Shown here one piece after another: positions 1-64,000 of a DNA stretch of 64,000 bases. Source of the DNA: Pyrenophora tritici-repentis (lineage: Eukaryota > Ascomycota > Dothideomycetes > Pleosporales > Pleosporaceae); the NCBI RefSeq assembly GCF_003171515.1, contig NC_089394.1, positions 2,356,001 through 2,420,000 of the forward strand. The letters are read 5' to 3'. Positions within the stretch are counted from its first letter, which is position 1. Each line of letters starts with the position of its first letter. A program made the translations under genes and the position numbers. The notes below the pieces were generated by a model. It searched no databases, was not told the DNA's origin, and worked only from the letters and a program-made list of their open reading frames with translations.

Positions 1-47
1 AGAATCTAAACTCTTGGCTTAGCACAGTCTCGCTAACAAACTTACAG

Positions 48-438
48 GCCCAAAGACGAAGCCCGCATAAACCTTGACGGCGGTCCCGAAAACCCAGACG
101 AACGATTCGATTTCGATGCTGTGCCCACGCGTTTCTTCTACGACGTTGAAACCGTCGGCGGTATTGACCCCGATCAGATCGTCACGAAAGGAATACATCG
201 TCTACAGCTGAAACTCGCCGAAATTGTTCAAGGGCTCAACGGAGGCATCGCAGGCCCGGATGACTTTGGTGGTGCACAGAGTCCTACAATGAATGGTGCA
301 GGATATGGCGGTGAAGCCGGGGGCTATACGCCTGTTGGTGGACCGGGAGGCTATGGCGGGGGGAGTGCGTGGGGTGGCCCGCAGCAAGGGGCAGCTACGC
401 CGTATGGTGCTACACCTTACGGGGGGCAGAGTTGGTAG
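48..438 (+). CDS. RPB3: RNA polymerase II subunit RPB3, 3' terminal exon (partial)
   Basis: This is the last exon of the gene for the third-largest subunit of RNA polymerase II, which pairs with Rpb11 to form the alpha-like dimer that nucleates assembly of the enzyme. The acceptor AG is at 46-47. In-frame codons run from 49 (a single phase-carrying G at 48) to the TAG at 436-438. The encoded stretch has the family's C-terminal helix around 'RFFYDVETVGGIDPDQIV' and 'HRLQLKLAEIVQGL', which follows the D-loop in RPB3 proteins. A glycine/tyrosine-rich tail of about 50 residues follows, as is usual in filamentous fungi. Bases 1-47 are the 3' part of the preceding intron; the rest of the gene lies outside the window. 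Identification rests on recognition of the conserved C-terminal block and is fairly secure. Confidence 0.85.
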
Positions 439-605
439 ATGGGGTATAGATTTGGATGAAGAAGAGTGGAAGGCGTACAATAACGGCATAGACCGGCGTT
501 TTAAAATGGGATGGACATCATGAAATTGCGGTAGCAATTCTTCCAGATTAGTCACACGAATCTTTCAACGAATCAAGTTTTTTTGAGCAAAGGAAAGAGG
601 AAGGA

Positions 606-630
606 GTGAGAGAGAGAGAGAGAGAGAGAG
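606..630. repeat. GA dinucleotide microsatellite
   Basis: An uninterrupted run of GA dinucleotides about 200 bases downstream of the RPB3 stop codon. It is likely length-variable. No function is evident. Confidence 0.9.
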
Positions 631-1006
631 CGCAAGAATGCAACTGTGTAAACCTCAAAGCAAATACAACTGGTACATTTGCCTATCACTCAACTCTCAC
701 AATCCCAACTCTCTCTGTAGTCCTCTTCATCCTCTCCCCATCTACCACCGCCCTATACAACCCATCATACTCCTCCATATCCCTCCATACTCCTCATCTT
801 ACTGTGCGGAAACACACCATATCTCTTCTTTCACCCTCCTCCCTATCAACATCGCCATCTGCTTCGAATGTGTATACCCCGACCTCGATTTTAGATACAT
901 CCTATCTCTATACTTAAGATCCCATACGTCGACCAGTACCCGTAGATCTAAGTGTGCGTCTTCCATAAACACTGTGTGTTCGAAAACTAAGAATACTATT
1001 TTGGAT

Positions 1007-1057
1007 GGTAGACTATAGCGTACAGCGAGGTAGACTATAGCGTACAGTGAGGTAGAC
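1007..1057. repeat. 22-bp tandem duplication (2.3 copies)
   Basis: Two adjacent 22-bp units at 1007-1028 and 1029-1050 differ by a single C/T change. The first seven bases of a third unit follow at 1051-1057. The unit begins GGTAGACTATAGCGTACAG. It is a short local duplication with no coding content. Confidence 0.85.
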
Positions 1058-1253
1058 AGTATTACAGATTTTCAAAATAAACGTGTCGTAAGAGGGTGTT
1101 GAAGTCGCGGGCTTGTCACGGGGATAGGCTGGCAGAGAGGATAGATGCACGTAATCGGTATATTCACTACGTATCGCTGACAGTACAGGGCCGGGTTATA
1201 GACAGGACGTAGCTCAAGGAGCTACTATCAGACAGCTCTCGCAGGTTTTGTCT

Positions 1254-1375
1254 ACAAACGCTAGGTACGCTACGAAGGAGCTCGTTTTTATTGAGTCAAC
1301 ACCCCTAGGCCAAATTTGGTGTAGCGCGAGGACTCAATAAAAACGAGCTCCTTCGTAGTCGCACCTAGGGTTTGT
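1254..1375. repeat. Foldback (long inverted repeat), possible MITE remnant
   Basis: A perfect 28-nt inverted repeat (1270-1297 against 1331-1358) surrounds a 33-nt loop. Both arms extend imperfectly outward to about 45 nt (1254-1297 and 1331-1375), with a few substitutions and one 1-nt gap. The inner arm reads CTACGAAGGAGCTCG on the left and its exact complement on the right. The loop has a small palindrome, CCAAATTTGG. Such a structure would extrude as a stable hairpin. It could be a short foldback transposon or the result of an inverted duplication. No target duplication was identified. Confidence 0.75.
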
Positions 1376-1679
1376 GCGGCCAATCCTCGCCTATCAGGTC
1401 TTGGCGCGTCTCTATTAGCCAGCGCCGTGACAATACAACTTTAATAACACTAGCTTTATGATAGGCGTTGCAGCTACGTCTAAGGTCGTCACTGTGAGGG
1501 ATCGATCAAGAGTGTGGAGAAAGATTGGATTTGACAAAATACAAGCTATCGAGCTATCTACGTTGTGAGCCCGAACTTGTGGTGTGGGCACCAAGGCGCT
1601 AGTCCGATAAGATAAGGATCTTATCGATATGGGGGCCATAGGCCGAGTCTATGGATCCGTAACAGTTAACCATCTTATC

Positions 1680-1835
1680 TACGCTGGCAAATGGGTCGGG
1701 GTGTGGTTGGGGTTGGGTTAGAAATTTTGCGACCCCAACCCAACCCCAACCCATTTGTCAGCGCCAAGCTTAGGGTTGGGTTGGGGTTGGGTTGGGGTCG
1801 CACGGACCATGGGTTAGGGTTGGGTTATAGTAAAA
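1680..1835. repeat. Left subterminal G-rich repeats of the hAT element
   Basis: This is an array of GGGTTGGG/GGGGTTGGGTT-type blocks in both orientations. It includes an internal reverse copy of the terminal sequence around 1725-1775 and one copy of the 'GTCGCACGGACCATGGGTT' block that recurs at the right end. It mirrors the right subterminal array and probably holds transposase-binding sites. It resembles telomere repeat only superficially. Confidence 0.75.
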
Positions 1836-1991
1836 AAATTGCAAGATGTATAATATAGATTTCAATAAAAGAAAAGTTTATATAGTATCACAGTAGATTA
1901 ACACAGTGTAGCATTAACTAGTTTCATTTATAATATACAGAGGCTTCGCCAGCTAGCATTTAAGCACGTGTATCTAGATATATCTTATAAT

Positions 1992-2564
1992 CTAGAGAAA
2001 AGCTAGTAACTCGCGCGCAAAGTAGCGCCTAGCCAATTGAGAATCCTTCTCTTGAATAGTAACCCTCTTTGCGTGAATAGCATTGATGTTGCAGTCTATA
2101 AAAGTTATTAAATGAAAAATAGTATAGGGTAGATAGACTATACCCTCAAAATAACCAACTAAGAAAGCTTCTGTAGCTTCCTGAAGAGCTTCGATTGCAG
2201 ATCGTCGAAAGCGGATATCGGCCTTGTGCACCTGTGCAAATTCGCGCACTACGCGGGAAAAGGGGAGTTTTCGCAAGAGTAGTTCAAAACCTCTCTGGTA
2301 TCTCTTGATTTCCCGTAATGCGACAGCTAAGCTAAATTAGAAAATAGCTGTGATAAACGACTGTGATAACCTACTGCCGGCCTTAAACTTGCGCTTCTTC
2401 TTAACAGCTACAGGTGCCTTTCGCGTAGACTTTCCTGCTACTTGACGTCTAGCCTTACTAGCAAGGGCCTTCTGAGCCGGCTTGCCGCCAGTAACTGTCT
2501 TGCCATCAGGACCACCCCGGCCGGCTTTACCGGTGACCTTAGGCCGTGGTTTTGTCCTTGCCAT
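1992..2564 (-). CDS. Divergent histone H3-like protein carried by the hAT element
   Basis: Three exons (2375-2564, 2144-2326, 1992-2095) with two 48-nt GT-AG introns give 158 residues; canonical H3 has about 136. Residues 1-5 are MARTK. The core from residue 63 ([12 protein letters not shown]) through [41 protein letters not shown] and QLARR matches the H3 histone fold. By hand, about 60 of 86 core positions agree with a generic H3 recalled from memory. Both splice junctions fall inside conserved core sequence and restore it exactly, which supports the model. The tail is about 19 residues longer. The ARKS motif around K9 is lost (GKTVTGGK instead) and the K27 context is AGKS. The C-terminus ends [11 protein letters not shown]. 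Retained introns argue for DNA-level capture rather than retrotransposition. No stop or frameshift breaks it. A histone variant deposited in nucleosomes is an inference; transcription is unknown. Confidence 0.9.
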
Positions 2565-2612
2565 TGCGTAGTAGAGTAGATGATGAACGTAGGCGACGTA
2601 TGTGATTAATTA

Positions 2613-3030
2613 CTGTGATAAATGTGGTCGACAATTAAGAAAGTAGTAGGCTGAAAGAGTTAGGTAGCTGGAAAGTTTGGGCGACGGCAATTTCCCGATT
2701 TCCGCACTAGTAAAGGCAGCAGCGCACGGACTGCATGACGTAATTTGCTGTTTCACGATCGCATACAACCATTTCTGTTGCAAAATCAGTAGCGAGCATA
2801 TCATACAAACGTGTTAAACTGCTGTGATAAACGCCGAGCTCGCGCATGCGTACAGCCCAAAAATGAAGGAATCATCGATGTGTTGATCATTTTGGGTAAT
2901 TTCCGCGTTTTCGCGCTAGCGCAGGCAGCAGCGCACGGACCATTTCTAGGTGAGCATAATGCTGTCTACCCATTTCTCCAGCCCCTGACGCCCAGTAACT
3001 CCCAACACCTAATAACTCTCTTTACTACAT
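2613..3030. repeat. Diverged ~209-bp tandem duplication between the two element genes
   Basis: The motif CTGTGATAAA occurs at 2613 and 2822, exactly 209 bp apart. A 43-bp block ending GGCAGCAGCGCACGGAC occurs at 2689-2731 and 2898-2940, also 209 bp apart. The spacer between the H3-like start (2564) and the plus-strand gene start (3075) therefore appears to be an old duplication. The better-conserved 43-bp blocks are candidates for shared promoter or transposase-binding elements. Confidence 0.65.
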
Positions 3031-3074
3031 TGAAAACACCCCATTTACAACAGCGCATTATCACAGTCCCCGCC

Positions 3075-3996
3075 ATGCCTGTCGCGAAAGAGCAAGTCGG
3101 CGACGTACCTGAAGGCCTAGTTCCAGCCATCAAACTTGAACCTCCGCCTGGGTTCGAACAAGATGAGTGGGAGCAGCTTACCGATGTAATAATCACAGCC
3201 ATTTATCACAGCTTATGCTAATATAAGCAGGGATTTGCGTGTGAAGCTGACGAGATTGACGGTATCTTAGATCAAAGAGGTAGTGGGGGTTCACGAAAAG
3301 GCCGACCTATCAATTTGAGCGTCCCCTATACTGGCTCTCTGAGTGGTAGCGCCCGTGCTATTGCTCAACGTGAACGCAAAGCTCTTTTCGATAAAGAGGA
3401 GAAGGTACTTGAAAGCGTTAGAACAGCCGACCGCTCCGCGAAGTACCAACTGAAGAAATCGCTTTTGCAACAGCCTAAGTATAAATTAGCAAATAGTGCT
3501 AGACAGGCTAAGCTGCTAGAGAAAGAGTGGGATATACTTTCAGAGAAGCGGTTTACCCAGAAAAAGTCTGGTAAGTTATCACAGCTGTTTATCATAGACA
3601 TCTGCTAATAGACTATCCCAAGTGGCGAAGGATATACTAGCAATACCAATTGCTCAGGTTGGGGTTGAAAGAGTTTTCAATGTTGCTAAGGATGTTATTG
3701 GTAGTCGGAGGCACCGACTATCTGCCCGGACAATACAGCAGATAATGGTTCTTAAGGATACAATATCTCAAGAGGAAGAACAGGGTCTAGACTACCTAGT
3801 TGCTCAATTAGGGGAGGATGGAGAGCCAATTGACGAGGTTAATGATCTTTTTGAGCTTCCAGCCTCGTTAGAGCATACCTTCGATATAGATGAGGAGAAC
3901 CAGACTACAGAAGAAGAGTCGGAGGAAGAGGTCCAGGAGGAGCGTCAATTGCCACCTCGAAAGCGCCAGCGTCCTCAGCGCTACCGTGATAATTAG
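3075..3996 (+). CDS. Element gene: charged N-terminal region fused to a hAT dimerisation domain
   Basis: Proposed exons are 3075-3185, 3231-3570 and 3623-3996, with GT-AG introns of 45 and 52 nt that keep one frame and give 274 residues. The N-terminal ~150 residues are charged and unrecognised (an acidic 'GFEQDEWEQLTD', then GGSRKGRP and a Lys/Glu-rich helical stretch). After the second intron comes a typical hAT C-terminal dimerisation segment: VAKDILAIPIAQVGVERVFN, then GSRRHRLSARTIQQIMVLKD. A very acidic tail and a final Lys/Arg patch (PPRKRQR) that could be a nuclear localisation signal follow. The catalytic RNase H-like core is absent, so it should not be a transposase by itself. It might be a deletion remnant, or a product that dimerises with a full transposase. 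The second acceptor (3621-3622) was chosen because it alone preserves the frame; a nearer AG at 3610-3611 would not. Confidence 0.55.
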
Positions 3997-4143
3997 CTGT
4001 GTTAATATATCTCGTTTTATGTATCTACTATATCATCAACGTGTACACATTATCTTAATTAAGTGTTGTTCCGTTAAAGTACCCAAAAAATATAACCCAA
4101 CCCCAACCCAACCCAACCCAACCCAAGCCCAACCCTACCACTT

Positions 4144-4242
4144 GGTCTGTGCGACCCCAGCCCAGCCCTAACCCATGGTCTGTGCGACCCCAACCCAACC
4201 CTAACCCATGGTCTGTGCGACCCCAACCCAACCCCAACCCAA
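4144..4242. repeat. 33-bp subterminal repeat of the hAT element (3 copies)
   Basis: GGTCTGTGCGACCCCA begins at 4144, 4177 and 4210, a strict 33-bp period, followed each time by runs of CCCAACCC/CCCTAACCC. A related block lies in reverse orientation at the left end. These are probably transposase-binding repeats. The bordering C-rich sequence 4090-4260 is of the same type. Confidence 0.85.
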
Positions 4243-4359
4243 GACTGGGTATACCCAACCCATTTGCCAGCGTAATCTTATCTATACTGCGATTGGCGCG
4301 AAACTAAGTAGGCCACTATCACAATCCGATGGCTCGTTACAGGATGTTATAAGTTCTAA

Positions 4360-5056
4360 GCGTCGCTTTCGGCAATTATAACTCTTCGCTTTGCAACAGG
4401 GTGAATAAGCGTATTTGGTCCAAGCGTCACTTTCAGTTCGCGATTCTTCGCTTTGCCAATATGGCAGTTAATCGATGGCCATCCAAGACTTGCCCAAAGG
4501 AGTAATTCTAGACCACGTGCAAAATCTAGCGTCTCTTGGCACCAGGCGTCACTTTTGAGATTCGCGATTCTTCGCTTTCCTCACGCTGCAATCGATGGCT
4601 AACCAAGACTTGCCCAAAAAGGTAGTTTTACACTCCATGCAAGACACGCTAACTCTCCTAGCCTAAGCGTCGCTTTTGGATTCGCGATTCTCCGCTCTGC
4701 TCCCTTGTGTGACACAGCAATCAATGGCTGATGGATACTTACCCAAAAGGGTACTCTCGTATCACATGAGGAGTCTGCCAGCTACATACAGCACAAGCGT
4801 TACCTGGCGCTGAGGCTCGCGAACGTTCTTTCAATGTTCACTTTCTTCGCAATCCCGCAATCAACGGCTGAGCAAGACTTGCCTAACGGTGCTTTGACGT
4901 GAGGCATTAGTCCTAACGCGCTGAGGTGAGTTCTATGCACCAAGCTTGGCTCCCCTTTGCACTGCGCTCTGCGCTCGCGATTTTTCGCTATTCGTTTGAC
5001 CGTCAATTGATGGGAAGCCAACACCTACCTAAAAGAGCAGTTTAGTAACAAGTGCG
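4360..5056. repeat. Degenerate ~120-bp tandem array (about six units)
   Basis: Units begin near 4360, 4420, 4546, 4665, 4794 and 4941. Each has, in order, GCGTCACTTT-like, TTCGCGATTCTTCGCTTT-like, CAATCGATGGCT-like and CAAGACTTGCCCAAA-like boxes, followed by a diverged spacer. The first unit is incomplete, and divergence increases toward the right. No reading frame persists across the units. This is an old satellite or minisatellite immediately outside the right end of the hAT element. Confidence 0.75.
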
Positions 5057-5612
5057 CTATTCACGGCGGTGTGTACATATACAGGTCTTCTCTATGAACT
5101 ATGCTCACATGTGAGAGTTGATCATCACAGCTTCGGAGCGCTACTTAGGATGATAAGTTTCTCACGTAAGTCATCGCTCGTAAGGTTCTCCTATTGTTTG
5201 CCGCGTACTCCAAGCGCGCAGCAAGTACTGTATGCTGAAAACTTGAGATGTGATAGCATCTATGTTCTATTGCAAGGTAGGCTGCAACTGTGATTTTGTG
5301 TAGTTACGTCCAAATTTGTGATAGCCTGTCCTTGTGGGGAATAGTGGGTGCTGGAGGAATTGAAGGATTGAACTGAGGTTGTATTGTCTGAGTCTACAAA
5401 CTGTATATGCAGGTGGGTGACCATAAACAGCGCTAGTCCTAGATAGGCATCGTTCCATTACAAAGGTAAGTTGCGACTGTAGGAGCAGAGCAGGAGAGAC
5501 CCCAAACCGTGACAGTCCTCCATCTTCCCTCTCTACGAGAAACCCAAGACCTTGGGTTTGGATAATAGGAAAAACTTCTTCCAAACTCTTATCTATTACT
5601 CAAGCCCTTGAA
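5057..5612. other. Spacer, nothing recognised
   Basis: No convincing gene or repeat is seen between the decayed tandem array and the HET-domain gene. Part of it is presumably the 3' UTR of the minus-strand HET gene. Confidence 0.5.
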
Positions 5613-7643
5613 TCAGCCTAGTTTAAACATGATAGATTCGGGCTCCAGCGCCTCCAGCGCATCTGCGCGGACCACTCCAATCGCTCTTCTTTCAGCAACA
5701 TCTCTTACCCACTCGATCCACATGACATTCAGGCCAGCATCAGCATTTTCGTACACGTCTTGAAATAACTTGTTCTTAAAACCCAGACAGGGGTTGTGAT
5801 GCGAGCAGAGTGGCCAAGCGAACTTTGTCACCTGTTTGGGGTCCGATATAACAAATGACGAGAGGATGATCAGCTCACAGGAGGTGCCGGTCATGCACGT
5901 GGCTTTCTGTTCGGGCGAATGAAGGGTAAGATAACCGACGTTGGTGTCATGAACACGCAGACTGGCGAGCAAGTGCATGTCGTTTTCATCCTTTGATTCT
6001 TCTCCAAACAGGAGCTTTACGCGAGGTGCGGTACAGGACAGAACACGTGACTGTTGAAGATGATCTTGGTGGCGTGTTGGGTCCACGGTTGGAAGGGGAA
6101 ATGCGTATGGTATCTGTGAAGTCGATGATTCGCTCGTGAAGTAGATGCCATCCCGGTGAAAACCACGTTCCCAACCTTTCGGAAGATCCTGCTCATTACC
6201 TATTTCCCGTAATGCTTGGTATTGGTAAAATCCGTTGAAATCGGTGCTGCCTTTTGGCACTGTGCCATCTATGGAGACAGTATTGAACTTCGCCAGTTGC
6301 ATCAAAGGGGCGACCGCTAACCAATCCGACGATTTGCCCGTCGCGCGGAAGAGACCTGCATAGAACGGATACCATGGATGCAAACATTCTACAGCACCTT
6401 TCCATCCTGTCCATGACCAACTAGGCTCTCCATGCCGCCTGACAATAGATCCTTTGGGCTGCCATAGCAACACAATGTCGAAGAAAAAGCACGGCATACC
6501 ATGAAGAAGACCCTCAGGAAAAGTCGGGCCCATGACTTCTGTTGCACCCGCAAAGGCATTGAGAGCATCACGGTCGTACCTGAATTCCCGGGAGGTGAAG
6601 TTCTCCACAATCATGCCCCAGCGTCCGAGAGACGGTATGCTGGGTAACAAAGACATCATCCCCATCGGAGCGCCGAGATGGGGGCGTTCGACATCAAAGC
6701 AAGAGTTTCCAGGGAAAGAGTACGCTTTAATGACGCCTTCACGCCAGTCGTAACGGCCACACAACCACGACACTCGGCGATCGAAGCACAGCAGGCGACG
6801 CGAGAAGAGCGACTCCTGAAACGTCCAGCCCCTGGTCACCCATCTGGACTCTAAAGGATAGCCGCCATAGAATCTCAGATCTGTTGATGTCGTATACAGT
6901 GGTCTATCTTGAGACGGACCGCCAATTCCTCTTAGACCGTAGTTTGCGTCAGAGCCAGTAGCAACGATAGTGAATTCAGCGCTTGCATATATATGCGCCA
7001 TGGCTCGTAAGGTTCGATCCATCTCGTGAGAGGGCGCATCCTGTATGACGCATAAACAGTCTACCCAGAGGTATCGCTCCCCTAGTGCAGCTACTAGATA
7101 CATTGCATCTCGGATCGTATTTGGAATGGTGATTTCGGTGTTGGTACTGCATATCGCTCCTGGCTGCTGTAGTTGCTCGAAGTTCGAGGTTAGGGTCTTG
7201 CAGGTGTCCACCTCGCCCCAGACATATGACAGAGCAATGAATGATATAGGCGTCGTATTCGGCAGTTTTACAAGCGAACGGTTCACTACATCGACTAAAA
7301 TAAGGTGGTCAAGGCGAAGTGCCAAGGCTTCTGAATAACGGTCGTTGCAGCAGTCGCCATGAGTATCGTGGCATGCTTTTCGCCATTCCTGAATTGAGTT
7401 GAGATCGATTCTTGGGACCGGGGGTAGGACTACCCTCTCCTCGTCTGGCTCTTCCTCTTCCCCACCAGAGACTGCAAAGTGCGCTTTAGCAAGGATGCTT
7501 GTACGGCGAGATGCATCCAATTCTTCACCGATCATTATGATGATAGAGCCGATACTTGAAAGTAAAGATGAGGTGATACCCAGAGAGCAGTTGTATTGCG
7601 CTGACGATGTACAAGTTGCTGCCTGAATTCCGCCCCCACTCAC
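5613..7643 (-). CDS. HET-domain (heterokaryon incompatibility) protein
   Basis: A single-exon gene of 676 residues. The HET domain lies at about residues 130-290, with recognisable blocks FIALSYVWGEVDT, ITIPNTIRDAMYLVAALGERYLWVDCLCVIQD and MAHIYASAEFTIVATG. Downstream, the family block 'RGWTFQESLFSRRLLCF' is present near residue 270-290. HET proteins act in non-self recognition after hyphal fusion and trigger cell death; many resemble TIR-type signalling domains. No NACHT, ankyrin or WD repeats follow; the rest is the variable C-terminus usual in the largest HET subgroup. The start is the first in-frame ATG; a later ATG (MIGEELDASRR, about residue 37) is an alternative. The gene appears intact, unlike the second HET gene at 51.5 kb. 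Confidence 0.88.
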   Translation of the reverse strand: MSGGGIQAATCTSSAQYNCSLGITSSLLSSIGSIIIMIGEELDASRRTSILAKAHFAVSGGEEEEPDEERVVLPPVPRIDLNSIQEWRKACHDTHGDCCNDRYSEALALRLDHLILVDVVNRSLVKLPNTTPISFIALSYVWGEVDTCKTLTSNFEQLQQPGAICSTNTEITIPNTIRDAMYLVAALGERYLWVDCLCVIQDAPSHEMDRTLRAMAHIYASAEFTIVATGSDANYGLRGIGGPSQDRPLYTTSTDLRFYGGYPLESRWVTRGWTFQESLFSRRLLCFDRRVSWLCGRYDWREGVIKAYSFPGNSCFDVERPHLGAPMGMMSLLPSIPSLGRWGMIVENFTSREFRYDRDALNAFAGATEVMGPTFPEGLLHGMPCFFFDIVLLWQPKGSIVRRHGEPSWSWTGWKGAVECLHPWYPFYAGLFRATGKSSDWLAVAPLMQLAKFNTVSIDGTVPKGSTDFNGFYQYQALREIGNEQDLPKGWERGFHRDGIYFTSESSTSQIPYAFPLPTVDPTRHQDHLQQSRVLSCTAPRVKLLFGEESKDENDMHLLASLRVHDTNVGYLTLHSPEQKATCMTGTSCELIILSSFVISDPKQVTKFAWPLCSHHNPCLGFKNKLFQDVYENADAGLNVMWIEWVRDVAERRAIGVVRADALEALEPESIMFKLG

Positions 7644-7877
7644 GTGAGGGGCTTGCTGACAACCCGGACAACTGCAGGGTAGCTTCGGTTAGTTGTCAGA
7701 TGGCTCAATAACAACGCTACCGATGCTGAGCTATGTGTTCACCATACTGTGTTGTGCACATTGCCAAAAGAATCCGTTCGGTGCTGTAACTCAGTGTCCA
7801 AGGTGGAGCTAACAATTGAATAGTGATATAGAGTATAGGCGCATTGTGACTTCAAGTGTCGTCTCTGGAGTATGACT

Positions 7878-8564
7878 TCAGAAGAAATCGAATCCATTCC
7901 ACCAAATGTAGCCAAGCACAACAGCGGCGTTCATGGCGGCAAAAGGCAGAGTCATCTCGACAACGCTCCAAACCCAGAGCGTGCCAACTGGAGGAGCTGA
8001 CTTCATGACATAGAAGTATCCATGCTTGTTCCCCGCGTATACCAAATAGCAGCCTGCGGCGATTGACCCTACAAAGAAGGTGACGTCTCGAAGTATAGGA
8101 AAGCGGTATGAAAAATCGACGTGGGTAAGGTAGACCAGCACGGTGAATATAGGCAACGCGGTAGCGGCCCGCCAGATAATCTCGTTCCATATTATGTCCT
8201 CGCGGTATTGGCTGTAGACGATGACGTCGAGGGTGAGGTGCAAGGCTGCCATGGCGGTCGAATAAAGAATCGAGTCCCCAAGTGCGCCGATGGGAGGTAG
8301 TTCGTCGTTGGATGAGGAGGGCGTAGACGCCAATGGTACTTTGACGGCTCGTATCGTCCCATTGGCCTTGTCTAGTTCCCGCTGTCTCTCTTCGGCCAAT
8401 TCGAACAGCGTCTTGCCCTTCGGTCCGGAGAAGTCGGGGTGCTTTAAAATCATCTCGACACCCTCCTGGTCGAGCTCGGTGCTAGGCTGGAAGCCGGTTC
8501 CACTGCCTTTTGAGTCGGATTTTAATTCTTTTGCACGCCGCTCTTTTCTGTTACCGGACGACAT
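7878..8564 (-). CDS. Small multi-pass membrane protein (DUF7719-like), function unknown
   Basis: A single exon gives 228 residues from the ATG at 8564 (MSSGNRKERRAKELK). The frame is open further upstream to 8744, but the chosen start gives the basic N-terminus usual for this fungal family. The first ~110 residues are soluble and charged ('MILKHPDFSGPKGKTLFELAEERQR' is the conserved-looking part). The C-terminal half has about four hydrophobic segments: ALGDSILYSTAMAALHLTLDVIV, ATALPIFTVLVYLTH, VTFFVGSIAAGCYLVYAG and VEMTLPFAAMNAAVVLGYI. I recognise it as a widespread fungal hypothetical membrane protein but cannot assign a role. It is divergent from GPI12 across a 200-bp spacer, so the two may share a promoter region. 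Confidence 0.75.
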   Translation of the reverse strand: MSSGNRKERRAKELKSDSKGSGTGFQPSTELDQEGVEMILKHPDFSGPKGKTLFELAEERQRELDKANGTIRAVKVPLASTPSSSNDELPPIGALGDSILYSTAMAALHLTLDVIVYSQYREDIIWNEIIWRAATALPIFTVLVYLTHVDFSYRFPILRDVTFFVGSIAAGCYLVYAGNKHGYFYVMKSAPPVGTLWVWSVVEMTLPFAAMNAAVVLGYIWWNGFDFF

Positions 8565-8764
8565 GATGTTGGGAGTAATGGGAGTTGTGGTGGTGGGAGT
8601 GCAAGTGTCGTGCGTGCGGCTCTGAGGAAGGTCAAAGATGACGTGGGTCAAAGCTCGCTCCAGAACCTCGAGCGTCTCCTGTTCCACACCTCTTCTAGCA
8701 ATGGACATTGTTGCGACTGTCAGTTCATTGGAACCACAGTGCATCTGATTTATAGTAGCTCACT
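8565..8764. promoter_or_regulatory. Divergent promoter region between the membrane protein gene and GPI12
   Basis: A 200-bp spacer separates two start codons facing away from each other, so both promoters must lie in or near it. No specific factor site was recognised. Confidence 0.5.
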
Positions 8765-9707
8765 ATGCATTGGACTGCGTGGGCATCGCTGCCCGTTCTT
8801 ATCTTTGTGTTTTGGATGTATACCAGCACCCTCGGTGCATCCTTCCCTACCCTCAACAACAAGCGCATCCTACTGTTGATAGCGCATCCAGACGACGAAG
8901 CCATGTTCTTTGCCCCGACATTGTTGGCATTGACGCGTCCAGAACGCGGTAACCAAGTCAAGATACTATGCCTGAGCAGTGGTATGGTCCCTCAACATGT
9001 CTTCGATAGCAACCACTAATCTTAGCCGGACAACAGGCGATGCTGATGGGCTGGGCGAAGTGCGCAAGAAAGAGCTAGTCAAGAGCGGGTTGCAGCTGGG
9101 TATCGGAAGCAAGGAGGACATTCTCGTGGTCGAGGACAAGTATGCACTGCATGTACGCCCGTCTGCACCGTGCTAATCTGGGCCCAGAAACTTCCCAGAC
9201 TCAATGACGGTAACATGGCACCCACGCCTGATTTCGAATCTGCTCACAACCGCCTTCGCACCAAACATGAAGTCAATTTCGTCCGAGGAAGCACCGCAGG
9301 CGACCATCGACGCCATCATCACCTTTGACGCACACGGCGTGTCGGGTCACCCCAATCACAAATCGCTCCATGGCGGAGCGCATACTTTCTTGAAGGCGCT
9401 CATGCATCGTCACAGCGGATGGAACTGCCCCGTCAAGCTGTACACCCTCACCACCACGTCAATATTCCGCAAATATCTCAGCTTGCTGGACGCGCCTGCT
9501 ACAATCATTGGCGCAATTGTGCGAAAGAAGGAGCTCGGCGGCTTCCCTACTCCGCTCCTGTTCATCAGCTCACCGGTCGGCTACAGGACTGCCCAAAAGG
9601 CCATGACAACGGCGCACGAGAGCCAAATGCGCTGGTTTCGCTGGGGCTGGATCACCATGTCGCGCTACATGGTGCTCAACGATCTGAAGAGAGAGAAGGC
9701 GGGTTAG
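8765..9707 (+). CDS. GPI12: N-acetylglucosaminyl-phosphatidylinositol de-N-acetylase (PIG-L/GPI12)
   Basis: Three exons (8765-8981, 9037-9139, 9188-9707) with 55- and 48-nt introns give 279 residues. It catalyses the second step of GPI-anchor synthesis, removing the acetyl group from GlcNAc-PI on the cytoplasmic face of the ER. One N-terminal hydrophobic segment (residues ~4-25) is the expected membrane anchor. The zinc/catalytic motif [10 protein letters not shown] (residues ~39-48) is intact. The second motif, [16 protein letters not shown], carries the conserved HxxGVSGHxNH histidines. The splice model joins KILCLSSG to [13 protein letters not shown], matching the family block LS.GNADGLG.VR..EL. 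Length fits the family (about 250-300 residues). Confidence 0.92.
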
Positions 9708-10368
9708 CAGAAGCCTTGAATCTCCTGATGTTCATTCAGCTGCAGCGATGAGAAGTCTCCTTGCACTCGGGCTCGCAAAGTTTCTTTGTAAGGCATACAC
9801 GACAAAAGTGTAAAATCGCCGTCTATTTCCAACTCCATTGTTTGTGTGGGGCAAAGCTGTTGTGTTGCCAACAAACAGGGAAGGCGTGAGCGCAACGCCA
9901 TTTCCTTGCCAGAAGTCTGTGTAACATACCAAGAGAGGCAACTCGGGGAGCACGGAAGCAAAGCCGCGCAGGCCAGGCTCCGCTCTTTGTGGGCCTCAGG
10001 CAGGTTACGGATGGACGGGCTCCCAGGGTCCGTGTGACATACGACGTGCGTTCTGCAGTCCTCCATCTCACTCCTTTCTGTTCTGTAGCACCACATTCTT
10101 GCCCAATTGTCCTTCTGATGCGCCTTCTCCTCAACAGCAGACGAAAGACTGCTGCCAGTCTGCCTGCACCTTCGGTACTCGCATTGTCTTTCTCGTCGGC
10201 AACAGGTAGCAACGAGTGCGTCGCAACTCACGGCTCGGAACTGCTATCGTGACGGCAAGGCCTCAATCGTAAGCCGGATGAGCGACTGTTCAGGCACTCA
10301 CACTGACGCACCAAAAGCCACGACGTCGCGCCTTTGCGAGACTACTCAATAAAGAAAAATTACAAACG
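9708..10368. other. Intergenic, nothing recognised
   Basis: A spacer between GPI12 and the F-box gene, with several overlapping open frames on both strands but no domain, conserved-looking composition or repeat. The last ~100 bases should contain the F-box gene promoter or leader. Confidence 0.5.
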
Positions 10369-10941
10369 ATGCCGTCAACACCGATACTTCGCTTGCCAGT
10401 CGAGCTCCACCTGGAAATTGCAAACCTTCTGGACCTGGGCGATAATGTCAGACTCGCGTCTACCGATCGCTATTTCAGATCAATCATCCCAGCACCAACG
10501 CACAGCGAGTTTCTGGCTGCCGAAGAGTGCGCATGGGCAAGGTCAAAACAGTTGTATGCCTGCAAGTGTTGCGTCAACTTTCACACCTGGGAAAAGTTCG
10601 CCGACAATATGAGGAAGGGAAAATGGTGTCGCAGTGGCACGCACGCCAATGAGAGATTCTGTCTCAAATGCGGGGTAAACAGCGCGTTGTACGCCCGCGG
10701 CACCCTTCTCACAATCTGCAACCGACCACATGTGCTCTGCAGTAAATGCGGAAGTCTTACTGACCAACTGGGCCATCATGGCATGTGCGCTGCCTGTTCT
10801 CCAGACACAAAGCGAAACCGTGGTAGCCAGCACTTCGACCACGAGGATCACTGGACTTACGCGACTAATCGTATGTCTGACCGGAACCACGTACGAGAGT
10901 TCTACAACTGGCCGGAAGACGGGCGATTGCCTAGATTTTGA
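10369..10941 (+). CDS. F-box protein with a cysteine-rich region
   Basis: A single exon of 190 residues. The N-terminal ILRLPVELHLEIANLLDLGDNVRLASTDRYFRSII (split here as LPVELHLEIANLL and LASTDRYFRSII) is a standard fungal F-box, which would bind Skp1 in an SCF ubiquitin ligase. Residues ~55-145 are rich in paired cysteines (CKCC, CLKCG, CSKCGS, CAAC) with intervening histidines, so they probably bind zinc. The substrate is unknown. It has the layout of a lineage-expanded fungal F-box family in which short Cys-rich tails replace leucine-rich or WD repeats. The stop is TGA at 10939-10941. The gene appears intact. Confidence 0.75.
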   Translation: MPSTPILRLPVELHLEIANLLDLGDNVRLASTDRYFRSIIPAPTHSEFLAAEECAWARSKQLYACKCCVNFHTWEKFADNMRKGKWCRSGTHANERFCLKCGVNSALYARGTLLTICNRPHVLCSKCGSLTDQLGHHGMCAACSPDTKRNRGSQHFDHEDHWTYATNRMSDRNHVREFYNWPEDGRLPRF

Positions 10942-11386
10942 TTAACCATGTACGTTACAATCGTTGACGGCCAACACGCTCCCAAGATAAGCCGAAAGCA
11001 ACTTTGTTCACACGTCTAAAGTCATGGGAGCTCACAACTGCAAAAGTCTTGGAACACAAGCATGGTCCTTCATACGACTGGGAATATCTGGCGCTGTCCT
11101 CCTTGCGTTGTTTTTCATTCACATTTTTCGGTAGTGATATGAATATACCGTTCGCCAATACCGCATCACTCTACCACGTCACGGCTGCTGTCCCTATTGA
11201 CACGCAATATACATGTCTGAAGTGGCCGTATGCAAGGTTGAGATTGAGATTTCCACACCTCGCCGATACCTAGTCTTCTTAATTTCTACAGACGCGCTAT
11301 TACTCAAAGAACGCAAGCCACCGTCGTTCCGGCAGCTATTTATCAATCGCCACACCTTCCGTAGCCAAGTCCCTGACATTGTGAAC
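10942..11386. other. Spacer upstream of the 703-residue disordered protein gene
   Basis: The reading frame of the next gene is open upstream to 11213, so an earlier start cannot be excluded. I place the start at 11387 because composition changes there. No other feature was seen. Confidence 0.4.
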
Positions 11387-13498
11387 ATGCCAAGATCAAA
11401 GAAGCCTGTAGTGGAGTCTGACCTTCCAGAACTACAGAGTCCTACGCCTCTGCAACCGCAAACCCTCAGAGGGCGTATCTCAGTGACGTTCAATACTATC
11501 CTGGCAGCATTTCCAGCACGAAGAGGTACCCCGCAACGAGAACCAGTTCGACGCTCCAGGACAGCGCCTGTTCCAGAATGCGAAAGTGTGCTCCAGTTAG
11601 GTAGTGGGATTGGTCAATCTCCAAATAACACACAAACTCCTAGCACTCAAACACAGATTCCTTTGATTTCTGTTTCTGAAGAACCTTGTCCCTATGACCC
11701 GACTGTTTATCATTCTTTTCCTGGCATCGAGCGTTCACGGTGCAACTTTTGTGGTATGCGACCTCCAAAATCAAGATCAAGCACGCCGTGCAACGATTGC
11801 CGGTCTAGAAGCCCATTTTCTCATATGAAGTTGATTCTGCAACGAAGATCGGGTACTGAAATCGAACTCCAAATGCCTACCAATGGTCCCAGTCCTCACC
11901 TGAGTCATAGTTCTTCATCATCTGTTGAAAGCCCACGCATAGTGCCTCCTGATATTGCCGCAAAGAGAATCGGTAACCCGCCGAGAAGGGCATCACTTCC
12001 TGTTCCCCGTCCTGGTGCTATCAACACACTTCTACAGCCACCTTCTACTGGTCGTACATCTCATTCTCTAAGGCAGAATACCACATTGGATACTCATAAG
12101 CCCAGACCCAAGAGCGCACTTGCAACCCACGAAGTGAGACCCACCAGCCCCAAACTACACTACATTCACGGCTTACCAAACTCAAAGGCATATCCATATG
12201 TTTACAAAAGAGAAGTAACACATCATCTAGCTGCCGTTCGTGCCGGCTCACCAAGTCCACTAGCAGATTTCGCCCTCGCAGCTCAGACCAGAACCAGTGT
12301 GAATATGACTACAGACTACTCGGAAACAGTATATTATGGCTCGCGAATGTCATCTGCGTTTTCGCCTACGCCAGAACAACATCGCTCGCGGCAGCCGCGG
12401 CGCGGTAATGTGGTTGTGGAGCAGACTGCGAACAGGGATGGATATGTCGTGACCGAACACCCGCATCTACATCAGCAAGCTGGCATACAGCAGCATGTTG
12501 ATCATAGTAATGGACATCGTAGGCGAGCGCCCGAACAGCAGGAAAGATCCCGGACGGCTTCGAGACCACAGCCAGATACCTCTAGTCGCACCAGAAGTAC
12601 AAGTACAGGCAGCGAGCCAAGCACGGATCGTCAGACCCCCGAGCCAGAACACTGTTCCGGGGAAGACCTAAGGCCGAGACTACGAGGTGGTGATGGCGGT
12701 AGAGATGAGGATTTCCATACTCCCAGTTGCGGACTCACGCTCAAGCAGCTCCTACTCACCTGTCACAGGCCCAACTACAGATACAGCACCAACAGTATAA
12801 TCATCGACGAAACCCTCCAACCAGCACGGGTACCAGATGCATCACAGATTGCACAAGCCATACAAAAGACACAGGGAACGGCGAGACTCCCTCGTAATCT
12901 CTTAAGGAAGAGTAATCCCCACGCCATACTACGCACAACGCAGGTTGAACTATGCACTGGAAACATCGCTACTACTTATTCAGAATGCACACCCCCCATT
13001 CAAACCCCACGTTTTCACCACCTTCCAATATCATCACCCCCACAGCACTATCCCGCAGCCTCTCCAACCAATCCCCATACTCTCGCAATCCTAACCCTAA
13101 GGGGCGGCGCATCCACACCCTCCACCCTTTCCGACGACTCCCCTCTCCCGTCCACACTCTTCTGGCTCGCCGGCGGACGAGGACCCCCCATAACCACCCG
13201 TAGCTGGAAGCGTCAAAGACCGAAGAAGAGAATGGGTGGGTTGTTTGGAAAGTTGATTTATGGGACGCGCGCTGGGACGTTGTATGAAGGGAAGAAAGAA
13301 GGTGGTGGGGAGGGTGATGCGGGTTCTGCAAAGGAGTCTGTGGGAGAGGGTAGTCAGAAAGGCGATAGTAGTTCTGCAGAGGAGGGAAAGGAAGCGGAGG
13401 CGGATGGGTCTGACGCTGGGTCTAAGAAAGAAGAGGCTGATGCTGAGGCAGTACCGGATAAGAGCGAAGATGCAGCAAAGGAAGGCGATGGAGCCTAA
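11387..13498 (+). CDS. Large Ser/Pro/Arg-rich, mostly disordered protein, function unknown
   Basis: A single exon of 703 residues starting MPRSKKPVVESD. I do not recognise a named domain. Residues ~100-145 hold four or five spaced cysteines (CPYDP, then CNFCG, then CNDC) and one histidine, which could form a small zinc-binding knob. The rest is Ser/Pro/Thr/Arg/Gln-rich. Two short LRGG motifs occur (LRPRLRGGDGG and ILTLRGGAST). A basic patch, WKRQRPKKRMGG, precedes a ~95-residue acidic Gly/Glu/Ser-rich tail rich in AKE/SEE repeats. Its single long frame of over 2 kb with GC-rich third positions supports a real gene. Convergent with the next gene, 195 bp away. Confidence 0.65.
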   Translation: MPRSKKPVVESDLPELQSPTPLQPQTLRGRISVTFNTILAAFPARRGTPQREPVRRSRTAPVPECESVLQLGSGIGQSPNNTQTPSTQTQIPLISVSEEPCPYDPTVYHSFPGIERSRCNFCGMRPPKSRSSTPCNDCRSRSPFSHMKLILQRRSGTEIELQMPTNGPSPHLSHSSSSSVESPRIVPPDIAAKRIGNPPRRASLPVPRPGAINTLLQPPSTGRTSHSLRQNTTLDTHKPRPKSALATHEVRPTSPKLHYIHGLPNSKAYPYVYKREVTHHLAAVRAGSPSPLADFALAAQTRTSVNMTTDYSETVYYGSRMSSAFSPTPEQHRSRQPRRGNVVVEQTANRDGYVVTEHPHLHQQAGIQQHVDHSNGHRRRAPEQQERSRTASRPQPDTSSRTRSTSTGSEPSTDRQTPEPEHCSGEDLRPRLRGGDGGRDEDFHTPSCGLTLKQLLLTCHRPNYRYSTNSIIIDETLQPARVPDASQIAQAIQKTQGTARLPRNLLRKSNPHAILRTTQVELCTGNIATTYSECTPPIQTPRFHHLPISSPPQHYPAASPTNPHTLAILTLRGGASTPSTLSDDSPLPSTLFWLAGGRGPPITTRSWKRQRPKKRMGGLFGKLIYGTRAGTLYEGKKEGGGEGDAGSAKESVGEGSQKGDSSSAEEGKEAEADGSDAGSKKEEADAEAVPDKSEDAAKEGDGA

Positions 13499-13693
13499 GA
13501 CGATATCGTGAGCGCGGAGTTAATGTTGGATAACAAGGACTCTGATGTGTGATGTTTCATCTTTGCATTTCTCTTGTACTACGTAAACCCATAAACTGAC
13601 CTCTGGAAATCCCAACGCTGGCAGGTAATCTCGCCTATTTCTTTTTTCAGATCATGCCAATGCCAACGCATCATTCATACCCTAACACTCACA

Positions 13694-14956
13694 TCAACTC
13701 ATAAGCCCATGAACTTGCTCCCCACTCAACGTAGCCTTCAGTGCCGGTCGCTTCCCCGTCGGCATACCCGCCTTCTTAGGCGTAGCCGTCGCATTTGTCT
13801 TCTTCCTAGCTGCCGTCAGTACATTGCCGCTTCCCCCTCCACCAGCAGTCCTCTTTGCCTCAAGCGCAGCCTCATGTTCAATCTTGCCCACGGCCCTCGT
13901 AATCGCCATACTGTATCCGCCAATCCACTCGCTCCAGCTCTGCTTGCCCTCGCTGTTATCCACGGCAACTTCTAGATTCGAGCTCATACTGCGCTTTGGC
14001 CTGAGCGTTTGCGAAGTTGTAGTCGTAGTCGCAGGTTTCTGTTTCGCAGGCCTGGTCGTTGATGAAGGCGAAGGAGGGGCGACGTCTTGACCTCGCAGCG
14101 CACGCCGTTGTTCAAGAAACGAGCGTGCTACATTCTGTGCTGCAGAGACACCGGATTTGATCGTCTGCACGTCTTCCAAGTTGACGTTTGCGGGAATGGG
14201 GATGCGGTAACTGCCACTCAGTGTGACTTGCCGACCAGTGCCACCAGTCGCGCTCCTATCAACCTCTTCAACCCCGGATGTGGCATTGCTTGTAGTATGG
14301 CGGGTTCGGGGACGGTAGGATTCTAGGTCCTGGCGGGCGACTTCGAGTTCGCCTTCTAGTCTTACAAGCTCTTCATCAGCTTCTTCTTCCTCTTGTACCT
14401 GGACCACTTCTTCTACGTCGTCATCATCATCGTCCACTTCTTGAACTCTGCTAGATGTACTCAGTGTTGGGACTTGTGTTGCAGACGAGGTCTTGCGACC
14501 TTTTCCTCGTCGACGAGGTGAACGACCGGGACGTGAATCGGATATTGCTCCAGCTCTGTACAATTCTTCAACCTTGGCTTCGAGGCCTCTGACGCGAGAT
14601 TTTAGGGCTTCAAGATCGGAGGCGGTGGGTACGTCTGCAGATGTTTTGGTGGGGGTTGGAGGCTTTGTAGTGTCTGTTAACGTTGAGGTTGGCTCCTTGT
14701 TCAATTTTCTGGGCTTCCGTTTCTGTGTATTAGCTGCTGGTGCAGCTGTTTCCTCTGTGGTAGGGACAGCTGTAGTCTTTTTCGTCGTAGATGTTGAAGG
14801 CTTTGATTTAGCTTCTTTTGGTAAAAGAACTCCCCCTGCTGATCCTGCTCTTCCCTGTTCAGCATTGCTTGCAGGGACAGCCTTTCTAGATCGCGCTTGT
14901 TTTGCTGGCGTTGTTGGCGTTGGCTTTGGTGCCGGTGATGAAGGTTTGGACGCCAT
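13694..14956 (-). CDS. Lysine/Ser/Thr-rich disordered protein with a short coiled coil
   Basis: A single exon of 420 residues. The first ~110 residues are Ala/Pro/Lys/Thr-rich and histone-H1-like in composition (PAKQARSRKAVPASN, KSKPSTSTTKKTT). A leucine-spaced segment, DLEALKSRVRGLEAKVEELY, at about 113-132 is a probable coiled coil. An acidic stretch (DDDDDVEEVVQVQEEEEADEE, split by single residues) follows, with a second helix ELVRLEGELEVARQDLESY. The C-terminal third contains 'SWSEWIGGYSMAITRAVGKIEHEAALEAKR', the best-ordered part and perhaps the conserved element. No function assigned. A nuclear location is plausible from the basic composition but is inferred only. Confidence 0.65.
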   Translation of the reverse strand: MASKPSSPAPKPTPTTPAKQARSRKAVPASNAEQGRAGSAGGVLLPKEAKSKPSTSTTKKTTAVPTTEETAAPAANTQKRKPRKLNKEPTSTLTDTTKPPTPTKTSADVPTASDLEALKSRVRGLEAKVEELYRAGAISDSRPGRSPRRRGKGRKTSSATQVPTLSTSSRVQEVDDDDDDVEEVVQVQEEEEADEELVRLEGELEVARQDLESYRPRTRHTTSNATSGVEEVDRSATGGTGRQVTLSGSYRIPIPANVNLEDVQTIKSGVSAAQNVARSFLEQRRALRGQDVAPPSPSSTTRPAKQKPATTTTTSQTLRPKRSMSSNLEVAVDNSEGKQSWSEWIGGYSMAITRAVGKIEHEAALEAKRTAGGGGSGNVLTAARKKTNATATPKKAGMPTGKRPALKATLSGEQVHGLMS

Positions 14957-16024
14957 GATAGCGATAGTATCGTGTCTGTGCCTTTGGATAATGACGCAGT
15001 ACGTATGTTAACCAGGACTTCGATATTTCAGATGGGAACTAGAGGTGCGCTCAATGTTCAATTTGTAGACAAGTGTGTTTAAGAGGAATTGATATCGAAT
15101 CTATACAACCCTCTTGAATTAAGTGCAGTCATGTCACAAGATAGGAAAATGTGTAGAAGGAGCAGTCGTTGAGACCAAAGCAGGGCATAGTTGGACACAA
15201 GCTGAGCACATCTGACGTATGGTGGCGGATGGACCAGGATCATCGTCCATGCTGAACCCTGTCACTGTCGGAACGCGGAACGTCAACCGCTAATTATCGT
15301 CTACGCATTAGTGTGCTTGTCAGATCTTACCCTAGACGATAACTATCCTCAACATCTAGTCGGTTGCTGCGCTTGATCACAAAAAGTAGTTGACGGATTA
15401 CAACATCCGCACCTCTCAAACATCATGCAGACGACCCCAATCACAGTCAAACACGTAATGATACATCAAGCAAACGCGACAGAGTGGATAAGCCTTCCAA
15501 TACTACATCTGCCATTAAATACATGCCTGCGCACTCGTAATCTAGTACTGAAGGAAAGATTCAATATGTATATTCACCTGATAACACAGTTTAAGCACAC
15601 CGGAAGTGCAGCCTACGCGAGGGGAGATGTTCGAAGATATGGCATGTCCTATGTTTTTACCGGAGCCGGAGGGTCCAAGAGGAGAAGACCAATACTTTTG
15701 CGGACGAGAAGCGTCAGGGACAGAGTCCATTATCGGGCATAAATAAAGAAGTTCATGAAACGTCCAAGGTTCGTGATCAGCCACAGGACGCCTTGCAGAT
15801 TGCATCTCATGAACGGGGCCGTCGAACCATAAGACAAAAGACGATGATGGTGCAGTAATGCAGCAATATCGGACGACCGCCAAATAAAACACAGCCGCAA
15901 CAAACAGCGCAGGCCCAAAGAGACAAAGGACGCCACTACGCCATGAAGATGCGTCGCGATCATCCCAGATTTAGAACAGGACCGAAGGGTATGCAGGACC
16001 AGTCTAGCCAGAGGAGACGCCTAC
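14957..16024. other. Intergenic, nothing recognised
   Basis: About 1.1 kb between two minus-strand genes, so it includes the upstream region of the 420-residue protein and the 3' flank of the eIF4B gene. Open frames near 15425-15960 lack domains and sensible composition. No repeat was noticed. Confidence 0.5.
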
Positions 16025-18044
16025 CTAAGACGCAATTGCGCGAGCTGGAGCTCCCCCACCTCCGCGGCGGTTGGTCTTGACATTCTTGGTGGGCTTTGTG
16101 ACGGTACTCCAGCCGTCATCGTCCATGGCCTCGGTGGTGGTACCTTCAGGCGCGGCAGGTTGGGTAGACTGTCTCCTCCATGAACCGCCCTCGGACTTTG
16201 GAGGGTCGCGTACAACCTCTTGTGGCTTGACGTCCTTGTCGTGAACAATCTCGCCCTCGGCATCCTCATCTTGGCCAGCAGAGTTGCCCTCGTCTACTCT
16301 CTGGAGAATCTCAAAGTTGGATTTGGGCTTGTCCTCCACGCCGTCCTCGTCCTTCTTTGTTGGCGTTGGCTGCGCTGAATCCTTGGGTGCTGTCTTTTCC
16401 GCAGCTTCTTTTGCCTTCTTCTCTTCACGGGCCTTGTCATCTGCCTCCTTTTTCTGGCGTAGGGCCAATTGCCTCTTCTCCTCAATCTCTTTTTCTCGGG
16501 CAGCAGTGTCGATGGGACGAGCGGCACCGAATGGGTTGGGCTTGTCTGAAGGGGTAGCGGGCTCTGCGCCTGGTGCCTCGGAAACTGTTCGCTTGGCCAG
16601 GTTCAACCGAGGGCGACCGGCAGGGGCAGCAGGTTGGGGTGCCGGCGATGATGGTACACTGGCATCAGGTGTGGATGTGGGTGACTTGACCGGAGCGTCA
16701 GGGCGCATCTTGGACCGCCATTGGTTGTCGGTGTCAGCAGCGGTAGGTGCTCTCTCAAACTGCGGCCTCTCCTGGAACTCGCGACGTGGCCCACGAGAGC
16801 CTTCGGTACCTTGACCCTCACCCCAAGCTGGGGACTGTCTGCGGCCCTCACGGGGACCTCCTTCGAAGCCTCCTCGCATGCGGCCACCCTCACTAGGAGC
16901 GGCTGCGGGAGCTGGTGAGAGAGGTCCTCGGCGCTCCCAGTTGCCAAAGTCGCGTGACTTGCCATCGCCCTCAAATGGAGGTGGGCGGCGACGTTCACCG
17001 CCACGCTCGCTGCCGGCGTCTGATCCTGCATCAAAGCCGCGGTCACGGCCCGCTCCAAAGCCACCGCGTCCAGAGCTGCTGCGTTGGCCGGGCAAGTCGG
17101 GGAGGGGTCCCTTTCGGGTCCAGTCCGAGATGTCTCGGGCTTCTGGGCGGTCCTTGGCTGTGTTGGAGTTAGTAGCTTTCCTGGGGTGCTGGGGAATAGC
17201 GCAACGTACGTGGTTCGGCGACACTAACACGAATATTTCTACCCTGGAAAGGTGTGCCCGACAAGTCAAGAGCCTTCTTCAGCCCCTCAACGCTACCAAA
17301 TTCGACATATCCGAAACCTTTGGGCTTCCGGTCCAGCTTGTCCTCGACAATGCGCACATTGGTGACCTCACAGTCGGCGAAGAAGTCATTCACATCACCC
17401 TCGGTGGCGTCAAAGGAGAGGTTACCCAAGTGGGCAGTGTACGGGGGCTTCGAGGGGAGGGGAAGCGCCTCGCGAGTAGCAAATCCACGGTCGGCTGGAC
17501 AGTGGTTAGCATATGTAGGGCGATGTATTATATGTCTTCAGTCTACGCACCAAAGCTGCCGGCGCGATCAGCACCAAAGCCTCCTCCACCGGAGCCAAAG
17601 GTGGGCCTGTCGCCTCCGTAGCCGGCACGGCTGCTAGCACCTATTAGCGGGTTAGTATACCCGTAGCCACATCTTCGCGCCGCGAGGGTTGGCGGGGTAT
17701 ATTTTACCAGTTCCTATGTCGGATTAGTTGGTGAAACTATTCGCGAGGCTGGCTATATGTGTGCAACTTACCAGGCATTGGCGCATCCTCCATCTCATCA
17801 GCCCATGATCCCAGCGCTACAGTTTGTTAGTCTTGGGCACCCTCGAGGGCATGGAGGCGGGGGGCGTACATTGGTCTCCTAGGAAGTCTCCCAGGGACAT
17901 CTTCTGCTGTTCCTTCTTCTTGGGCGCTGCAAAAAAATATCGTCAGCCTTCATGCTTCTTTTTCCATTGCAGTACAGAGAGGGGCAAAAAAGCCGGCTCG
18001 CGAGTGAGGGCTGCAATTTGCGCACCCAAGGCTAACTTACCCAT
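16025..18044 (-). CDS. TIF3: Translation initiation factor eIF4B / Tif3
   Basis: Seven exons on the minus strand: 18041-18044, 17870-17926, 17772-17816, 17708-17713, 17551-17640, 17210-17494 and 16025-17157, giving 539 residues. eIF4B stimulates eIF4A helicase and mRNA recruitment to the 40S subunit. The N-terminus MAPKKKEQQKMSLGDFL ... GSWADEMEDAPMP is the fungal eIF4B signature. One RRM at ~residues 90-165 has RNP2-like AHLGNLSF and RNP1 KGFGYVEF. Repeats of the type ARDISDWTRKGPLP and SRDFGNWERRGPLS follow, the counterpart of the yeast Tif3 repeats, within Arg/Gly-rich sequence. A Lys/Glu-rich predicted helix (~AREKEIEEKRQLALRQKKEAD) and an acidic C-terminus end the protein. The first exon carries only ATG plus one base. 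The fourth is six bases and adds Gly-Thr; skipping it also keeps frame. Donors and branch sites around both are strong. Confidence 0.9.
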
Positions 18045-18343
18045 GATTGCGGTTTTGTAGACTACGCGCGTACGGGCTTCGCGCGCTGTCTGAGTCGTGT
18101 AGAGAGAGCTTTCTTCTGCTCTCGTTGGTGGTTGTAGGTGGTTGCGGGGTGTGTCGCTGTTTCGTGTGTGGGGTGAGTTCTTCTTTCCCGAACGGTGGAA
18201 ATCTTAAGCTGTGCGTCCGTTGGGCACTGCTTAGTCATGCCGAATATCTTTGCACCCACGGAATGACAAACGCCGAGCCATAGTTCGACTTTCTCCCCGG
18301 CACTGGTTCCCCATCCCAAGCGGCCGACAGCATCCATGAAAAC
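18045..18343. promoter_or_regulatory. Divergent promoter region, eIF4B and Tim17-like gene
   Basis: A 299-bp spacer between two outward-facing starts. A very short upstream frame (ATG at 18336, four codons) overlaps the leader just before the ATG at 18344 of the plus-strand gene; it could lower initiation but may be incidental. Confidence 0.45.
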
Positions 18344-19388
18344 ATGGTAAAAAACATATATGGTCCTAATGAGGTTGCTCGACCTTTGGATATTGCCAAA
18401 GAGTCGCTCTTGATAGGTGGAGCCGCAGGTACGTATACACGACTCATCACTTCACGTAGTCTCGGTTCGCGGCACGTCTTGATTTGTGTTTTCCTCGGCT
18501 CCTCTTTAACGTTGATCCCATCACGCAAACCGCCAACTCCATCTGAACACATGTATTGCGTTTGAGCAGCGCAGATATAGGCGTGAATGCAAACTTCGAC
18601 AAACGTCGTTGGGAAAACGAAGAACGGCTTGTGATTCCATCTGTTTGTTTATAGTGTAACTGCCATTATTCACGGACAACGTGTCACATTATTTGCAACA
18701 TATTCAATTTATGCATCGATTGCTAATGGGTTCTTTAGCAATTCCTGGTACCGCTTTGGGTGCCTTTTTCGGTACACTCCGTACTCGGACCCCAGTTCTG
18801 TTCGCCGTTGCCTCAGGAGCACAGTGGTTCGCTATTGGAACAACATTCTGGGCTATCCGTACCTCCACACTTAATCATACCGGCCTACGCAACTGGTGGA
18901 GCATTAGTCGAGGTCTACCCATTGGCCCTCGAGATGATCTCCATCCATCTCCCTCCGACAAAGTCCGCGCCTCTGTCATCGCTGGTGGACTGACTGGCTT
19001 CAGTCTTGGGTTCCTGTTTCGCGGACCTCAAAATGTTATTCCGGGTACCATTATGTTTAGCTTGTTCGGATGGGCGGGACAACACAGCTATGACTATCTT
19101 GATGAGAGGAATTCCAGGAATCTCCGACAAAAGGCTGAAGCAACTGCAAATGGCGAGGACAAGCGCAAGGGCACCATCATGTACAAGCTTTCGCAGTACA
19201 AGTGGAGCCCAATAAGAGCTTTGAATGATGACGAGTATGAAAACATGATGCAGGAGAAGCTCTTGAATATTGAGGCCCAGATAGCAGTCATCGATGATAA
19301 AATTGAGGCACACAGGAAGAAGGCGGCGGAGATTGAAGCACAGCGGAAGATGAAGGAGATGGAAGAACAGATGCGAGCGTCGAAGTGA
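18344..19388 (+). CDS. Tim17/Tim22/Tim23-like mitochondrial membrane protein
   Basis: Two exons, 18344-18428 and 18739-19388, separated by a 310-nt intron (donor GTACGT, branch GCTAAT, acceptor TTTAG), give 244 residues. After MVKNIYGPNEVARPLDIAKES, four hydrophobic Gly/Ala-rich segments follow: LIGGAAAIPGTALGAFFG, VLFAVASGAQWFAIGTTFW, VIAGGLTGFSLGFLF and VIPGTIMFSLFGWAGQ. They have the small-residue GxxxG spacing of the Tim17 superfamily. A ~90-residue charged C-terminal helix (NIEAQIAVIDDKIEAHRKKA ...) is a probable coiled coil. It may be a TIMMDC1-like or other minor family member; I cannot name the orthologue. The intron is long for this window; an alternative start at 18681 would avoid it but would lose the conserved-looking N-terminus. 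Confidence 0.65.
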
Positions 19389-20565
19389 GGGAAATGTCGT
19401 GTGGTAATTATCCTTCCAAGTTCTCACCTCGTTTCTTGGCGTAAGATTTATTCCACCACGTCCCAAGTCGATTTCCGTGTATCTTTTCCCATCTGGATAA
19501 ACAATTCCCTATCACTAATGAATAACAAACTGTCGGCATAAAGTAAGAAAGTTGTTGCGTAAGGTGCCATTTGCCAATGCTGCGTCGTCAGCATTTTGAT
19601 GTTAATGTACTTCCAATTCACTTCATCTTATCAAGATTTTATGTTCTATAGTGTTGCCTATCCCTTGGCTGTCTCTATCAATCTTTCATACATTGTCTGC
19701 TCAGGTCTTCCTAATTCCTTTCCGTTCCTGACATCGTCCAGTGGCTTTTGCGAGAACCCGACTTATTCAACACCGCCACCACATGATGGTGTCGATGTAT
19801 CCTGGCTGACATGGCGCATCATACCATGAAGCATAGCTATCTGCACCAATGCAGTCATGTTGCACAATGATTTATCTCAAATTGCTGTGCATCCCAGTGC
19901 ACTGGCTGTGTTTGGATGAAGGTATCATGGCGGTGCAGCGATGACCATGACGAGAACACCATGACCACCCAAAAGTCCTCTGAAGCGCTCTTCTGCCATC
20001 TCATCTCAATTGTCATGCCATCGGCGCATTGGTTCTCCGACCTTCCAAAACCTGCCAGGCAACCGCGCAAACACTCGCAAATTCAGGGTCCAACCCACGC
20101 GCGCAACGCCCACACATACCACCCAACACCCACAATATACATCGTGTGTAAGTTTTAATTAGCGCAGCCTTCTTCCATCAAACAACGGCCACCAGCTGAG
20201 TTCGGAGAGGAGCGACCATACGGAAGATTGGCAGTCTGACTAATAATCTTCACAACATGGTTAATCGCTCCAGACCCGAGCACACCTGGAGGTCCTTGTT
20301 TCGAAACCAACGGAAAACGGCCCTTTGGCATAAAAACCAAGGACGGTACAGTTTAAACGTCGGGCTCCGCCGGGAATTTCCCTCTCCTCAATAGGAGAAG
20401 CCTGCTTTTTTGCGATTTTTTTAAAATGCTTTTTTTGCTTCATCTCATCTTATCTTCGGAAGAGTATAGTGAATGTTACCTAATACTATCTATGAGCAGG
20501 AGTGTGAGCGGTAGGGCCGTAGAGTGTTATTCCATTATTTTTGCTTCTATCTAATCCTATTCAAT
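19389..20565. other. Intergenic between convergent genes, nothing recognised
   Basis: About 1.2 kb flanked by the 3' ends of two genes. T-rich on the plus strand at 19.4-19.7 kb, consistent with 3' UTR. No domain, tRNA or repeat recognised. Confidence 0.5.
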
Positions 20566-21648
20566 CTACTGCTTAACATCTATGGGCTTACCGCCCTGTT
20601 CACCACTCATCAAGCAAACTTCGAGAATCTCCAAGTCCTTCAAAGCTTCCTCAGGACTCTGCATCTCATTCCTCTTCCCCTCCTCTAGACTCTTAGCCCA
20701 AGCCTTGATCTCCTGGTTTACGCCATTGCCCTCATCCGGGAACTCCTTGGTCTCCGCCTCTTTGCCGTCTCTCGTAACAATAACCTTCCCGCGAGATACA
20801 TGCACAGAGCCCTTTTCACACGCAACAAGGTACTCAGAGCCCGTGTCCGTTGTTCCGAAAGAGATGGAAAGGGTACCAGACGCGCCGTTGCCAAGCTGCA
20901 TTGTGGCATTGAGCGTGTCGACGGGCGGAAGATATTCTTGCAGCTGCGCAGTAAAGGCACTGACCTTGTTGATCTTCTGTCCACCGCCCTGGAGCAGCAA
21001 ACGCGTCGCGGCAACAAAATGCACGCCGCCGTCTAGCAGAAAGCCACCCTGGTGCTCGGGCTTCTTGCGCCACTCCGTCTCATAGTACTTGCTACCAGGC
21101 TGCACCAGGAGGGCTACACGAACTCTGAAGGAGAGAATACGGCCCAGCGAAGCAACTTGCTGGGAGCCCCAGACGTAGGAATCGATGAAGCGGAAGTTCT
21201 CGGCTACGGTGTAGATGGCGGATGTGTTGGATGCGTCTTGGGTCCATGAGAGGAGTTCTTGGGCGGTGGCGAGGTCTTTAGCGATGGGCTTCTCGGCGAA
21301 GACGTGTTTACCAGCTGCTAGGGCCTTTTTGATGTAGTCTGGTTGGGCGGGGATGGGCAGGCTTGAGTTTGGAATATTAGCGCCTGTCGTATCATTCCGT
21401 GAAAGTTCTACTTACGCAATCACCACGCCTTTTACGTCGTTCCTTTTGAGTAGGTCCTCGAACTTCTTGCCATCTTGATCGTCGCTGTAGAGTTCCACGT
21501 CCGAGAGCTTCTCAGACAGAGCCTTTGCAGATTTGAGGGAGCGCGAGTATACAGCCTTTAGGCTTAAATTGGGAGTGTCTTGGATAGCTGGGAGATGTTC
21601 TTCTTTGGCGAAGATGCCGCTACCAATAAGTGCGATTCCAATTGCCAT
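20566..21648 (-). CDS. Gfo/Idh/MocA-family NAD(P)-dependent oxidoreductase
   Basis: Two exons, 21416-21648 and 20566-21361, with a 54-nt intron give 342 residues. The N-terminal Rossmann fold has ALIGSGIFAKEEHLPAI (G-x-G-x-x-A-type dinucleotide loop). The family motif EKPIA, whose lysine contacts substrate and cofactor, sits near residue ~100 in AGKHVFAEKPIAKDLA. The C-terminal alpha/beta domain contains GGFLLDGGVHFVAATRLLL, in which the DGGVH histidine/aspartate fits the active-site position. Splicing joins GVVIA to LPIPAQPDYIKKAL across a split Ala codon, restoring the fold. The substrate, probably a sugar or polyol derivative, cannot be told from sequence. Confidence 0.88.
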
Positions 21649-22932
21649 ACTTGGTGATAATCGTGAAAAGTTCTATAGAGCATTCAAGGCTACACCCCTC
21701 TCCTAGATATATTCTTCTTGTATGTCTCTCGCACTCGGCTGTACTGCGGCTAAATGGCAATTAATAGTCAATGATGCAGTAATTTCTTCCAATCGCACCA
21801 ACGATGCGAACCGTGGCGGGGTACATGGCGCTGCCCCACGCTGCCGATGACGTCGGGAGCTATGCTGCATATAGCAAGGGTAACAGTCCTTCATGAGGCC
21901 CCAACTTCATCTTCTCCACATGCGTTCTTCGACACTTTTGATTATGTGTTCGTCTTTCTCTTTACTTTCCGTTGTTACGCGGCTGAGAGCACAATGTAAC
22001 ACGAAACGCTGCCTCGGTAGCATCATGCCGGCTCGGTTCACGTCTCACCGCGTGAAATAGGCCAGTTCCTTGCATACTACGCAAGAGCGCCTTCTTATCT
22101 TACGGGAATTGAAACAATAGAACTGAGTTATCTCGAATCTTTGCGACTGCTTTGCAAAGCCTCGTGTACGCAGAGCTTGGGGTTTGGGTGTTCCTGTCGC
22201 GGGACGGCCGCACAGGCAAGCGCTGTCTCGTGTCAAAACTGGACCCATTCAAACGGCCTCGACGCATCCAACGAACCCTCCACTTTCCGACATGGTAAAA
22301 CGTCGCAGTGGAGCTCAGATGTACATCGTCGCACTCTGACGCGTAGTGGCGCGTTGCTTTTGGGCCGCGCTGTCATCAAGGTGTTGTCTCATGAGCGTGA
22401 CAATCGACTGATTCGCAAACCACCAACATTTTAGTGGCATTGCGACGGATGTTGACAATCACTTCGTCCATCACACGGATTTCAGCTATATTTTGTATGC
22501 GTGATGCACGTGGCGTGTCCTCTTATTGGATTGTCTCATGGAAAGTTCCGACACAGTGAAACACCAACTGTGTTGGACGTCATCGGCAGTTGAGAAGCAA
22601 CGTGCAGCAGTCATGCTTGCGCAGCGACTCCCATGTAACAGGACCATCAGTGACCATCTCCGGGTCCAGCTTTGCCTGCAATGCCTCAGGGCTGTTTCGT
22701 TGGTGCTGGGCGGACCCTGACCGTCGATATCGGGTAGACGAACCTAAGGTGATAAAGGTGGATAGTGCCCGGATGCATTACTCCAAAGCTGGACTCGTCT
22801 GCAACAAACTGTTGATTGTTTACTCTCTGAAATTTTCGATTCTTTCAACGCGGGTCGTTCTTCGAGGCTGCTGGTAGTCTTGTCGATTCTTCTTCTATCT
22901 ATTCCTTTTTTCTCCTTCACAATTTAGCCAAG
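21649..22932. other. Divergent spacer between the oxidoreductase and MFS transporter genes
   Basis: About 1.3 kb containing the upstream regions of two outward-facing genes. Pyrimidine-rich sequence at 22885-22920, just ahead of the transporter ATG, is typical of a fungal core promoter or leader. No specific operator recognised. Confidence 0.45.
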
Positions 22933-24655
22933 ATGGGTTTGGGCATTCTAGACGACCGCCATATGGCAGCCCCTCCGGGTACATCTACCATCAACGACCC
23001 AGGGCCGGAGATTGACTCCAAGGTGGATACGAGCCATTTCAAGCGTGACGGCGACACCATCCTACAACCACAGCCATCTGATAGCCCCAACGATCCGTTA
23101 AACTGGTCACCTCTCAGGAAGGAATGTCTCATGTGGTTTCTTGCTTTCAGTTCGGGAGTCACAACATCTCTCGGCCCAATGGTGTCACCAGCTCTCCCAC
23201 TCCTCGCCGAAAAGTACAAAGTCAGCATCGACATGGTGGCAAGTCTGCTCATTGGATTCGTCGCCTTCTGGATCGGCTTCACGACTTTCTTCACGGCAGC
23301 TGGAGCAAATGTCTGGGGCAAGCGTCCGTTCTTCGTTATCTCGACAGCCGTACTGCTCGGTACCTGTGTGTGGGGGTTCTTCACTGGGGTATGTTGGATT
23401 CGATGAGGTTCAAAACTGTATAAACTGACCGCATGCAGTCATTCGTTTCTCTAGCCGTTATGCGTGTTGTCCAGGGTATCGCATCAGCTCCTCTCGAGAC
23501 CCTCGTCACTTCCACCGTTTCAGATATGTACTTTGTTCATCAGCGTGGTGCTCGTATTGCAGTATGGGGGTGCATGTTGGCCAGCGGTGTTCTTCTCGGG
23601 TATTTGCCATCCAAACCACTTCTGAACATTGCTGACATTATTTCCCAAGTCAAACTATCTCAGGAGCGATCATCCAGAACATCTCCTTCGAGGCAACCTT
23701 TGGTGTTGCAGCCATCGTTTTCGTCCCCATCATGTTCGGCATGTATTTTTTCGCCCTCGAAACTAGCTACTACAGCGAGCGCCCCAGTGGCGAGAAAAAG
23801 GTTGCCGGCGACGAGAAGCGCACTTCTTTCATGGAAATCGAGGAAGACAGAGTGACCTATGCTAGCCAACTAGCCCTTTTCCGCGGTCGCTTGTCGAAAG
23901 AGTCTTTCTGGAAGAACGTTTGGAAGCCAGTCCCGCTCATCGCCTTCCCAGCCGTGCTATTCAGTACTATGTGAGATATCCCAGATATGCACTCAACCTA
24001 GTTTACTATACTGACTTCACACAGCGTCTACTCAACTGGCTTCTGCTGGCTCCTCACCTTCTCCGTTCTCTCCGTGAACGTCTTCTCCGCACCTCCCTAC
24101 AAGCTAAACCCGCTTCAAATCGGCCTCACCAACCTTCCCCTCCTCGGCGTCGCGCTCATCTCCTCACCTCTCTCTGGCTGGTCCGCCGACGCAATCGCAA
24201 AATTTATGGCCCGCCGCAACAAAGGTGTCTTTGAGCCTGAATTCCGCCTCGCCCTCATGATCCCCGCTACTGTTTTCTCCACCGTCGGCTTCCTCGGCTT
24301 CGGCATGTGCGTTGAGCAGGGCCTCCCCCTCGCCTGGCCTATGACATTTATGGCTATCCACTCGCTGTCTGTTCCGTTTGCTTCGACAGCTAGTTTGACC
24401 TATGTCATTGATTGTCATCCCAGAGACGCCAATCAGGCGTTTGTCACGATCAACTTTACAAAAGCTGTGCTGACTTTCATCGCTACTACGTATGCCAGTG
24501 GTATTCTAATAAATTATGGGCCGACGGCGACATTTAATGGCATTATGATGATGAATTTGGGTATTAGTGCGTTTACGATCCCAGCGTACATTTTTGGAAA
24601 GCGGTTTAGGAGTCTTGTTGCTAGAAGTGCGTTTGCGCAGAAGTTGTCGGGTTAG
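22933..24655 (+). CDS. MFS transporter (DHA1-like drug:H+ antiporter type)
   Basis: Four exons (22933-23388, 23439-23599, 23650-23970, 24025-24655) with 50-54-nt introns give 522 residues. The N-terminal ~65 residues are soluble, with the DPLNWSPLRKE box that precedes TM1 in fungal DHA1 transporters. Twelve hydrophobic segments are expected; clear ones include CLMWFLAFSSGVTTSLG, MVASLLIGFVAFWIGF, VLLGTCVWGFFTG, ILINYGPTATFNG. The motif-C-like region reads VLLGQTISGAI, and the conserved AVMRVVQGIASAPLETL segment lies in TM4. The central loop between TM6 and TM7 is charged (SERPSGEKKVAGDEKR). The third exon's acceptor at 23648-23649 was chosen because it alone restores LLGQTISGAII. Substrate unknown; efflux at the plasma membrane is the usual role. 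Confidence 0.88.
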
Positions 24656-26019
24656 AATTTTGCACTCCTTTGTATGGAATGTGAATGACAGTTAGAGTTT
24701 CTAACGATATTTTTTTGGTTATTTTAGCGGCGCTTTTGGGTGGAAGCGATATGGAATGGAGTGGAATACCAACGCCCAGTAGATTCAAGATATGCCTTTC
24801 GACTTACTTATGGCTATGTTTTACGTTGAAACTCGCTAACCCAAGATTTGCATGATAGTCGGCGGATACCTACCAGACAGATTGAAGGAGCTTCGCAAAA
24901 TCGTTTAGAAATGGACTTGTACCTCACCACCCATCTTTTCGCACAATGCCTTTGCCTGTAGACGACGCAGTAGCTGCCGCATTCATTTTGGCAATCAATG
25001 CTGTTAGGTAATATACATGCGCGATGTCACCATCATGGGGTGATTTCCAGCTTCCCCTCCACGGATTGTGCGTGCGGATGCAATCGGTTCGTATTCTACC
25101 AAGTCATCTTCGTCATCTATAGCGCCAGCGGATGTATAAAACCGATTCGGGGTTCCTTGCAGGCATTCGCAGACCCTGGATGCAACGGCCCGAGCGGGGT
25201 AAGTCAGGCACAGAGATACAGTGATTCACATACCGCTTGTCGGATTTATTTCCGCTGTGTCGCAAGCGCTGGAGTCAGTGCTGTAAGTTAAGGCAGCTGC
25301 AGGTGCTAAGTCTGAGCGCATCAACGTTGACTAACTATCGTATGTGGGGCCATAGTACAGCCGAGAAGACGGAACCAATGACCAAATGAATATTGGTCTC
25401 CACAATAGAAGTCGGTAGCTCCCATTCGGATTACCTCATCAGGCAATGTCAATGGGAGAAGAGAAGAACCCCCGTGCATGTGTGGGCGCATCTTTTTTTT
25501 CCGATTCCTATCCCATCGCCAGGTAACACCGGACCTGCAGATTGTACTTAGAGTTCTATAGTGAGGCTACGGACTAGACCGCAGAACTCCAACACCGATA
25601 CGAAAATCACAAGGTATGTAATGCAGGCCGATGTTAGATGCTTTGGCAAGATGGGATGTCACACCTGGGCCTATCTAGGAATTATCCAATTACACCTGGG
25701 CAGGCGCGATGTGTAACATCAGGGTTCAACCTAAACCAAGTGAACTAACGACCCGGAAACGTCTATAACTGGAACGGTCCGATCATGGAGACTAGATTGA
25801 CTACGGTCTGGAGGTAATCGTCAGACCAGGCCGAGAACACGTCGATTTCTGCTCCGGAGTGTCTGTGGAGACTGAGTACGGTTCCTCTTTTTTTGCTGAG
25901 TATACTGACTCGGGTGCTGATACGCCTGGGTATAAAGACCCCTAAATCCTTTACCATTCTACGATTACCTTTCTCGTTACCATTCTCATACAAATTACAA
26001 GCACTTATCTAAAGTAAAG
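24656..26019. other. Intergenic, nothing recognised
   Basis: About 1.4 kb between the MFS gene and a small secreted protein gene. No domain-bearing frame seen. The last ~150 bases before the ATG at 26020 are pyrimidine/purine-skewed as in a promoter or leader. Confidence 0.45.
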
Positions 26020-26740
26020 ATGAAGCTCATCTCGATTATCACTCCTGCTTGCCTTTTGGGCATAGCTGCATCAGTTGACATGTCTAAGTACACTCCAAAA
26101 GGGTCTGGAGTGGATGTGGGATTCAAAGCTTTCCTTAAAGAGTACGTACACCATCCCATAAACTCTCTGGCAAAAATTACCTAGTGTGATCGGAGTACAT
26201 GACTAAAGATTTGCAGACTCTATGCATCGGCTGAGGACCCAGCTTCGACGACAACCTTCACCGACTTCTTCACGAAAGACGGAAAGCTCATTGTTGTCGA
26301 AAACGTTGCCAGTAACCCCAAGGACATCATCGCGTTGAAGCAGGAGCTACTGCCAACAGCTGGCACCAAGCATTGGAACCATCTTCCCAATGTTACCACA
26401 GTTTCCTCAGAGACGAGCGCTCAAAAGACCTACGAGGTGCTTGGTATAATTGAGTCACGATTTGATGGTGGCAACTGTTCTCAGGCATAGTACGTTCTAA
26501 GCCCCCAGCTATCTCTGTTGCATTCTGGTAGTTTTTGTGGAAGTATGCTAACAATGGGACTGCCATAGCTACTCGAGCCGCTTTACTGTCACGAAGAACA
26601 CCGCTGGTTCACCTAACCTCACACCCCACAGTGGAAGCCTAGTGGCCTATGACGACTTCGTCGTAAGTCCAATGCATTCGCCGACCGACATAGCCTGTGA
26701 AACTTAGGGTGGGCGTTGGAGAGCACGATTTGGTGATTGA
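26020..26740 (+). CDS. Small secreted SnoaL/NTF2-like protein
   Basis: Four exons (26020-26141, 26217-26489, 26569-26662, 26708-26740), joined by GT-AG introns of 75, 79 and 45 nt, give 173 residues. MKLISIITPACLLGIAAS is a convincing signal peptide. The mature part follows the plan of SnoaL-like NTF2-fold proteins: an N-terminal helix FKAFLKELYASAEDP, then TTFTDFFTKDGKLIVVENVA, a helix with KQELLP, a central TKHWNHLPNVTTVS and VLGIIESRFDGGNCSQAYYSSRFTV, and a C-terminal strand YDDFVGGRWRARFGD. The final 33-nt exon was chosen because the donor GTAAGT at 26663 is strong and the join restores a YDDFV-GGRW strand; reading through would give a different tail ending at 26706-26708. A secreted enzyme, ligand-binder or effector are all possible. 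One cysteine only. Confidence 0.72.
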
Positions 26741-29700
26741 ATATTTCGGCGAATTCGATCGGTACGCAGGCCGCGTAGGATTCTTCTAATAGATATGATC
26801 GTAATGATATTACTGTACAGGAAAAGAGCATTCTACAGCTTCCTCCATGCTACTCTCCTCTAGTGTTACTATTCTCCTCCATCTAAGCCAATGATCTACT
26901 CTTATTTTCTGCGTAAAAGCAGCATTTGATTGATAAATAGCCTTAAACCTTACCATGACACCTCCGACACCATATGCTAACAAATCCCGAAGAGCCTCGG
27001 AGCACGGTTCAAGGACAGAGCAAGCTGGAAAGCTTGGCGATCACAGGCAGTTTCGGGACCTCTGGGTTTGGATAAATACCACTCTCGGCGCTCTTTACTG
27101 CAGCCGATCATGTCTAAGATTATACCGGTACGAGCGCTTGAGGCCGAGCTAGACCTAACTCAGTCTAGCTCCTTAACCTACCGGTGGGAGTGGAGTACAA
27201 AGCCCACCTAAGTGAAGCAAAGCTCGGAACAACGAATCCCAAGCTCTCTTATCTCAAATAGAGAATTTCGTACATGACAATCAAGAGCTACGATATCCCA
27301 GGATTCAACACAACAATGACGTCACCAAAATGTCAGACGGACGCACCCGAGAAGCCCGCACTAAATTAAGCAAATCGCATATAAGATGACATCGTACGGG
27401 TTTGAATCACAAGAACAGGGCTTACTCACCGCATCATTTCGGCTCTACTACAAGACCGAGCGATGCGCGCACAGGTTTTCGGAGTAGATGCTATGTCGGG
27501 AAGAGGCTCCACAAGGCGTGCAAGAACTTCAATATCTCGCTTTACTTACTCCAGGCCAGGTTTGACTATATAAGACTGATTTTTCATCCCAAAGCAGCAG
27601 CCGACTAAGTAGTGCAAGCCGCTTTCCGCGTTCATGGGCTGAAGCCTCTAAACACCAGGTAGTTACCTAAGGTGGAAAGAAGCGCGTTGCTGAAAGAATC
27701 TATAGAAGTTGGTAGAGGCACTTAGCTTCAAGGCAAGTGTAGCGAGGGAAGGCTACACGATACAGATGAACGAGCACTACTCCTCACAAATAATCTACAC
27801 AAGCAGTGCTACTATTACATTCAGTAGTAGATAAATAGCGATATCACAAAAAAGACAAAACAAAGCCGGTATGGTTCTTAGCCAGTATCCACCGAATACG
27901 TAAAACTAGATAATAGAGCACGTACTTCTATACGGAGCAACAAGCGGTGTAGTAATGATCTATGTTCGATGGCAGCTGTATGCTTTCAGCAAACTCTTGA
28001 CTTCCGTAGCTACTAACACATCCTTGGCGGTCTTTGCGTTGGCACTGTCTATAATACTAGCCATAGCGATGGCCTTCTGGAAATCATGTAGTCCTAATAT
28101 ACGTTGGGGCTTCATAGCGTAGTGCAAGGGCTTCCCATAGGAAAGAGTGCTCGGTATAGTAACAAAGATTGTATGAATATCATGTGTGCATGTAGTTGTC
28201 TTAGTGGTATTCGTTGATGAACTTCGTTGCGCTCCCTAACTATATCCTCTTCTGTCAAGCGCTCTTCGGCTCTATCCATCCCGATTCACTCCACCACAAC
28301 TGTTTGGAGCCTAGCCATAGGTATGCGGCAAGCAAACTAGGAACAATGAGAGTAAAGTGCAGGGGCTCCCTCAAAGTTCTTGAGTGTTTCGACATTCTTT
28401 ATGCAGCCGTTTTCTTGCTTACACCAATGTTCCTAAGTTATGAAAATGGTAAGTTTACTGTTCATTGTAAACAATTGTAAAATTTTAACAACATACGTAA
28501 GTACAGTCCTGGCATGCCGTAGGCGGACCGTGTTTTCTTCTAAACGAGCAACAGATGCCATTGCCACTGCCGGAATAGATACATCTCTAGATAAGTAGCC
28601 GACAGGTTAGTAACCAAAGGCTAAAAGAGTAAGCGAACGGGTAGAGCATACATCACGAGCGACGGCGCTGAAGCCTAAACTAAGCAGTAAAATGATAGTT
28701 CGTAGGCTGAACAACGTGTTGTTTTCAAAGGTAACAGCTGGTTACGCAATATGTAGGGTATCAGGCCAAGGATTCTCTTTGATCGTGAATTTGCTGCGTC
28801 GATGTGATCTCTTGACTTCCTTTGAATGCGATAGCTTTGGGTGTCTCGGGACTGTAACAGAGCTATATAGGGCATCTCCTTGGTCTTACATTGAACCATC
28901 CCGCGTTTAGACAAAATGGGCACTTGCTGACTACGGTAACTGCCGTAGTCCCAACACGTGAGCAACCGATAGACAGCCGATTGGTCTTCGAGTACCCGAA
29001 TTTTGCTGATCCATCTGGAGAACGACCGAGGGGTTGAGTTAGGTTTAGTTGGTCTCACGTTAGACCCGATCTCTTGGTCATTTTTCAGACGGATCAACAG
29101 AGTCCGGGTGTTTTAAACCGGCTTATGGCCGCTATACAGAAGGGACGCAGGATATGAGATGGACGATACAGAAGAGGCACGGTATAAGCGAGGTGTTGGG
29201 TGAATTGAGTCTGATGAGGGATATAGGGTTGGGGAGTGAAGGGAAGGGCGGGTGATGTGAAGTGGGAGAACCTTTAGTTCTGCCAGTTCTCGTAAATATT
29301 GCTCGAGTGACTTAGATGAGCTCTAAGTAGAGGGGAGTTATGATGATTGTATATGTAAGTGATGTCTATGCTTAGCAGCAGATTTTCACAACGCAGTTTT
29401 GTTGTAACAACAACACAAGTAGAGGGGAGTTATGATATGAGTGGTCCGTCTAAGAGCTCCTTGACACGTACTAGGACGCGCTTGTTGTCGACTACTTTCT
29501 TCTTAATACCTTCGATGTCGCTGTTCGGGCCTTGCACGGCGATGGGGCACAAGGTAGCAGAGCGACATGATTCGGTTCGTGATCTATGAAACGGTAAAAA
29601 ATGCTCATTCGATTCACCTAAAAGCTTTGAATGACCTCCATACAATAGAAGCAAGCACGCACTCCTGTCCGAGCAGTGGAAGAGGCGACCGAGTGCTCCA

Positions 29701-31381
29701 GAGTGTCCTAATAGTTGCAAGCGTGACGAGCGTACATGAAAACCTACGCTCTAGGATATCACTATTGTATAGGATTTATTCCAATATTGAGTATCAGAAG
29801 CTCGCTCACAGTGAAAAGGCGCGCACGTTAGCCAGAATGTTACAACCTACTGTGCATTAGTACACTGAACAAAAACTTAATACTAACCAAATCTAAGCAC
29901 CAGCACAGACAGACTTACCTTCCTTGAGTACAAGTCAGTTATAGCGGGAAAGACACATATATCTCCGCTTACATTATCTGAATAATATCGTCACGACCAT
30001 GAAGACCTCCTGACCTTTCTACGCTCTTTCAAGGACTGCGTTCAGATGCTTTACAGGTAATCCTGGATTTGCAAATATATAGAGCGCAAGATCAAGGATA
30101 CTAGGGGAACCCTTCATTGGAGGGAAGAAGCATAGTATGGACGCGTTTAGAGCGTGGAAGTTGTTGAAGTGGCATTGATGGTGGTGCAGCAAGGCGCTGG
30201 GTATAACGGCGTTGTGTGTCATTGCCTACACTGAGATGTAATGCCCTGTAGTATTTTTCTGATTTGCACTCGTTTCTCTGTATATGTCGTAATCATAGTA
30301 GCGGTACCTTTGACATTGAGACCACGGGTACGTCCGAAGTCGAAAGCGCCAAGCAGCTTATCTAAACAAGCTAAGCTCCTTCCCTAGTTAAGTAACTTAC
30401 CTCGCCTTTTCCGAAAACCCCATCTTTTTCCGCTCCAGCTTAACTAAAAGTCCTAGATCGACATGGGAAACCCCCATTTCCCTGCTTCTTCACATCTTCT
30501 GTCCTCCCACCCGCGCACGGAAACGGGCACACGCGCGTACGGTACGCAACCCACGACGTCATTTTCCCACGCCTATCATCCTCACATAAATAACGCGTCA
30601 CAAGCCACCTGGGCAGGCTAGGTAGTCAGACTAGTCGCGCCCTACACAAATCGCGCATGGAGAATCACTAAGAAAAAAAATAGAACGCGATCAGATGTGT
30701 GTAATCCTTGATTTGATGTTTTGTTTGTTTGTTTGTTTGTGGGTATCTGTAGGCCTATCGCATCCTACCCATGCAAATCTTCGTATACATGGCTGCAATC
30801 GTACAAATCCCAAATCCTAAACTCCTGCGAACCCAACCGGGACTGGCTAATACAAGCCGTCAACCTTTTTTTTGATGTCGTGTCTAATCCCATGCTGGAA
30901 AAAAGAAACCCAGCTCCAAAAATGAAAAAAATGAAAAAACTCCGTCATAAAAATCGTTCCTGCTATCCGGCGCTGGTTCTGTTCGTGTGTGATGATGCTG
31001 CGTGCATGGGTCGTTGATGTGTGGAAGAACCTGCTCCTTTTGTTTTCGTGAGTGGTGTATGTACAATTTTGAGACGTTGTTGTTTGGCATCTTCCGGTTC
31101 GCACGAGCGAGTGGTGATGATGCGACAGCCGGTGTCGTGATTGCTAGCGTGGGGAGGAAGAGGCAACATTGTCCAGTATGTGTGTATGTATGTGTAATAC
31201 CGTCGGGCATTTACTTTTTGTTCCCTGTCAGATGGTGGGGAGAAGAGAGCAGCTGAGTGTTGGCCGTGGGGGTTGAGGGTGGGGAAGTAGCCGCGTGGTG
31301 GTTGATCCGTGTCGATCTCTACATCGCTGCAGCTCTCTGGGTGAAAGATACAGGGAAGATGGGAAATCGACTCATAGATAG
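26741..31381. other. Gene-poor, probably decayed repetitive interval
   Basis: No intact gene seen in 4.6 kb. Frames are short and broken on both strands, and base composition drifts toward A+T. A possible fossil frame is at 27960-28115 (minus), with the sensible helix AIAMASIIDSANAKTAKDVL. Small hairpins occur at 27145-27172 and 28929-28950. The pattern suggests old transposon remains, perhaps mutated by RIP, but no element family could be named. The TTTG microsatellite at 30720-30739 and a 20-bp direct repeat near 29.3-29.4 kb are in this stretch. The region 30.7-31.4 kb may be the 3' UTR of the small frame at 31382-31612. Confidence 0.45.
29325..29436. repeat. 20-bp direct repeat with 92-bp period
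   Basis: AAGTAGAGGGGAGTTATGAT occurs at 29325-29344 and 29417-29436 within otherwise unrecognised sequence. It could be a transposon footprint or the remains of a tandem repeat. Confidence 0.7.
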
Positions 31382-31612
31382 TCAATTGGTAGCTCTCCGT
31401 TGACCTTCGGTGCGGGTAGCACCCGGTCGCTGGCTCATAATCTGGGCCATGGTTTGGGATGGATTGCTGGAGGAGGCGGTGGTGTATCTTGGGCTTATGG
31501 GCGAAGTAAGAGTCGATCGTCGAGCTGTGGGCATTGTGGAGATGGGCGTTGGGATCGCAGCAGCGTTCTTGAGGAAGACGCGCGCAGGAGGGAATTGGCT
31601 GACGGGAGGCAT
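31382..31612 (-). CDS. Possible small protein (76 residues), unrecognised
   Basis: The minus-strand frame MPPVSQFPPARVFLKNAAAIP to RRATN has C-ending codon preference like nearby real genes. It is preceded by a long AAC-rich leader (31613-31700) of a kind common in fungal 5' UTRs. It is Ser/Thr/Pro/Arg-rich with few acidic residues and could be mitochondrial-targeted, but no domain is recognised. It may also be non-coding, or one exon of a larger gene. Confidence 0.35.
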   Translation of the reverse strand: MPPVSQFPPARVFLKNAAAIPTPISTMPTARRSTLTSPISPRYTTASSSNPSQTMAQIMSQRPGATRTEGQRRATN

Positions 31613-33169
31613 AGTGAAGGTGTGGTGATGTTGTTGTTGTTGTCGTTGTTGTTGTTGTTAGTTGTAGTTGTTAGTTGTAGTGTGGTGTTGATGGTGTTGG
31701 TGTCGAAGTCGATGGTAGAAGGAATCAAGCTCAGCTGGATGTTCTGCAGACACCAAAGAAGCGCGGCTTCGAATGCTTAAGTATTCCCCAATCTGACTCA
31801 CCTCGCTCGGTCGACTGGACCCACACCCCGTCTCTCCGCCGGGCGTCGCGTGAGCAGTCACAGGCAGGTTCCGCCCGCCCTACCGCCATGGCGCTGGTTT
31901 GAGGGCTTTACCGTTTCGAGACAACAGATCACCCTATGCAATGGTGTATGGATGCCGCTCCAAAACAGCCCGACATGTCGCCGCCTGTCCGCACCTGTCG
32001 TGCTGCGGATCCGGTCTACAATCGGCGCATAAACACACTCCCACTGGCTCGATGGCTGTAAAGAATGTTTACACATGGCCGTCGCGCATGCGTGGTATTA
32101 CGCTGTGTGAGGCACATGCTGACTCGGCTCGCACATGTTACTGTACGCAGCCGCCGCCGTTGAGGCCGGATAACATATCCGCACCCTCGTTGCGAGCTAA
32201 CGACGCTTCCATGTGAAAGAGATAATCTACCAAGAAGCGCCCAAGCGGTGCATTGCGTGCAAGTCACTAGCCAAGCTGCCGAGGCGTGTGATGCTGGTGG
32301 GTTTGTTCGAGAGTTCTGTTTCTAGAGGGCGTGCTTGTTTTGGACAACCTGCGACATGTCATGCGCTTGGTACTCTAAAATTAGGGGAATCCACCCCGCA
32401 AAGCACTAAGGCGCCGCCGCCTACAGGGCTCAAGCTTCGTCAAGCTTCCCTCCATCATGTTACATGCTGCCTTGTCGGGTAACAGAGAATGAACATCTTT
32501 GTTTGGGCTGAGCTGGAAACAATTCAGCCAGTTTAATGTAGGCTCGACAGAGGGTGGTGCCACGGTGGTGGGATCCATCTCGTACAGCGGGATATCAAGC
32601 GTCATATCGCTACCAAGACATCTCTAGCGTCGGACCCGACCGGTGTGTGGTATGTGCAGTGTGAATTGAGTATGTGCAGAGGGGCAGTATAGTATACTTA
32701 CGCATTGCATGCTTGGATGGTGTAGTGGGACCCAACCACACCACCGACACAGATAGCTGGAGCAGGGAAACATTGGCTGAGTCGCAACCAGAGTTTTGCA
32801 AAATCTGTACTCTTGCTTATTCCTAACGACGCGGGGAAATCTCAACGCATTTTCTCCAAATCTTGCCCCATGCGCATGCACGCACTGTCCAATAGTAGAG
32901 TGTATCGTATTATATTGCTTTTCTAGTATAACTAGTATAACTACAACAAATTGCCCACCTTTTTAGTCGTTACAGTGATATTACATCTCATTCGCCGAAG
33001 CATATCGTCTATATGCGAGACAAGACTGCGCGCATCTTGGGGCGCAGTGGTGCTGCAAATCCTTCCAAGAGAACATTGCTCCCAAACCCAGGCCCAACCG
33101 ATTCTAGTCCAAACCACAAATCTGACTATCCAATGCCTCATTAATCTCGAGTCATCATATTCAAGACGT
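31613..33169. other. Intergenic; contains a TTG microsatellite
   Basis: About 1.6 kb. A TTG-rich tract lies at 31630-31680. Open frames here are short and without recognisable domains. The right end is the 3' flank of the minus-strand IRC22 gene. Confidence 0.45.
31630..31660. repeat. TTG trinucleotide microsatellite (one interruption)
   Basis: (TTG)n with a single TCG interruption. On the minus strand it reads as AAC repeats and lies directly upstream of the small frame at 31382-31612, so it may be part of that gene's leader. Confidence 0.85.
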
Positions 33170-34155
33170 CTAAGCCTTCGGCTTCACTTTGGGGGTACCG
33201 CTTCGGACGCGCTTGGCTTCCGGGCGCTGAAGGTGGGAGGCAGGGATCCAGCTTTCGTCGTATGCCTTGGCGCCTGAGGTGACGGCTGGGCCATCAGCAC
33301 CCACGACGGCGACCTGGTCGGCGGGGTCGACAGTCTTGGATCCGCCAGAGGATTTCTTGGCGCGCTCACCACCCTTGCCGCGGCCCTTTTTCTGAGGGAA
33401 GAAGGTGCTAATCCAGGTGTTGTAAATAAAGTAGACGGTACCACTGAAAGCGCCGAGGACGACGAGGTAGAGGAATATACTGGAAACCATATGTCAGTTT
33501 GTGCGTCTTAAGGCAGGACAGAGCTCAGTAAGCAGAATAGCTGGAGCGCAAGATTTAAAGGATCGACCAAGTACATACATTTGGGGGTCAAAGAAGCTGG
33601 TAGGGGCCTCTACAACGCTGACCGTCTCGTTGTGAACGGTGACGGTGTAGAGTGAGTTCTTGTTGTCCTTCAAGATAGTGACGAGCTGCAAGCGCAGATC
33701 CTGGGGATGAAGCTCAGTCGTAAAGCTGTAGGGAACTGTCTCATTGGCGCCGGCAGGAACTTGGATCGAGTAGCGCTTCGCAGTAAGGTTGCGAACGACG
33801 TGCGACTCTCCGGCATTCTCCTTGAGTAGCGAGCCACCAACCAGAGTGACGCCAATAGGAGTTGGCTCGTTATTTACGACGGACAGGCGGGCCTCTGTAG
33901 CGAGGCCATTGACAAGCTTGACGCCAAAAATCTCGGCCTGTGGGAACGAGACAGAGATGGCGACATTGAGATTGGGGGTTTGCGGCTCTTCTGAGACCTC
34001 TTGAACCTTCTCAGCCTGAAGCAAAAGGGAATTAGCCATCTGATGTCATGCCTCGTCGGGCTCACTAAGCGTCACGAGCTCACCTCGGGTTTTGCGGAGA
34101 CGCTGAGGGCGCGCAGAGATAGCAATAGCAGAGATGAGAGTTTCCAATTAACCAT
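33170..34155 (-). CDS. IRC22: Irc22-type protein, fungal TRAP-alpha (SSR1) homologue
   Basis: Three exons on the minus strand (34084-34155, 33579-34015, 33170-33479) give 272 residues. The N-terminus MVNWKLSSLLLLSLRALSVSA is a signal peptide. The lumenal domain (residues ~35-165) contains ISVSFPQAEIFGVKLVNGL, LSVVNNEPTPIGVTLVGGSL and SIQVPAGANETVPYSFTTEL, the fold of the translocon-associated protein alpha subunit. One N-glycosylation-type site (NET) appears in each of ANETV and HNETV. One transmembrane segment, IIFLYLVVLGAFSGTVYFIYN, precedes a basic, Gly/Lys/Ser-rich cytosolic tail. It should be a type I ER membrane protein near the translocon. Both introns fall between structural blocks and restore conserved sequence (PE/AEKV and DPQ/IIFLY). 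Confidence 0.88.
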
Positions 34156-34931
34156 GATGACGACGGTACAAGACAATGCGAGGGGGAGAGGGGGAGAAGA
34201 AGTCGTGACGAAAGAGTTTGGGTAATTCGAACGTGGCTTCTGGGAAGTGACGTCCGGGCGCAGCTTCCACTTTCGCCTTGGCGGACGGAACCAGAGCCGC
34301 GGCAACGCGAACCGACCCGAACCACATTACATACGCGACGTCTTCAGCTTCATGTTCAAGTTAGCATTAGCCGTAAGACAATACCAGAACATGCTGCTAT
34401 ATCCTCTGTATGAACCGGCCATCTGATCTCAGGCGTCTTGCGGCGTCGCCAGTACCACCACGATTTGTCCAAATATAGTGCCTTTCACTCGTACGCGCCG
34501 TACCGGAATCTTGAAATACCCAGGCCATGCACGCCGCAAAGGTCTGCAACGAACCCTGGAGCAAACACATGCAGCCACTGACCCGCCGTTCTGCTTCTGC
34601 ACCCATATTTGCTCTGATTGCATTTACACCGCCTCGTGCGCGCCTTCCCAGCGGCGGCGTCTTGCATTGCACCTGGTTACACTAGCCCTTGTTCGCTCTT
34701 CATTGCTACTGACCTATGTTACGATAACTCCCTTTCACCTGTAAATTGCCCGCCCAAGAACGCCAGTTTCTCGCTGAACCCTGAAATTGCCCCTCGGTTA
34801 CACTTTCACTTTCCTCTCTTCTGCCCACAATTTCCTTCACTTCATCCACACCTTTAGCTACCAACACACTCGTTGCGACAACCCCACCCACCAACGCCCA
34901 TCATTGCCAATTGGTGCACCAACCGATAAAA
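34156..34931. promoter_or_regulatory. Divergent spacer between IRC22 and the CCCH gene
   Basis: A 776-bp spacer with both start codons facing outward. The plus-strand sequence 34780-34915 is strongly pyrimidine-rich (CTTTC/CACTTC runs), typical of the leader/core promoter of highly expressed fungal genes. No factor site is assigned. Confidence 0.5.
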
Positions 34932-36778
34932 ATGTGTCCTTCATTCAATGGCCCACCCTGCGGCGATGATTTGGCCAGCATACACACGCGCTACGAGCAA
35001 TTTCAGCGGCACGACGAAGACAAGGCCAAATTCGTAGCCGAGCTCATCGCATATAGTGAGCAACTGGTGCAGAAGTGCCGGAATGTAACTGCTGAGCGTG
35101 ATGAGTACCGCGCATGGTTCGAGAAATGGCAACTCGACAAGGACCATTATGAACTGTTACTCAGAAACGCACAGCAGATCATGGTAAGCCAACACCGACT
35201 AGATAAAACATGTTTGGAACTGACATATACGCACCCAGTCTGATAACCCATTCATCATGGTGCTGATCGACGGCGACGGTATGATCGTAAGTCACTTTGT
35301 GCTTACTTTTTCATGCTTGTGCTGATTATAGGACCAGTTCCGCGACGACTTTATCCGCGACGCTGAGGCTGGTGGTCGCCGGGCTGCCTCTTTCCTGCAC
35401 GAAGCCATAAACGATTATATCGCGAATGATTGCAAAGATATCAAACCCCCGGTACGCATATACTGCCGCGTCTATGCGAACGTGAAAGGACTAGCCGAAG
35501 TGCTCGTTCGCGCTGGCGTCATTCAGAGTACCAAGCAGTTCGAGGATTTTGTGCGTGCATTCACTCAATCCAGACCTGATTTCGATTTCGTGGACGTGGG
35601 TGCGGGTAAAGACCGCGCTGACGAAAAGATTATCGGTAAGTGACTCTTCCTTCAAACCATGTATCCTAAAAACGGTACCGTGGCACCTTATAAACCATGG
35701 CTCTTACGATACTGGCTCCTTCAAACAATATGGCTCCTACTGACAGGCCGTAGATGCGTTCAAGGGATTCGCCCCGATCTTCCAATGTCGTCGCATTCTT
35801 TTCGGATGCTCACACGATAATGGATACGCAAGGACTTTAGAAAAGTGTTCCGATCGCACAGAGATGGTGAACAAGGTGGTGCTCCTCGAAGGTGTTCCGT
35901 TTGAGAAGGAGCTACTCCCGCTGCCATACAAGACCAAGAAGTTTCCGAAACTGTTTCGAGACAAGAAACTCTCGGTGATACCGTGGGGGGCGGCTCCCGT
36001 GGCGGCTACAGTAGGGACTACCGTGTTTGGTACTCCTTCTCTGACAGCCCCGGTATTTGTCCCAGGAAGTACATTCGACCCGAAAGCCGACTCAAAAGCT
36101 AGCTCGAACGGCTTGGCGGTTACTGGTCTCCCACCCCGTTTTCCTGCACCTGGGCCTGCAGCCGTACAGCAGCCACCTAGTACGCTCATGGATAGCCCTC
36201 TGCCCAGCAGAGCCCAGCTGAATACCTTGCCTCGTACACCGTCATGCTCGACTATAACTTCAGAAGAGTTTCCAGCCATCAAGCCGAGCATGACGACTTG
36301 GGCTAGCAAAGCCGCGGCCCCTCCTCCACCTCAGGCCGCCCCTGTACAGCCTGTATACAAGGTCGCAGACCGTGATGAACTGATTGCTCGCAACCGTGCC
36401 GGCCAGCGCGTTGATCCGCCCTGCAAGGACTATGACAAAGCCGAAGTGGATCGTATTAAGAGGATGAAACTTTGCAACGTCCACTTCCTTCGCGAGGAAT
36501 GTCCGTACGATAACAAGTGCACGCATCTTCATGGCTACCATCTTACTTCTGACGAGAAGGCCACTCTCCGTCTTGTTGCTCGGATGGCTCCATGCATCTA
36601 TGGCAGCGGCTGTGAGGACAACAAGTGTATCTATGGCCATCGATGTCCAGCACCTCCCAGCAAGACACATTACGTCAAGGGCACCAAGTCATGTATTTTC
36701 GGCGATTTATGCAAGTTTCCGCCCGAGCTCCATGATATCGACACCACCGTTGTGAAGACGCTGGTCATACGCCGCTAG
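34932..36778 (+). CDS. CCCH zinc-finger protein with NYN-like (DUF7923-type) N-terminal domain
   Basis: Four exons (34932-35183, 35239-35286, 35332-35635, 35754-36778) give 542 residues. Residues ~25-85 form a coiled coil (EDKAKFVAELIAYSEQLVQKC). Residues ~86-260 carry MVLIDGDGMIF, VRIYCRVYANVKGLAEVL, FVDVGAGKDRADEKI and FGCSHDNGYARTLE, whose spaced acidic residues resemble a PIN/NYN nuclease fold. This is the conserved domain seen in many filamentous-fungal CCCH proteins. A ~150-residue Pro/Ala-rich linker follows. Two or three C-x(7-8)-C-x(5)-C-x(3)-H fingers close the protein: CNVHFLREECPYDNKCTHLH, CIYGSGCEDNKCIYGH and a shorter C-terminal CIFGDLC. RNA binding and possible RNA cleavage are inferred. 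The second exon is only 48 nt. Confidence 0.82.
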
Positions 36779-37343
36779 AAGTCGGAATAAACGATAGCAG
36801 AGGGCGAACAGCCGAAAGGAACGGTATTAGTGGAAGTGGAAGAGCAGCCGACAGAAAACGTCTCATCGGGAGAGTAGCAAGAAGAAACGGTATCACTGAG
36901 AAATCCGCCGAGAGGTACGGTATCACTGCGAGAATACATGACCGAAACGTTACCAATGTACATAGAGATTCCTGCCACGATTAATAACCAAAGTTCACAC
37001 TACTTGCAACGGCACTAGATTGTGATCCCCTGAGTGATATGCAATACGTGACACCCTAGTATCCAAAAGCTACTGTAGGCGCATATAACATATTAGGAAT
37101 AGGCTAGAGGGATTTACCTATGCTGTCGCTGTCAGGTAGTTCGTGTCACCTAGGTGTGACTGTGATTGTAGATGAGCTTATGAATGGATGAGGGTGGACA
37201 CTCCTTTAGCAAGCACGCAACGCTCGCTACTACTAACACAAACTCCGAAGAGTCTAATGACACAAGTTTCAATCAAGGATGCCGATTACCCAAACCCACC
37301 ATCTTGAACATCCAAAACCCGACACGGACACACCTTCAACACT
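36779..37343. other. Short spacer between convergent genes, holding a MITE-like element
   Basis: 3' flanks of the CCCH and aprataxin genes. Most of 37022-37160 is the MITE-like insertion listed separately; nothing else recognised. Confidence 0.6.
37022..37160. mobile_element. MITE-like short element, copy A
   Basis: It aligns along its length, in reverse orientation, to the element at 48252-48385. Shared blocks are ACACCCTAGTAT, GTAGGCGC, TTAGGAAT, TGTCGCT and the terminal CACCTAGGTG. The right end (GTCACCTAGGTGTGAC, 37145-37160) is well preserved. The left end (GATCCCCTGAGTGATAT, from 37024) is diverged, with several transitions. It encodes nothing. Family and target duplication undetermined. 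Confidence 0.75.
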
Positions 37344-38387
37344 CTACTCCTTCTTCCACTCCTCAAACTCTTCATCAAGATGTTTTTTCAGCGCCGCAAA
37401 CTTATTCTTGTAATTCTCCCCACACCGCCAGCACTTCATATCCCAGCTCGTCCAGCTACTCGGATGATATCTCGGACTGCTCTCTTCAAGCGGGAACTCA
37501 TCCAATTTCACTAGGAAACTCGAGTTAAAACTAAGATAATGTTTCTTATGCTTCATCCACGGCGACTGCATGTCCCTACTAAAGATGTGAATGTGAAGAT
37601 GGTTCATCGAAGGATGAGTATGTACACCGATAACGATGTCTTTTGTCCAGTCTCGACCGGGTGGTAAGCGTGCGGTTTGTTCTTCTGGGGATGGTGGCTC
37701 GGGTGCGGACATCATTTCTTCGAGGGCGGATTGGTAGGGATGGTCGGAGATGCTGGTGTCGCCGTACTGACGTCGTAGTTCCGAGGCAGCGAGAAGTTTG
37801 AGGCGCTCGGCGCGGGTGCGTACTTGGGCGAGGAAGGCGGGGTCTGTGGAGAGGGCAGAAAGGGGATGTTGGTTGTAGTAGGCGGGTTTGCGTGGCAGGA
37901 ATAGGAGATGTACGCTGTGTAACTGTTAGTTCTGGTATTTCATCATCCCCGTGCTTGCTCGCTATCTAAATTACATTGCCTTTGGGTACTTGTCGTTGAT
38001 CACGACAAAGTCGTCGTCGTATTCTACTACTCTTCCCTCGGGATTTGCCTCTGGCTTCTCGATGTAAACAATGAGGCCATCGCGTGGATCAATGCTCTTA
38101 AAAGTTTTCGCAGTCTTCCTTTTAAGGCCTGGTGAGTCGTCGGCGGTTATGTGAGACTTTCGTTTCTTAGATCGCGACAAGAGTTCTGTGACTGCCCCGT
38201 GAGTTATGGACTGTGTGGAGGTAAATTTGGCGCGTGGAAACAACGTACATGCGTTTGGTCTTTTCTGCGAAGCTGGATCTACGCCGGGTCGAGCCTGGTT
38301 TGGCGGCTCCGTTCCCGCTATCTCTTCTGCAGTCATTGTATCGTGAGTTTGCTCAGCCTGAGCATGTTTGTGGTTGCGTGTAGACAT
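37344..38387 (-). CDS. HNT3: Aprataxin-like DNA 5'-adenylate hydrolase
   Basis: Three exons on the minus strand (38249-38387, 37975-38191, 37344-37914) give 308 residues from MSTRNHKHAQ. The protein reverses abortive ligation by removing AMP from DNA 5' ends. The HIT domain begins near VVEYDDDFVVINDKYPKAIVHLLFLPRK. Its catalytic motif MNHLHIHIFSRD has the H-x-H-x-H core. The C-terminal zinc finger CWRCGENYKNKFAALKKH follows, as in aprataxins. KRPNAFTELLS upstream is a PNAF-type segment common in fungal homologues. The first intron (57 nt) is stop-free and divisible by three, so the frame stays open through it; splicing is favoured because it restores NAFTELL. The frame is open upstream to 38663, so a longer N-terminus cannot be excluded. 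Confidence 0.87.
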
Positions 38388-38864
38388 GTTTGCTCGAATG
38401 CCGCCTCGTGCTGAGTAAATTGGACGCGTAGTTATGTATGAGCCTCCCGTGACAAGAACACCAGGTACGCGACGAGTGCTGAGATGGGACGTGAGCCGGC
38501 GCATGTAGGAGTCTCCATTTGCTGCGGTTGACCGAACGATGACGATGCAGCCCGTGAACTCATGGCCCGAGCGTACCGAGGCATCCCTGTCACCATCGGA
38601 ATTTCGGATTGCGCCCGACCTTTGAGTGAATCGCTCGGAACTCAAAATGGCTACACTACGCATTGCACCTTTTCACTCGTTACGCTGGTACGCAGGGGAT
38701 CGGTGGGATAATTTCGGAGATTGAGCCCTGGATTTAGCGGGAAGGCGCCCTTCACCGCCTGCAACAAACGCAGACATCATTTGTCTGTCGACACCCCTTC
38801 CGAAGCAAGCAGCCCCTTCACGAAGATTCCCAGGTCCAGTGTTATTGTAGACTAGACTAGGAAT
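38388..38864. promoter_or_regulatory. Divergent spacer between aprataxin and DExH helicase genes
   Basis: Two outward-facing starts 477 bp apart. Part of it is open in the aprataxin frame. Nothing else recognised. Confidence 0.45.
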
Positions 38865-41800
38865 ATGCCGAAGAACGCCCACCCGCCGCGCGGGAAGCCT
38901 GCGAAGAAGACAGTGCCCCCCGAGGAAGACACTTCATTCATTGTATTCGGCGATGGCAAACCCAAAAAGAAAAAGGGCGAGAGCTCTGGCGGAGATGGCA
39001 CACAGAGCGACAGTAAGGGGAAAGGGAAGACAGCGCCTGGTCAGTCCGAGGATGGGCCAAAGAAGCCGGATACCAGAACTTTGATAGCGGGGGCATCATG
39101 GACTGGTAAATTGCCCGTCAACCTACTATCAGAGCACTTCCAGAAGCAACAGTGGAGCAAGCCAGACTACCGCATTGTGAGTACCAACTTGACCCCAGAA
39201 TTTGGACACAGCTGATGCCAAGTAGCGCAAAGATGGCGATAGACACTTTGCATATGCCGTGGTGCTCTCCAAGATGAACCAGAAGACACGAGAGACTACA
39301 ACCCTACCACCCATCAAGATTCCCCCCGAACTCGAGGAGCAAGCACATCAGCCAACTGCCGTAGAAGCCCGAAACTTCGCCGCCGCCTATACCCTCTTCC
39401 GCGTCGCCAGCGCGAAGAACCTGCACATGATGCTTCCGCCAACATACAAGGACTTGTGGAAAGGCCAGTTCACAGAACTCAAGAAGAGAGACGAACAGGA
39501 AGGAAAGGGTTGGATGTACGAAGCAGATCCTTTCTTTGGGTTTGCAGAGCGAGAAAAGGCCAGGGAATCAGCAGCCAAGGCGCGCGAGAAGAGACAGAAA
39601 CAGCAAGAAGAGGCACAGAAAGCCCACAATCAGCAGCCTGGCGCGGCTATGCCTAGCGCTTCGACGGGTGCCGCACCCAGAAACTTGATGAAAGGATGGG
39701 AACGCGTGCCGAAGATCGAGCTGGGCAAGAAGACAAGGAAAGAGGCTGAGCGTCTGATTCGTCGCGATGCGGTCTGGAATCCTAATGGCGTCGAGATTGA
39801 CGCGGCGACGAAGCTGAAGTTGGTCGATGAAATCACCGACCTTGGCTTTCGGAGAAGTCACGTCGAAGAGGCTGCTGAGATCTGCAAAGATCGGGAAGAG
39901 ATTATCGAGTGGCTCCTCATCCACGTTCCAGAGGACGATCTTCCGTCCTGGTCCCTACCAGAAGGTTACGTTGCTGGCGTCAGCATGGCTAGTTCAAATC
40001 TCAAGCGCGAGGGTGCTGTCAAGCGTCTTGCAGCAGCTGGGTACGCTTTGGATCTTTGTGAGGAGGCGTATGACAGCCAAGGTGGAGATGAGAGGAAAGC
40101 CGCCGCTTTGCTGCAAGCTCGCCTCCTCCGACCTGACGATGAAGACAATATTATCACCCAGGACCTTGTAGATCTTTCAATCGTGGATACCGATCCCGAA
40201 GATGATCCGTGGGAGGTGGAAATGTCATCACTCGAAGCAATATACGATCGCCTATTTACACGGCCTGCGCCCGAGTTGTGCCGCATTGAGCTGGACGTTA
40301 AACAGCAAGGCAAGAGGCTCATCTTACAGGTGAGGAAGCCGTTTGGGCCATATCCCGCTGTGGTTCCCATTATCACGTTTGAGGCAGCTATTCCGGCATA
40401 TATCCGTCTCAGTATCATCAGACAGGCGCTACTTCACGCCGAAAGCAACTTCATTGGCATGCCTATGATATACGATATCGTAGATTGGATCCAAACGAAT
40501 GCTGGTGATATCTTCCAGAACCCAGGAAGACTGACTGATGTTTCTGCTGGTCTCGCAGCGGCAGATCACTCATCCGAGCCACAGAGTCAAAAGCGTAGGG
40601 CGAAGGGTGGGCGAGCACGCAGGCCTATCGACTGGACACCTGCGACACCTCCCAGCCAACGGATACTAACTGAATGGCAGGCCAAACAAGGCTCTGCAGC
40701 ACAGCAAAAGATGATGGCTGCTCGACAGTCGTTGCCTGCATGGAGACTGAGGGAGGAAATTGTCCACACAGTCAACAACTGCAAGGTCACCATCATCTCA
40801 GGTGAAACTGGTTCAGGAAAGTCGACCCAGTCGGTACAATTCGTCTTAGATGATCTGATCCAGCGACAACTCGGAGCTGTTGCAAACATCATTTGTACAC
40901 AACCCCGTAGGATCTCAGCCCTGGGTCTCGCGGATCGTGTAGCAGACGAGCGCTGTTCCCAAGTTGGGGATGAAATCGGTTACACCATCCGTGGAGAGTC
41001 GAAGCAAAAGCCTGGCGTTACCAAAATCACTTTTGTTACCACTGGTGTCTTGCTCAGGAGACTTCAAACATCAGGCGGCAATGCCGATGATGTGGTCGCT
41101 GCACTGGCTGATGTCAGTCACGTTGTTGTCGATGAAGTGCACGAGCGCAGTCTGGATACCGACTTTTTGCTTGTTCTGCTTCGCCAGATTCTACGGACAC
41201 GCAAGGATTTGAAAGTCATTCTCATGAGCGCAACCCTCGATGCCGCTGTTTTCGAAGCTTACTTCAAGGAAGTTGGGCCTGTAGGCCGTGTTGAGATTGA
41301 AGGCCGTACACACCCCGTCACAGACTACTATATCGACGACATACTGCATTTCACTGGGTTCAAGGGCTATGGCATGGGTGAGGACGATGCGACAGATGAG
41401 AAGTCCTTCTCTGCCAACCTCAGGAGTATCGGATTCGGAATCAACTACGACCTCATTGCAGAAACCGTCCGTTACATTGATCGCCAACTCGGAGAGAAGG
41501 ACGGAGGTATTCTGATCTTCTTGCCCGGAACTATGGAGATCGATCGCACGCTCCAAGCACTAAGTCACTTTGTAAACCTCCACGCACTGCCGCTTCACGC
41601 GTCGCTTATGCCAGTGGAGCAGAAGCGTGTTTTCCCTCCTGCGCCGCACGGGAAACGCAAAGTCATTGCGTGTACCAATGTAGCTGAGACATCCATCACT
41701 ATTGAAGATATCGTTGCGGTCATCGATACGGGCAGAGTCAAGGAGACGAGCTACGACCCGCAGAACAATATGGTACGGCTGGCTGAGACGTGGGCTTCGA

Positions 41801-43064
41801 GGGCTGCATGTAAGCAACGACGTGGTCGAGCAGGTCGTGTTCGGGCGGGCGACTGCTACAAGATGTACACACGCAACGCTGAGGCTAAGATGATGGAACG
41901 ACCTGATCCAGAGATCCGGCGTGTGCCTCTTGAACAAATGTGTTTGTCTATCAAATCCATGGGTGTACAAGATGTATCAGGCTTCCTTGCGTCGGCCTTG
42001 GCACCCCCAGAAAGCACGGCAGTGGAAGGCGCCATACGGCTACTCTCTCAAATGGGCGCCATCACCGACAACGAGCTGACGGCTCTCGGCCGGCACATGT
42101 CCATGATACCGGCTGATCTCCGCCTTGGCAAGCTCCTCGTCTACGGCGCAACATTCGGATGTCTCGATGCCGCTCTAACAATCGCCTCCGTCCTCACAGC
42201 CCGCAGTCCGTTCCTCACGCCCCGCGAACGCGACCAGGAAACCCGCAACGAATTCGACCGGCTCCGAGCCTCCTTCTCCAACAACCAAGGTGATCTCCTA
42301 GTCGACCTACGCGCCTACGAACAATGGGCCGCCCAGCGCAGCAAAGGCGCCTCAACCCGCGACCTACGCTTCTGGTGCCAAGAAAACCGTCTCTCACCAA
42401 ACACGCTCTTCGATATCGCATCCAATCGCACACAATACCTATCTTCCCTCAAGGAAATTTCCTTCATACCCACACACTACTCCTCCGCCAATCCTGCCAC
42501 GCACAGCACCTACAACAAACACAATGCCAACGACGCCCTCCTCCGCGCCCTCATCGCCGGCGCATTCAACCCTCAAATTGCCCGCATCCAATTGCCCGAC
42601 AAGAAGTTCGCAGCGGGCATAGCCGGCGCCGTTGAGCTCGACCCTTCCGCCCCGCGAGATCAAATATTTCAACCAAGACAACGGCCGCGTATTTGTGCAT
42701 CCTAGCTCCACGCTCTTCTCCAGCCAAACATTCCCGCATAATGCGTCTTTCGTGGCGTATTTCAACAAGATGGCGACGAGTAAGGTGTTTGTGAGGGATA
42801 TCACGCCGTTTAATGCGTTTAGCTTGTTGTTGTTTGCGGGGCGCATTCAAGTGGATACGTTGGGGAGGGGACTGGTGGTGGATGAGTGGATTAGGTTGAG
42901 GGGGTGGGCGAGGATCGGGGTGCTGGTAAGTCGGTTGAGGGGGTATGTTGGATAGTGTGCTGGAGGGTATGGTGAAGGAACCTGGGAAGGGTGTCGGGAA
43001 GAGGGAGGGTGAGGTGGTGGATGTGGTTAGATGGTTGGTTGAGAGGGATGGGCTGGATGCTTAA
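38865..43064 (+). CDS. DExH-box RNA helicase of the DHX57 / yeast YLR419W type, with two 3' frameshifts
   Basis: Exon 1 is 38865-39176. After a 49-nt intron the coding region runs from 39226. Domains in order: a charged N-terminus; a UBA-like helix set (~residues 290-340, VDEITDLGFRRSHVEEAAEIC); an RWD domain starting WEVEMSSLEAIYDRLF; then the helicase core with Walker A GETGSGKST (~630), motif II DEVHERS (~740) and MSATLD; then HRGRAGR-type motif VI (QRRGRAGRV), HA2 and the OB-fold. The frame breaks at the C-run 42650-42653: upstream reads DPSAP, downstream the conserved REIKYFNQDNGRVFVHPSS continues in the +1 frame. It breaks again at the G-run 42939-42943, after GVLVSRLRG, beyond which a conserved-looking tail runs to TAA at 43062-43064. 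One extra base in each run would explain both; removing them gives 1,382 residues. As it stands the protein ends at 42705. Confidence 0.9.
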
Positions 43065-43138
43065 GGTGGTGGTGTGTTGTTCGAGTAGATGAAGAAGGAT
43101 ATAGATGGTGTTGGGATGATGGAAAGATGAGGCATTCT

Positions 43139-44335
43139 TCAATTCCCATTCGTACTTGATGTAGCCTTGGGTACGGATCTTGTGCAGCCATAGCAAATGG
43201 TCCTGTTGGCATGTGTGGATCCAAAGTCGTCGCCGTCTTGCTGATCACCACCCCACCCGTGTATGCCAAATCGTCCACCGGATACAGGCATGCTGCATAA
43301 ACTGCATTTTGGCTCTGAAAGCGCATCGGGCTGTGCCTCTAGTCTACTGGCAGTACGTACGACGTTTGCAACGATACTTGGAAAGTTATCCTCAACCGAC
43401 TCGAAATATTGCTTCATGAGGTCGTCGATGGTGGTGTTTTTTGAGCTTGTAGAAGCTTGCGTGGCGCCTATCGACGTTTCATGCACCAGAGTCTTGAGCC
43501 CTGTTTCGGCCATGTTCATGTAGGACACCAGCTCTTTCTTAAGAACATCGCGAAGCGGGTAATGGAAGTTTAGACCAAAAGGCGACGGGCCGTCGGAGAC
43601 CTGCCATGGCAGGGAGAAACCGCGCCCCTTTGCGGTTTCGGAAAGAGTCTTTTGAGCGAGTCTGGTGGTGCTGTCGCCCCAGAGGATACTCTCGCACCCA
43701 GTCAATTTCGCATGCTCGACAATCAGCCTAGTCTTAAGTGTAGACAAAACATCCGCGCGGGCTGTGGCTGAAGTGAGCGAGTTGATCATGTGAACAAGTT
43801 TTTCCTCAGGTGTCGAGGCATACTGCGTTTCCGGGACCAGAGACCGGATTGAGGCATCATCTTGAACAAGGCGGAATACATCATGCAACGGCAACGAGGC
43901 ATACTGATGCCCAGAGTACTGCTCTCGAACTTGGTCCAGAAGATCTTCAGCCATGATAGACTGTTCAGGGTCCTCAATGTACACAGCGCTAATGTTGAAG
44001 CCCGTGCGGCCCGTCTTGCTCTTTTGCGTGCGTTGGTGGAGATCCAAGACGTGCAGCAGAGTCACAGACGAGATGCCAAAGGACAGGGGCACCAGAACGC
44101 GGGGTTGCTGCTCCGCTGTGAAATTTACCCGGAACGTCTCTAGCCGCTTGATACATTTGGTGTGAATGTATCGTGCGAAGCAGTCACTGTAAAAAAAATT
44201 AGTCATTTTGCTTTCTTAAAGTGGCGGGCAGAGGACTGACTGGCAAAGGGGCTCAGAGCGGACTACCAGGACAGAAGATGCCTTACATCGTCTGCAAGGC
44301 TCATTTGAAGCGTCTACAATCTCTTTGCCCGGCAT
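43139..44335 (-). CDS. CTU2: Cytoplasmic tRNA 2-thiolation protein 2 (CTU2/NCS2)
   Basis: Two exons on the minus strand (44241-44335, 43139-44186) give 380 residues. With CTU1/NCS6 and URM1 it makes the 2-thiouridine of wobble U34 in Lys, Glu and Gln tRNAs. The N-terminal zinc-type motif CRRCKASSVLVVRSEPLCHDCF is complete only after splicing. The adenylation-like core has PLSFGISSVTLLHVL, in which the PP-loop SGGxDS is degenerate as expected for the CTU2 partner rather than CTU1. A further conserved region, GCESILWGDSTTRLAQKTL, follows. The C-terminus carries two more Cys pairs (CSLCSMPV, CYGC). Convergent with the helicase gene; the two stop codons lie about 75 bp apart. Confidence 0.9.
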
Positions 44336-44680
44336 AATTGTGAAGTTTGGAAGAGAGTGGTGGGTGAGTGGGAGTTTCTGTAGGGCTGACTCATGCCCTG
44401 GTTTCGCCAGCCCCGTTGGGGGGAACGGGACTGCGCCACACTTTGAGATGGGCCGCGCTAAGATTGTGAGCTGCCGCGAAGACGGATCTGGAGGTTACGA
44501 ACGCGCAATCCAAACATAGTGCACTACCAACACCACTAACTGCATCCATGCTCCGTATTTGAACCGCGGAGTGAAAAGGAGAATATCAGTCGCCAACTCG
44601 ACTCGAAGCGCATACCTTTGGCTGAAAGCGCCCCAAACCATCAGCCGTCAGCTCCGCCAGCTGGCCTCACATCTCGCAAG
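44336..44680. promoter_or_regulatory. Divergent spacer between CTU2 and the PTM1-like gene
   Basis: A 345-bp spacer between outward-facing start codons, presumably holding both promoters. No specific sites recognised. Confidence 0.5.
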
Positions 44681-46577
44681 ATGAAGGCACGGCTGCGCAA
44701 CATCGCTCTGCTGCTGTTGACCACCATAACAGCAGTCGCGGCGATAGATGTCACGTTGGTATGACCAATTCACATTCTTTGGACGTTCGACTTTTGCTAA
44801 TACGTCAGCAGAACCAAGATGAACGCCAGAAATGCTCGGGCATGTACAGTAAGAAGTCGTGGGGAGGCAAGGTCGAACCCTTTATACTTGTCAAGTTTAT
44901 AAAAGACCCTGAAAAGAACGCCGGCATTCAAGACCCGACGGTGAGCGTCGTGGTGTGGGAATGGAAAGACACGTTGCTGCTTGGAGCGCCGTCAGACTTG
45001 CCCGTGAACGATGTTGGTGTACACCCTTCTGCTAGGCACACGATCTGGGAGTCAGGCTGACATTGTTTCGAACAGGAAAACCGACATTACATCTGTGACG
45101 ACGAATCTATCAAGTTGAACCTCTGCACCAAGGAACACAAGGGTGAATGGGTACTCGCCCAAGATGCTGACAACGTCTCGCAAATGCACATTCGAACCGC
45201 CGCAATCAACCTCAACGACCCCAAGCCCATCAATTACCCAGTCGCAAATGGAGACAAGAAAATGTCAATCAAGACAGGATACTACTGTGTGGCCGTGGCC
45301 GCGGAAGACAAGCGTCTGCAATACGAAGCCATCGTAACCTTCCGCAATGCATACGGCGAATTGCAAGCGGCCCAGATCGCCAAACTTCCGTTTTACGGCG
45401 GTATTACAATTGTCTACTTTGTAGTATTGGCCTTCTGGGGCTTCCTCTACTTCCAGAATAGGCACGATATCCTGGCTGTTCAGAACTACATCACGGCCAT
45501 TCTGGTGTTTTTGGTCTTGGAGATGATGATGACCTGGGGTTACTACGATTACCAGAATCGCCATGGCAACAACGTCGGCGCAAAGGCACTTATGATTGTC
45601 GTTGCTGTGCTGAACGCTTTCCGAAACTCGTTCTCGTTCTTCCTGCTCCTGATTGTGTGCATGGGCTATGGTGTTGTCAAGCCTTCCCTTGGCAAGACTA
45701 TGACGGTCGTCCGCTGGCTCGCTGTAGCGCATTTTGTCTTTGGCGTCATCTACGCTGTCGCATCGCTCACTGTTCGACCCGACGACGCCGGTCCTCTTGT
45801 GTTGCTGGTTATTCTACCGCTCTCTGCTACTCTGACAGCATTTTATATCTGGACGCTGAACTCGCTGAACCTCACCATGAAAGACCTCATGGAGCGCAAG
45901 CAGCACGTCAAAGCCACCATGTATAAGAGATTATGGTGGTGTATTTTGACCAGCATCATCGTCATCTTCGGCTTCTTCTTCATCAACAGCTTTACCTTTG
46001 CCGGCGCATCGACTCCGGACTTTGCACCGACCCACTGGCAGACACGATGGTTTGTGCTTGATGGGTGGCTGAACTTGGTGTATCTGGCAGACGTCTGCTT
46101 TGTTGCGTACATGTGGCGACCGACGGCTAACAACCGGAGGTTTGCAATGAGTGACGAGGTATGTTCATACAAAACACCTACATTTCCTACAGTATACTGA
46201 CAAATTCCTAGATTGCACAGGATGACGAGGGGTTTGAGATTGCTTCGCTGAGGGAATCGCTGGACGAAGAGGAACGTGGTGCGGACCAGCCTCCCTCATA
46301 CGACCCTGGGCAGAGGTCGAATAACATCAATGCGCGCGATGCATCGCCATTGCCTGCGCCACAAGCACAGAAGCCTATTGTGCCACCCAGGGAGAGCTTA
46401 GATGGCGATACCATCTTTGCTGTGGGCGAGGATGATAAGTGGAGTAGTGAAGATAGCGACGACGACGAAGAAGAAGATGACGACGAGGAGGATGATTCAG
46501 ACGAAGACGAGTCAGGGCCGTCGAGCCCCAAAGGAACTAACGAGCGATCGCGATTAACGGGCAAGAAGGACGAATAA
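44681..46577 (+). CDS. PTM1: PTM1/GPR107-type seven-transmembrane Golgi protein
   Basis: Four exons (44681-44758, 44812-45018, 45076-46158, 46212-46577) give 577 residues. MKARLRNIALLLLTTITAVAA is the signal peptide. The lumenal domain holds CSGMYSKKSWGGKVEPFILVKF and the paired cysteines HYICDD/LNLCTKEHKG. Seven hydrophobic segments follow from ITIVYFVVLAFWGFLYF onward, with the family block LVLEMMMTWGYYDYQNRHG. The C-terminal ~130 residues are cytosolic and very acidic (EEEDDDEEDD type). Family members cycle between Golgi and endosomes; the exact role is not settled. The second donor was set at 45019 (phase 0) because it joins NDVG to ENRHYICDD. Confidence 0.88.
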
Positions 46578-46904
46578 GTGTTGAGCTCGAGAGCATGATA
46601 TTTTCGCTTTTCTGAGAGCTGCTGCTCTGTCGCGCTCTTGGCGTTTGATGTTGAGCGATCCAGTTTTCTCGCGTAGGGTAACTAGCGTCTTATCTTTGTA
46701 TTGCCTGGAGGCTAGGCATATCTGGCGTTTTTTTCAAAATAATATGTCGTCTTGATATGCATGTTGCGTTTACGTGCTAGTGTGATTTTCGATGGCGCTG
46801 TGAAGTGCATTTTCTTAACCCCGTAATCGCCGAGGTAGGTATATCGAACATGCCGTCAGAGCTCTCGCCGCATTTTGTGATCTTGCCTACAAGCAACCAA
46901 CACA
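46578..46904. other. Short intergenic region, nothing recognised
   Basis: 3' flank of the PTM1-like gene and upstream region of IBA57, both on the plus strand. No feature seen. Confidence 0.5.
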
Positions 46905-48191
46905 ATGGCAGCGCTTCCATTCAGCGCGCCTTTGCGCACTCCGAAATACATATGCGGAACATGCCGGACGCGTTTACGGTCCTTCCGTACTCCAGCTATC
47001 GTCACACATCAAACTTTTAGCAGTGCGTCATCGTCGAATCGCCAAATTATTCACCGGCCTACGTCGCAACAACACCTTCGCAAGCGGGTCGACACCCACC
47101 CAGCCAAGAATGGCTCTCTCTATCGATTTCCTAGAACACGCGAGTATTCGACGACAGGTCCAGCACCCCTACCCGTTACCTCGGGCTTTGCACCACTCCC
47201 GCACCGCCGCCTGATATCTCTATCTGGTCCCGACGCGGCCAAGTTCCTCCAAGGTCTCATAACCAACAACGTCGACCTCAATCAACCGAAGCCGTTCTAT
47301 GCGGCTTTTCTCAATGCGCAGGGCAGGGTCTTGTGGGACGTCTTCGTATGGGTATGGCCAGAGCTTTTGGCGGAGGAGAAACAGTGGACCTGCTACATCG
47401 AAGTGGATGAGCGCGAAGCCGAGGAACTGAAAAAGCACCTAAAGCGACACAAACTACGCAGCAAAGTGGAAATAGAGGATATAAGCGGGGACGAAGTGTG
47501 TGTATGGGCAGCTTGGGGTTCTGCGGCAGACGCGCGCGTCAACGCCAACGATACAATGGTGGATATGCAGGACCCACGAGCACCAAACTTCCACCGCTAC
47601 CTCGCATACGCAGACGTAAAGGCACTAGTTCCAGGTACGGAGCCGCTGAGCGTTACCGAGTACCAGATCGAGCGCTACAGGTACGGCATAGCTGAAGGGC
47701 CAGACGAGATACCCAGAGAGGATGCGCTACCCATGGAATACAACTTTGACCTCTGGCACGGCATAGACTTCAAAAAAGGATGCTACGTTGGTCAAGAACT
47801 CACCATTCGTACTAAACACACTGGTGTCGTGCGCAAGCGCGTCTTGCCCATTACTCTTCAACTTCACCCCCTTGCTGAGCCAGTAGAGAAGATAATTGTA
47901 GAATCCGGCAGTGAAATCAAGACGATTGATGATACACAAATTGGACTCAAGAGGGGTCGTGCTCGAGGCAAGTTTATTGCAAATGTTGGGGATGTGGGGC
48001 TGGCGTTGTGTCGGTTGGAGCAGATGACCAGTATGGTGATTGATGGGAGCGTGCATGCGAGGACGCCGGAGATGCGCTTCGCATGTTATACCCATGATAG
48101 AGATGTTGTTGAGGTCCAGCCGGTGTTGCATGATTGGTTTTTGGAGCGGGAGAAGGAGTTGTGGGACAAGTATGGGCTGAGGGGTTTGTAG
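46905..48191 (+). CDS. IBA57: Mitochondrial Fe-S cluster assembly factor IBA57/CAF17
   Basis: A single exon of 428 residues. It belongs to the GcvT/COG0354 family and works with ISA1/ISA2 in making 4Fe-4S clusters for mitochondrial aconitase and radical-SAM enzymes. The N-terminal ~80 residues are Arg/Ser/Thr-rich without acidic residues (a mitochondrial presequence). The body starts at LISLSGPDAAKFLQGLITNNV. AAFLNAQGRVLWDVFVW follows. The family signature KGCYVGQELTIRTKHTG, with the invariant cysteine, sits at about residue 290. The length fits fungal orthologues. Confidence 0.92.
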   Translation: MAALPFSAPLRTPKYICGTCRTRLRSFRTPAIVTHQTFSSASSSNRQIIHRPTSQQHLRKRVDTHPAKNGSLYRFPRTREYSTTGPAPLPVTSGFAPLPHRRLISLSGPDAAKFLQGLITNNVDLNQPKPFYAAFLNAQGRVLWDVFVWVWPELLAEEKQWTCYIEVDEREAEELKKHLKRHKLRSKVEIEDISGDEVCVWAAWGSAADARVNANDTMVDMQDPRAPNFHRYLAYADVKALVPGTEPLSVTEYQIERYRYGIAEGPDEIPREDALPMEYNFDLWHGIDFKKGCYVGQELTIRTKHTGVVRKRVLPITLQLHPLAEPVEKIIVESGSEIKTIDDTQIGLKRGRARGKFIANVGDVGLALCRLEQMTSMVIDGSVHARTPEMRFACYTHDRDVVEVQPVLHDWFLEREKELWDKYGLRGL

Positions 48192-48251
48192 TATGATAGT
48201 ACATTGTATAGTCAGTCATCTTGGAGATGTAGTGTTTGTCGTTGAAGACGT

Positions 48252-48385
48252 GCACCTAGGTGACGTAGAATACTTAAAAGCGACAATGTGGGCAAACCCC
48301 TATATTTCATTCCTAACAGGTATGTTTGGCGCCTACAATGAGTTTTGTATACTAGGGTGTAAAGTATTTTATGTCACCTAGGTGC
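48252..48385. mobile_element. MITE-like short element, copy B
   Basis: A 134-bp non-coding element with ~24-bp terminal inverted repeats (48252-48275 and 48362-48385) that differ at two positions; each contains GCACCTAGGTGAC. Copy A at 37022-37160 matches its reverse complement over the full length. It lies about 60 bp downstream of the IBA57 stop codon, probably within its 3' UTR. No convincing target duplication. Superfamily undetermined. Confidence 0.82.
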
Positions 48386-48587
48386 GACTACTAATGGGCT
48401 CACCGGGTGGGGCTGTGTAATTGTGGCTTAGCTTTACTTTGTATCCATTGAACGTCACCTGGCAATCGCAGGGTCTATATTCCCTGTATTCGCACACCAA
48501 CATTCCTACGCCTTCCCTTTCCCTTTTTTCCAGATCCCTAGGTATCTTCAATCTCTTCTAATCCGATCAATCGCATATCTCGCCACC

Positions 48588-49718
48588 ATGGCCACCACAC
48601 TACCTCCAAAGTCATCTGACCACCACTTCTCCATCTCAAACATCATCTCCAAGTTTCGCTCAAAGAAAAGACCAACACAGCCACAGCCAGAAAGATCACA
48701 AGACACACGACCACCCCTCATCCCATCACCACTCCCTCTGATCCTCCCCCAGCACCAACAAACCCTCTCAACCCTCGGTTGGACAACCCTCACCTTCCCC
48801 GACTCTCAATCACCTGGACCGCACCCCCTGCAAACCGCCTATCGCGATCTCTTCATAGCCAGCCAAGCCTTCTTCGCGCAACCCGCCAGCCAAAAAGCTG
48901 AATGGGCGCACAAGCTCGGCACAGAAGAAGGCTGGTCCCAAGTCCCCGGCGAAAAAGAATTCATAACCCTCCGCACCCTAGTCTACTGTCCCTCAATCCT
49001 ACGCGGGCCCGCGAAAAGGTACTGGGATCTCATCGGCACTCACTGCTCCAGCACCCTGGGTAGGATGTCCACGGCGCTCGGTTTGCCAGCTAGTGAAGAC
49101 GAGGGCTTGAGACGCTTTGTTGGGCCGTGCGCGAGTATGCCTGATGGAGAGGAGGGCAAGACGGCGACGATGTTACGGTTGTTTCGGTATGAAGGGTGGA
49201 AGGCCAAGGTTGTTGCTGAGCCGCACGCAGATCTGGGACTGTTGAGCGTGGTGGTAGGAGACGTTCCTGGTTTGGAGGTTTGGGACGGTGCGGCCTGGTT
49301 CGATGTAGAGAGGGAAGTTGAGAGGGCGGGCAGGAAAGGGGCGACGCTGTTATTAGGGAGGCAGGCGGAGAGTTTTAGTAATGGGAGTTTTAAGGCTGGG
49401 GGGCATCGGGTTGTTTCGTATGGGGATGCGTCTGGTTCTCGACCTACATCAAGAAACGCGGAGGTGGCAGAGTGGGAGGCGAGATACAGATACTCCATTG
49501 TTTTTGTGTTACGTGCGCATGAACCGGTTGTTATCAGGTCTGGGGAGCTGGAAACGCAGGTTACGGGTAAGTGGGAGGTGCCGATGGAGGGCGTTACGGC
49601 GGGGGAGTTTTATGAAAGTGTCAGGAAACAGCATTTTAATATCAATATCGATGTGGGGGAGAGGGAGAAGCAGAGGAGGAGACTTGATGCTATGAAGAAG
49701 GGTGGGGGTACTGGGTAG
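48588..49718 (+). CDS. 2-oxoglutarate/Fe(II) dioxygenase-like protein (IPNS-like fold)
   Basis: A single exon of 376 residues. The C-terminal half has the double-stranded beta-helix pattern of isopenicillin-N-synthase-like oxygenases: EPHADLGLLSVVVGD supplies the HxD iron ligands near residue ~212, GLEVWD the following strand, AGGHRVVSYGD the distal histidine, and RYRYSIVFVLRAH the Arg-x-Ser 2OG-binding strand. All three iron ligands are visible. The N-terminal ~60 residues are Pro/Gln/Ser-rich. Substrate unknown; fungal paralogues of this kind are often uncharacterised. No biosynthetic cluster surrounds it. Confidence 0.82.
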   Translation: MATTLPPKSSDHHFSISNIISKFRSKKRPTQPQPERSQDTRPPLIPSPLPLILPQHQQTLSTLGWTTLTFPDSQSPGPHPLQTAYRDLFIASQAFFAQPASQKAEWAHKLGTEEGWSQVPGEKEFITLRTLVYCPSILRGPAKRYWDLIGTHCSSTLGRMSTALGLPASEDEGLRRFVGPCASMPDGEEGKTATMLRLFRYEGWKAKVVAEPHADLGLLSVVVGDVPGLEVWDGAAWFDVEREVERAGRKGATLLLGRQAESFSNGSFKAGGHRVVSYGDASGSRPTSRNAEVAEWEARYRYSIVFVLRAHEPVVIRSGELETQVTGKWEVPMEGVTAGEFYESVRKQHFNINIDVGEREKQRRRLDAMKKGGGTG

Positions 49719-50036
49719 GTTGGTAGGCTGGTATGGGTTTGATCGGCTGTCCATGTTTGTGTTCTCAAAGTTTGATCCTGGCAGTTTTTATTGTTCTTGC
49801 TTCCTATAATACCTTAATATTGTCTTGTTCTATCATTATGCCTCTCGTTGTCTTCGAGTTTGCTGATTAAAGATCGGGGCGATTGCTAGAATAATACTGC
49901 ACTGCAATATATCCGCTATCAACTATTAATCCCATCTTGTATTCTATCAATTCGTCATCAGCCATTACACTAACCCGTATGATGTAGTCCAAGGCGCCTG
50001 CAGCCCCATGATTTCACCGCATGGCACTATAGACCC
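49719..50036. other. Short intergenic region, nothing recognised
   Basis: 3' flank of the oxygenase gene and upstream of the broken frame at 50037. No feature seen. Confidence 0.5.
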
Positions 50037-50660
50037 ATGGCAAACCAGGACCTCTCGCGCCATGTGCAGGCGCATTGTGCAGTCATATACAGCCACATGA
50101 TTTCACTTAACCTGGTCCAAGACACGATCCTGGTCAACGACCATGAGCTCCTCAACCCCTCCGCTTGGGTCAAGACCACACCCCCACACGTACGGGTCTC
50201 TCGGGAGAGACCCGGAGTCTGGCTCATCCGTGTTGCGGATGACCAGGCCCAGATGCCTTCTCCTGAGTTCCTCCGCCGCAAGGCTTTGTAGTTGGGGCGC
50301 CTTCGCCGTTCTGGCAAAACTCGCGAGCAGGCTATAGAGAAAGCAATCGCTTTGCGCAAAGCTCAGGAGAAGACGCTGCGACGGGATTCTGGGCAGCAGT
50401 TCGCCGAGGCGAAGCGGCTGGAGGCCGAGTGGTGGAAAGCGAAGAAGTTGGCGGGGGAGAAGGAATGGCAGCTGCTGAAGCCTAAGCTGCTGAAAAAGTG
50501 GACTGTGAAGCGAAGAGCGCAGGCGGGCCAGAAGACGCAACCGCAGCCCCAGTCAGATCCGGAGCAGGCAACAGAGGCCAGTGGATCGTCTGCCTTTCTG
50601 CAGGGGTTTATGGCGACGATAGGGGACATCACCAAGGGCCGGGAGACGCCTTTTCGGTAA
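50037..50660 (+). pseudogene. Unrecognised coding frame interrupted by one in-frame TAG
   Basis: A frame opening at ATG 50037 runs 84 codons to TAG at 50289-50291. It then continues in the same frame for another 123 codons to 50660. The second part is Lys/Arg/Glu/Ala-rich and helical (REQAIEKAIALRKAQEK, LEAEWWKAKKLAGEKEW), followed by a Gln/Pro-rich stretch. Codon use is alike on both sides of the stop, so they were probably one ~207-residue gene. A CAG-to-TAG transition is the simplest cause; sequencing error or a 207-codon coincidence are alternatives. No domain recognised. Confidence 0.5.
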
Positions 50661-51463
50661 TAAGTGTCTGCAGTAGGAGTTCTGTTTTTTGTTCATGGCA
50701 CAGATTTTGGTGTCTTGATAACTGGCTACTGTTGTTTGTATCTTGATAATTTTGAGCATAGGAGAAACTTGGAGGTATGTCCATCGAATGGGCTGTCTGA
50801 GTTCGATGGACATACGGACATAAAGTAGACGTGCAATTGGAATAAGAAGATCCAATACCATTTTATGCATCTAGATAAAAAGAATTGTAAACTGTATCTT
50901 TGTAGATTCGATATCGATATCACGGGCCAGTGCGCCGAACTGTAGAAGTCACCTGTGTAAACTAGGGCTAGGTAGTAGTTCTCTCATCAGAGATGACGTA
51001 TGTCGTGAGGTTGAAGACTTATTGAAGAGTGGTGATGTACGGAAAGTGCTGAGTACCTACCGCAGCATGGGAGGCAAGCTTGCTTGGTCCTCAGTCGCGC
51101 GTTGGGGGTGTCTGCCTTGTGCTTCCCTTTGTGAGAATGACGTGTCCGCGCCGAAAGTTAGCATCTGCGATAATGAACTGCGCTACATTTTTGTGTAACT
51201 CTCCTGGCCATCTCCAGACATGTTGATCGCCATTGTTGGCTAACCGGCTTGCATGGTGCAGGAAATGTGGCGGTTCAGCCTCATCGCAGGCAGAACTCCA
51301 GCCTCCTATATTTCTCGCCCCCATTGCTCATCTCCGTCAACAAGCTCTCTTCGCGATGCACCGTACCAAAGATCTTCCAAGGATTGACATTTGCTGAATC
51401 AAAGACATAAACACCAAAACCTTGACGTCGCGCTTGCCGTGGTAGACTCCTACTAGCTCCACG
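50661..51463. other. Intergenic, nothing recognised
   Basis: About 0.8 kb between two broken genes. No repeat, tRNA or coding signal identified. Confidence 0.45.
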
Positions 51464-53152
51464 ATGACCAGCGGACGACCCCCACTCCCCACTTTCGAAC
51501 ACGAGCCACTTCCCGACTCGACAACATACTTCCGTCTACTACGATCACTCGCGGCAAATTCGGACAGCATGTTGAATGCGAAATATCTGCATGGCCCATC
51601 GATGACGCACCGCCATACTATGCGATATCATATACCTGGGGCGACCCCACCAACGAGACTGAGATCACGATCAACGGCAAGCTGCTGGTGGTTCGACGAA
51701 ACTGCGAATATGTCCTCCAACAAGCTTTCACGGCAAAGCCCAACAAGTACTATTGGGTAGATGCTATCTGTATTGCCCAAACGACGCAAGAGAAGAATCA
51801 CCAGGTTGGCATCATGGGCCAGATCTACTCAGGAGCTAATCATGTTTTCGCTTGTGTTGGGCCGCATGCAGACGACAGCGAATACCTGTTTCAAGTACTT
51901 CGAAAACACCGTTTTCTATCCAATTCTATCGCTGAATATTTCGATCGGATATATTATTGTTCTTCCGCATCATGGTTGCACAAGCGGTATTCAGTAAAAA
52001 TATGGGTTGGATCACGCTGCCTCATAATTACCTCAGACTATGAGAGGTTGTACAGCTCCTTCAGGTCCTTCGTAAATCGAGCCTACTTTCAGCGAGTATG
52101 GATACTGCAAGAGCTATATTTGACCAAAAAAAGTGTCGTATAATTGTGGAGACACGGTGCAGGAAGGGAAAACTCTGGCCGTGCTCAGTTTTGTGCTAGA
52201 CAGATTGAGAGGAATACGGGTTAGCTATCGAAGACTACTGAGAAAACCCAACCGCGTGTTTCTAGATATGTACTGCTTCCTTAGAAGTACACAGGAAGGG
52301 GAGCTTCCGCAGATGCGCTGCTTAAGATTTGCGTACAAAGCAGAAAGACTGTGGCATCAAGATATCATGACAGATATTGATAGATTCCAGTGTGCCGATC
52401 CGCGAGATCGCTTGTATGGTGTTTTGAACCTCATGGACTGGAAAGACGGACAAAAGCCCACACCTGATTACAACAAGGACAATTTCGAGGTTGAACTCGA
52501 TGCTCTCAATGTCATCTTGGAACTAAACCCACTAGAATCTTGTTGGCCTGAGAAATTGATCGAAATTTTTCATGTTACGTTGGCAGTCGATTCTCTTCAG
52601 CACGTCATCGCAGCGCGTTCCAACCTTATCCCGAGTCTCCCTGCTTCGACCCGCAGAACTTATGCGTATCGCAGTTCAAAATTCGATTACAGGGGTAGTT
52701 TGCAGATTGACAACGTTGAAGCATCGCCAAAAAAGTATGGGTTGTGGATACATGCGCGAGGTCATTATACGACGCTCACGATAGGCCGCAAGGATAATCA
52801 TTCAAGCGATCAATTATGAGCACCGTTTGATACAAGAGTGGGTGATTGGTATCTTGAAGACAATTATGAAAGAGTCAAGGGAGTCGTGACGGGGTTGATA
52901 CTCAGACCATCTGAAGATGGAAAGTACACTGTGGTAGGATCAACGTACGCAAATCAGTATTTTTATTCCAAGCAGTTAGCAGGGCATCAGGAATTTCGTT
53001 TTAAGGGACATCGGGATGTCGAGGATAGCCTGGTCGGAGGATGGTATTTACATCAACTTCATAAAAAAGATATCACAGTAGCTGAGTTTGTGAACGCATG
53101 TATTTGCGCTTGGGATGGGTCGACGTATTTTGAGCAGCGTGAACGATTATAG
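51464..53152 (+). pseudogene. Degraded HET-domain gene (two frameshifts, one stop)
   Basis: HET-domain sequence is spread over frames: an N-terminal segment FEHEPLPDSTTYFRLLR, then after a one-base shift near 51542-51544 the blocks YYAISYTWGDPTNETEI, YYWVDAICIAQTTQEKNHQV, QIYSGANHVFACVGPH and AYFQRVWILQELYL. The frame changes again at a run of seven A (52126-52132), continuing as CGDTVQEGKTLAVLSF and CADPRDRLYGVLNLM. It meets an in-frame TGA at 52817-52819 and goes on to 53152. All pieces are collinear with a normal HET protein of about 560 residues. It is independent of the intact HET gene at 5.6-7.6 kb. Function is probably lost unless these are assembly errors. Confidence 0.82.
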
Positions 53153-54932
53153 CGTAGCCACCTGCTGGAATGGTTAAACCGGTTTCTGAACAAGCTAGTA
53201 TTTGCAATATAGATTTTTGGATTTCATCAACCTGGAGAATATTTGGCAGTCACAAGTCTGCGTCAGTACCTTGATAGCTACTTGATGCCCAGATTTTTCC
53301 CATAATATTATTTACTCAATCAAATAGCTCTATTAGGTGGCGCAGGAACGGTAAGCACTGCTTCAGAAGTTGATGATCATGAATATGGCCCCGAATACTG
53401 AAGAAGTCAACATTGGGCACTTGGATCGCAGAAAACAATCGATAGAAGGAAGGCAGAGCAACTGGGGCCTTACGTGTGGAATGCATGGCAGACAGCGACT
53501 CAATGTATAAATGTGCGGAAGAATAATGACAATTGGTGTTCATTTTGAAATACGATCGGGCAAGATAGAAACAGAATAATTACCTGAGGAGGTTCTGTAG
53601 GTCGATGGGAAGGTTCACACGATTTGACACGGAAGGACGATTTGACACATGAAGAGGATGAAGACGATGTAATGTAAGTTTTGTAAGTGAGTGTTGTGTT
53701 AGCTGTTAGAAAATCCGACATGTAGTATTATGTTCAAATTCCAGATGCTAGGGTTATTACCAAATGAGCGCAGGAGCTACAGAGGCTGCAGGGGTATCCG
53801 TGGATATGCTACGGGTAGACGTGATGTGTGCGCTTTGTTGTCAAATTGTGATGCTAGTAGCGCAGTCTGGACCTTCACTAAACATGCCCGATGATGAATT
53901 ATGTGACAAACAAGGTAGAAAAGCAAAGTTTGGTTGAGGCCGACTAATGTGTACTAAGCATGTCTGAAGTGTACCATATTCGCGCGGTGTGAAAGTCGGA
54001 GATGCGGGACGGAAGAGGCCGGGAGGTAGCGGAGTGAGGGACATGTCACGTTTCAATGTAACAAAAGAACGAGTGGTTGTGGCGGACCTTGTTTGTTTGA
54101 GGCCCAGGGGGGCAGAACAAGCACGTGGTGGCAGGTTGACAGGCAGATCTCAGGGATAGGCGCCGCATGAGACAGTCTTTGCCACGCAACCTGTTGTTGG
54201 TGTCGCAGGCTACCGAATTCGATGACGTTTGGTGATGTTCCAAGTTTGTGTTTCAACGCTTGCGGATGAGCCGAAGCCCCACCTGAAGATGACTATGAAC
54301 ATCACCACAGCCGATGCGCAATGCAAGCAGGTGAAGGAGTGCTTGTAGGGGTGGTTGCAAGAGCGGTCTTATAAAAGGACCGAGCCGCATCTCCTTTTCG
54401 ACATGATGAAGGCCAGGAACAGGCTAGCGCTGAAGCTAGAGATGCACCAATCTGGTGTAATGTAAGGTGTTTCAGAATGGGGCAGGGGCATGGCGTTCGG
54501 GGAAAGAGCGACCAAGGAGGACCCCCAAAATAATTCAAACTCCTGCCTGGCTCCCAGACGACATCTCATCCACGACGTGACCCCGCCCCGACGTACACGC
54601 GCATTGCTATTCACTTGTCCGTCTTGCCCGTCTCGGCCACATCACCGTGACTCGCATGTTCCCCCATAGACCCGCGCCCGACCTCCGCACCGCCGCCGGT
54701 GCCTCAGCCGCTCCTTCGTCGACAAACGACCAGATAACGCATGCGACGCCTGTAATCCTCCGCTGGACGACACGCGCGATTCTCCATCTTTATTTCATCA
54801 CCGCAGCAACACGTCTCACGCTTACCGCATCCCTACGACTTGAACTGGCCATCGATTGCGCAAACCTGCTTGGCCATTGTTTGACGACCGAAGAACGACA
54901 GACGGTGAAAGTGCGGAGGGGGATGAGCTAGG
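53153..54932. other. Intergenic, nothing recognised
   Basis: About 1.8 kb between the HET pseudogene and the Tea4/Bud14 gene. Open frames are short and unconvincing. The last part (about 54.6-54.9 kb) is C-rich and may be leader or promoter of the plus-strand gene. Confidence 0.5.
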
Positions 54933-57900
54933 ATGACGCGACCTCATATAATCAGAGCAGGTACGCACATGGGCAAAAAGGCGCGATTTGGCGTGCACTG
55001 GCTAATTGGGGAGGATAGACACGATCGATCTACAGGACAAGACGTCGCCCACCGCCCAGGACCATTCTCAGCAGCCACAGCACCCGGCACCTCTTGGAAT
55101 AGGCCCAGCCGCGCCTCATCAACAGGCCGCTATTCGACATGTAGAGGAAGAGCGCCATTCCGAAGAGGCGCGTCTGCACGACGCCTGGAGCGATGCTGGC
55201 ACGACGCTGCAAGACGACCCCGGCTCCGATGACGAGCGCACGGTTGTGAACAATTCCAATGGTCAGAGGGGCGCCGGTCAAGATGATCAGGCTGTCAAGC
55301 TAAACGGGGGTACTTCTGGCGACAGTGACGATGCGGACATGCAGGACGCCGATGAGGAGGACATGGACGATGACATGATGGACAAAATATCGAGCTCGCC
55401 CTCGATAGACGATGGTGGGTATCCCTTACCTTCCTACCCTGCCTTCTGGCCGGCAAGACAAGAGTCCTTGACTCCGCAGTCTTCGCCGATAACAGTCGCT
55501 TCTTCTTCTTCCCCCTTCACGAACACACCCCTTCATTTCCCTATTTCTGTCGCATACGCTCGAAGACCACTCAGCGTCCCAGCGTGCGAGACATCCCCCT
55601 TGCCCAAGAATCGGCCAACGTCGATTCCCATCCCATTTCGATTCACGCCAGCAAAGTACATAGAGTCAACGGAGCATCATCGTGGTGAGTATACCTGGAC
55701 AAGGACCACCGATGGACCGGACAACGCGAATGTGGATATCACAGTGGGTGTGAGCCCAAGGACTGCACATTTGAGGGTGGTCGAACGCCGCATACAGGCG
55801 ATGAGAGAGGACTCGCAAGCGTCCATACTCTCTGAACTTGATGAGGAGCACTTGAGGAGTGTGTTGAGACCGATCAGCCGTACCTTACTGGACAAATCGG
55901 ACGATCCGTTTCTGGAGCCCATCTCGAGCCCCTCTCGAAGAGCGAATGATACCTCTTCACCAAAGGCAGCATGCTTCGAAGACGAAGAAGATGGTTGGAC
56001 TACCGACACTGACGCCGATTCCTGGGACGAAGACCTAGACCAAGACAACGATGATGCACCCGATGACGTTTCCTTTTCTGAAGACTCCAGATTTATCGAC
56101 TCAGGTTGGGGAGGCGAATGCTTACGAGAAACAGAGGATATCGACTTCGAATTCGTCTACGCCCTACACACTTTTGTCGCGACCGTCGAGGGTCAAGCAA
56201 ACGCAACAAAAGGCGACACGATGGTATTACTTGATGACAGTAACAGCTACTGGTGGCTGGTACGAGTCGTCAAGGACAATAGCATTGGTGAGTATCTGTG
56301 GTCTATTTTTGAGCCTCGCTAACCAAATTTGTAGGTTACCTGCCCGCAGAACACATCGAAACGCCCACAGAACGGCTAGCGCGTCTCAACAAGCACAGAA
56401 ACATCGATCTTTCAGCGACGATGCTCGGCGATACAGCAGAGAAATCCAAGAACCCACTTAAGAAGGCTATGCGACGGAGGAATGCGAAGACAGTACAGTT
56501 CGCACCGCCTACATATGTCGAAGCTTCAGACTACGACTATTCATCGGATGAGGGTGAAGGCGAGCTTTTTGGTGGCCCGGAGCCCAAGCAACAGCAAGCA
56601 GCCGCACAAAACGACGAAGCTGCCCAGGAAGGCGACCTACAGGTACAACCGCTCAAGGTTAACGGCGGAAAGAAGGATGCCAACGGCCAAATCGATGGCG
56701 ATGTACGAAGCTCAAGCGAAGACTCTGCCAAACGAGGAGAAGACCAACAAAGAGGAAGTGAAGATGCGGTTGACCGGCCATTGGATCCCAAAGTATCACG
56801 TAATGGTACGGTTCGAAACACAGACTCGTTCTTTAAGGACGAAAATACCGAAACACGCAAAATCACACTCACCCCTAATATCCTCCGCGACGACTCGAAT
56901 CCAGCAGCGGGAGGCAATCGCGAGCGCGGGGCCAGTCTTGAGAGTTTGGAGAAGAATGGATTTGCAGATAAAGTCAAAGATGATAAGAGGAAGAAAGAGA
57001 AGAAGTCGGGAATGCTCAGTGGGCTCTTCAAGCGCAAGGACAAGAAGGGCAAGGGTGCGCAGGGTTCCATAGATGATGACATTGAGAAGCCAGATGAGGC
57101 TGATCGTAGCTCGCCACAGTCGAAACCATCGGATGAGTCCTTGGAGCGGCCATCGGCTGAGCAGACGACAACTACGGCATCGGCGCCCGCCAGGCAATCA
57201 AGTAAGGGCAAGCTGCACAAGAATCAGCGTAGCCGGGACGATTCTCCACAAAAGACCAAGGGTATCTTGAAGACCGAAAGCCCGACCGAGATGACTGCAG
57301 AGTCGGAAATTCAGCCGGATGACAACCAGCCTGCTGCCCAACAAACCACATCGTCTGTGCGTCTGGTATCACCAGAGCAGGGTGACACAGTCAAACCATC
57401 CGTAGAAGAGCAGTCGGCAGTATCTAGTCCAGCATCCAATGCTGGGGCTTCGAGGAATCCGTTTACGAACATGATGAAGCCCCAACAAGAAGGGGAAGTC
57501 AAGCGGGAAAAAGTACACAAGGCAAAGCAGCGTATGCAGCTCGATGACTTCGACTCGGATGAGAGCAGCGATCCTTTTGCGGATCCTGACGCTCAGAGTA
57601 AGCCGGCCAAGACCGAGGCATCCGAAAAACCCGGGCGCCTTTCAGAATCGCCAGTCCATGTCTCTGCAGCAGATGCGCAACCATCGCAGAAAGAGAATAC
57701 AACGGATAGAGACAAAGAGTCGGACGTTCACCATGTTCCCGGTCTGTCGACCGATAGCTCCAGCCAAGAGACAAGCTCGCCAATATCAACGCCAACACCC
57801 GACGACAGCCCTATGAAAACCATCCCAGAGGACACAACAATTTCCAAATTTTACTCTGAAACCCCTTCAACTACACATACTACCATGAATCCACCCGGCC

Positions 57901-58268
57901 CCCCACCTTCCGGACCCGCGCCCATGCCCTCAAAGGATCGCGAACCCTCACCACCCGTCTCCTCCGAAAGTACAATGCTACCCGCATGGTCTGACGCCTC
58001 CCTTCGCGCCTACCTGGACGACGGCAGCGAAATTCGGGACATGTTGGTTGTCATCAACGATACCACCGGCGTCGTACCCGTGGGTCCCGACCACCCTTGG
58101 ATGAAGGACTACCTCGCCGAGGAAACGAAAACTATGCAAGGCTTGAGCGGTGAGCTGGACCGGTTGCTCAACGGGCTAATGGAAAAATCAATGAGGAGGG
58201 CGGGGAGCGGCGCGAGTAAAGCCAGTACGCGTAGTGCGAATGGTAACTTGACCGCAGGGAGGTTTTGA
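54933..58268 (+). CDS. SH3-domain cell-polarity protein, Tea4/Bud14 type
   Basis: Three exons (54933-54960, 55019-56287, 56335-58268) give 1,076 residues. The 28-nt first exon encodes MTRPHIIRA and splices via a split Asp codon to TIDLQDKTSPT; the 58-nt intron has a GCTAAT branch site. Most of the protein is disordered and acidic. The one clear domain is an SH3 at about residues 410-470, FVYALHTFVATVEGQANATKGDTMVLLDD then SYWWLVRVVKDNSIGYLPAEHIETP, whose ALYDF/WW/PxxY-type core is present; the second intron falls inside it. The following ETPTERLARLNKHRN and FAPPTYVEASDYDYSSDE segments are typical of Tea4/Bud14. Homologues bring type-1 phosphatase and formins to growing tips; that role is inferred by family. 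A Lys-rich block (~KERKKEKKSGMLSGLFKRKDKK) may bind membrane. Confidence 0.85.
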
Positions 58269-60000
58269 TAAGAGTACCGGTTGCAGTTGCGAATACGGCT
58301 TTTATACTATTGGTTGGTGGTTTCGTTCGAGCATTGCTTTTTTCCTGTTTCTATTGTTCGTATACCCCTAGGGACCTTTTGTGCTCTTTTTATTTCCTCG
58401 TTGATGGGACAACCTTGAACTGGCGTCTTCTGGGATATCGTGTGGGATGTCATTATGTGGGATGAAATCTTGGGATGTTTGTTGTTTTCCCCTTCTTTTC
58501 GTAGCTGGGCTTTTTTATCTTCTGATCCCCTCCAGCTTCTGCTTTGTTATATTCGACTTCTAAGCCTTGTCGTTCTGCTGGTTCGAAGTTTCGTGCTGCT
58601 GCTGCTTTGCACGCTTGTTCAGTTGAACCATGTTGGCGTATCTTTCGATATCCCCAATAACTCTCGCTGTCGATCTCTCGCTCTCCTTTTTTCTTCCTCT
58701 CTCTTCATATCGTTTGCCTCGGCTGGGCTGGTAATAGACATTTTCATAAGCAAAATTGTCTCTAATACCCCTGTAAATTTTGAGTTCTCTCATCGCAGCT
58801 CTCTCGTTCGTTACCACAGCGCTCGCTAAACCTGCTCTCATTGTCGTTCGTGGTAGTGGTAGTATTTCTAGTCTCTGTACGGTGGGTGGCGGGCGTTTGT
58901 TTGTCTGTACTAGCTATGTAGCTGAAGTTTTATGGAGTTGTGCACCTCCCTGTGGGAGGCAGTATCGTGCTGTATGACTTGGTTGTGTGCTTGATGTGTG
59001 ATTTGCGATACCACAGTACAGGTACGATGGTGTGCTGAAGTGCTAGACACGGGCGATGTAGACGTCCTGGTTTGTCGCGGGGCCATGCACTAGACCCGAA
59101 TGGGATGGAGCGAGCCCATATATAAACCCCTTCTTTCTCGCTCATGCCTTCCCTCCTCTTCTTCCACATCTCCATCATATCACCAAAAACACCTTGTCCA
59201 AAACACATGTATTCATTCGCCATACCTATTCTTTCCAAACTTTACCGATCACGAGCTATGTCAGTTCCTCATCTTTACTCAAAACATTTCCTAAACTACC
59301 TTGTACGAGAATAAAATTCTACAATGTCATATCATGCTGCTGCCTTCCTGGCATCCCTTCTCCCAGAATTCCTCAAAACCCAATATGCCTAGATGATGGT
59401 TGGGGTGCGCTGCCTGCCTGCACTAAAGACTTAGAAATAAGAAACATGCTAACGCATGGCTCTTGTGTGGTTCCACTCTTGAATTGATAATTGCGGAAAA
59501 GATATGGCATTTGTGCGTGTTTGACTTGAGAACAAAATCATGCGCAGCGAATGATATGTTGGGGAGTCTTCTGGACTAACTGCGTTAGTGCCGACAGTGG
59601 AATGATGATATAAAAGATCTCTGCACCCAGCTGTTCTTCTTCACTTTCTTCCTCACTTGATTTCTGCAAGTATTAAAAATTCCTTCACAGCAGAAATATG
59701 TGTTCTTCCGCCTTTTCACTTTCTAAAAGCCTTCAACACTCACATGGATAATCTTTTCCCCTGCTACTCTTGCACATGAAAAGGTCAGAAGATGATACTT
59801 ATGAGAGATATGGACGTTGCCTGGTTTCTTTAAAACAAAGAAGCGGGCGCTAATGAGCGGGATGTCTGCGTGAGAAGTCTTTGAAACTTATTATTTTGCG
59901 GCTTCTGCTGCGTTTGGAGTTGCACATTAAACATGAGTTTAAGAAGTGGATGTGTTTTTCCCCTGTTTTTTTTTTGGGTTGCAAACAGGCAAGTGTGTGC
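58269..60000. other. Tea4/Bud14 3' flank and spacer up to the hAT element
   Basis: T/C-rich on the plus strand (58.4-58.9 kb), consistent with a long 3' UTR. No gene or repeat recognised in the rest. It ends at the left terminus of the hAT element at 60001. Confidence 0.5.
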
Positions 60001-60123
60001 CAGTGATCGGAATGGTCTGGTCTGACTTGGTCTTGGTCTGGTCTAGACCGCCAAGACTTGGTCTGGTCTGGCGATTTTTTGAGACCGTGGTCGGACCGGT
60101 CTAGATGATCGGACCGGTCCGGC

Positions 60124-60130
60124 TATAAAT
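60124..60130 (+). promoter_or_regulatory. TATA box of the hAT transposase gene
   Basis: TATAAAT lies 133 bases upstream of the transposase ATG and immediately inside the left subterminal repeats, the expected place for a promoter. Confidence 0.6.
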
Positions 60131-60262
60131 AGGTCCACGTGACTAGATCTTAGACTAATCTAGCCAGAAAATTTAGCACAATATGAGTCATTAAGATCAA
60201 GGTAAGTCTTCTACTTACATAGAACAATCAAGTCCTTAACAACCTACTTATATACTATTGTT

Positions 60263-62560
60263 ATGGAGCCTTCAACACCAACCTCACCGTCCCCATCGAA
60301 TATTATAAGACTAGATTTAACGTCTCTTACTCCATCTCCTATCCCCACGTCATCACCCACCCCTATACTATCACCCACTCCTATTCAATATCACGAATCT
60401 CCAGATGAGTTCGTGCAGGGCGGTATCACGTACGTGAAACGTGCAATAATTGCAAGGAAGGATTTCCGTCAAGGTACATCACACATCTGGAAGTACGGAC
60501 TCCAATACATTCGAGATAGCGATAAGAAAGAGGTGTATTACTGCCATGAGTGCAGGGTTGGGAAGAGCAAGCAAGAGTTGTTTGTCATCAATGGCACTTC
60601 TAGGATCCGGAATCACCTGGAACAGAAGCACCAGATTGATCCCCAGAGTGGCATCAAGCGAAAGGGTTCTGTACGGAAGTCTATAATCGACCAGCAAAAG
60701 GATGGGGCTGCTTCCAGCATCTTTTTCTGGAAGGAGTCAGTAGAGAAGTTTAAAGAGCTTCTAATTCGTTGGATTGTGTACTGCCATATCGCCTTCTTTC
60801 AATTAGAGAACCAGTACTTTCGTGAACTACTCCTCTTTTTAAATCCGGCACTACTCAACCACCTCCCGAAGGCTGCGAAGACTATCCGAAGCTGGGTAAT
60901 GAATGCATTCATATCGAAGAAGCAACAGCTTAGGGAGGACCTACACCATTCACGGAGTAGGATCTCTATCTCCTTTGATCTCTGGACTTCACCAAACCCT
61001 TACGCTATCCTAGGCGTCGTCGCTATGTGGATTGATACTACCGGCATGCGACGTGTTACCGCTTTAGGTATGCGACGTATATACGGCGAACATACTGGAG
61101 AGAATCTTGGATCGGTGGTCCTTGAATTGCTGGAAGAATACGACATTAGCGGAGATCAGATTGGATACTTTATGCTGGATAATGCCTCGGCAAATGATAC
61201 CGCTGTTGAGTTTATACTCAAGGATCTCTGCCCATGGATGAAGTCAAAACAACGTCGTCATCGCCGGCTGCGTTGCTTGGGCCATGTCATCAACCTCTGT
61301 TGCCAGGCGTTCCTTATGGGGCGAAACTGTGAGAAGTATCTTGCGAAGCTGGAGAAGCATCATCAACGTGGCGACTATACGAAGGTGGAAGAGCTCTGGA
61401 AGAAGTTCGGATGTTTGGGTCGTCTTCACAACCTGGTGCGATACATCAGGCTTACTCCACAACGGCGTGAGGAGTTTGCTACAATTATTATCGGCGGAGA
61501 TCTTTCGCAATTCGACGGGCTTGAGCTTATCCAGAACAACTCGACCCGCTGGAACTCATGGTTTTATTCGATTACACGTGCATTAAATGTTCGAGAACGT
61601 TTAGAGCTCTTCTCGGCTCGTCATGTACCTGGAAAGGGCTCCGTAGGGATCGCGAACTTTAAGCTTGATGGACAGCACTGGTTTGAGCTTGAAAAGATTG
61701 AACTCGCTCTCAAAGACTTCTATGCTGCAACTTTGCTTTCTGAAGGTAAGAAGACGTCACTTGCGGACTGGTTTTCAACTTTGGACTGCCTTCTCCGGGA
61801 GATAAGCGAGACGAAGGATCACTACCACGACATCCACACTGAGGACGATAACAACTTTACATGGAAGTACCTTCAAGGCTGCGCTGATGCTGCTTGGTTA
61901 AAGTGCGTTGAGTACTATAACAATCAGCAGCTGAATTGGCAAAATCGATTCCCTGAAGATACTGACCTTCCACCGGCATATTATGCGGCTCAAATCCTTG
62001 ATCCATATCGCAAGTGGGGATGGTTCAGGCAAGAGTGGGTTCTTCATGGCGACGAAGAGAAGAAGAGGTGGTTTGAAAACGCACAATTAGCGGTGAAGCA
62101 TCTCTGGGAGACAGAGTATAAGGGAAGGTACCCTGTCGAGATGCTGCCACCACCAGCCAGGAAGGAGAGAGATCCTGACCCAGCATTTGATCGCCAGCGG
62201 GAACATAAGCGCATTCGAATAGACGCTCCAGTTTCTACAACTGATTTGTATGAACAATACATCTCTACTGACCGGCTTCATAACGAAGAGGCAGGTTGCA
62301 ATGAGGCTATTGCGTACTGGCTATCTCGCTACGACTCCCAACGAGATCTCGCTCGCTTCGCTCTAGACATGTTTGCGATCTCGCCTATGTCGGATGAATG
62401 CGAACGTCTTTTTAGTAGCGCGAAGCTTACTATCGTCGATCGCCGTGGTAGGCTGAAGGCAGATATTATAGAAGCGTGCGAGTGTCTCCGGGCCTGGTAT
62501 GGAAAGCCCCAAGCTGAGGGGAACAGCGATATCGAGGATAGTGAGAACGAAGACGACTAG
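60263..62560 (+). CDS. hAT transposase (765 residues, apparently intact)
   Basis: A single uninterrupted exon. A BED-type zinc finger occupies residues ~72-125 (YYCHECRVG, then RNHLEQKH). The RNase H-like core has the first acidic block SFDLWTSPNPYA (~238), the second FMLDNASANDTAVEF (~305), then LRCLGHVINLCCQAFL, TRWNSWFYS, and an all-helical insertion. The C-terminal dimerisation/catalytic region reads FALDMFAISPMSDECERLFSSAK then RRGRLKADIIEACECLRAW. The D, D and E expected for hAT catalysis are all present. Its ends carry different repeats from those of the element at 1680-4274, so the two are different hAT families and cross-mobilisation is not expected. Confidence 0.93.
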   Translation: MEPSTPTSPSPSNIIRLDLTSLTPSPIPTSSPTPILSPTPIQYHESPDEFVQGGITYVKRAIIARKDFRQGTSHIWKYGLQYIRDSDKKEVYYCHECRVGKSKQELFVINGTSRIRNHLEQKHQIDPQSGIKRKGSVRKSIIDQQKDGAASSIFFWKESVEKFKELLIRWIVYCHIAFFQLENQYFRELLLFLNPALLNHLPKAAKTIRSWVMNAFISKKQQLREDLHHSRSRISISFDLWTSPNPYAILGVVAMWIDTTGMRRVTALGMRRIYGEHTGENLGSVVLELLEEYDISGDQIGYFMLDNASANDTAVEFILKDLCPWMKSKQRRHRRLRCLGHVINLCCQAFLMGRNCEKYLAKLEKHHQRGDYTKVEELWKKFGCLGRLHNLVRYIRLTPQRREEFATIIIGGDLSQFDGLELIQNNSTRWNSWFYSITRALNVRERLELFSARHVPGKGSVGIANFKLDGQHWFELEKIELALKDFYAATLLSEGKKTSLADWFSTLDCLLREISETKDHYHDIHTEDDNNFTWKYLQGCADAAWLKCVEYYNNQQLNWQNRFPEDTDLPPAYYAAQILDPYRKWGWFRQEWVLHGDEEKKRWFENAQLAVKHLWETEYKGRYPVEMLPPPARKERDPDPAFDRQREHKRIRIDAPVSTTDLYEQYISTDRLHNEEAGCNEAIAYWLSRYDSQRDLARFALDMFAISPMSDECERLFSSAKLTIVDRRGRLKADIIEACECLRAWYGKPQAEGNSDIEDSENEDD

Positions 62561-62733
62561 ATTGACAGTCAGTAGTAAAACACATTTCCTCGGCTTCCTT
62601 CTTTGCTTCAGCCTCATTCTTGGCGGTCTTGTTGGTCGGACCGGTCTGGTCGGACCGGTCCTTATGTAAGCACCTGGTCTGGTCTGGTCTGTACCCTCAG
62701 ACCAGACCAGACCAGACCATTCCGATCACTGGA

Positions 62734-63938
62734 CGCAGCGTTGATAGCCATGGGTCTGTTGATGAGGACTTTTGTGGTATTGAGAACATCTCTACACTAC
62801 GCAAATTACATCAACTATGTGTCTGGCTGCGCAACTCAAGTATACATGCAGCAGAGTGGGATCGCAAGGTAGGCCTCCGCTTAGGGATTGACAATCAGAC
62901 TCGGTGGTCTTCATGGTACTCAGTTATGGATCGGGCTATTAAGAAGATGGCTGCAATTAAGGTCTTTATGCACGATAACGAGAAACACCTTAACGAGATC
63001 CGTCTTACTTCTGACGACTGGGATATACTACAAAAAGCACATACATTTTTACAACCATTTGCATCAGCAACGCTATACGCGGAGGGAGATAAATCGTCTA
63101 TCTCTCAATCTCTTTTGATTATGGACTCTCTTTTAGTCCACTATGAGCAGCAAAAGGTAAGCATTAACGTGTTATCCGAACTTTAAGTCTTCGGTTAACA
63201 GCTTTATAGATACATTACTCTAAAGATGAAAATGAGGACCTTCGCATGGTTCGATCGATCGAGATGGGCTGGTTCGTACTTGAGAAGTACTACAACATGA
63301 CTGATCAGGTTCCGGTGTACGCTTCCGCTATTCTTCTAAATCCCGCAAGTAGAGCAGCATATCTCAAGAAGAACTGGCCAGCCGAATGGTACGAACCAGC
63401 TATTAACGCTGCTCAAAACTTTTGGGTGAATGAGTTTAAGGACGCTTTGCCTTTAGCTAGCCCTACAGCTTCTCAACAAATGGCTCCTCCTTTAAAGCAA
63501 CGCGGTGCCGTTCTCGATCAGATTCTACAACAGATGTCAGTTGCGGCGGCAGATCAATCAAACAGCGACGATCTTAAAATTTTCGCAGAAAGTCCAGTAA
63601 TACAAATCGACTGTAGCCCTCTTGAATGGTGGTGCCGATCGGAGCAACGGCAGCGCTACCCTAGGCTAAGCAACATGGCTATCTCTATTCTTTCTATCGC
63701 TGCAGAGTCGTCCGAGCCAGAGAGAACATTCTCAGGTGCAAGAAGAACCTGTTCATGGGATCGGTCGAGGCTCACTTGCGACAACATTGAGAAGATCGAG
63801 TGCATTGGCAGTTGGCTTAGGGAAGGCCACATAAAACCGTGTTCTCTCAACGGAATGGGTCTACCAATGGAACCAGAGCAAGATGACGAAGCAGAGATGA
63901 TAAGGGATGAGGTAGAGGAGATTCTAGAATGGACATAA
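62734..63938 (+). pseudogene. 5'-truncated hAT transposase gene (second hAT family member)
   Basis: Two exons, 62734-63156 and 63210-63938, separated by a 53-nt intron in phase, encode the C-terminal part of a hAT transposase: TRWSSWYSVMDRAIKKM, then FLQPFASATLYAEGD, ILLNPASRAAYLKKNW and the dimerisation region AISILSIAAESSEPERTFSG/ARRTCSWDRSRLTCDNIEKI. The BED finger and the first catalytic region are missing. The coding sequence starts directly after the right terminus of the intact element. The C-terminal part is not broken. Its own right terminal repeat is not reached before the window ends. Confidence 0.8.
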
Positions 63939-64000
63939 CCCGGTCTTGGCATGATGTATCTTATATCGTTTTTATATCGTTTATATCGTTAAACGCTTTA

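What the first reader, a model, noticed from the sequence alone, without database searches (positions are those of the whole stretch)
1680..4274. A hAT transposon that carries a spliced histone H3-like gene
Seen in sequence: 17-bp terminal inverted repeats, a perfect 8-bp target duplication ATCTTATC, and between them a minus-strand gene whose three exons rebuild the H3 histone fold exactly at both splice junctions. Known: hAT elements can capture host DNA (transduplication). I recall a report of this for histone H3 in Pyrenophora tritici-repentis but cannot verify it. Inferred: the gene has stayed uninterrupted while evolving away from canonical H3, which suggests selection, perhaps because a modified H3 on or near element DNA helps it avoid silencing or affects its chromatin.
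Basis: partly seen in the sequence, partly recalled or inferred. Interest (0 to 1): 0.92.

Follow-up and report, generated by a model that had tools for sequence, protein, structure and literature searches.

The report
Transposon carrying an old histone gene
A jumping gene in what is very probably a wheat-disease fungus carries its own unusual histone H3, which was already published, but the histone looks older and more widespread than thought and goes with a second gene, so the transposon may use it to change its own packaging.

Summary
Element and gene are already published for Pyrenophora tritici-repentis (Manning 2013, PMC3538342): this is the 'short form', an internal deletion of a longer element with transposase, H3L and a 'central ORF'.
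New here: H3L is no recent copy of the host H3. It groups with H3L proteins of P. teres, Paraphoma, Parastagonospora nodorum, Alternaria, Massariosphaeria and metagenomes (support 98/97; weaker without the signature columns). All 9 have N110 and Y130 at the H3-H3 interface; 7 of 9 lack K9. In P. teres and P. nodorum, H3L and the central-ORF homologue have neighbouring locus tags. The central protein has an acidic tail, often ending in FEGF. Most introns share a tandem TTATCACAG motif.
Best reading: an old transposon-borne histone-plus-partner module, most likely acting on the element's own chromatin. Age and constraint are supported; the anti-silencing function is inference, and one old copy was mutated by RIP, so protection is not absolute.

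The parts
1672..1679 (.). left target-site duplication ATCTTATC
4275..4282 (.). right target-site duplication ATCTTATC
1680..1696 (+). left 17-bp terminal inverted repeat
4258..4274 (-). right 17-bp terminal inverted repeat
4122..4241 (.). right subterminal 33-bp tandem repeat (CCCAACCC-rich); an inverted counterpart lies at 1776-1826
2375..2564 (-). H3L exon 1 (ATG at 2564)
2327..2374 (-). H3L intron 1, 48 nt, contains the tandem TTATCACAG motif
2144..2326 (-). H3L exon 2
2096..2143 (-). H3L intron 2, 48 nt, no TTATCACAG motif
1992..2095 (-). H3L exon 3 with stop codon
3075..3185 (+). chimeric gene exon 1 (from the central ORF)
3186..3230 (+). chimeric gene intron A, 45 nt, with tandem motif
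3231..3570 (+). chimeric gene exon 2 (from the central ORF)
3571..3622 (+). chimeric gene intron B, 52 nt, holds the deletion junction GACTAT at 3611-3616
3623..3996 (+). chimeric gene exon 3 = transposase C-terminus; hAT dimerisation domain PF05699
1885..1906 (+). tandem TTATCACAG-type pair near the left end (3 mismatches)
   Evidence: L028 706-727
2348..2369 (-). tandem pair in H3L intron 1, exact
2600..2621 (-). tandem pair upstream of H3L
2809..2830 (-). tandem pair between the two genes
3045..3066 (+). tandem pair upstream of the chimeric gene
3190..3211 (+). tandem pair in intron A
3576..3597 (+). tandem pair in intron B
3984..4005 (-). tandem pair near the right end (3 mismatches), pointing inward like the left one

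Best explanation
This is the non-autonomous short form of a hAT transposon. It arose by loss of the middle of a 5.9-kb parent between two GACTAT hexamers, which fused the start of the central ORF to the end of the transposase. It is presumably moved by transposase from the long copies. Its H3L gene is an old component of the element's lineage, kept together with the central ORF. Proposed action, in steps: (1) H3L is transcribed, spliced and made (published ESTs; protein not shown); (2) it pairs with host H4 through the conserved histone fold (inferred); (3) altered residues at the H3-H3 interface (L109I, C110N, L130Y, R131F) bias it towards H3L-H3L rather than mixed nucleosomes (inferred); (4) the acidic, FxGF-ended central protein escorts it or links it to the transcription-elongation machinery (inferred); (5) nucleosomes without a K9-S10 switch resist H3K9-methylation silencing and keep the element expressed or accessible (inferred). 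The short form keeps H3L but loses the C-terminal part of the central protein, so in step 4 it would depend on long copies.
For: Element anatomy and deletion; same structure published (PMC3538342). Clade: 98/97 for 9 H3L rows against 27 other H3 rows. N110 in 11, and N110+Y130+Y/F131 in 10, of 154 listed H3 proteins that could be read, all of this group. Neighbouring tags: P. teres CFE70_001393 (H3L, P0094) / CFE70_001394 (central, P0124), same listed contig length; P. nodorum HBI18_252420 (P0143) / HBI18_252410 (P0140), both on a 6,674-base contig. Constraint: 36 of 87 core columns invariant in 8 lineages; neutral simulations at matched identity average 20.7, maximum 31 of 600 runs. Positions 109, 110, 126 and 130 are those altered to make obligate H3 heterodimers (H3Y = L109I, A110W, L130I; PMC5626479, passages). 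C-terminal FxGF in 6 of 12 central proteins examined; FxGF in partners of LEDGF/IBD domains: PMC6877644, passages. Intron motif shared by the genes and by relatives.
Against: No protein, nucleosome or silencing datum. One old long copy (L038) was hit by RIP (68 of 89 substitutions C>T/G>A, 56 of these 68 in CpA), so carrying H3L did not protect it. Two metagenomic clade members keep K9 (P0067, P0069). Inside this genome the H3L frame shows no sign of purifying selection (two missense sites, one silent, one deletion). With the signature columns removed the 9 rows are not recovered as one group (one clade not rejected, AU p = 0.243). The simulation assumes a star tree, and databases and searches favour intact, conserved genes. 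Transposase linkage outside P. tritici-repentis was not tested; gene adjacency elsewhere is read from locus tags, not DNA, and for the second P. teres central copy (P0128) no H3L neighbour was seen. FxGF is missing in Boeremia and Exserohilum. No fold match for the central protein.
Confidence: 0.42

Rival explanations
1. Published reading: an H3 gene was transduplicated by the hAT recently and independently in P. tritici-repentis and may simply have drifted; it has no role for the element.
For: Copies in this genome are nearly identical and show no excess of silent change; Dhillon 2019 calls the event recent and independent (PMC6710886), Manning 2013 suggests drift.
Against: H3L proteins of the same group in several other Pleosporales, the same neighbour gene in two of them, column constraint, and introns unlike the host H3. 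Recent spread of copies does not date the capture.
Confidence: 0.2
2. H3L and the central ORF are an accessory host gene pair of Pleosporales (a divergent H3 and its partner); a hAT picked up both in a Pyrenophora ancestor.
For: The transposase was not shown beside the pair outside P. tritici-repentis (no call tested it).
Against: The central gene is listed more than once in P. teres (P0124, P0128, with RIP-like D>N and E>K changes, by eye) and in Boeremia (P0134, P0135); introns of the transposase, central ORF and H3L share one motif, and two metagenomic central proteins read through an intron with that motif.
Confidence: 0.15
3. H3L and the central protein serve transposition itself (donor-site chromatin, end accessibility, or tethering to transcribed target DNA, as HIV integrase does through LEDGF), not escape from silencing.
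For: FxGF motif; inward-pointing tandem motif pairs near both ends, in 6 of 7 introns and between genes; the short form keeps the dimerisation domain.
Against: Other hAT elements do without histones (recalled); the short form has lost the FxGF end of the central protein yet outnumbers the long form (22 of 33 copies fetched).
Confidence: 0.2

Closest known systems
H3L-carrying hAT of Pyrenophora tritici-repentis (Manning et al. 2013, PMC3538342)
   Same: Same element: long and short forms, H3L, central ORF, gactat junction, chimeric protein; ESTs reported there. H3L proteins named for this species are 99% identical.
   Different: Sizes are given there as about 5.6 and 2.3 kb (here 5.9 and 2.6). 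That section (part 1) suggests drift and gives the central ORF no function; the wider clade, gene pair, interface residues, FxGF motif and intron motif are not in it.
H3-carrying hAT of Pseudocercospora fijiensis and relatives (Dhillon et al. 2019, PMC6710886)
   Same: hAT with 8-bp duplications and an H3-like gene in a Dothideomycete.
   Different: 9.5-kb element, H3 copies without introns, all inactivated by RIP; the authors found no similarity to the P. tritici-repentis hAT. Not compared by sequence here.
Centromeric H3 (CenH3/CENP-A)
   Same: Divergent tail and histone fold.
   Different: H3L lacks the longer loop 1 of the host CenH3 and falls apart from it in the tree.
Engineered H3X/H3Y obligate heterodimers (PMC5626479)
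   Same: Changes at the same H3-H3 interface positions (109, 110, 130).
   Different: Designed, paired, and in yeast; H3L is natural and its pairing is unmeasured.
FxGF partners of LEDGF/IBD domains (JIL-1, IWS1, MLL1; PMC6877644)
   Same: Acidic residue-FxGF motif in a disordered acidic stretch.
   Different: No binding shown for the central protein; whether the fungus has a matching receptor was not tested.

Membership tests
hAT superfamily | 8-bp target-site duplication | tested here: met
   ATCTTATC on both sides; perfect in 15 of 19 full-length short copies and 7 of 10 long copies with both ends
hAT superfamily | short terminal inverted repeats | tested here: met
   17 bp perfect
hAT superfamily | C-terminal dimerisation domain PF05699 | tested here: met
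   window ORF 3598-3996 35.9 bits, cut-off 21.4; long-form exon 74.4 bits
hAT superfamily | RNase-H-like catalytic core | tested here: inconclusive
   lost from the short form; long form PF14372 at 20.2 bits, under the cut-off 27
Histone H3 | H3 histone fold | tested here: met
   PF00125 108.4 bits; for P0001 (99% identical) the PDB chains listed best are H3, E 5e-40; AlphaFold helices in H3 order but mean pLDDT only 59.8
Histone H3 | canonical tail with K9/S10 | tested here: not met
   no ARKS around position 9; anchored on GGK, K9 is T and S10 is V (read by eye)
Histone H3 | deposition in nucleosomes | not testable with these tools
   -
CenH3/CENP-A | extended loop 1 | tested here: not met
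   no insertion where the host CenH3 has one
Recent transduplication of the host H3 gene | close identity to and same introns as the host gene | tested here: not met
   69% core identity; host H3 has one intron after Q19, H3L has two at other places
FxGF ligands of LEDGF/IBD-type domains | acidic FxGF motif in a disordered stretch | tested here: met
   in 6 of 12 central proteins; chance 0.2-1.1% per protein in shuffles of the last 60 residues
FxGF ligands of LEDGF/IBD-type domains | binding to such a domain | not testable with these tools
   -

The most novel reading that the evidence does not exclude
A DNA-transposon lineage has kept, through the divergence of several Pleosporales lineages, its own histone H3 variant together with a dedicated acidic escort protein, and uses them to build self-pairing, K9-less nucleosomes that host heterochromatin machinery cannot mark: a transposon-encoded chromatin system.
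Probability: 0.25. Interest if true: 0.93.

Novelty: new variant of a known kind. Interest (0 to 1): 0.62.

Why it matters
Transposons are usually seen as silenced by chromatin, not as makers of it. If an element lineage has carried a histone variant under constraint, with a partner gene, it would be a natural counterpart of engineered or dominant-negative histones. It would also make a direct test possible of whether mobile DNA can defend itself by changing its nucleosomes. It would also correct a published dating: the copies spread recently, but the gene is old.

Tried and rejected
CenH3 identity: rejected (no loop-1 insertion; apart in the tree). First splice model with a 39-nt intron: rejected (against 29, 90). 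Central ORF: Pfam gave only sub-threshold hits, no PDB relative, no fold match, no relative in viral contigs. AlphaFold model of H3L is of low confidence and was not used for argument. Copy-to-copy selection test: too few changes. C-terminal peptide against PDB: nothing. The 2015 paper on the LEDGF motif was not held. First neutral simulation (mean 18.5, maximum 29 of 1000) ran at a slightly lower identity than observed (0.682 against 0.704); repeated with matched identity, where runs at clearly higher identity (0.770) did reach the observed 36 in 45 of 600. The first exon of the transposase was not settled; intact transposase (6 of 11 long copies read as 775 residues) is counted from a tryptophan codon in the following exon on, and one copy (L032) could not be modelled. 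The last protein search went to H3L, so the transposase was not sought in other species; that search had only 49 candidates and did not re-find P0054, P0065, P0066, P0067, P0069 or P0094, so species missing from it prove nothing.
Full report
What is there. Window 1680-4274 is a 2,595-bp element with perfect 17-bp terminal inverted repeats and a perfect 8-bp duplication ATCTTATC. On the minus strand lies H3L: exons 2564-2375, 2326-2144, 2095-1992, two 48-nt introns, 158 aa, Pfam Histone 108.4 bits. On the plus strand, 3075-3996, lies a chimeric gene whose last exon carries the hAT dimerisation domain.

The genome. The window lies in an unnamed 40.9-Mb genome of 41 contigs. H3L and the central ORF are 99-100% identical to proteins named Pyrenophora tritici-repentis, so the host is very probably that species (inference). 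I fetched 33 copies: 22 short (19 full-length, 3 partial) and 11 long; the genome search scores only its best candidates, so more may exist. Fifteen of 19 full-length short copies have a perfect 8-bp duplication. The four others are an inverted pair with swapped duplications (L015), which looks like an inversion by recombination, and one insertion that is present on two contigs (L020, L022). Of the long copies, 10 have both ends (5,846-5,882 bp) and 7 of these a perfect duplication; L034 lacks its right end. The long form holds H3L, a 354-aa central ORF and a full transposase. The short form joins its positions 1-1937 and 1932-2595 at GACTAT. H3L reads as an intact 158-aa frame in 30 of 33 copies, 27 identical; the exceptions are a truncated copy (L027), a frameshift (L030) and a RIP-mutated copy (L038). 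This window's copy alone has Q104R; two others have E78G. The central ORF reads as 354 or 358 aa in 9 of 11 long copies; the transposase, from a tryptophan after its unsettled first exon, as 775 residues in 6 of 11.

Already published. Manning et al. 2013 (PMC3538342; passages, section 20 part 1) describe this element, both forms (given as about 5.6 and 2.3 kb), the gactat junction, 26 H3L genes, and ESTs for H3L and for the chimeric gene. Dhillon et al. 2019 (PMC6710886; Results, Discussion part 1 and Methods) call the event recent and independent of an H3-carrying hAT in Mycosphaerellaceae whose copies are inactivated by RIP. In three literature listings (3 of 3 papers; 8 of 8; 20 of 190) I recognised no other paper on H3L; most of those papers I did not open. 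The main text of the 2022 pangenome paper PMC9594970 has no word beginning with 'histone'. So the element itself is not new; I found no print account of the points below in these searches.

New: H3L is old. The host H3 gene (L039) encodes a canonical H3 with one intron after Q19; H3L has introns at T45 and D106 and 69% core identity to it. The protein search (7,925 hits, best 120 listed) and a second one with residues 96-158 (45 hits of 49 candidates) gave H3L relatives in P. teres (P0054, P0094), Paraphoma (P0057, partial), P. nodorum (P0143), Alternaria (P0065), Massariosphaeria (P0066) and metagenomes (P0067, P0069). Of 159 listed H3 proteins, 154 could be read at the signature positions (5 dropped: P0030, P0038, P0043, P0053, P0181): N110 in 11 (one of them the frameshifted P. 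tritici-repentis P0031), N110+Y130+Y/F131 in 10, all of this group. In a tree of 36 rows chosen by me, the 9 H3L rows are one group with 98/97 support. Because rows were picked by the signature, I rebuilt the tree without those columns (81 columns kept): one divergent Zymoseptoria H3 then falls among the H3L rows and two H3L rows (P0065, P0067) fall on the other side of a weak branch; one clade is not rejected (AU p 0.243), and 26 of the 27 other rows are still set apart from all H3L rows (95/91). In 8 lineages 36 of 87 gapless core columns are invariant; neutral simulations on a star tree at matched mean identity, with stops excluded, gave 20.7 on average and at most 31 in 600 runs. Databases hold mostly intact genes and searches favour conserved ones, so this test is supportive, not final.

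New: a gene pair. The central ORF has 22 hits, in P. tritici-repentis, P. teres, P. seminiperda, Boeremia, Exserohilum, P. nodorum and metagenomes. In the two other species where tags of both genes were seen they are neighbours: P. teres CFE70_001393/001394 (same listed contig length) and P. nodorum HBI18_252420/252410 (both on a 6,674-base contig). For the second P. teres central copy (CFE70_001257, P0128) and for the other species no H3L neighbour was seen; the searches were limited. A second central-ORF lineage (P0131, 44% identical) is listed for other P. tritici-repentis isolates; in this genome its best matches are the known copies, plus one short relic at C7:2008686.

The central protein is predicted mostly helical with long helices and a low-confidence acidic tail (mean pLDDT 70.9), has no fold or sequence match among solved structures, and has (D/E)FEGF(S/P) at its C-terminal end in 6 of 12 sequences examined (P. 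tritici-repentis P0121, P. teres P0124, P. seminiperda P0127, P0131, P0133, P. nodorum P0140). It is missing in Boeremia (2), Exserohilum and three incomplete or altered models (P0122, P0123, P0128). FxGF is the motif by which partners bind LEDGF/IBD domains (PMC6877644, passages); related TFIIS-N-terminal-type domains and their motifs: PMC13175633 and PMC12278311, passages. Whether the central protein binds such a domain is not known.

H3L residues. Over the 9 clade sequences, 110 is N in 9, 130 is Y in 9, 131 is Y or F in 9, 124 is S in 8 and M in 1, 109 is I in 7 and L in 2. Positions 109, 110, 126 and 130 form the H3-H3 hydrophobic cluster that was redesigned to make obligate heterodimers (PMC5626479, passages). 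Anchored on GGK (read by eye), K9 is lost in 7 of 9 sequences (kept in P0067, P0069) and S10 in 8 of 9 (kept in P0067). Reading: H3L can probably pair with H4 but pairs differently with H3, and lacks the K9/S10 switch in most lineages.

New: an intron motif. In the long element (L028, with 500-bp flanks) the tandem pair TTATCACAG-N3-TTTATCACAG, up to 3 mismatches, occurs 11 times against 0.01 expected. Six of the 7 introns that I could define in the three genes carry it near the 5' splice site (sequences; H3L intron 2 does not); five pairs lie between genes or near the ends, those near the two ends pointing inward. Genome-wide the exact pattern has 43 hits and 0 hits of the reversed control; 42 lie in the copies fetched and one (C2:4952392, L069) in a fragment of the same element. 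Two metagenomic central proteins read through intron B with the same motif (P0141 KLSQLFITG, P0142 KLSHYIITV), and P0131 through intron A with its first unit. So the motif-bearing introns look old too. Whether it is a transposase site, a host-factor site (its reverse complement holds GATAA; GATA-factor binding is recalled, not tested) or a splicing aid is open.

Defence. The old long copy L038 has 89 substitutions in the compared left part, 68 of them C>T/G>A and 56 of these in CpA, against a CpA share of 230 of 879 CpN dinucleotides: a RIP signature. The other 32 copies have 0-7 substitutions. The host could therefore mutate this element at some time; H3L did not make it immune.

Mechanism and confidence. 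Shown: element, deletion, gene structures, copies. Well supported: old H3L group, gene pair, constraint. Inferred: nucleosome incorporation, altered pairing, escort by the central protein, escape from K9 silencing. I put about 0.95 on the element anatomy, 0.85 on an old H3L lineage, 0.7 on a pair kept with the hAT, and 0.3-0.4 on a chromatin function for the element.

Noticed in passing
window 5613-7643, minus: Long ORF with a heterokaryon-incompatibility (HET) domain, 91.2 bits.
   Followed up: no
window 60263-62560, plus: A second, different ORF of 765 aa with the hAT dimerisation domain (PF05699, 30.1 bits).
   Followed up: no
window 4420-5057: Degenerate repeat of about 120-146 bp spacing right beside the element.
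   Followed up: no
L015 (C4:2928190-2937320): Two short copies in opposite orientation with swapped 8-bp duplications: looks like an inversion by recombination between the copies.
   Followed up: partly
L038 (C1:7525191-7532091): A 95%-identical long copy with a clear RIP signature while the other 32 copies are nearly clean.
   Followed up: yes
L028 706-6103 and window 1885-4005: Tandem 13-bp-period TTATCACAG motif in introns and intergenic stretches of all three genes; function unknown.
   Followed up: partly
P0131 (other P. tritici-repentis isolates): A second central-ORF lineage, 44% identical, of which this genome shows at most a short relic.
   Followed up: partly
P. teres P0054/P0094 and P0124/P0128: Pairs of copies differ by C>T-like changes (H>Y, P>L, D>N, E>K), suggesting repeated, RIP-exposed copies there as well (by eye).
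   Followed up: no
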